From positions 1 to 28,760 of the IMG/VR virus record IMGVR_UViG_3300032214_000788: a stretch of 28,760 nt of DNA; one strand, given 5' to 3'. Shown piece after piece: positions 1-28,760 of this stretch. The DNA is from a virus. Position 1 is the stretch's first letter, and each line of letters opens with the position of its first letter. Under the pieces are notes generated by a model. It saw only the letters and a program-made list of their open reading frames with translations. It was not told the DNA's origin and searched no databases. The position numbers and the translations under genes are program-made.

Positions 1-473
1 ATTTGGTTAAATATTTGGGTCCTTGCTCTTTTTCCTAACGTATTTTTTTTTGTTATATAAGAATACCCAAATCCATAATCCCCTGATTGCCCAACAACTC
101 TCCATATTTTTTGACCTGAGTTAAGATCCGTTGGTGTTAAATGAGCGTGAAACTTATAATTCCCACCAGCACTAGTCCAACCAAACTCACCCAAATCTTT
201 CACGTCTTTCCCCATCCACCTAAATGACGGTAAATTTAACTTTTGGACAATTAGATCATCTATATATAAATTGGGTTCTGGAGATATTCTTATCGGTAGG
301 ATTCCCGTTTCTTCGTAGAATTTCACCATATCACCATCATAAAAAATCTTAACTAAGTTACTAAAACCACCAATATATCCCACTGCACCTGCAAGACCTT
401 CATCATCAATCAATTGTTTAATTTGATCCTTGATTATACTTTCATTTAATATTTTTCTTATTAGTTCTCTCAT
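1..473 (-). CDS. Leader-tagged hypothetical protein (3' part cut by window edge)
   Basis: An open frame runs from the ATG at 473-471 off the left edge, giving the first 157 residues. It begins MRELIRKILNES, the same leader as the next five genes, with an L-N-E triplet at residues 9-11. The body is unrecognised: a Gly-rich stretch (GLAGAVGYIGG) near residues 27-37, then mixed beta/aromatic sequence including RWMGKDVKDLGEFGW. The start is fixed by the leader and by an ATGA overlap with the stop of the upstream gene (470-472), which indicates translational coupling. Function is unknown. By the leader I infer a virion-internal or assembly-processed protein. Confidence is high that it is a gene and low on any role. 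Confidence 0.8.
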   Translation of the reverse strand, partial: MRELIRKILNESIIKDQIKQLIDDEGLAGAVGYIGGFSNLVKIFYDGDMVKFYEETGILPIRISPEPNLYIDDLIVQKLNLPSFRWMGKDVKDLGEFGWTSAGGNYKFHAHLTPTDLNSGQKIWRVVGQSGDYGFGYSYITKKNTLGKRARTQIFNQ

Positions 474-1111
474 TGTCCTTTTAATCTTCTGTATTCGTCA
501 CCATTAAGTTGTCCTAAATAAGTATCTTCAATCCATCCTGGTAATCTCTCTTCCCACCACAATATATCCTTCATTTTATATTTTCCCGATTTAAGAATGT
601 GTTCTATCATTTCTTCTTCAGTTACATCATCAGGTTTTGTTATCGGTGGAAAACAAATATCACCATCACTACTAGACACATTAAGTTCAGAAATGTAGAT
701 ATCATTTCTACCCATCTTTTTTTGAATCTCACCTAAATAAGTATCATCAAACCATTCTTCAAGAAGGTATCTTAAATAACTTACTCTCATAGGAATATCT
801 GTGGTTAAATCATCAAATACATTTTTTGGAACACTCATAATCCCCTTATCCAGACTTCTTTCTTCAGTTTTTCTTTTGTCGTCAAAAACACTATAATCAG
901 TATCAAAATATAAAGTAACACCCAATATTTCTTTTCCGTTTTTACAAAAATCAAAAGTATGTGTCGATTCATAATGTTTTTTATGATGTATTTGTACACT
1001 ATCAAAATAGTCATTTAACCATCTGTAGACAAGTTGTTCTATCTTTGGTGTAGGTTTATCGTATTTTCTACTAACCTCTTCTTTCAATATGTTTCTAATT
1101 AAATTTCTCAT
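470..1111 (-). CDS. Leader-tagged hypothetical protein, 213 aa
   Basis: Starts MRNLIRNILKEEV, with the L-K-E triplet at residues 9-11. A GTG one codon upstream (1114) is also possible, but the ATG at 1111-1109 forms a TGATG overlap with the upstream stop and puts the leader in register with its neighbours, so I prefer it. The body is acidic and rich in aromatic residues, and contains two similar segments, FDDTYLGEIQ near residue 122 and IEDTYLGQLN near residue 194, which hints at a small internal repeat. No signal peptide, membrane segment or known domain was recognised. It is part of a run of six leader genes with overlapping starts and stops, probably one transcript. Confidence 0.8.
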   Translation of the reverse strand: MRNLIRNILKEEVSRKYDKPTPKIEQLVYRWLNDYFDSVQIHHKKHYESTHTFDFCKNGKEILGVTLYFDTDYSVFDDKRKTEERSLDKGIMSVPKNVFDDLTTDIPMRVSYLRYLLEEWFDDTYLGEIQKKMGRNDIYISELNVSSSDGDICFPPITKPDDVTEEEMIEHILKSGKYKMKDILWWEERLPGWIEDTYLGQLNGDEYRRLKGQ

Positions 1112-1542
1112 CACGCATCATATTCATCTTGTCTTACCCAAAAATCTAATGTTAAAATAAATGATTCGTCACCACCAGCTTGCCATTTCATACCAATTGG
1201 GACGCAACTCATAAACCAATCATTGTCGGGACCTCTTTTAATCAAACCACCGTTTTCTGTGAATGTGTATTTTTTTTGAATTTTATAAACTTCATCTTCT
1301 AATCTATCAATTTGTTTAGCGAGTGAACCAAAATCATGGTCTTCGTAATACGATTTAACCGTAAGATTTGCTTGGATTTCAGTGTATTTAGGGTCAAATT
1401 CAATTTCACTTATCTCCACAGAATCAATCTCAGAAGAAGCATTACTTTCAAAGATATATTGAAGTTTTCGCATAGAGTTTTTAAATCTTTCTTCAAGATT
1501 GTTTTCTTCTTCTTTTAATATGTGTCTAATTAATTCTTTCAT
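1111..1542 (-). CDS. Leader-tagged hypothetical protein, 143 aa
   Basis: Begins MKELIRHILKEEE, with the L-K-E triplet at residues 9-11. The ATG at 1542-1540 overlaps the upstream stop as ATGA. After the leader comes a likely helical segment, then a beta-rich stretch with a Glu-rich predicted helix near residues 73-90 (LAKQIDRLEDEVYKIQ). The C-terminal part (GMKWQAGGDESFILTLDFWVRQDE) looks like beta strands. No known family was recognised. Its place in a tightly coupled array of otherwise unrelated proteins sharing one leader suggests a common destination and not a shared enzymatic function. Confidence 0.8.
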   Translation of the reverse strand: MKELIRHILKEEENNLEERFKNSMRKLQYIFESNASSEIDSVEISEIEFDPKYTEIQANLTVKSYYEDHDFGSLAKQIDRLEDEVYKIQKKYTFTENGGLIKRGPDNDWFMSCVPIGMKWQAGGDESFILTLDFWVRQDEYDA

Positions 1543-1865
1543 TGCATTACTTCGTATAAAAACTTTTTAATTGTTCTAACAATTTTTTGTCTGTATGGGT
1601 CATTCTCGTTTGAGAAGTTATCAATCGGTTCGATGACATTATTTTCTTGTAACATGTTCAAAATCAATCTTATTTGTCTTTTTTTACTATCCCACATTGA
1701 TATGCCATAATATTCATCGTCAATCTTGAAGTATATTTCTTTATACTTAATTTGGTCGTCAATATTCACTTCATTAATTTCATATCTTCTTCTTAGAAAA
1801 TTAAAAACTTTTTGGTCAATTTGTTCAACCTCTTCTCTCAATATATCTTTAATTAATTGTTTCAT
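1539..1865 (-). CDS. Leader-tagged hypothetical protein, 108 aa
   Basis: Begins MKQLIKDILREEV; the triplet at residues 9-11 is L-R-E. The start codon overlaps the upstream stop by one base (TAATG) and its own stop overlaps the next start (ATGA). The body has a charged helix (KVFNFLRRRYEI), two short predicted strands, and a C-terminal basic helix (YRQKIVRTIKKFLYEVMQ). It resembles no family I know. It is about 96 residues after possible leader removal, the size of the T4 internal proteins, but that is only an analogy. Confidence 0.78.
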   Translation of the reverse strand: MKQLIKDILREEVEQIDQKVFNFLRRRYEINEVNIDDQIKYKEIYFKIDDEYYGISMWDSKKRQIRLILNMLQENNVIEPIDNFSNENDPYRQKIVRTIKKFLYEVMQ

Positions 1866-2317
1866 TATTCAAATATAAACCCTTCTATATTTAATTGTTT
1901 ATAATCTAAAATTCCATGTCTTATAGAAAAGTCTGTTTCCATTTTAACATCAGAAGGTAAATATTGATACGCAGTTAATAAGGCTTCTCTAATTTTACTA
2001 TACTCATTATATGGTTCATCAAAAATATCGTCATATAACATACCCGAGAATGGGTAAGGGACTTTTCTGTTTGATATGTGACCTTTAAAAAGTGGGTTTG
2101 GTTTCAAATTATAATATTCTAAGGCCTCATTAAAGTTAACTATCAAATTAATATATATATTGGTCCCATAAGTTTCAATTGGATCATCAAGTACCCATCC
2201 TTTTATAAATGGGAACTCTTGTTTTAAAATTTTAACAGAAATATTAATACCTTTAATTATATCATCCTTGTTTTCAAGAACTTCCTCTTTTAATATATGT
2301 CTTATCAAATCTCTCAT
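1865..2317 (-). CDS. Leader-tagged hypothetical protein, 150 aa
   Basis: Begins MRDLIRHILKEEV, with the L-K-E triplet at residues 9-11. The ATG at 2317-2315 overlaps the stop of the upstream gene (ATGA). The body mixes predicted beta strands (TNIYINLIVNF) with a segment of Pro/Tyr-rich loops (KVPYPFSGMLYDDIFDEPYN) and a helix (SKIREALLTAYQYL). No motif diagnostic of an enzyme was seen. The only feature shared with its neighbours is the leader. Confidence 0.78.
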   Translation of the reverse strand: MRDLIRHILKEEVLENKDDIIKGINISVKILKQEFPFIKGWVLDDPIETYGTNIYINLIVNFNEALEYYNLKPNPLFKGHISNRKVPYPFSGMLYDDIFDEPYNEYSKIREALLTAYQYLPSDVKMETDFSIRHGILDYKQLNIEGFIFE

Positions 2318-2655
2318 TTACCTATATAAGTTACGTACTCAGCATTTGCGCCAAATTCATTATTAAACCAATCAATAACATATACCATGTCATCCTCATT
2401 GAATATACCTGTAAGTGATTCGGCTATCTCGTCATCAAGTTCTAACTCCTTTTTACCATCTATGTATCTGGCATATAATTTTTCAGTTTCTTTATCTCTA
2501 AAAACCTCCATTGTGTAATCACCATAGTCATAGTATTCTATATCCACTACATCTTCTTTAAAGTTAGGATAGAACGCATTCATGTATTGACCAATAAGTT
2601 TGACTACCTTATTTGTGTGATTTTCTTTCAATATGACCTTAATTAAGTCTCTCAT
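2314..2655 (-). CDS. Leader-tagged hypothetical protein, 113 aa
   Basis: Begins MRDLIKVILKENHTNK, with L-K-E at residues 9-11. It is the first gene of the overlapping leader array. The ATG at 2655-2653 is preceded on the coding strand by TTATATTTATAAACA, one of several AT-rich ATATTTAT elements before tagged genes. The body is acidic (pairs such as DDEIAE and EDDMVYVIDW) with a likely alpha/beta fold. No recognised family. The 51 bases upstream, to 2706, hold no gene and may carry the promoter. Confidence 0.78.
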   Translation of the reverse strand: MRDLIKVILKENHTNKVVKLIGQYMNAFYPNFKEDVVDIEYYDYGDYTMEVFRDKETEKLYARYIDGKKELELDDEIAESLTGIFNEDDMVYVIDWFNNEFGANAEYVTYIGK

Positions 2656-2706
2656 TGTTTATAAATATAACGTTTTTATTTAATCTTTTAAATTAAATTT
2701 ATAATG

Positions 2707-2835
2707 TTATCTATCCTTAATCGTATAATTGATTATATCACCATATGTGTTTATCCAATTAATACATTCATCATAATTATCATTCGAATAAACAATAGTA
2801 TTTGTTGAAATTTCTATAACGTCGTAAGTCACCAT
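2707..2835 (-). CDS. Small hypothetical protein, 42 aa
   Basis: A short complete frame, MVTYDVIEISTN to YTIKDR, with its ATG at 2835-2833 only two bases after the stop of the fibre-like gene (2838-2840). The tight spacing and same strand support co-translation with the structural gene. The composition (a strand, an acidic YDECINWIN helix, a final strand) looks like a small beta-alpha-beta fold. I have seen similar small proteins with the pattern VYSxDNYDEC in large phages but cannot name a family. It lacks the leader of its downstream neighbours. Confidence 0.6.
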   Translation of the reverse strand: MVTYDVIEISTNTIVYSNDNYDECINWINTYGDIINYTIKDR

Positions 2836-2837
2836 AG

Positions 2838-4691
2838 TTAGCTAAATGTTAAAGTTATTGTTTGAGATGGGGCATTAACTGTGGATTGATTTGTTCCTCC
2901 CCAGTTAGCATTGTTAATTTGTGGTCTTAATGCGTATGTACTTGACGCATTACAACTTCCAACGTTAGATAACTCAATTGCAACACCACCAATTTTAGGA
3001 GTTCCACATCCCGTTCCAACTCTCCATACCACACTGTTTATTGTCACGCCGGTTGCAGTTCCTGTTCTTAACCCATTGGCCAATACTTGAACTAAAGTTG
3101 AGTTACTCACTGTTATTGAATTACCATTTGTACTTGACCAAACGAATTGCGTGTATGAACCTGTTAATCCCGTTCTAAATACATTCCAAGCAGTTTCAAT
3201 ATCCCTTGAAGGTGCGGTACCACCTGTAAATGCCGCTGAGAAAGTATTTCCTGAAACCGCAGTAGGACTTGGTGTTGGTGTTGGACTAATTGTTGGTGTA
3301 GGTGTTGCTGTTGGTGTAGGTGTTGCTGTTGGTGTAGGTGTTGCAGTTGGAGTTGGTGTTGCTGTTGGTGGAATAGGTGTTGCTGTTGGAGTTGCTGTTG
3401 GTGTAGGACTAATTGTTGGTGTAGGTGTTGGTGGAATAGGTGTTGCTGTTGGAGTTGGACTTATAGTCGGTGTTGGTGTAGGCGTCGCAGTTGGTGGGAT
3501 AGGGGTTGATGTTGGTGTTGGTGTTGGTGTTGCGGTTGGTTCTAAAAATCTACTATACGTATTATTATAACTTTGTAATATATCTGAGTCTGTTAATACA
3601 CTATTATAAATTTTAACTATCGCCAAATCACCGTCAATAAAATTAGAAGCCGTGAGGGTATCATCCCATCTTCTCATTAGTCTTATTTCACCTCCACTTT
3701 GAGGTGTTCCGACGTAACTCACTGTTCCTCCTGACGCCTGTCCGTTTATATATTGTCTTATTGTTGATCCATCATATGTTCCAACAACTTGATACCATGT
3801 ATTTAATTGTGGTACAAATCCTGTTGTGGTTCTCCAAGCACCATTATAATACCCAACAGCAATATTCTTATTAGTTGGTGCATTATTAGTACCGATACTA
3901 AAATTAAGTTTGGTACTTAGGTCAAATTGATTTGTTACTATCGCACTTACTTTTGAAGTTAATGCTGTTGTTATACGGAACCACGCTTCCACGGACCATT
4001 GTGAAAGATTACCTATATTTGGTATAGTCCCGTATTCTAAAGACACATCATCAAACTGCAAAATACCACTATAACTTGGTGAAAATGTTGGTGTATTTAA
4101 TAATGTTGCATTATTGTTATTTGATGTTAAATCAAACCATGTAGTCCCCGTTCTAGGGTATGACGTTAGATTTCCAGAATCAAGATTAACTAATAACCCC
4201 ACAGTAGGAGTTGGAGTTGGGGTAGGCGTTACAGTCGGAGTTGCCGTTGGTGTTGCCGTTGGTGGTATAGGGGTTGCAGTTGGGGTAGTTGTCGGTGTCG
4301 GTGTTATTGTAGATGTTGGTGTTGGTGTCGGAACAAAGTCATATGATGTCCAATACCCGTTGTTATTCAAATATGTTCTACAATCATTTCCGTTGGTAAA
4401 TGTTTGATTAAATAATGTGTTTGTTAATTCAATAAACGAATTATCTGTTTTATTAACCGATCTCCAAAATCCAATATAAGCAGGAACCCTTAAAGGGTTT
4501 GGTTGGTCACCTGAAGGGTTTGTATGTGCAATCACATAACCCAAATTCTCATCAGGTCCGTTCCACCATTTTAACCCACCATAATCTTGATCATATCTAA
4601 CATCACCATTACCCACAGCAATGTTACCGACTTGTATGGTAAAAGGTAATGTGGTTCCTGTATTATATGCAAACGGTCTTGATGTAGACAT
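2838..4691 (-). CDS. Tail-fibre/adhesin-like protein with LamG-like domain and Pro-Thr linkers
   Basis: 617 residues. Residues 1-120 form a Trp/Asn/Gly-rich domain. Residues 121-164 are a linker almost entirely of P, T, A, S, I and V. Residues 165-385 resemble a concanavalin-like/laminin-G fold (LamG_3 type), with [15 protein letters not shown] near 177, [11 protein letters not shown] near 211 and WSVEAWFRI at 232-240. Residues 386-478 are a second, longer Pro-Thr linker with PIPPTATPT repeats, and 480-617 a C-terminal beta-rich domain. There is no signal peptide. LamG domains bind glycans, and phages use such modular proteins as fibres or capsid decorations, so a host-surface or mucus-binding role is likely. 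It overlaps by one base (TAATG) with the stop of the oxidoreductase gene. Assignment to a specific virion part is not possible. Confidence 0.75.
3258..3542. repeat. Degenerate short tandem repeat encoding second Pro-Thr linker
   Basis: On the plus strand the tract is a run of GTTGGTGTAGG, GTTGCTGTTGG and GGTGGAATAGG units, about 6-18 bases each. It codes on the minus strand for PTP, TAT and PIPP repeats of the fibre-like protein (residues 384-478). Repeats of this type are prone to slippage and recombination, so linker length may vary between relatives. Confidence 0.85.
4200..4331. repeat. Degenerate short tandem repeat encoding first Pro-Thr linker
   Basis: The same repeat type as the longer tract at 3258-3542, encoding residues 121-164 of the fibre-like protein. 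The two tracts share unit sequences (such as GTTGGTGGTATAGG and GTTGCCGTTGG variants), so recombination between them could delete the LamG-like domain that lies between. Confidence 0.8.
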
Positions 4692-5473
4692 TATTTTTTA
4701 GGTTCTTCAATTTTCATATCTTTAAGAAACTTATCGTGTGAGTCCTTATATGATTTTTGACTTTCATCTTTTGGATTTTTAGTGTATTGCCAATTCCAAT
4801 ATAACTTGTCGTTAGGTTTAAACCCATAATACATGTGGACTTCTTTTTGTGTGTCAGTTACATTCTCACCATTCCAATTTTGACCAACACATATGAAACC
4901 TGTTTCAATATTTTTAACAATGTTACTCTCACCTAATGTTGTGTGTCTGTTTTCAATCCAATTTAACCTTTCTATTAAGTTTTGGTAATACATATTCGCT
5001 TGTCCCCATCTTATTGAAGAAAAGAATATTACAGCATCAGATTCAAACAGTTCTTTACTAATTTTCCATAACTCATCTGATGGTTCGTTAATGTTAACCC
5101 AACATCTATGATGTCCTGATGGGTTCTTTTTCTTATCTTTAAGAGCCGCTTTTAATACTCCGCAAGAGTTTCCATCGGCCCTTGATACGTTACCCTCACA
5201 AGGCAATATTTTAAGTTCTGTGATGTCTATAAAAATTGCTTTATCACCCAACTCTTCTTGGATGTGTAAAGCCAATAACCTAGATTTAGGAATGTCAGGT
5301 TTTTTAGGGTCGAATTGGTATCTATTTGAACAAGATAGTAAAAGAACTTTATCTTTCTTCTTTAATATATCGATGGTTTGTTTTAATTTTTTATAACCGT
5401 CACTTTGCACCATCTCTTCAGACAACATCAATTGTCTAAGTCTACCCAATTCTTCCCGTAAAATAGATTCCAT
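4691..5473 (-). CDS. Flavodoxin-fold NAD(P)H-dependent oxidoreductase-like protein with N-terminal leader
   Basis: 260 residues. A GTG at 5488 is possible, but the ATG at 5473-5471 is favoured because it yields [20 protein letters not shown], a loose version of the leader seen downstream, with L-R-E and L-S-E triplets. The body fits a flavodoxin-like fold of the NADPH-dependent FMN reductase/WrbA type: strand [10 protein letters not shown] (42-51) with a possible phosphate-binding loop, a later Cys-containing loop ([14 protein letters not shown], 91-104), strand [14 protein letters not shown] (145-158) with SIRWGQAN, and a helix [11 protein letters not shown]. Family members reduce flavins or quinones with NAD(P)H. 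A redox enzyme with an assembly leader is unusual, and the substrate is unknown. It heads the structural operon and diverges from the gene at 5532. Confidence 0.65.
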
Positions 5474-5496
5474 AATAATAAATATCACCTATTTTG

Positions 5497-5527
5497 TTTG
5501 TGAGGTGAATAGTATTTCGTATCTTTA
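5497..5527 (+). promoter_or_regulatory. Candidate Bacteroidota-type promoter for the 5532 gene
   Basis: TTTG at 5497-5500, a 19-base spacer, then TATCTTTA at 5520-5527, close to the Bacteroidota primary-sigma consensus TTTG-N19-21-TAnnTTTG (one mismatch). The expected transcript start lies near 5531-5534, almost at the ATG at 5532, implying a leaderless or very short 5' UTR and arguing against the upstream start at 5505. Confidence 0.45.
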
Positions 5528-5531
5528 CTAT

Positions 5532-5807
5532 ATGAAAAAATTCTTAGCTTATTACTTCATTTACCGTACGACAAAGGATGCGATGACGGCAGCCAAAATT
5601 TATCAAATGATTTATCACCCAGAGAAAACAACAAATACTCAGGTATTTGAATACGTAAAACCGTCTGTGGTTGAAACTCCGAGAGTGTCGGATAAAAAAC
5701 AAGAGATTATCTCATCATTAAATTACCTTAAAAGTAAATCTGTGAAAACAAAACAGGATAAAGAATCCATCTACAGTTTAGAGATGGTATTAAAGAATAT
5801 GAAATAA
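5532..5807 (+). CDS. Hypothetical protein, 91 aa (forward strand)
   Basis: One of only two forward genes. I prefer the ATG at 5532 (MKKFLAYYFIYRTTKD) over a start at 5505, because the candidate promoter lies between them. The N-terminus (FLAYYFIYRTTKDAMTAAKIYQMIYH) looks like an amphipathic or weakly hydrophobic helix pair. The C-terminus has a predicted coiled helix (KKQEIISSLNYLKSKSVKTKQDKESIYSL, residues about 57-85, described in parts) rich in Lys and Ser. No known family. It ends at a bidirectional terminator. Confidence 0.65.
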   Translation: MKKFLAYYFIYRTTKDAMTAAKIYQMIYHPEKTTNTQVFEYVKPSVVETPRVSDKKQEIISSLNYLKSKSVKTKQDKESIYSLEMVLKNMK

Positions 5808-5831
5808 TTTTCATTAACAATTAAAAATAAA

Positions 5832-5853
5832 AAAGGGGACTTATGTCCCCTTT
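5832..5853. terminator. Bidirectional intrinsic terminator
   Basis: Perfect 9-bp stem AAAGGGGAC / GTCCCCTTT with a TTAT loop, flanked by A-rich sequence on the left and T-rich on the right. It sits between the convergent ends of the forward gene (stop 5807) and the DUF932 gene (stop 5859), and can serve both. Confidence 0.85.
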
Positions 5854-5858
5854 CTTTT

Positions 5859-6611
5859 TTATATCATCTCTTCAGCCAATGTCCAAAGTTTTGTATTTAC
5901 TTGATTCACCGCCATGATGTTTTGAAGTCCTCGTAGTTTAGTTCTACGTCCACGTTGTGATGTTGTTTCGATACCACCTCTAACGTATTTCTCCTGTACC
6001 ACGTTGAATGTTGTCCACAAGTCATCACCTTCATCCTCTTTTCTGTTTGGTGTTAATAACCCAACAATCTGTAAGTCATTCAACACTTTATCTTGACCAA
6101 ATCGGATGTTAACTGATTTACGAACAAAGTCAATCTTCTCATCGATGGTCATTTCACGTTCCATCATTCGGGTAACAGATCCTTCGATTTTAGGTAAACG
6201 ACCTGCAAATGATTCTGTCAAACGTTTAACCTCATCCAAATCAAAACGTGAGTGACGTATGTTGAATGATTCTGCAAGTGCGGTTGGAACTGTAAGACCG
6301 TTTGAACAAACTAATCTGTGTAGACCTGCACTTACTTGGAATGATGCGGTTCCGTTATGTGAGTTACGGATGATTGCCTCAACCAATGTGTCACCGACTT
6401 TTGGTAGTTGTCCGTTACGTAATCTCAATTCATGTACAGCATGTAAACCTTTTCCCACTTGTTTTGCCGAAGCCAAATCCCAACCTTCACGTTCGAAGTT
6501 CTCAAGGATGTCCATAGTTGGAACGAACACATACTTGTCTGACATCTTTGGGGATGGTGACGTTGCAAATACAGAAGGTGTTTGTGATTTTAATTGGTCT
6601 AAAGTTATCAT
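5859..6611 (-). CDS. DUF932-domain protein
   Basis: 250 residues resembling the DUF932 family (phage/plasmid-like proteins). Visible hallmarks are an early DKYVFVPTMDILENFEREGW segment (25-44), HELRLRNG, and the typical LVCSNGL motif near residues 105-111. The C-terminal third has the helix-rich WTTFNVVQEKYVRGG common to the family. DUF932 proteins occur widely in phages and plasmids, and their biochemical role is not established. The start is fixed by an ATGA overlap with a 37-residue gene, so both are probably translated from one transcript under the promoter at 6753-6784. Confidence 0.8.
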   Translation of the reverse strand: MITLDQLKSQTPSVFATSPSPKMSDKYVFVPTMDILENFEREGWDLASAKQVGKGLHAVHELRLRNGQLPKVGDTLVEAIIRNSHNGTASFQVSAGLHRLVCSNGLTVPTALAESFNIRHSRFDLDEVKRLTESFAGRLPKIEGSVTRMMEREMTIDEKIDFVRKSVNIRFGQDKVLNDLQIVGLLTPNRKEDEGDDLWTTFNVVQEKYVRGGIETTSQRGRRTKLRGLQNIMAVNQVNTKLWTLAEEMI

Positions 6612-6721
6612 ATATCTTGTTTTTTATGTTTTTGTTTTCTACTATAATTCTTTTTACTCTTATGAACCACAGGTCGGGTCGCCTGCCAAATTTCTTGTAT
6701 TGTAATCTCAACCGTTTTCAT
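6608..6721 (-). CDS. Small basic protein, 37 aa, coupled to DUF932 gene
   Basis: Frame from the ATG at 6721-6719 to the TGA at 6610-6608: begins MKTVEITIQEIWQ and ends with a very basic tail (HKSKKNYSRKQKHKKQDI). The stop overlaps the DUF932 start as ATGA, and a strong host-type promoter lies about 30 bases upstream, so this is probably a true gene that most gene finders would miss. The basic tail suggests nucleic-acid or ribosome contact, which is inference only. Small phage proteins with a similar HKSKKxYxRKxKHK ending are known to me, without a function. Confidence 0.7.
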   Translation of the reverse strand: MKTVEITIQEIWQATRPVVHKSKKNYSRKQKHKKQDI

Positions 6722-6752
6722 AATTTCTAATCATCATCTCATTTAACTCCAA

Positions 6753-6784
6753 CAAAGATATAATATACTTAGAATAAATCCAAA
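6753..6784 (-). promoter_or_regulatory. Bacteroidota-type promoter for the 37-aa gene and DUF932
   Basis: Read on the minus strand: TTTG (6784-6781), 20 bases, TATCTTTG (6760-6753). Both boxes match the consensus TTTG / TAnnTTTG exactly. The expected transcript start is near 6746, about 25 bases before the ATG at 6721. Confidence 0.7.
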
Positions 6785-6801
6785 TCTTTTTTACTTTTTT
6801 T

Positions 6802-7116
6802 TTACACTAATAAACTAACCATCTCTTTGATGTTTGCCTCAGCCACAACACCAACACTTGAATTAGTCACTTCAGAACCTTTGAATGATTTGATTGCTGG
6901 GATACTTCTAATACCATATTCAATAGCAATGTCTTTATTATCACCTTCTTCAATGTTCATTGTATACATCTGAACATCCGTATCGTTTGAATTAGCAACT
7001 CTTTCGAATACAGGTTTTAACATACGACATGGACCACACCAAGGCGCCCAAAACTCAACAATAACTTTCTCACCGTTGTTTAATTTTTCTCTTAATTCAC
7101 TATTTGTAATTTCCAT
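6802..7116 (-). CDS. Thioredoxin
   Basis: 104 residues, the usual size for a single-domain thioredoxin. The active site WCGPC is at residues 26-30 after strand VIVEFWAP, and the cis-proline is in RSIPAIKSF (Pro 73). It reduces disulfides in cytosolic targets with electrons from thioredoxin reductase. Phages use thioredoxins in nucleotide reduction or as polymerase processivity factors; no reductase or polymerase gene is in this window to decide. The ATG follows the stop of the upstream gene by two bases, so the two are co-transcribed. Family assignment is firm; whether it is trxA- or NrdC-like is not clear. Confidence 0.92.
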   Translation of the reverse strand: MEITNSELREKLNNGEKVIVEFWAPWCGPCRMLKPVFERVANSNDTDVQMYTMNIEEGDNKDIAIEYGIRSIPAIKSFKGSEVTNSSVGVVAEANIKEMVSLLV

Positions 7117-7118
7117 AT

Positions 7119-7379
7119 TTATTTGTTTTTTCTTATACGTTCCCTAAATGTACTATTAACTTTATGTTCTTCTCGATAATAGTTACCTTTAGGGTTTTTA
7201 TTCCTTTCCGCATCCATATGTCCTCGTTGGTATGCTCTATTTATGATATTTTCTTCGTGTTTTTCTAACGTATTTGTTTTATCTATGATTTCTTCAAGTA
7301 ATAACAAAACGTCAGGGTTTGTTTCATTTCCTTTTTTTTCTTTTAACCAATTTCTTAATTCTTGTCGGAATGTTTTCAT
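7119..7379 (-). CDS. Hypothetical protein, 86 aa
   Basis: A highly charged, probably helical protein (MKTFRQELRNWLKEKKGNE, then LLLLEEIIDKTNTLEKHEEN) with a conserved-looking central segment INRAYQRGHMDAERNKNPKGNYY, a pattern I associate with small proteins of large phages. Its residues 12-14 read L-K-E but the surrounding sequence does not match either leader, so I do not count it as tagged. It lies directly upstream of thioredoxin with a two-base gap. Confidence 0.65.
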   Translation of the reverse strand: MKTFRQELRNWLKEKKGNETNPDVLLLLEEIIDKTNTLEKHEENIINRAYQRGHMDAERNKNPKGNYYREEHKVNSTFRERIRKNK

Positions 7380-7437
7380 AGTGAATAAATTATAATTTAT
7401 GATTTTATAAATGTCAAATAGTTATGACTTTTTGAAC

Positions 7438-8016
7438 TTATCTTTTATAATATTCAATTATTTCTTTTATTGGTTTGATTAATTGTTTAGGGTAATCGTT
7501 ATTTAAAAAATCAATAAATTCCTGTATTGTTCTATAACCCGATGGTGTGTTTTCTATTTTTTTACCTGTATTATCGTAATAGTCATTATAGTCACCTGTT
7601 CTCTTATCCTCAAAATAACTACCATCAACAGGAGTATTACATTCACCATTCCAATAAGGTGTTGCAAATCCTGTTAACTTATAATCGTCATCATTAAATT
7701 CAAATTCTACAGTCCCACTAAAACCACCCGATCTTAAATTTATAAACATTTGGCCATCGTTAAAATTATAATTTTTATTGATAAAGTCAGTTCTAAACAT
7801 AAGAATCAGGACTAACTCCTCAGCATACTTACAATCAATATTCATTTCTTTATCTTTAAGATAAAAAATAATTTCTCTCATATTAAGTCCAGTGTATTCT
7901 TTAATATCATCCATTGACATTCCGTTCACCAACATATCGTATAAGATATCTGATTTCTTATCTTCTTTGGATTCAAGAAGATTCTTATATTGTGATTCTG
8001 TTATTATTATTTTCAT
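7438..8016 (-). CDS. Leader-tagged hypothetical protein, 192 aa (MKIIITESQ type)
   Basis: Begins MKIIITESQYKNLLESK, the second leader type, with L-L-E at residues 13-15 and I-T-E at 5-7. Residues 25-55 (ILYDMLVNGMSMDDIKEYTG then LNMREIIFYL) look like a helix-turn-helix. The rest is beta-rich with many Asp, Asn and Tyr residues, including TPYWNGECNTPVDGSYFEDK. It is the last gene of a four-gene operon sharing this leader, and its start overlaps the upstream stop (ATGA). Function unknown; a DNA-contact role is possible but weakly supported. Confidence 0.75.
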   Translation of the reverse strand: MKIIITESQYKNLLESKEDKKSDILYDMLVNGMSMDDIKEYTGLNMREIIFYLKDKEMNIDCKYAEELVLILMFRTDFINKNYNFNDGQMFINLRSGGFSGTVEFEFNDDDYKLTGFATPYWNGECNTPVDGSYFEDKRTGDYNDYYDNTGKKIENTPSGYRTIQEFIDFLNNDYPKQLIKPIKEIIEYYKR

Positions 8017-9116
8017 ATCTCCACGTAATACACATTAACCATTATTCCCGTTCTTGGGTATATTAATGAATTTAAACAATCCTGTATAACACCCGAAACC
8101 TCTCCTTCAATCTCGAACCCAATATCATCATCATTCAAAGCATCTTCTAAAGATAAGTGTCTACCATCCATAATGGTAACTGAACCACCATCAGACACTT
8201 GACACTCTATTTTATAGACATCGTCTTTAATATAAACATTAGTGATTCTCCAATCAAAGTCATACCCACCAACAAACTTTTCAGGAAAATCTTTTGTTGA
8301 GAAGTTATTAATTGATAGTTTATCGATTATTTCCATACTTTTTTCTTCACCACCAATGTAGTTATTAAAAAACTCGGCATAGTCATTAATATCCGTCCAT
8401 TTATCTATACCAAAATACCTAAGTATGTCTTCATCAAAAGTCGGGTAACCATTCTCTTTAGTTTGTTTATTCCACATACTCATAAGAATATCGGATATAC
8501 GAGTGGGGTTTTCTGAACTCTCGTTTATACCATAAGAACCCCCATCAATTTCTTTTAATTCAACATCCACCTCAATCGGTATACCATATTTTTCTAATAG
8601 ATTGTAAAAGAACTCGTACACCGCAGAACGAATCATTCCCATTAGTTCACCACTTTCATAATTAAGTAAAGACTCATGATAAGCAGCATCTATTGTGTCA
8701 TGCACTTCATACTCTTCTTCATTCTCTTCATCCCAACCAACAAAATCCACAGTCCCACGAGGATCCACATCAACCATAATTTCAATAAAACTATTTACTG
8801 GTTCAAGGTGAACTACCTTTATTGTGGTATCCAAATTAAACAAATCTTGGTTTAAATTATATTCTTTAGTATCAATCTCATCTCTAACTTTATTATATAA
8901 CTTATCAAACCCTCCGTTATAATTGTACCATAAAGGTCTAATGGTGTCGTAATCTTCTCTTGTTTCTTTATTTAAACCTAAAACTTTATATAACATATCA
9001 TCCAAACTCGGTTCTTCCCCATGTTTCTTTTGGTTATTCCAAAAACCATATAAAAACTCCCGAAGTTTATCTTCAGTAAGTTTTTGATATTGTGATTCTG
9101 TTAATATTATTTTCAT
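8013..9116 (-). CDS. Leader-tagged protein with internal duplication, 367 aa
   Basis: Begins MKIILTESQYQKLTEDK (L-T-E at 13-15). The body appears to be two diverged copies of one domain of about 165-175 residues: copy 1 at about 17-190 and copy 2 at about 206-367. Matching landmarks are FWNNQKKHGEEPSLDDML..VLG with MWNKQTKENGYPTFDEDIL..FG, the Gly-Thr/Gly-Ser strand pairs, and the ends IPIEVDVELKEI with IMVNVYYVEI. Both copies are strongly acidic. No known family was recognised. The start overlaps the stop of the lysozyme gene (TAATG). Confidence 0.75.
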   Translation of the reverse strand: MKIILTESQYQKLTEDKLREFLYGFWNNQKKHGEEPSLDDMLYKVLGLNKETREDYDTIRPLWYNYNGGFDKLYNKVRDEIDTKEYNLNQDLFNLDTTIKVVHLEPVNSFIEIMVDVDPRGTVDFVGWDEENEEEYEVHDTIDAAYHESLLNYESGELMGMIRSAVYEFFYNLLEKYGIPIEVDVELKEIDGGSYGINESSENPTRISDILMSMWNKQTKENGYPTFDEDILRYFGIDKWTDINDYAEFFNNYIGGEEKSMEIIDKLSINNFSTKDFPEKFVGGYDFDWRITNVYIKDDVYKIECQVSDGGSVTIMDGRHLSLEDALNDDDIGFEIEGEVSGVIQDCLNSLIYPRTGIMVNVYYVEI

Positions 9117-10072
9117 TATGCGTATTTAGCGTATTTACTTAGCGAGACGTATTTAGCACTAACCCATGCATAATCATCTTCAGCATCAACCGTTGGGTCT
9201 AATTTAACGTAGTACCACTTGTCGTTTTGTGTTACGTCTTTAATGTCTTTAATTACACCAACAGGGTTAGGCCATTTAACCACACCTATTTTATTATCTA
9301 TTAATCCGTTATTAATCTCAGGAGTATATCTTAAATTTACGTAGTCAGTGTCGGATCTTTTTGTCGGGTAAACTACTTTATTAATGTGATACAATCTTTC
9401 CCATGTCTTATAGTCAGCATCATCAGGAATATTACCTGAAAATTCCGTGTACGGTCCTTTTTGTGTGTCGGATTTTGGTTTAGTTTTTGATTTTAATTCA
9501 TTTGCATATTTTTTAAATGCCTTTTGATTAGTCATCATTCTATCTGCAACCCCACCTTTATATTTTGGATTACTTGCCTGAGAAAAGTCTATATCCCATC
9601 CTTGTAAGTATTTTGTTGCTGCATCTTCCCAATCCCCATCATTAATTGCTTTAACCCATTTATAATCTTTTTTCGCCTCACCTCTATAAACTGAATTTAC
9701 AAGTGCTTTTTTAACATACAAAGGATAAGACCCATACTTTGGGAATAAGTCTTTGGCTTTATTTTCTTCTTTTTGTATGTCCGATGTTAGTAGTTGCTCT
9801 GCCTTTGCTTTTGATATTTTGTTACCAACTTTGGCTTCAGGTCCTGTGTGTCCCCAACCAATAGTTAAAGTCCCTCCTCTTTTTTTGTTTGTGGAGTTTA
9901 CAAATGTTTTTGGGTTTTTCGGATCCTTATCATCAAACACATAATGGTTACCTGATGGGTCAACCACTTCATTCTCATATGATTTAATCGTTTCTCTGAA
10001 ATCCGTATCATCAACCAATGATGATGCTTCCATTAATAGATTTAATTGTGATTCTGTAATTATTATTTTCAT
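9116..10072 (-). CDS. GH24 lysozyme with N-terminal leader and C-terminal SH3-like domain
   Basis: 318 residues. Residues 1-15, MKIIITESQLNLLME, are the leader. Residues 23-195 fit a T4-type lysozyme (glycoside hydrolase 24), which cleaves the MurNAc-GlcNAc bond of peptidoglycan. The likely catalytic Glu is in SYENEVV (Glu 33), and the TIGWGHT motif (70-76) matches TIGIGH of T4 lysozyme. There is a long insertion (about residues 38-67, rich in Asp, Lys and Asn) between the Glu and the Thr motif. Residues about 228-312 (DYVNLRYTPE.., KWYYVKLDP.., YAWVSAKYVSL) resemble a bacterial SH3 wall-binding domain. The leader and lack of a signal peptide suggest a virion-associated entry lysozyme rather than the lysis endolysin, which is inference. 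Confidence 0.85.
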   Translation of the reverse strand: MKIIITESQLNLLMEASSLVDDTDFRETIKSYENEVVDPSGNHYVFDDKDPKNPKTFVNSTNKKRGGTLTIGWGHTGPEAKVGNKISKAKAEQLLTSDIQKEENKAKDLFPKYGSYPLYVKKALVNSVYRGEAKKDYKWVKAINDGDWEDAATKYLQGWDIDFSQASNPKYKGGVADRMMTNQKAFKKYANELKSKTKPKSDTQKGPYTEFSGNIPDDADYKTWERLYHINKVVYPTKRSDTDYVNLRYTPEINNGLIDNKIGVVKWPNPVGVIKDIKDVTQNDKWYYVKLDPTVDAEDDYAWVSAKYVSLSKYAKYA

Positions 10073-11193
10073 TTACATATAATTTTTTCAGTATCTTGCT
10101 TTTCAACTTTCATTTCCACTTTTTCAAGTTCAGGATTACCCTTAGTGTATTTGTAAGCAGTTATGGTATTATATTGCGGATGGATTCTAAACCTTATAGT
10201 AAGTCTTGGTTCGTCACATCCTCTTTGACCTTTGTTTGACCAGTATAACTCCACGTATTCTATTGGTACAACAATATTTCCTTGGAATATTACAGCGGCC
10301 ATGTTGTCTCTAACTTTATTTAAGTAATCAACACCTTTAACCTGTATCCAATCAAATACATTATTTATAACCTCACGATATAATTCGATATACTGAGGTT
10401 TAACTTCTATGGCTCCCCTGTTTTTAAAAATTGCAAAAAATTCAGATAAATAACTATCGATTAATGGGTCCATTTTTTTTGCCTCAAATATCGAATCTTT
10501 CGGGAAAATTAATTTACCGTCGTGGTATAAATCAGTTATAGATTTAACATCTGACTTTATAAATCCATTTCCGTTATACATGGATCTTCCAATACACCCT
10601 TTCATTTGAAATAACAATCCCGATTTGGTTATTACTTTATCTGTAACTTTTTTTAATAAGTCTAAGAATGTTGATGAGTCTTGTGTTTCCCCACATTTGT
10701 AATCTAAAGAAAGTGATGTGGTATGTTTTTTAAATTCACTACCTTCCAAATCTCTTTCAAATTTTTGATGCTCTTTGTGTCTTACTTGCGTTAAAAGTGA
10801 ATCATAATCAACAGGTAAATCATTACTCTTTCTAACCTTTACTAATTTTCTTTTTGTTTGGTCGTTATTAAATTCAGGGTCCTGAATAAACTCAGCAACC
10901 GAGTTTAAAAAATATATAGACCTTGATTCATCCTCCAATGCCTTATTAATTAAAGAAGGGAATGACCCATTATTTTTTCTAATAAAAAAAGCATCCAATA
11001 TTTCTATCGCCTCATCTAAACGACTTACCAAATATTGGTTTTTAATTCTACTTCTTAAATTTTCTAAACGACAAAAGGGAGAATTTTCAACTTTTCTTTT
11101 TTTAGATTGTTGGCATAGTGAATGAATTCTTGGTGTTTTTTCATAACCCTCATTCAAAATTCTATATTGCTCCTCTGTTATTATAATTTTCAT
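10069..11193 (-). CDS. Leader-tagged hypothetical protein, 374 aa
   Basis: Begins MKIIITEEQYRILNEG (L-N-E at residues 13-15). It heads the four-gene operon. After the leader comes Cys 27 and Cys 41 in an arrangement (C-x13-C-R-L) like that of the tagged nuclease at 12703-13557. The middle is helical and basic (QTKRKLVKVRKSNDLP), and the C-terminal third contains EVKPQYIELYREVINNVFDW and RGCDEPRLTIRFRI, with beta strands. I do not recognise a family. The coding-strand sequence just upstream, ACTATTTATTAAAT, belongs to the AT-rich motif group seen before tagged genes, and the terminator at 11223-11240 separates it from the gene before. Confidence 0.75.
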   Translation of the reverse strand: MKIIITEEQYRILNEGYEKTPRIHSLCQQSKKRKVENSPFCRLENLRSRIKNQYLVSRLDEAIEILDAFFIRKNNGSFPSLINKALEDESRSIYFLNSVAEFIQDPEFNNDQTKRKLVKVRKSNDLPVDYDSLLTQVRHKEHQKFERDLEGSEFKKHTTSLSLDYKCGETQDSSTFLDLLKKVTDKVITKSGLLFQMKGCIGRSMYNGNGFIKSDVKSITDLYHDGKLIFPKDSIFEAKKMDPLIDSYLSEFFAIFKNRGAIEVKPQYIELYREVINNVFDWIQVKGVDYLNKVRDNMAAVIFQGNIVVPIEYVELYWSNKGQRGCDEPRLTIRFRIHPQYNTITAYKYTKGNPELEKVEMKVEKQDTEKIICK

Positions 11194-11212
11194 ATTTAAT
11201 AAATAGTAAGAA

Positions 11213-11240
11213 TAAAAAAAAAGTCAGGAGTTACCCTGAC
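11213..11240 (-). terminator. Intrinsic terminator after the 83-aa gene
   Basis: On the minus strand, stem GTCAGG (11240-11235), loop GTAACT, stem CCTGAC (11228-11223), followed by a run of nine T. It lies 23 bases after the stop at 11264 and before the 10069-11193 operon. Confidence 0.8.
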
Positions 11241-11263
11241 CTTTATTCTATATAAATAATGGG

Positions 11264-11515
11264 TTATGCCAACCCATAGAGTGCCGCCTTATCACCTAAT
11301 AGTTCAATAGCCTTAGCAACTGCCATCTCTTTGGTTTTAAAATTACCCTCTTTCGCCTTTTTAGCATGTAAAATATTGTAAACTGTAGACTTCACCTCAG
11401 CCTTTACAAAATTGTACTTACTCTCTTTTTTAGGTTTTAATGTGTCCTTAGCATAGATGTCATAAAATCCAACTTTGCAAATGTAACGTCCTTTGTTTCC
11501 TGATTTTGTTGCCAT
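11264..11515 (-). CDS. Small basic hypothetical protein, 83 aa
   Basis: Begins MATKSGNKGRYICKVG, rich in Lys and Ala, with helices VYNILHAKKAKEG and MAVAKAIELLGDKAALYG. No leader. It forms its own transcription unit, with a full-consensus Bacteroidota-type promoter upstream (11551-11582) and a terminator just after it, which suggests high, host-polymerase-driven, possibly early expression. The basic, helix-rich make-up would suit a nucleic-acid-binding protein, but that is inference. Confidence 0.7.
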   Translation of the reverse strand: MATKSGNKGRYICKVGFYDIYAKDTLKPKKESKYNFVKAEVKSTVYNILHAKKAKEGNFKTKEMAVAKAIELLGDKAALYGLA

Positions 11516-11550
11516 AATTTCTTTTGTTTATTTTTAAATGATTAATAGTA

Positions 11551-11582
11551 CAAATGTATATAAACTATTTCTATTATTCAAA
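11551..11582 (-). promoter_or_regulatory. Bacteroidota-type promoter for the 83-aa gene
   Basis: Minus strand: TTTG (11582-11579), 20 bases, TACATTTG (11558-11551). Both boxes match consensus and the spacing equals that of the promoters at 6753 and 17329. The expected start of transcription is near 11544, about 29 bases before the ATG at 11515. Confidence 0.7.
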
Positions 11583-11599
11583 CTTTTTTTGATGATTAT

Positions 11600-12703
11600 T
11601 TATATAAAATCATTAAAATAATCATTGATGTTTTTTGTTGTTCTACCCCAATCAGGATATTCAGGTATTCTAAAATCGATACAGTCCTCTATACCCTCAT
11701 TAAATAAAGCGACCATCATAGATGTGTAATCACCGTAATATTCTAAAACTGAATCACTGTAAGCAGAACCTTTGTTACTGTTAATGAACGATAAAACATA
11801 GCTCATAAAATTTCTAATCTTAACGTATGAAACGTATCTTGTTTTATCTCCCACTTTTTTTGGTTCCTCTAAGATTGGACCATCAAAAAATTGGTCTAAT
11901 CCACCCATAACCAATTCATATATCTCATCTTCGTAAGCAGTATTCTCTGAATTCCAATAAAGACTTTTTAACTCACTACCAATATCATAAAGTTCATTAC
12001 TAAACAACTCGTTAGTTGCATCAGAATCCTTTAACAAAGTATTCAAAGATTCGGTGGTAATTCTAAAATAACCTTCAGTTCCTTGTTCTTCAGATAATGA
12101 TTCAAAATAATCAGAATGGTAATCTTCTAACGATAACTCTTTGTTTACCACTTCTTTGTAAATCACGTCTTTGAGTTTAGTGATATTCATATCATCTAAT
12201 TCTTCAACAACATTATATGGTTTTGTATCGTTATCAAAGTACCATTCATTACCCAAACCATCATCACTCAATACTCTTTTAGCCACTTCTCTAGCCCCAT
12301 AATCGCCTCGTCTACCACTACAGAAAAATTCAGAAAGTTCTTCTCTATCTCTAAGTCTTAAATAATACCCACCATCTCTAATTTCGACATCTGTTAATAG
12401 ATTGTCTATAATATATTTAAATGTATTATCTCGGTCTTTGTTTATTTGAGCCAATAATAATATGTTTTTTAAGTCATCAGGAGCGTATTCATATTCCATG
12501 TTTTCAAAAATACCATTATCCTCCATGAATTTGATAAGTTCGTCATCTATATCCCTTGGACTAATCATACCTAAATCCAAATCATTTAATCGGTCATATT
12601 TTTTGATGTATTTAAGAAAAGTCATTATATCGTTAAAATATGGTTCTAACTCATCGTAAAACTGACGATCATTAAAAATTTCTATTACTTCATCTACACT
12701 CAT
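11600..12703 (-). CDS. Acidic hypothetical protein, 367 aa
   Basis: Begins MSVDEVIEIFNDRQFYDEL with no leader. Very acidic and rich in Tyr and Asn. Visible segments are an N-terminal helical region, a beta part around VEIRDGGYYLRLRDREEL, long helices to about residue 300, and a C-terminal end EYPDWGRTTKNINDYFNDFI. No catalytic motif or known domain was recognised. Its ATG overlaps the stop of the nuclease gene by one base (TAATG), so it is translated with the nuclease. An adaptor or inhibitor partner of the nuclease is a possible reading, with no direct evidence. Confidence 0.72.
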   Translation of the reverse strand: MSVDEVIEIFNDRQFYDELEPYFNDIMTFLKYIKKYDRLNDLDLGMISPRDIDDELIKFMEDNGIFENMEYEYAPDDLKNILLLAQINKDRDNTFKYIIDNLLTDVEIRDGGYYLRLRDREELSEFFCSGRRGDYGAREVAKRVLSDDGLGNEWYFDNDTKPYNVVEELDDMNITKLKDVIYKEVVNKELSLEDYHSDYFESLSEEQGTEGYFRITTESLNTLLKDSDATNELFSNELYDIGSELKSLYWNSENTAYEDEIYELVMGGLDQFFDGPILEEPKKVGDKTRYVSYVKIRNFMSYVLSFINSNKGSAYSDSVLEYYGDYTSMMVALFNEGIEDCIDFRIPEYPDWGRTTKNINDYFNDFI

Positions 12704-13557
12704 TATAATTCTATAACTTCTTTTGTTTTATTATCATAAATAGTAAACGGCTCAGCAATTACAACCCAATCAATATATTTATATTCTTTATTTCTATCCC
12801 AAGCACCTTCATTTAATTTAACTTGTATTGTTTTTTTCCCAAACTCTGGATGTGACATAATTAAATCAGTGCCAAATACCATATCAATTAAATCGCCTTC
12901 ACCTCCTTGGTAAAGTAAGTTAAACCCTTTATTCTCTAATTCATTTTTAACTTTGTTCTCAGCCATTTCACCTTTGTTAGACCTAAATGTGGTGTTTTTA
13001 ACATAATCAAAAAGTGTAGATGGGTCTTCAAAGTATTTTTTTAAAAGTGCGGGTAAAAATCGTTTAATGCTTAATAACCCTTCTTTTGTATTTACATTTA
13101 TGTCATCTATAATTTTTTGTGCTGTAACAGATTTGTATAATAAATCGGTTAATAATTCGGCTAAGTCCGCAGTGTTAGTGTTTAATTTGTTAACAGGTAT
13201 CCATTTACCATCAATCAAAACTATCGCACCTCCCTCTACTCTATCTTTTATGAAATAATAATAATGACCTTTAGATATTTTACCCATATCTAATAAAATG
13301 TTTGCACCTTTTTTGAATTTTTCTTTTTGTTCTTTAGTAAATGGAGATTTAATCGGTTCTAAAGCATTGTCAATCACCGATTGTAAACCAAGTCCATTAT
13401 CATTATATAACCACGATTGTAAATAAGAAATTTTTCTACATAATTGGTATTTTTCTTTGTTACCACTAAACTGGTCACAAACACTATATTCTTCAACATC
13501 TTCAGTTAAAAGAGACTTAATGTAGTCTTTTAAATGTTCTTTAATTATTTCTTTCAT
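12703..13557 (-). CDS. PD-(D/E)XK-type nuclease-like protein with N-terminal leader
   Basis: 284 residues. Starts MKEIIKEHLKDYIKSLLTED, a stretched version of the LIRxILKE leader, with L-T-E at residues 17-19. Cys 27 and Cys 40 follow. The C-terminal part, about residues 193-270, fits the restriction-endonuclease-like core: helix GEMAENKVKNELENKGF (196-212, with Glu 200), strand with Asp residues (GGEGDLIDMV, 218-227; Asp 225 and Asp 231 are candidates), and strand TIQVK (243-247) for the (D/E)xK-like Q-x-K. Such folds cut DNA or RNA using metal ions. The Gln in place of D/E is a known variation. The target is unknown. The coding strand upstream reads AAATATTTATTATTA directly before the ATG. 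Confidence 0.6.
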   Translation of the reverse strand: MKEIIKEHLKDYIKSLLTEDVEEYSVCDQFSGNKEKYQLCRKISYLQSWLYNDNGLGLQSVIDNALEPIKSPFTKEQKEKFKKGANILLDMGKISKGHYYYFIKDRVEGGAIVLIDGKWIPVNKLNTNTADLAELLTDLLYKSVTAQKIIDDINVNTKEGLLSIKRFLPALLKKYFEDPSTLFDYVKNTTFRSNKGEMAENKVKNELENKGFNLLYQGGEGDLIDMVFGTDLIMSHPEFGKKTIQVKLNEGAWDRNKEYKYIDWVVIAEPFTIYDNKTKEVIEL

Positions 13558-13587
13558 TAATAATAAATATTTAAATACAAAAAGTTT

Positions 13588-14355
13588 TTAAACTAATTTG
13601 AATATTCCCATGTCTTCCACCATTTCATCCTCATAATTCATGTTATGCAATAACGTAACAGTTTTTTCTTCAAAATTAAATAGGATTCTACCATCACCAC
13701 CTTCATTATTTTCCCATCCTGAATGGTACAAATCAATTATTTCATATCCCGTGTATTCTATATCTTGGTTTAATCGTGTAACATCACCAGATTCGTTTTC
13801 ACCGTAATCTTCAATCTGACCACTATCACCACCACCGTTATAGGTAATTTCTAAAGTATTTCCATAATCTTTTTTCATTTTTTCAATGAATTCGGGTTCA
13901 CCTAATTTTTTTAGGTATTCGTATCTACTACCCCATTGATTTTGTGTTTGATTTTTTAAATCATCAAAAGACATAAAATTCTCAGTCTCTTGGGAATCTC
14001 TCGTTGTAATACTTAAATTAACGTGTATTGTTGAGTCCGTTGGTGAATATCTTACGTTAAGGCTACCGTAACCTGTACAGTCATCACAATATAAAAAATC
14101 TATAAATTGATTTTCTTTGTTTTTAACGTGCATCTCCAAAATATCGTTAAGTATTGTTGCCCCGTTACCATTACGATCAATATCATCTTCCATACTATAT
14201 CTTCTAGTGTATGGTCCATCAAAATCGTAAAGACCTTCATCTTCAGAAATATAACCATCCCAATATAATCCACTATCACCTACAACTGCCATTAGGTATA
14301 AGTTATACTTATTTATAATTTTTCTTTGTTCGTCACTTAATTTAATATTCTCCAT
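13588..14355 (-). CDS. Acidic hypothetical protein with GGGDSGQIE motif, 255 aa
   Basis: Begins MENIKLSDEQRKIINKYN. Rich in Asp, Glu, Asn, Gly and Tyr. Two segments stand out: YNGGGDSGQIEDYGEN (about residues 169-184) and HSGWENNEGGDGRILFNFEE (about 211-230). The GxGDSGQIE plus W-x-x-N-E/D-G pattern recalls the uncharacterised DUF6878 family, though I cannot verify this. There is also a CDDCTGYGS segment that could bind a metal or form a disulfide. It lies 13 bases after the stop of the preceding gene, and the short gap is filled by TATATTTATTATT, an example of the AT-rich pre-start motif. Confidence 0.65.
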   Translation of the reverse strand: MENIKLSDEQRKIINKYNLYLMAVVGDSGLYWDGYISEDEGLYDFDGPYTRRYSMEDDIDRNGNGATILNDILEMHVKNKENQFIDFLYCDDCTGYGSLNVRYSPTDSTIHVNLSITTRDSQETENFMSFDDLKNQTQNQWGSRYEYLKKLGEPEFIEKMKKDYGNTLEITYNGGGDSGQIEDYGENESGDVTRLNQDIEYTGYEIIDLYHSGWENNEGGDGRILFNFEEKTVTLLHNMNYEDEMVEDMGIFKLV

Positions 14356-14368
14356 AATAATAAATATA

Positions 14369-14722
14369 CTAATCTTCGAACTCTAACTTTTCAGTTCTTA
14401 TTGCCCATAGTGGTCGTTGTTTATTTTCTATAATTTGGAACCATTCTTTTGCTGTTGGTATGTACCCATCACAATCTTCTTTTACGTGTTGCTCACCAAC
14501 ATATCGTGTATAAACCGTTTTCCCGTCACTATTTTTAAACTCGGGACCAAACCTTTGTTCCATCTCAAATATACCTTCTGAATGGTGTCTCCACATCCTG
14601 TGAAATGAATGTCCATACCATCCTTTGGTTTCGTCCAACCAATTATGTAGGTGGATGTAATCTTCCCATATCCCTCCAAACTTTTTGGCCGAACTCTTTG
14701 CGTGTAAAATTGGGTGTGCCAT
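14369..14722 (-). CDS. Conserved hypothetical protein, 117 aa (DUF6915-like)
   Basis: Begins MAHPILHAKSSAKKFGG and contains WEDYIHLHNWLDETKGW, FHRMWRHHSEGIFEMEQRFG and YVGEQHVKEDCDGYIPTAKEWF. The pattern of HAxSSAxxFGG, D-Y-x-x-H-x-W-x-D-x-T-K, HHSxGIF and GEQHVxED resembles a widespread small bacterial family that I believe is DUF6915. Its function is not established. The many His, Asp and Glu residues could make a metal site. The start is two bases after the stop of the upstream gene. Confidence 0.7.
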   Translation of the reverse strand: MAHPILHAKSSAKKFGGIWEDYIHLHNWLDETKGWYGHSFHRMWRHHSEGIFEMEQRFGPEFKNSDGKTVYTRYVGEQHVKEDCDGYIPTAKEWFQIIENKQRPLWAIRTEKLEFED

Positions 14723-14724
14723 AA

Positions 14725-15090
14725 TTAATCTTCTAATGTTGGAAAATAATTTATCATTTCTTGTATTGTTAAACTCACAGGTACATTACCTTCTATCAAT
14801 GTTTCAAATAAATCCCTTGATAATTTGTTTCTATATATGTCTGAGAATAGTTCAGTTAAATCTGATACGTAATCTTTATGGAAGTATTCTATACCTGTTA
14901 TTTCTTTTATGTTACCCCAAGATAAGACAATCTTCTTACCTTTAAAATTACCGACAGGAATAAAGTTTGGTGCAGATTCGCAAATCATACCCTCATTACC
15001 ATCTTCAAAATAAATAATATTTTTTTTAGGAAGGTAACTAATACAATAGTATTCCCTGACAAAATCTTTAACCGCATTTTTGATACTCAT
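14725..15090 (-). CDS. Hypothetical protein, 121 aa
   Basis: Begins MSIKNAVKDFVREYYCISY and has a beta-hairpin-like segment KNIIYFEDGNEGMICES and a helical C-terminus (DLTELFSDIYRNKLSRD and ending YFPTLED). No known family and no leader. It is the first gene of a leftward run, with its ATG facing the forward lysin-like gene across a 55-base AT-only-like region that includes ATTATTTATTATT. Confidence 0.65.
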   Translation of the reverse strand: MSIKNAVKDFVREYYCISYLPKKNIIYFEDGNEGMICESAPNFIPVGNFKGKKIVLSWGNIKEITGIEYFHKDYVSDLTELFSDIYRNKLSRDLFETLIEGNVPVSLTIQEMINYFPTLED

Positions 15091-15098
15091 ATCAATTT

Positions 15099-15128
15099 AA
15101 TAATAAATAATATTTATTAATAAATAAA
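15099..15128. promoter_or_regulatory. Divergent AT-rich intergenic region with TTTATTAATAAA palindrome
   Basis: The 55 bases between the divergent starts at 15090 and 15146 are nearly pure A/T and include the perfect palindrome TTTATTAATAAA and copies of ATATTTATT/AATAAATA on both strands. No TTTG/TAnnTTTG promoter is present, so I suggest a divergent phage-type promoter region. The evidence is pattern only. Confidence 0.35.
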
Positions 15129-15145
15129 CTAAAAAACTATTGAGA

Positions 15146-15745
15146 ATGGGTTACACAAGAGAACAGGTTGAGGCTGCCGTTAAAGCCAAAGGTTACGTCT
15201 ACTTTGAGGACACAAATAATAAAGGTTATGATGTTAACATCATTGGCATTAGAAACTCCGCAACAGGACAAAAAGTTACGAATGCGTTTGATGATTTATT
15301 AACTATTTCATACAAAGATGAAACGGGAGCTTGGAAATATCATGAATGGCCAGCAACCACAGATCCAGGTAAAAAAGGAGTATTAGAATACCACAACGCA
15401 GCAGGTGTTGCTAGATTGGTTGAAGGACAATACAGAGGATCACATGGAATTGGTTTACATCAAGGTAAATATGAAGCTTTAAAACAAGCAAAAAACGTTA
15501 AAGTTTATAGAGATGCTAATAAAGATTTGAATTACGATGAGAACAAAATCGCTGAAGGTGTTTTTGGTATCAACATCCACAAAGCAGGTGCAGATTCAAC
15601 TTATGTTGAGAATTGGTCTGAAGGATGTCAGGTATTTAAAAAGTCAGCGGATTTTGATTCGTTCATGGCAATATGTAGAAAGTCTCGTGACAAACACGGA
15701 AACTCTTTTACTTACACATTAATTGAGTCTGTGGACATTAAATAA
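15146..15745 (+). CDS. L,D-transpeptidase-like (YkuD-type) cell-wall enzyme
   Basis: 199 residues from the ATG at 15146 (a TTG two codons upstream is less likely). The C-terminal half has GINIHKAG (142-149) followed by YVENWSEGCQVF (153-164), matching the H..(S/T)xGC catalytic signature of YkuD-like enzymes, with His 145 and Cys 161 as the likely pair. These enzymes act on peptidoglycan stem peptides through a Cys acyl-enzyme. Similar proteins in Bacteroidota phages are annotated as lysins or L,D-peptidases. There is no signal peptide, so release would need a holin or virion delivery. It stands alone on the forward strand and ends at a strong terminator. Hydrolase versus transpeptidase activity cannot be told. 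Confidence 0.6.
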   Translation: MGYTREQVEAAVKAKGYVYFEDTNNKGYDVNIIGIRNSATGQKVTNAFDDLLTISYKDETGAWKYHEWPATTDPGKKGVLEYHNAAGVARLVEGQYRGSHGIGLHQGKYEALKQAKNVKVYRDANKDLNYDENKIAEGVFGINIHKAGADSTYVENWSEGCQVFKKSADFDSFMAICRKSRDKHGNSFTYTLIESVDIK

Positions 15746-15747
15746 TG

Positions 15748-15775
15748 AAAAAGGGAAGTGAAAACTTCCCTTTTT
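15748..15775. terminator. Bidirectional intrinsic terminator
   Basis: Stem AAAAAGGGAAGT (15748-15759), GAAA tetraloop, stem ACTTCCCTTTTT (15764-15775), 12 bp and perfect, with A-rich and T-rich flanks. It sits between the convergent stops at 15745 (forward) and 15776 (reverse). Confidence 0.9.
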
Positions 15776-16096
15776 TTATATCTCTTCGTTGTTATTCACA
15801 ACTTTTATTTTACCGTCTTCAACTTCAACGGTAATAAAACTTTCGTCTTCCCCAAAAGAGTTAATAGTATTTTCATCCAAATTAATCTCATTTGGTTTCA
15901 TAACTATTTTATGTCTTTTAGTCATACTTAACTTAGGGTCTTGTATAAGTTTAATTTGTTCCTCATTTTGACATTCAACCAAAGTTGGGAATCTATTATT
16001 AACAGTAACTATTGCACTATCACCTATAACAACATTCTCGTCTATAGTCAGGTATGGTTCTTCTTTAACCATAAAAAGTTTAAATGTTTGTTTCAT
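15776..16096 (-). CDS. Hypothetical protein, 106 aa
   Basis: Begins MKQTFKLFMVKEEPYLTI. Predominantly beta strands: GDSAIVTVNNRFPTLVECQN, then KLSMTKRHKIVMKPNEI, then ESFITVEVEDGKIKVV. This strand-rich pattern recurs in small proteins of large Bacteroidota phages, but I cannot name a family. The start lies within the 3' end of the preceding gene (17-base overlap). It is the last gene of the four-gene operon led by the HAD phosphatase. Confidence 0.68.
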   Translation of the reverse strand: MKQTFKLFMVKEEPYLTIDENVVIGDSAIVTVNNRFPTLVECQNEEQIKLIQDPKLSMTKRHKIVMKPNEINLDENTINSFGEDESFITVEVEDGKIKVVNNNEEI

Positions 16097-16397
16097 CTTT
16101 TTTGTTGTACACTAAGGTGTATCCATAATTACCACACTGGTCACATTTATCATAATCTTTCGATTCGTCCTCATTCATTTCATATTCGTTAGACCTACTA
16201 GCGATTATTTCAGCAATAGCCACCCAATCCATCATATCCAAACTATCTTTTATTTCATCTAATTTTAAAATGAGTGATGTTTGTAAACCACTTATTTTTT
16301 CAGGGCTTCTATTATCAAATTCGTGGGTGAATAAAGACTCATCGTTTATTAACACGTCGTGACCAAAACACCCCTCATTGATTTCTATTTTTTTCAT
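16080..16397 (-). CDS. Hypothetical protein with C-terminal CxxC motif, 105 aa
   Basis: Begins MKKIEINEGCFGHDVLINDES. The central helix (LILKLDEIKDSLDMMDW then VAIAEIIASRSNEYEMNED) is followed by DYDKCDQCGNYGYTLVYN, a single CxxC knuckle near residues 86-89. With only one knuckle, plus Cys 10 and His 13 near the N-terminus, metal binding is possible but not certain. The start overlaps the upstream stop (ATGA). Function unknown. Confidence 0.68.
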   Translation of the reverse strand: MKKIEINEGCFGHDVLINDESLFTHEFDNRSPEKISGLQTSLILKLDEIKDSLDMMDWVAIAEIIASRSNEYEMNEDESKDYDKCDQCGNYGYTLVYNKKDETNI

Positions 16398-16705
16398 AAT
16401 CCAAATTTATACACTCGATTTATATCTTCGATATACTCTTTAAGATTAAGTATAGATTTTTCAAAATCAACTCTTGGTGTCTCTCCAAATCTTACGGATT
16501 CCTCCTCATCACTTATTAACTGACGACAACTACTATGAATTTCTTTCACAATATTAAGTAACACCTCTTCTTTATCGTATTGTTTGTTTATTTCCACATC
16601 CATAACATCACCTTCCAATTCTCTACAATACTCTATTAATTCCATTACTTCTGGAGTATCCATTAGATGTTTATTATTTTTGAATATCTGATTTATGTTC
16701 TTCAT
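16394..16705 (-). CDS. Hypothetical helical protein, 103 aa
   Basis: Begins MKNINQIFKNNKHLMDTPEV; ATG at 16705, which overlaps the HAD gene by 32 bases. An internal ATG at 16663 (MDTPEVMELIEYC) would avoid the overlap. I keep the longer form because the N-terminal part (IFKNNKHL) flows naturally into the DTPEVxELIEYCRELE segment. The protein is all helical and acidic, with a possible coiled coil (LLNIVKEIHSSCRQLI and ILNLKEYIEDINRVY). No known domain. Confidence 0.65.
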   Translation of the reverse strand: MKNINQIFKNNKHLMDTPEVMELIEYCRELEGDVMDVEINKQYDKEEVLLNIVKEIHSSCRQLISDEEESVRFGETPRVDFEKSILNLKEYIEDINRVYKFGL

Positions 16706-17282
16706 CTGTTAAATATTTTATAACCTTTTCTTTAACTCCGCATTGTTTGATTCCTTCAGAACTTTTTGGGGTCAAAACAAAATTATCTATCGCCCAACCA
16801 TCTTTCCAAGGTTCACCATTCTTACCCATATTTAAATCATCAACTGAAACCCAATGGGTAACCTCAGGATGGTCGTGTAAGTATTGTTTAATCTCAATAG
16901 TTCGTGTTTGTTCTAACTCCCATCGTGGTGACCAAATAAATAAATTACTATGAGCAGTACAATTCTGAATGTTCGGAGTCAACGCAATAGGTCGTTTGAT
17001 GATACCCTGACTTTCGTAGTAATCTCCAAGTTCTTCAAGTGTTGCATGTAATTTCCAATCAGAACTTACAACGATATCACAACCTGTCTCTTCGATGATC
17101 TCATTCAATACCTTAACCGCTTTTTTATCAAAATCATCAAAACGATATTCAACAGGAGCCTCCTTTATGTTTGAAGAAGATTCAGGATTCGCTGATCGGT
17201 ATTTTGCCCATTTCTTTGTTCGTCCACCCCAATTATTTGAGAGGCAAATTACACCGTCGTTATCAAGAAAAAGTATTTTCAT
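16674..17282 (-). CDS. HAD-superfamily phosphatase (RNA-repair type)
   Basis: 202 residues with the HAD motifs in order: FLDNDGVI (Asp 7 nucleophile, Asp 9 acid/base), motif II in DIVVSSDWK (Ser 73/74, Lys 77) and the acidic pair in HWVSVDDLNM (Asp 148, Asp 149). The FLDxDGV, SSDWK and Trp-rich cap (NWGGRTKKWAKY, FIWSPRWELEQ) point to the 'HAD domain in Swiss Army Knife RNA repair proteins' group. Such enzymes remove terminal phosphates from nucleic acids, preparing ends for ligation. The RNA ligase at 27128-28252 and the cyclic-phosphate receiver domain at 28527 fit this theme. It is first in its operon, under the promoter at 17329-17360. The exact substrate is not determined. Confidence 0.75.
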   Translation of the reverse strand: MKILFLDNDGVICLSNNWGGRTKKWAKYRSANPESSSNIKEAPVEYRFDDFDKKAVKVLNEIIEETGCDIVVSSDWKLHATLEELGDYYESQGIIKRPIALTPNIQNCTAHSNLFIWSPRWELEQTRTIEIKQYLHDHPEVTHWVSVDDLNMGKNGEPWKDGWAIDNFVLTPKSSEGIKQCGVKEKVIKYLTDEEHKSDIQK

Positions 17283-17328
17283 TTAAATATTTTTTTGCGT
17301 TTACCAACAACACCAATTATCAGTACCA

Positions 17329-17360
17329 CAAATGTATAAAAAAAGCCAACCATAATCAAA
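17329..17360 (-). promoter_or_regulatory. Bacteroidota-type promoter for the HAD operon
   Basis: Minus strand: TTTG (17360-17357), 20 bases, TACATTTG (17336-17329). Full consensus in both boxes with the same 20-base spacing as the promoters at 6753 and 11551. The expected transcript start is near 17322, about 40 bases before the ATG at 17282. Confidence 0.7.
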
Positions 17361-17382
17361 TAATTATATGATAAGTTTTAAA

Positions 17383-17408
17383 ATAGAAAACCCTCCTGAT
17401 TGGAGGGT
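17383..17408 (-). terminator. Intrinsic terminator after the TonB-receptor gene
   Basis: Minus strand: stem ACCCTCC (17408-17402), loop AATCA, stem GGAGGGT (17396-17390), then TTTCTATTTT. It lies six bases beyond the stop codon at 17414 and closes the receptor and T9SS pair as a transcription unit. Confidence 0.85.
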
Positions 17409-17413
17409 AATGT

Positions 17414-19975
17414 TTAAAACTTATATCTAACTGATAGTGATATCGTTTGACCGAAAGTAATCTCCTGCCACCTATTATCTTCTGTATCATATTTATGATT
17501 ACCATTAAGGTCTTGGAAGTATATAAGTTTTTGTGCTAATATATCTTTTACGTTTAATTTTAACTCAAGTTTTTTAAATGTTTTTGATAACTGAAAGTCC
17601 AATACATTTCTTCCGTTTTCCCAAACACTTGGTTCCTGTTGATTTCCAACAATATAAATTCTAGGCCCAATAACATTATATGAAAGTGTTAGATTAAAAT
17701 CTTCTTTTTTGTTCGTGTAAAATAATCCTGAATTAATAATATATGGTGATTGTCCTTGTAGTGGTCTGTTACCGCCAGCACCAATTACATTATCCATATT
17801 TACCACTGACTTAATAATCGATAAGTTACTATATATTGTGAGTTGGTCCCATAACTTATGGTTTTCAACTTTAGATAAAAACCCTAATTTAAATCTGAAT
17901 TCTAACTCACCACCAAAACTTTGTGATCCATCAATGTTTGAGAAGTATAACTCAGGTGCTCCTGATGTTCCAGTCCTATTTATAGTTTCGATAGGATTAT
18001 CAAAGTTTTTGTAAAACCCCGACAAACTTATAATCTGACCACTACCAGGATAAACCTCATATCTAATATCACAATTAGTTATCTTAGTTCTTTTTAAGTA
18101 TGGGTTACCTGATGTGATATTATCCAATATGAAGTTATAGAAGTTAAATGGTGCCAATTCTCTAAACTCAGGTCTAGACACCGTTTGACTAATACTTCCT
18201 CTTAACTTCATTTTTTTATTGAAGTTGTAAATTACATTAACTGAAGGTAATAAATCAATTACCGTGGTATCAATATTTCTATCTATGTTACTTCCAAATT
18301 CGATGTAGTTAAAGTTTTGATTGTAAGATTCTAATCTAATTCCTCCAGTAATTCTCCATTTGTTCAATTTGTAATCAACCATAGTGTAGAAAGAATTTAA
18401 GAATGAATTAGCATCATAACTATCATCTACTTTGGTTGCCTCATCTAATTTAAATCCACCCTGACCATTACTTAAAAGACCCATATTCTCAGTGGAGAAT
18501 ATTTGGTCCATAGGTAATAAAAGTAAATCACTATTGAAGGCGCTACCATTTGGTTTATACTGCGAAAATCCAAAGTTTCTTGATTGGAAGTCTTTCATTC
18601 TAAATTGATTCCATCCTCCAATTTTAATTGAATTAACATCTTTAAAAGGGATTGTTAAATCATACTTAGCACTTATAATTTTTTCATCCGATTCAGACCA
18701 AAACATATTACCAGCAGCTGTTGGTATTGTCCCGTTCTGTTGTACAACTGCAACATATTGTTCTGTTGGATCGTCCTCATTTAAAGAGTATTTTCTATAA
18801 ACTACTCTCCTTAGGTTTGGAATGTCTCTTTTAACATTACTATAACCAACACTCCAATTAAATTTATTTTCTTTTATTGTGTGAAGCCCAAGTAATTGAT
18901 TAGTTAAAAAGTTATTTTGAGTATACCAAAAATTCGTAGACTTTTCCCATTGTCTTGGATCACTATCCAACTCTCTAACACCATTTCTAACGTTAACCTT
19001 ATCTTCAGAATTTACAGAATAAATGTTCTTAAACTTTATGGTGTTGTTTTCGTTAATCTTATAAACAAAATTTAACATACCACTATTCAAAACACTCTGA
19101 GTAAAGACAGAATCATTTAGTTCCATTTTCTTAACCACACCAGTCGCTTGTTCCTCAAACTCCCTTCTAACAATATTATTATAGTTGAAGTTGTTTTGGT
19201 AGTTATACGTTAAAATGAAACTTAACGTTTGTTTCTTTTTTAATTTAATGTTTCTACTCAACGTATATTGAATAGATGGGTTAGGTAATGCAAGTCTATC
19301 TTTAGTCGACCAAGTAAAGTTCATTAATTTTGCAACCTCAGACCTTTCTTGTTTTGATAAGTTTTGAAAATCAATAGTTCCGTCAATATTAGGTAACCCT
19401 CTAGAATCAACATTATATGTTTTAAAATTCCTAAATGTGGCAATTGTATTATGCGACCCACCAATCTGTATTGTGTGGACATTTTCATTTTTAGGTTCGG
19501 AAGTGTTAATATCAATCACACCACCAGCAAACTCACCAGGTAAATCAGGGCTAGCGGTCTTCATCACCATTAGATTGTCAATCATATTTGATGGGAATAT
19601 ATCAAACGAAAAAGACCTCTTATCAGATTCCGAACTTGGTAAAGGTAGTCCGTTCAATAATGCAAAGTTATATCTATCATTAAGACCTCTCACAACCACG
19701 AACTTATTGTCAACAACACTTATACCACTTACACGTTTAAAAACATCAGAGACCTTAGAGTCTGGTGTTCTCTTAAAGGTCTCTGCGTTAATACCGTCCA
19801 CAGATGTAATACTATTTCTTTGTAGTTTTACAAGTTCTGTTGTTGATTCTTTATTAATTTTAAAGGTAACCGTAACTCCCTCAACATTTCTAACTGAGTC
19901 TTTTTTAAATGTCTCAGATGGTTGAGCTAATAATTGTATTGGTAGTACCAATAATAACGTCAATAAAAATTTCAT
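17414..19975 (-). CDS. TonB-dependent outer-membrane receptor
   Basis: 853 residues. A signal peptide (MKFLLTLLLVLPIQLLAQ, cleavage near residue 18) precedes EGVTVTFK, a possible TonB box, and a plug domain with SDVFKRVSGISV, VVRGLNDRYNFALLNG (about 93-108) and DLPGEFAGGVIDINT (about 143-157). A long beta-barrel follows and ends in the aromatic LSVRYKF, the usual barrel-assembly signal. The N-terminal carboxypeptidase-like domain common in Bacteroidota members is absent. These receptors import large nutrients or metal complexes with energy from TonB/ExbBD. TonB itself must come from the host. It follows the T9SS protein gene by five bases, so the two form one unit. Such a receptor is unusual in a phage context. 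Family assignment is firm; the substrate is unknown. Confidence 0.92.
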   Translation of the reverse strand: MKFLLTLLLVLPIQLLAQPSETFKKDSVRNVEGVTVTFKINKESTTELVKLQRNSITSVDGINAETFKRTPDSKVSDVFKRVSGISVVDNKFVVVRGLNDRYNFALLNGLPLPSSESDKRSFSFDIFPSNMIDNLMVMKTASPDLPGEFAGGVIDINTSEPKNENVHTIQIGGSHNTIATFRNFKTYNVDSRGLPNIDGTIDFQNLSKQERSEVAKLMNFTWSTKDRLALPNPSIQYTLSRNIKLKKKQTLSFILTYNYQNNFNYNNIVRREFEEQATGVVKKMELNDSVFTQSVLNSGMLNFVYKINENNTIKFKNIYSVNSEDKVNVRNGVRELDSDPRQWEKSTNFWYTQNNFLTNQLLGLHTIKENKFNWSVGYSNVKRDIPNLRRVVYRKYSLNEDDPTEQYVAVVQQNGTIPTAAGNMFWSESDEKIISAKYDLTIPFKDVNSIKIGGWNQFRMKDFQSRNFGFSQYKPNGSAFNSDLLLLPMDQIFSTENMGLLSNGQGGFKLDEATKVDDSYDANSFLNSFYTMVDYKLNKWRITGGIRLESYNQNFNYIEFGSNIDRNIDTTVIDLLPSVNVIYNFNKKMKLRGSISQTVSRPEFRELAPFNFYNFILDNITSGNPYLKRTKITNCDIRYEVYPGSGQIISLSGFYKNFDNPIETINRTGTSGAPELYFSNIDGSQSFGGELEFRFKLGFLSKVENHKLWDQLTIYSNLSIIKSVVNMDNVIGAGGNRPLQGQSPYIINSGLFYTNKKEDFNLTLSYNVIGPRIYIVGNQQEPSVWENGRNVLDFQLSKTFKKLELKLNVKDILAQKLIYFQDLNGNHKYDTEDNRWQEITFGQTISLSVRYKF

Positions 19976-19980
19976 TCCTA

Positions 19981-21543
19981 TTATTTTTTAACTATTACTT
20001 TTTCAGTATGACCATCAGCATTAATGATATAAATACCATTTTCCAAATCTGATAAGTCTGTATTGTTTTGTTTTACGACTTTACCTAATGAATTGTAGAT
20101 TACAAAATTTAAAGATTTTTTATCAGAATCAATACTAATTAAACCTTCTGTTGGGTTAGGGAATACTTTAAACGACGTTTTGATTGTTTCAGTAATACCA
20201 TTAGTTAAATCACCAAATTTAGAATTTGTAAAGTCAGCACCTGTTGCAACAACTGATGTACTATCTAATCTACAATCAGGTGTTACTCCGTTAGATACAA
20301 AAATATTAACCCAATTGATTTGATTAATTGTTGTTAACGAATCGTTACCATTATTTGTAAAATATGTATTTAAAAACCCTGGTGTTGTAACCAAGCAATT
20401 TGTTGGTATTTCACAAAGTACGTTATTATTGAAAGATAGTGTATCACCTAATACATTATCCTCAACTGATGTACCTTCTAATGATAAACCTTTTTCCCAT
20501 CCAACAACAAGAGTGTTGAATACTGAAACTGCAGAGTTTCTTCTTATTCTAAATGCTTTCTCAAATTTCTCACCTGTAGGTAAGATAACACTACCGTCAC
20601 CTTTAGCCCCAACAAGTGTGAAGTTAGAAAAAATAGGTGCAGTTTGTGGTAAAGCCACACTACCTTGTGCGTCATTGTCAGATTCGAAACAATTTGAGTC
20701 GCCCGCGGCGTCTGACAAATTTTCATTTCGAATTGATAACCCAAACTGAACATTACCTCTATAACCAAAGTCAGTATCAAAATCATCATCGGTTGTTGAA
20801 TATGATATTAAATGTTTACAGTTAACCGTTCCTCCAAACCACTCGAAAGAATCATCCCCAGAAAAACTAACTTGGATGTAATCCACTTGTGTTCCTGATC
20901 CAACCGAACCAAAAGTGATACCATTAATTTCTTTATTAGGTGATAAAGGAATTCCACCAAATTCGATTCTCACATATTTTAATGAACCTGAATTATCCGT
21001 ATCATTACTTCCACCAAATTCAGTATCAGGTGTTGGTACAATACCTTCAATATTTGCAACACCACCAGGTTGGTTATTAACTCCGTTACCTAAAATAACG
21101 ACTCCACCCCAATCACCTTCAGAACGATTTCCAACTGAATTATTTGAAGTAAATACGATTGGTAATTGTTGTGTCCCTTCAGCAATCAATTTACATCCTC
21201 TCGTAACGATTAAAGTTCCCTGTGTTGAATAGTCACCTCTAATTATCGTTCCTGGTTGGATAGTAAGTGTTGCTCCGTTTTTTACATATATCTTATTCTG
21301 CAATAAGACTACACCAGACAAAGTTGTGTTTGTTGTGATATCAGAACTTATTGTTGTTTGTGTTGATGGGTAATTTGTATTCTCGGGATCAAAGTTAGAC
21401 CACCCATAAGTCCAATCTGTTTGTGGTGTGTTATCAGTTACAGGAAAAGCCCCTTTATAGTCAGTAACTGTCCAAAACTGACTTTGTGCGCTTGTTAAGA
21501 AAACAAACATTAACATTACGATACTTGCGTAAATCTTTTTCAT
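19981..21543 (-). CDS. Secreted repeat/beta-helix-like protein with T9SS type A sorting domain
   Basis: 520 residues. A signal peptide (MKKIYASIVMLMFVFLTSAQ) leads to a Gly/Asn/Thr-rich body whose turns (NGATLTIQPGTIIRGD, GTLIVTRGCKLIAEGTQ, GDWGGVVILGNG) are typical of a right-handed beta-helix surface protein. Residues about 455-520 (FKVFPNPTEGLISID, then VIYNSLGKVVKQ, then LENGIYIINADG and EKVIVKK) match the C-terminal sorting domain recognised by the type IX secretion system, found only in Bacteroidota. The protein should be exported, cross the outer membrane through the host T9SS and be released or anchored. Adjacent receptor and T9SS protein pairs occur in flavobacterial chromosomes. It is co-transcribed with the TonB receptor. 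Confidence 0.88.
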   Translation of the reverse strand: MKKIYASIVMLMFVFLTSAQSQFWTVTDYKGAFPVTDNTPQTDWTYGWSNFDPENTNYPSTQTTISSDITTNTTLSGVVLLQNKIYVKNGATLTIQPGTIIRGDYSTQGTLIVTRGCKLIAEGTQQLPIVFTSNNSVGNRSEGDWGGVVILGNGVNNQPGGVANIEGIVPTPDTEFGGSNDTDNSGSLKYVRIEFGGIPLSPNKEINGITFGSVGSGTQVDYIQVSFSGDDSFEWFGGTVNCKHLISYSTTDDDFDTDFGYRGNVQFGLSIRNENLSDAAGDSNCFESDNDAQGSVALPQTAPIFSNFTLVGAKGDGSVILPTGEKFEKAFRIRRNSAVSVFNTLVVGWEKGLSLEGTSVEDNVLGDTLSFNNNVLCEIPTNCLVTTPGFLNTYFTNNGNDSLTTINQINWVNIFVSNGVTPDCRLDSTSVVATGADFTNSKFGDLTNGITETIKTSFKVFPNPTEGLISIDSDKKSLNFVIYNSLGKVVKQNNTDLSDLENGIYIINADGHTEKVIVKK

Positions 21544-21588
21544 ACTCTATTTTTATAATTTTATTACACCAATAGATAGTCCAACAAA

Positions 21589-21630
21589 TAGGTTAAATCA
21601 ACTTGGTCGTTATGATTTAGCGATAACCTA
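21589..21630 (-). other. Inverted repeat upstream of the T9SS gene
   Basis: TAGGTTA-AATCA (21589-21600) pairs with TGATTT and TAACCTA (21613-21630) with a six-base bulge and a 12-base loop. It lies about 46 bases before the ATG at 21543 and could be a 5' UTR stem-loop or a regulator-binding site. No TTTG/TAnnTTTG promoter was seen in this gap. A further perfect repeat, TAACT-AAA-AGTTA, lies just upstream. Confidence 0.4.
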
Positions 21631-21661
21631 ATACTCTTAACTTTTAGTTAGCACAAAAAAT

Positions 21662-21682
21662 ACCCCACCTTTTGAGTGGGGT
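21662..21682 (-). terminator. Intrinsic terminator after the zinc-finger protein gene
   Basis: Minus strand: stem ACCCCAC (21682-21676), loop TCAAAAG, stem GTGGGGT (21668-21662), then ATTTTTTG. It follows the stop codon at 21688 by a few bases and isolates the receptor/T9SS pair from upstream transcription. Confidence 0.85.
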
Positions 21683-21687
21683 TATTT

Positions 21688-22416
21688 TTAAATCATCTGT
21701 AAAAGAAGGTCACCGTTTCCTTCCCATTTTTTGATTTGTCGTTTTGGAACCCAAAATTCCATCTCACCGATTTCCTCAACTCGTTTAAGGTATTCGTTAC
21801 GGAAACGTTCAACCTCAGAACTATCTTTGATGTATTCAACCTTCATGTGTTTAGCACATGTTTTACCCATTTTAGTTAACATTGAGAATTCGTCTGTCAA
21901 CTCACGTCCGCAACATACACAGATGTTACCACGTTTAACTGTCATCTTACCAACAAACTTAACTGCTTTAGGTGAAACAGCAATAACTTTAGTGATATCC
22001 AAAAGAGTTGGGTTGAATTGTAAATCATACTCCTCTTTCATTTTTTGTCCGATAGCTCGTCCGACAATAATTGTATCACCTTCAACAGGAATATTTGTTT
22101 TAACTGTTGCGTTTTTAGCATCCTCTTTTTGAATTTGGGTGATTGCTGCAGATACTTGTTTGTCTGTTAATTTACCATATTTACCAAGTTTAGATTGTAT
22201 TTCTTTAACAAAAGAGTTGTTACCCTCGTACGCTTGGATTTTTTTCATATCATCAGTCAATTCAACTTGTTTCGCTTCCGTAGGTGCCGATAAAATCTTA
22301 TTTACCGCCTCAGCTTGTTTTACGGTTAGAGAACCGTATTTTTTAAGACTATCCTTCATTTTAAGGACAAAAGAGTTAGTACCTTGGTAGTTTTGAACTT
22401 GTGAATTTGTAGACAT
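21688..22416 (-). CDS. Protein with two tandem helical repeats and a C-terminal zinc-finger-like domain
   Basis: 242 residues. Two repeats 53 residues apart: QNYQGTNSFVLKMKDSLKKYG at about 8-28 continuing to AVNKI, and QAYEGNNSFVKEIQSKLGKYG at about 61-81 continuing to ITQI; each ends in a G-x-LTxKQ helix. The C-terminal part has ICVCCGREL (165-173) and MGKTCAKHM (183-191); Cys 166/168/169, Cys 187 and His 190 may form one zinc site, like the DUF6011 type. This combination of FVxxLxxxLxKYGxLTxKQ repeats with a Cys-rich end occurs in phage-associated proteins, with no known activity. It forms its own unit with a terminator at 21662 and a candidate promoter at 22443. Confidence 0.75.
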   Translation of the reverse strand: MSTNSQVQNYQGTNSFVLKMKDSLKKYGSLTVKQAEAVNKILSAPTEAKQVELTDDMKKIQAYEGNNSFVKEIQSKLGKYGKLTDKQVSAAITQIQKEDAKNATVKTNIPVEGDTIIVGRAIGQKMKEEYDLQFNPTLLDITKVIAVSPKAVKFVGKMTVKRGNICVCCGRELTDEFSMLTKMGKTCAKHMKVEYIKDSSEVERFRNEYLKRVEEIGEMEFWVPKRQIKKWEGNGDLLLQMI

Positions 22417-22442
22417 AGAGGAGTGTTTTATTGATTACCTTA

Positions 22443-22472
22443 CAAAGTTACGATAAAAAACCAAACCGCAAA
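22443..22472 (-). promoter_or_regulatory. Possible promoter for the zinc-finger protein gene
   Basis: Minus strand: TTTG (22472-22469), 18 bases, TAACTTTG (22450-22443). Both boxes match the Bacteroidota consensus, but the spacer is one or two bases shorter than usual. Confidence 0.45.
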
Positions 22473-22500
22473 AAAAATCCCCACATTTCTGTGAGGATTT
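22467..22500 (-). terminator. Intrinsic terminator for leftward transcription from the DIP1984-like gene
   Basis: Minus strand: AAATCC-T-CACA (22500-22490 region), loop GAAA, TGTG-G-GGATTT, then a T-rich run of eight. One internal mismatch. It is about 175 bases past the stop at 22674. Confidence 0.7.
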
Positions 22501-22673
22501 TAAATATAATTTGATTCAAAGATTAAACATCGCAAAAAAGAAGTTTAAAGTTTAAGTGTAATGAAGTTTCAAAAGTTGAACATTGAGTTTGGGACCATTA
22601 CATTATCAGAATCATTCACCTAACCAGTCGGTTTTCAGAAGTAACACGATATAAGTCTAACCCTATCCTCAAA
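22501..22673. other. Gene-free interval with inverted repeat
   Basis: No convincing coding frame. Within it, TGTAATG (22557-22563) and CATTACA (22596-22602) are perfect inverted repeats around an inner GTTTCAAAAGTTGAAC partial repeat. It could form a nested hairpin on either strand, as in a small RNA or the 3' UTR of the gene at 22674. I tried to fit a tRNA and could not. Confidence 0.3.
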
Positions 22674-23108
22674 TCATATTTCTGTTGTTGCGTTGAACAC
22701 ATCCATTTCGTCTTGGAGTTGCTCAATTCTTTCTTCTAAGTTTTTAATCTTACCATTTCTAACAACCAATGAAATTTCAGAAGTTAAAACTAATTCACTT
22801 TCCATTCGGTAACGATCTCGGTTTGATTTACCTTCAGTACAATCCATTTTTTGAAGTGCTTTGATTGTTGATTTCAACTCAGACATTTCAAAAATCTTTT
22901 CAAACATCGGAGCGTTTGCTCTATGAATTTTTGATTTCAAATCAATTAACTCATCCGTTGCTTTACTAATCTCAACCATCAATACCGTTGGTGAGTATGG
23001 TCTTGGATTACCGACCTCAACAGTATTATATTGTTGAAGTAATTTTGTATTCTCCGAAATTGATTTAATCAATTTGTTCTTTAATTTCAGTGCTTGTTTA
23101 ATATTCAT
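22674..23108 (-). CDS. DIP1984-like coiled-coil protein, 144 aa
   Basis: Begins MNIKQALKLKNKLIKSISEN. The layout (N-terminal LKLKNKL helix, VEVGNPRPYSP loop, then LIDLKSKIHRANAP, then MSELKSTIKALQ, and a C-terminal coiled helix KIKNLEERIEQLQDEMD) resembles the DIP1984 family of small helical proteins, where a LxxRINRTNA-like motif is typical; here it is IHRANA. The family's function is not established. It lies 52 bases downstream of dnaK, on the same strand, with a possible sigma70-like promoter between. Confidence 0.65.
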   Translation of the reverse strand: MNIKQALKLKNKLIKSISENTKLLQQYNTVEVGNPRPYSPTVLMVEISKATDELIDLKSKIHRANAPMFEKIFEMSELKSTIKALQKMDCTEGKSNRDRYRMESELVLTSEISLVVRNGKIKNLEERIEQLQDEMDVFNATTEI

Positions 23109-23129
23109 AATAAATGTTTTGTGTATGAA

Positions 23130-23158
23130 AGTATAATTAATCTTTTTTGATATGTCAA
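23130..23158 (-). promoter_or_regulatory. Possible sigma70-like promoter before the DIP1984-like gene
   Basis: Minus strand: TTGACA (23158-23153), 17 bases, TATACT (23135-23130), a near-perfect E. coli-type pattern. It does not fit the Bacteroidota TAnnTTTG form used elsewhere in the window, so it may be a chance match in AT-rich DNA. Confidence 0.3.
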
Positions 23159-23159
23159 G

Positions 23160-25013
23160 TTATAAAACCTCTTCAAACTCAACATCGGCAGATTTGTCAT
23201 CACCTTCGTTAGTTGTTTGATTATATAAACCTTCACTAATCTTTTGGAATTTAGAGTTTAGTTCATTAATATCGGTTTTGATTTTATCTATATCTTTTTT
23301 AGAATGAGATTCTTTTAATGTTTCTATCGCAGATTGTAAATCTGTTTTTTGTTCTTCAGTCAATTTATCCTCCAAATCTTTTATTGACTTTTCACTTTGG
23401 AAAATCGTTGAGTCAGCGTTGTTAAGGGTATCAACTTCCTCTCTTAACTTTTTATCGTTCTCAGCATTCATTTCGGCTTCTTGTTTCATTTTCTCAATCT
23501 CTTCTTTTGAAAGGCCTGAAGATGATTCAATACGTATTGTTTGTTGTTTATTAGTCCCTTTATCTAATGCGGAAACATTAATAATACCATTAGCATCGAT
23601 GTCAAATGTCACTTCAATTTGTGGTACACCTCTCATTGCTGGTGGTAATCCATCTAAATGGAATCTACCTATTGTTTTATTGTCGGTTGCCATAGCTCTT
23701 TCACCTTGTAATACATGAATTTCAACTGATGGTTGGTTATCAACTGCGGTTGAGAAGACCTGTGATTTTTTGGTTGGGATAGTTGTGTTAGATTCTATTA
23801 ATTTAGTAAACACTCCACCCATTGTTTCAATACCTAAAGATAGTGGTGTGACATCTAATAATAGAACATCTTTTACATCACCCGCTAATACACCTCCTTG
23901 TATTGCCGCACCTAAAGCAACTACCTCATCAGGGTTAACCCCTTTTGACGGTTCTTTACCAAAGAATTCTTTAACCGCCTCTTGAATTGCTGGGATTCTT
24001 GTTGTACCACCAACTAAAATAATCTCATCAATATCACTCACTTTAAGTTTAGCGTTCTTCAATGCAGATTTACAAGGGTTGATAGTTCTTTTAATTAAAG
24101 AATCTACTAATTGTTCAAACTTAGATCGAGTCAATGTTCTAACCAAGTGTTTTGGAACACCGTCAATTGGCATAATATAAGGTAAATTAACTTCAGTGGA
24201 GTTTGTTGATGATAACTCAACTTTAGCCTTTTCCGCAGCTTCTCTAAGACGTTGTAACGCCATAGGGTCTTGTGTTAAATCAACACCATTCTCATCTTTA
24301 AATTCACTCACCATCCACTCAATGATTGCTTGGTCAAAGTCATCACCACCTAAATGTGTGTCACCATCTGTAGATAGTACTTCAAATACTCCGTCACCTA
24401 ATTCAAGAATAGAAACGTCATGAGTTCCACCACCACAGTCAAATACAACCACTTTCATGTCCTTTGACATCTTATCTAAACCATAAGCCAATGCCGCTGC
24501 GGTAGGTTCGTTAATAATACGTTTAACATTTAATCCAGCAATCTCACCAGCTTCTTTAGTTGCTTGTCTTTGAGCATCATTAAAATACGCAGGTACCGTA
24601 ATAACCGCCTCAGTTACACTTTCACCTAAATAATCTTCGGCAGTTTGTTTCATTTTTTGTAAAACGATTGCCGATATTTCTTGTGGTGAATATTGTCTAC
24701 CATCAATATCAACTCTCGGTGAATTCCCATCACCCTTCACTACTTTATAAGGTACTTTTTTAACTTCCCCTTTTGATTCATCGAAACTAGTTCCCATAAA
24801 TCTTTTAATTGAATGTACAGTTTTGTCAGGATTAGTAACCGATTGTCTTTTTGCCGGATCACCAATCTTTCTCTCACCGTCTTTCATGAACCCAATAATT
24901 GATGGTGTTGTTCTCTTACCCTCATTATTTGTAATCACAATAGGTTCACTCCCTTCCATTACTGCAACACAAGAATTTGTTGTTCCTAAATCAATTCCAA
25001 TAATTTTTCCCAT
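23160..25013 (-). CDS. dnaK: Chaperone DnaK (Hsp70)
   Basis: 617 residues, close to the roughly 635 typical of bacterial DnaK. The nucleotide-binding domain has [18 protein letters not shown] at the start, [45 protein letters not shown] and [11 protein letters not shown]. The substrate-binding domain has [44 protein letters not shown] and a helical lid ending EFEEVL, the EEV-type tail that binds partners. It refolds proteins with DnaJ and GrpE, which must come from the host because neither is seen here. It looks complete and intact, with no frameshift. A phage-encoded DnaK is rare and may assist virion protein folding or capsid assembly. The upstream region carries a 15-base palindrome (25091-25105). 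Confidence 0.97.
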
Positions 25014-25090
25014 TTTTAATTTTAATTTTTTATTTATTATTACTTTTCAGTCGTGCCAAGTTTCTCAAAAAATATTCCTTTTGTGAAATA

Positions 25091-25105
25091 CTGACATTAT
25101 GTCAG
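25091..25105. promoter_or_regulatory. CTGACATTATGTCAG palindrome upstream of dnaK
   Basis: Perfect 7-bp inverted repeat around a single central base, 78 bases before the dnaK ATG and just past the stop at 25107. It has the form of an operator for a dimeric regulator. A TTGGCACG element lies closer to the start (25052-25059, minus) and resembles the -24 half of a sigma54 promoter, but the -12 half is not convincing. It is not the CIRCE element of HrcA. Confidence 0.45.
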
Positions 25106-25106
25106 T

Positions 25107-25397
25107 TTACCAAGTATCTATATCTGTCAAATCTAATTCTATGTCAGCCAATTCACTATATACAGTGACAATTTGTCCTATACCGTTACTTGAGAACCTA
25201 TATTCGTAGTCACCATATCTTCCAAATATAGCTTTTATGTGTTCTTGCCATTCCTCCAACTTATTCACCTGATTTTCATCAAGTGTAAATGTTTTAGTTT
25301 TACTTTTTTTTGGTGGTGGAGGTGGCATTTCACGGTCAGTTATCTCACCACTGATTCTCAAATACATTTTATTAATACGTTCTTGATTCTCATCCAT
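25107..25397 (-). CDS. Hypothetical protein, 96 aa
   Basis: Begins MDENQERINKMYLRISGE, then a Pro-Lys linker (PPPPPKKSKTKTF) and a compact C-terminal domain with HIKAIFGRYGDYEYRFSSNG and IELDLTDIDTW. The mixed alpha/beta end with the GIGQIVTVYSEL strand looks like a small binding domain. No known family. It is six bases from the gene before. Confidence 0.68.
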   Translation of the reverse strand: MDENQERINKMYLRISGEITDREMPPPPPKKSKTKTFTLDENQVNKLEEWQEHIKAIFGRYGDYEYRFSSNGIGQIVTVYSELADIELDLTDIDTW

Positions 25398-25403
25398 AAT
25401 ACA

Positions 25404-25625
25404 TTATTTGATAATAATCATATTTGTGTTTGAAATCGGAAGTCTCATTACAGGTAATGATGATGAAGACTCTTCCGACTCTTTTTGCATAACTTCGTAA
25501 AAACCTAATTCAGAACACCTAACGGTTGATACGTTTTCATAAAACTTGATGGTATCTGAAGACCCGACAGGTCCATTTAATAATCTAACTGTTTTTGTTG
25601 TTGTGTTGAATGTTAACGTTTGCAT
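25404..25625 (-). CDS. Hypothetical protein, 73 aa
   Basis: Begins MQTLTFNTTTKTVRLLNGP and has strands SSDTIKFYENVSTVRC, then FYEVMQKESEESSSSLPVMRLPI, ending NTNMIIIK. All-beta, with an acidic Ser-rich loop. No recognised domain. It lies between the AAA ATPase (11 bases upstream) and the gene at 25107, in the same operon by spacing. Confidence 0.65.
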   Translation of the reverse strand: MQTLTFNTTTKTVRLLNGPVGSSDTIKFYENVSTVRCSELGFYEVMQKESEESSSSLPVMRLPISNTNMIIIK

Positions 25626-25636
25626 ATTTTTTTATT

Positions 25637-26635
25637 TTAACTTTTTTTACCAAAACCAACTGTCGTATATTCTTTAATTGATGGTGCCTTTTTAAGTCCT
25701 TCAAGGTTATCCATCACCTCCTCAAATGTTCTACCCATAACGATAGTTGAAATTACAACTTCTTTCAGGTGTGAAAGAGACATACCTTCTGTTCTTTTTA
25801 CCCATTCTTTAACATCAACGTTTTCAATGTCTTCCTCCGTTAACTTGTGACGGATGTACGCTTCACGAATCTCATCGTTTGGTAATTCAACTTTATATCG
25901 TCTATCAAAACGAGATGGTCGGTTAGTGATACGATCCTGTAGTTTCTCAGGATAGTTAGTTGTTGCAATATACACAACATCTTCAATCTGTTTCACACCA
26001 TCTAAAATATTTAACAACCTACTTGTTGAGTGACTATTCTCACCTGCGATTGAGTCGATGTCTTCCAACAACACAATCAATGGTCGGTTAGGTTCAATCT
26101 TTCTGAATGTCGCAATAAAGTCCATAAAATGGTCAACATCATCTTGATCTTTAATGTTGATGATAATACCATCATTTTCAATCAATTGTTTTGAAATGAG
26201 TTGGATGATGCCCGACTTACCACAACCTGGTTCCCCATACATCAGAATACCTCGTTTGTGAACAAAGTTATACTGTTTATATTTGTCTTTACGGTCCCAA
26301 AAGTTTTGAATGTCTCTTAAGATGTCTATAATCTCGTATGACGGTAATTGATATAACTCATCGGTCTTGAATGGTTGTTTCTTTAGTGTGTGTTGATTTA
26401 ATTGTCTATTCCACACAACTTCATAAATACCAGACGGTACTTTAGGGACTGATGTAAATGCAGGGACAAACTCCTCATCTTGCAATGTACCCCAACACGT
26501 AGGTGAATTACTTACTGGTTTATCTTCCTCGTGTCTAGTAGTTCTAATATAATCATTTCTTGGAATACCCATATCTACTTCTTCTAATTCATTTTTTAAA
26601 TCTTCAATATAATCTTCTAAATCGTAATTTTTCAT
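25637..26635 (-). CDS. AAA-family ATPase
   Basis: 332 residues. Walker A is GEPGCGKS (134-141), Walker B is LIVLLEDID (186-194), sensor 1 lies in IATTNYP (223-229), and an arginine finger is in RPSRFDRR (239-246), in the order expected of classical AAA proteins such as BCS1/spastin-like types. The N-terminal 110 residues are a specific adaptor domain (with acidic EDLKNELEEVDMG), and the C-terminal helical lid ends EYTTVGFGKKS. These proteins use ATP to unfold or remodel a target protein, often as hexamers. The target is unknown. The start overlaps the upstream stop (ATGA). Confidence 0.85.
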   Translation of the reverse strand: MKNYDLEDYIEDLKNELEEVDMGIPRNDYIRTTRHEEDKPVSNSPTCWGTLQDEEFVPAFTSVPKVPSGIYEVVWNRQLNQHTLKKQPFKTDELYQLPSYEIIDILRDIQNFWDRKDKYKQYNFVHKRGILMYGEPGCGKSGIIQLISKQLIENDGIIINIKDQDDVDHFMDFIATFRKIEPNRPLIVLLEDIDSIAGENSHSTSRLLNILDGVKQIEDVVYIATTNYPEKLQDRITNRPSRFDRRYKVELPNDEIREAYIRHKLTEEDIENVDVKEWVKRTEGMSLSHLKEVVISTIVMGRTFEEVMDNLEGLKKAPSIKEYTTVGFGKKS

Positions 26636-26826
26636 AACTCTTCAATTTTTGTTTCTTCTCTTAATGAATACCAATCTTCTTTTTTAATCGCAACCCTAAC
26701 ACCATCTATTGAACAGAATACCTCATCTTTTATAAAATGTGGATTTTCAAATTTATTAGGGTTAACCAATATTTTTGAGTAGAAGGCACTTTCATTTGCC
26801 ATCCTTACATAAACTTCTTTTTTCAT
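26632..26826 (-). CDS. Hypothetical protein, 64 aa
   Basis: Begins MKKEVYVRMANESAFYSKI, with strands and an aromatic VFCSIDGVRVAIKKEDWYSLREE core. Small alpha/beta fold, no recognised family. The ATG overlaps the stop of the preceding gene (ATGA), and its own stop overlaps the AAA start, so it is probably made in step with the ATPase and could be a cofactor, which is inference. Confidence 0.7.
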   Translation of the reverse strand: MKKEVYVRMANESAFYSKILVNPNKFENPHFIKDEVFCSIDGVRVAIKKEDWYSLREETKIEEL

Positions 26827-27083
26827 AGTTTGTTTGCTAATGTTTTAATAATTTCTTCATCTTCAGTCGATAGTCTGTGTCTGTTATTCATTAAAGTAAT
26901 AAGTGTTTTTTTCCACTCCTCATCTAAAAAACTCATACTATCATTTTTACCTGTATTTGTTGATATTACCTCACCTTCTTCAACAAGTAATTTAATTAGT
27001 TTATTAACTTCTCGGTCTGATAAATTCTCATATATTTCTTCAATATCTAAGTCTATTTCTGCCTCTGTCCAAAATTTTGCCAT
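26823..27083 (-). CDS. Hypothetical protein, 86 aa
   Basis: I prefer the ATG at 27083 (MAKFWTEAEIDLDIEEIYENL) over a TTG at 27098, because the latter would overlap the candidate promoter. The protein is helical and acidic, with the segment LSDREVNKLIKLLVEEGEVI that has the look of a winged-helix or small DNA-binding fold, but no certain match. It is first in a run leading to the AAA ATPase. Confidence 0.68.
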   Translation of the reverse strand: MAKFWTEAEIDLDIEEIYENLSDREVNKLIKLLVEEGEVISTNTGKNDSMSFLDEEWKKTLITLMNNRHRLSTEDEEIIKTLANKL

Positions 27084-27095
27084 AATTTTTTTATA

Positions 27096-27127
27096 CAAAA
27101 ATAAGTAAAAAAAGTGACCCCATCAAG
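27096..27127 (-). promoter_or_regulatory. Possible promoter for the AAA-ATPase operon
   Basis: Minus strand: CTTG (27127-27124), 20 bases, TATTTTTG (27103-27096). The -7 box matches consensus and the -33 box differs at one position. It overlaps the terminator of the upstream gene; the transcript would begin within a few bases of the ATG at 27083. Confidence 0.4.
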
Positions 27128-27141
27128 TTAATGGGAGTCAC
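27114..27141 (-). terminator. Intrinsic terminator after the RNA ligase gene
   Basis: Minus strand: stem GTGAC-T-CCCAT (27141-27131), loop TAACTTG, stem ATGGG-GTCAC (27123-27114) with one bulge, followed by TTTTTTTAC. The hairpin overlaps the last codons and stop of the ligase gene. Confidence 0.75.
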
Positions 27142-28252
27142 CTACGTTATTTTTTTCTCCGTAGATTAAGTAATCAGGGTTGATGACTTTACCTACTTTG
27201 TGTCTATCACCAGTAACCGATTTAACCACAACGCCTTCGTGCGGAACTTTAGTTCCTTTAATCATATTACCAAACACATGTTTGTCTTGTTCTTCTTTAG
27301 ACCAAGGCCCCATATAAAGAACTTCAACTCTTGGTAAGTCCAAAGATTCAAAGATGTTCTTCTCATCATGATGAGGTAAGTATCTACCATCCATTTCAAC
27401 ATCAAACCCAGCAAACATGATAGTTTCAAGACCATAGTTATAATTCTTTTGGATGCCATGTCCATAGATTTCACCGTAGATGATTAAACCATCACCTAAA
27501 AGATCTGGTGAATTAAATGTTTTAACAAAATTCCATAATTTAGATTTAATCTTATAAGTGTCGGCAATTGTTCCCCACACATCAGTAGAGTAAAACCCTT
27601 GTGATTCAGACCCTTTCTCTACGTTATGAGAACCATAAACATATTCATATCCAACCCATTTAGCTCCGAAGAACTTTTTAACGTGATCCAATATTGAAAG
27701 TTTTTTCTTTCTTACAATACCATAACGAGCGTTTGTTCCGTGAAGTTTACGAGTAACGGTAACTATGTCTTCCTCGTTGAACATTTCAGGGGCATTCTTC
27801 AAGTTAGGGAACTTGTAATAGATATGGAAGTTAGGGTTTTGGTGGTATTTGAATTTTCTACCTCCAACACTCATCTCAACCATCTTAACTGGCGGTTCAT
27901 ATTTAACGACACCCAATGTTTCCATCATGTCATCACCATCTTGCACATTATCAGTAAACACCAATAAGTCCATTGGTAATATTAAACATTCAGAGTAAAC
28001 TCCACGAAGTTTCACGGTTCTAACTCGTTGACCTTTACGAAGGTATCCAGTAACACCCATTTCATCAGAGATAGATAAAGGAATTACAGCATCAGTAGTT
28101 GCCACGATTACCTGATCACCAACATTGTATTGACCTTTTTTGGTAATTGCATGCCAATCATTAACGATTGCAAGTTCTATGTTATCTGCCCCTTCTATTG
28201 GTCGGATCTCCCCGATACGACCAACATAACATACACTATTTAAATTTTCCAT
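27128..28252 (-). CDS. RNA ligase (DRB0094/Rnl5-like family)
   Basis: 374 residues. The N-terminal 130 residues form an OB-fold-like domain (VGRIGEIRPIEGADN, VGDQVIVATTDAVIP, LRGVYSECLILP). The ligase core has motif I as RKLHGTNARYG with Lys 169 as the AMP-bound nucleophile in KLHG, a motif III-like IIYGEIYG, motif IIIa FAGFDVEMDG, and motif IV HEGVVVKS. This order, with the OB-fold at the N-terminus, fits the Deinococcus DRB0094-type RNA ligases, which seal RNA ends using ATP. Phages use such enzymes to repair tRNAs cut by host defence nucleases. The ATG lies three bases after the stop of the coiled-coil gene upstream. Confidence 0.88.
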   Translation of the reverse strand: MENLNSVCYVGRIGEIRPIEGADNIELAIVNDWHAITKKGQYNVGDQVIVATTDAVIPLSISDEMGVTGYLRKGQRVRTVKLRGVYSECLILPMDLLVFTDNVQDGDDMMETLGVVKYEPPVKMVEMSVGGRKFKYHQNPNFHIYYKFPNLKNAPEMFNEEDIVTVTRKLHGTNARYGIVRKKKLSILDHVKKFFGAKWVGYEYVYGSHNVEKGSESQGFYSTDVWGTIADTYKIKSKLWNFVKTFNSPDLLGDGLIIYGEIYGHGIQKNYNYGLETIMFAGFDVEMDGRYLPHHDEKNIFESLDLPRVEVLYMGPWSKEEQDKHVFGNMIKGTKVPHEGVVVKSVTGDRHKVGKVINPDYLIYGEKNNVGDSH

Positions 28253-28255
28253 TTC

Positions 28256-28516
28256 TTATACTTTTTCAAATTCTTTTTTTGTTAACTCTATTTCTTCATT
28301 CACCCTATCAAGTTCTTTGGTGACCATTTTTTTTATAATATCCTTGTTATAGATGCTGACCTCACCTTTTCTGTTGAACCCTCCTGGATGTGTAAATCCA
28401 ATCGTGACACTCAAACCACAAGATTTAAGCGCATATTCTAATTTATACTTCTGTCTTTCCAATCTATCAAGATCTTCTTTAACTTTTTTTGCTTGTTCAA
28501 ATTTTTCTAATTCCAT
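28256..28516 (-). CDS. Hypothetical coiled-coil protein, 86 aa
   Basis: I start at the ATG 28516 (MELEKFEQAKKVKEDLDRLE) because a longer frame from 28558 would overlap the upstream gene, whose stop is at 28527. The N-terminal and C-terminal parts are charged heptad-like helices separated by a short beta stretch (LSVTIGFTHPGGFNRKGEV). The layout suggests a helical hairpin that oligomerises. No known family. It lies between the receiver-domain gene and the RNA ligase. Confidence 0.68.
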   Translation of the reverse strand: MELEKFEQAKKVKEDLDRLERQKYKLEYALKSCGLSVTIGFTHPGGFNRKGEVSIYNKDIIKKMVTKELDRVNEEIELTKKEFEKV

Positions 28517-28526
28517 AACTATTTTT

Positions 28527-28760
28527 TTATATTGTGTGTTCCCAAAATACTCTATCACAATTTTGTGGTAATCTGTTGATGTGTCGATAATTGTTAATAT
28601 ATCCCATCATATTAGCTGCACCAACAGCATTTGCTGAGTGAACAACAACTCTAACAACAGGTTTTCCGTCCATCCACTGATTAACCAACCACTTGGTACA
28701 ATCCATACCAGTCTTTTCGGTTATGTTATCGTAGTTGATTTCATAGTTTTTTACAACACC
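28527..28760 (-). CDS. Cyclic-phosphate-processing receiver-domain protein (5' part cut by window edge)
   Basis: The last 77 residues of a gene that enters from the right, stop at 28529-28527. Visible are TGMDCTKWLVNQWMDG, PVVRVVVHSANAVGAANMM and GYINNYRHINRLP. The C-x-KWL, VHSANxVGAxNM and GYIxNY pattern matches the receiver-like domain associated with cyclic-phosphate RNA-end processing, found with RNA repair genes. The N-terminal half, with the expected Asp residues, is outside the window, so the match is partial. Its place beside an RNA ligase supports the assignment. Confidence 0.65.
   Translation of the reverse strand, partial: GVVKNYEINYDNITEKTGMDCTKWLVNQWMDGKPVVRVVVHSANAVGAANMMGYINNYRHINRLPQNCDRVFWEHTI

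Follow-up and report, generated by a model that had tools for sequence, protein, structure and literature searches.

Our analysis concerns a gene for a predicted leader-tagged nuclease in the window, by which we mean the whole 28,760-base IMG/VR viral fragment, derived from uncultured giant phages, probably with Bacteroidota hosts. Gene calls were crude longest-ORF calls, and the features are collected in Table 1. The open reading frame given in a preliminary description of this DNA is real and lies on the minus strand, and the nuclease motifs named there are all found (A199-E200..V203..E206-L207, G221-D222..D225 and I244-Q-V-K247), as is the N-terminal leader with L-T-E (MKEIIKEHLKDYIKSLLTE-D, with L17-T18-E19). 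The same description noted a translational coupling to the gene of an acidic 367-residue protein (11600-12703); this gene lies downstream of that of the nuclease, the coupling is a one-base overlap of stop and start (TAATG), and the protein has a pI of 4.2.

Table 1. Features of the window discussed in the text, in order of position.
Feature	Positions	Strand	Remarks
Five class-A leader-tagged genes in a run (M+.LI+.ILKEE/N)	470..2655	minus	homologous run in G001 at ~246255-248089
Class D-like leader-tagged protein	4691..5473	minus	motif L 12 nt before ATG at 5473
Two more class-B leader-tagged genes	7438-8016, 8013-9116	minus	
Phage lysozyme (PF00959), class-B leader MKIIITESQLNLLME	9116..10072	minus	
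Class-B leader-tagged gene (MKIIITEEQYRILNE)	10069..11193	minus	motif L 13 nt upstream
Leader-tagged gene, predicted PD-(D/E)XK-type nuclease	12703..13557	minus	284 aa; ATG at 13557, stop 12703-12705
C-terminal PD-(D/E)XK-type domain (predicted), residues 184-284	12706..13008	minus	model, fold search, Pfam
Q245-V-K247, predicted QxK catalytic motif	12817..12825	minus	Q245 and K247 58/58
D222-x-I-D225, predicted metal ligands	12883..12894	minus	D225 58/58, D222 56/58
E200, helix glutamate	12958..12960	minus	58/58 invariant
Helical N-terminal domain, residues 27-183	13009..13479	minus	family-specific; AlphaFold2 model and alignment
NKLNTN motif, residues 123-128	13174..13191	minus	N123-T127 58/58, N128 57/58
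N-terminal leader, residues 1-19 (MKEIIKEHLKDYIKSLLTE)	13501..13557	minus	predicted prohead-protease propeptide ending L-T-E
ATATTTAT, motif L, putative late promoter element	13563..13570	minus	13 nt before nuclease ATG
DUF6878 protein, 255 aa	13588..14355	minus	Pfam E 1.1e-12; immediately upstream of nuclease in closer-clade contigs
DUF6915 protein, 117 aa	14369..14722	minus	Pfam E 5.6e-37; 67-88% identical where relatives keep it upstream of nuclease

By sequence comparison, the protein belongs to an undescribed viral family of 58 distinct members. The core alone retrieved 28 viral loci and a DNA pattern 60 stretches; an alignment search confirmed 109 relatives, of which 80 were kept, and removal of duplicates left 58 distinct complete members, among which near relatives and near-copy contigs make the family counts non-independent. 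Queries of the isolated phage records with whole proteins, from the window and from three distant members, gave no match, a core-only query of these records gave a single one, at E=3, which is a chance match, and one scan of GTDB genome contigs gave 139 pattern stretches with no relatives by tblastn, the absences from both sources being limited by the sensitivity of tblastn. The full protein found nothing convincing by sequence in Pfam, PHROGs or the PDB, and a search of the literature on virion-packaged nucleases yielded no relevant phage family. Three longer relatives were seen, each with additional sequence in the N-terminal part. Two of them, L213 and L215 (~410 aa), start with a class-B leader (MRNFIISEGQLNHLLE) and have N where the window protein has D222; the third, L055:7972-9204 (~411 aa), has a leader of class A, and its additional region amounts to ~110 residues.

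The nuclease motifs are not a chance resemblance, in that the residues invariant over the 58 distinct homologues include those so marked in Table 1, together with D231; the two members that depart from D222 have N. An AlphaFold2 model built with 25 relatives has a mean pLDDT of 90.9, with values of ~50 for residues 1-20 and >80 beyond. The C-terminal 101 residues modelled alone give a helix, a strand, a short helix and then strands, and the predicted core has the order helix-strand-strand-strand; E200 falls in the helix, and QVK lies on a strand. In a fold search with this domain, for which a restriction-endonuclease-like fold had been proposed, the matches of top probability were of this type (SPARDA nuclease 0.66; AvaII, tRNA splicing endonuclease and VRR_NUC 0.47 each), but none reached E<0.001; with the whole model AvaII ranked first, again with no PDB match at E<0.001. 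Single members gave weak Pfam matches to Mrr_cat (five), PDDEXK_5 (two, best 0.0019), DUF4365 (two) and several restriction enzymes, the Mrr_cat (PF04471) matches being confined to 5 of 25 members with a best E of 0.025, short of the family cut-off.

The conserved acidic residues and (D/E/Q)xK motif that define the PD-(D/E)XK superfamily are both present, in the QxK form found in Mrr-type members. Conservation, predicted topology and the individually weak fold and Pfam matches, taken together, lead us to accept membership of this superfamily, in a D...QxK subtype like Mrr, as likely rather than proven, and conservation and structure prediction thus strengthen the earlier claim of a PD-(D/E)XK-type core. 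The family shares with Mrr, PDDEXK_5 and DUF4365 the helix glutamate, the D...QxK arrangement, the predicted core topology and the weak Pfam matches; unlike them, it has a family-specific helical domain with NKLNTN and a leader, and its similarity to them is sub-threshold. AvaII, NucS/EndoMS, VRR_NUC and the SPARDA nuclease are among the best fold matches, none at E<0.001 and with identities of at most ~22% over the aligned parts. The replacement of D222 by N in two members would fit a catalytically inactive DNA-binding protein with a PD-(D/E)XK fold, but none of the other candidate catalytic residues varies, even between deeply diverged members, and we consider an inactive protein very unlikely.

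The leader of the window protein has the length and ending of a T4-type capsid-targeting sequence (CTS), described as 10-20 residues ending in (L/I)xE (PMC9026906), an ending that by itself is a common tripeptide. Leaders were assigned to classes A (M+.LI+.ILKEE), B (MKIIITESQ), C (KRIIRLTESDL..), D (EEI.RIK.LM..) and T4-like by regular expression and by eye, the tag counts being dependent on the expressions used and the D label of L043 doubtful; A, B, D and T4-like leaders all occur in the nuclease family. With a class-A profile built excluding this family, the window leader came within the highest-scoring 1.2% of 1792 background genes, and with a class-D profile from eight unrelated genes most class-D nuclease leaders were outscored by few or none of 1824 background genes. 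A profile of T4-like leaders from G004 and G009 failed to recognise the T4-like nuclease leaders, which therefore resemble T4 tags by eye only. In a tree built from protein bodies only, the window protein, with its A-like leader, is nested among members with D leaders (support 100/98), to which it is 76-78% identical in the body, with 12-13 matches over the first 26 residues. Leader-tagged genes are abundant in the window and in the relatives G001-G003, where they encode unrelated products such as lysozyme. As far as its distribution over genes tells, the leader is modular: several classes are found on the nuclease, and these are shared with unrelated proteins. Two members from G027 (L186 and L187) have a very short leader, MKLIKEQ or MKYKIKEQ, and several other leaders of this genome also end in KEQ, which suggests a lineage-specific cleavage sequence.

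An S77 protease gene (PF03420) was found above cut-off in G001, G002, G003, G029 and G030, all large relatives. These five and G007 encode a gp23-type capsid protein (PF07068), its gene lying a few kilobases away from that of the protease. The capsid protein has an N-terminus of the form ...LINE-A, with a candidate I-N-E|A site. In T4, gp21 cleaves after L/I-X-E, and the propeptides of the internal proteins have 10-19 residues (PMC9026906). Inside the head-gene cluster of G003, the stretch from protease to scaffold includes leader-tagged genes (portal, scaffold and tail names were read from position and sequence, protease and capsid from Pfam). No prohead protease was found in the window fragment (28.8 kb), and its presence in the window phage is for this reason supposed from the relatives. 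The leaders are predicted to be helical and are diverse, as might be expected if they served another targeting or assembly role (membrane, phage-nucleus import or docking) and the nuclease acted late in the cell, for example by degrading host or superinfecting DNA. We consider this improbable in view of leader ends near (L/I)xE or K-E-E, the tagged genes between protease and scaffold in G003, the S77 protease and gp23-type capsid of phages that carry such leaders, and a length that fits that of the T4 internal-protein propeptides (PMC9026906).

The tagged genes are also distinguished by what lies upstream of them. In the window, five of the eight sense-strand copies of motif L ([ACG]TATTTAT) are followed at 12-13 nt by the start of an ORF of 60 aa or more, that of the nuclease among them, and none of the six copies on the other strand is so placed. 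In G001, ATATTTAT precedes 46 of 148 intergenic starts and its reverse complement six, a control that we quote for G001-G003 only; reversing the sequence gave no usable control, since the reversed motif overlaps with TATATTTATA, an extended form of the motif. Motif L sits ahead of the portal, the protease and other head-cluster genes, and may be a late promoter or, alternatively, a translation signal. The other, Bacteroidota-type motif (E), TAnnTTTG, is the -7 element of this phylum, in its refined form TAHHTTTG (PMC6847099), and is found ahead of, for example, primase-like and ATPase-like genes. In six contigs, 45 tagged genes have L only and one has E only, versus 241 and 94 untagged genes (p=1.8e-5). 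Of the tagged nucleases, 26 carry motif L, at 12-15 nt upstream in nearly every case, and three have a second, lineage-specific motif, TAATATATA, at 14-15 nt. A good many others lack a motif immediately ahead of the gene itself, often because the nuclease starts a few bases after the DUF6878 gene. The interpretation of the N-terminus as a removable leader is thus strengthened by its modularity, by the T4-type protease and capsid genes of relatives and by the link between tag and promoter. In G004 and G009 (L221-L234), many genes start with MKYLKRFNES-like sequences and often have TAATATATA just upstream, forming a second dialect of tag and promoter that belongs to another phage lineage.

A recognisable leader is absent from at least four of the 58 members, and G024 and G025 hold leaderless nuclease members yet tag other genes. 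Three of these (L198, L201 and L210, of MVE type) lack motif L and carry TAHHTTTG 26 nt upstream, and a fourth (L034) has neither. The MVE-type trio is one clade (100/99), so the association between leaderlessness and a host promoter may be a single event. This clade suggests that it is the early presence of the enzyme that matters, and thus a role early in infection rather than in packaging. A head-associated nuclease acting on the phage's own DNA, in end processing, branch resolution or completion of packaging, would be placed in the head by the tag in the same way, and T4-like jumbo phages are described as having virion nucleases of restriction-endonuclease fold with such roles (PMC7824862). 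T4 gp4, a TnsA-like head-completion nuclease, is alike by description in its fold and its association with the virion (PMC7824862), but differs in its structural and packaging role, being needed for packaging. Such a role is unlikely for the present family, in which the three relatives inspected have the nuclease gene outside their head-gene cluster and the host-type promoter of the leaderless members would be ill-suited to a packaging enzyme. It is possible, though short of probable, that one family uses two interchangeable routes to the onset of infection, with tagged, late-made virion copies and leaderless copies under host promoters, that gain or loss of the leader tracks a switch of promoter, and that leaders are swapped to suit the packaging system of each lineage.

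The 367-residue protein had also been proposed as an inhibitor or partner of the nuclease, which our comparison does not support, as their adjacency is not conserved. We rejected this candidate on finding its G001 homologue at ~28.4 kb on the plus strand, ~235 kb from the nuclease (263.6-264.5 kb, minus strand), and no homologue was found next to the nuclease at any other locus compared. On the other side of the gene, the order DUF6915-DUF6878-nuclease is conserved in closer-clade contigs, and the DUF6878 protein is acidic (pI 4.25) and evolves much faster than that of DUF6915 (~26-45% versus 67-88% identity among relatives), as would suit a three-gene unit with DUF6878 as a possible inhibitor. 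We give this very little credence, because in G002 the DUF6915 and DUF6878 homologues lie together, apart from the nuclease, and distant nucleases have neither in the stretches examined.

Our preferred reading, which we consider moderately probable from the gene sequences, is of a late-made, head-loaded nuclease that is trimmed, ejected early in infection and cuts non-self DNA; the target itself we propose tentatively. We infer how the protein is packaged, where it is cleaved, that it is ejected and acts as a nuclease, and what it attacks, as follows. The phage would make the nuclease late in infection, and the leader of ~19 residues would act as a capsid-targeting propeptide like those of the T4 internal proteins, drawing the nuclease into the prohead scaffold core, where an S77 (gp21-type) protease would cut after LTE-19. 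The trimmed enzyme would remain with the packaged DNA and be ejected at the next infection, most likely to cut host chromosome, plasmid or competing phage DNA. The system resembles the T4 internal proteins and Alt, whose CTS is cleaved by gp21, in its short leader with an L/I-X-E-like end and its unrelated cargo (PMC9026906), and also in the S77 protease and gp23-type capsid of the relatives' genomes and the putative late-type upstream motif. Unlike T4, it would package a nuclease of an undescribed family, combines several classes of leader in one genome, tags dozens of genes and has leaderless versions with a host-type promoter.

That a family of at least 58 distinct sequences has several classes of leader, and one clade with none, points to a large cargo system based on tags in uncultured giant phages, with dozens of tagged genes in each genome and a nuclease among the cargo. 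Phages can reportedly load enzymes into the head by a short cleavable tag, as in T4, and to our knowledge few natural cargoes of such tags have been characterised. The leaders and the two upstream motifs provide a sequence rule for predicting ejected proteins in phages that have not been grown; by this rule, tagged genes would be expressed late and their products found in virions, and untagged nuclease copies would be early and absent from virions.

Among the other genes of the window, the lysozyme with a class-B leader is possibly a head-packaged lysozyme. The gene listed at 4691-5488 (minus strand) has a GTG start at 5488 that is probably wrong, the position of motif L and the leader indicating the ATG at 5473 as the true start. 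At 17414-21543 (minus strand), a TonB-dependent receptor gene (853 aa) lies directly downstream of that of a 520-aa protein with a type IX secretion C-terminal sorting domain, which is 64-69% identical in contigs of several relatives; this outer-membrane cargo is unusual for a phage and hints at Bacteroidota hosts. A DnaK-like chaperone gene (617 aa, 23160-25013, minus strand) is 81% identical to its copy in G002.
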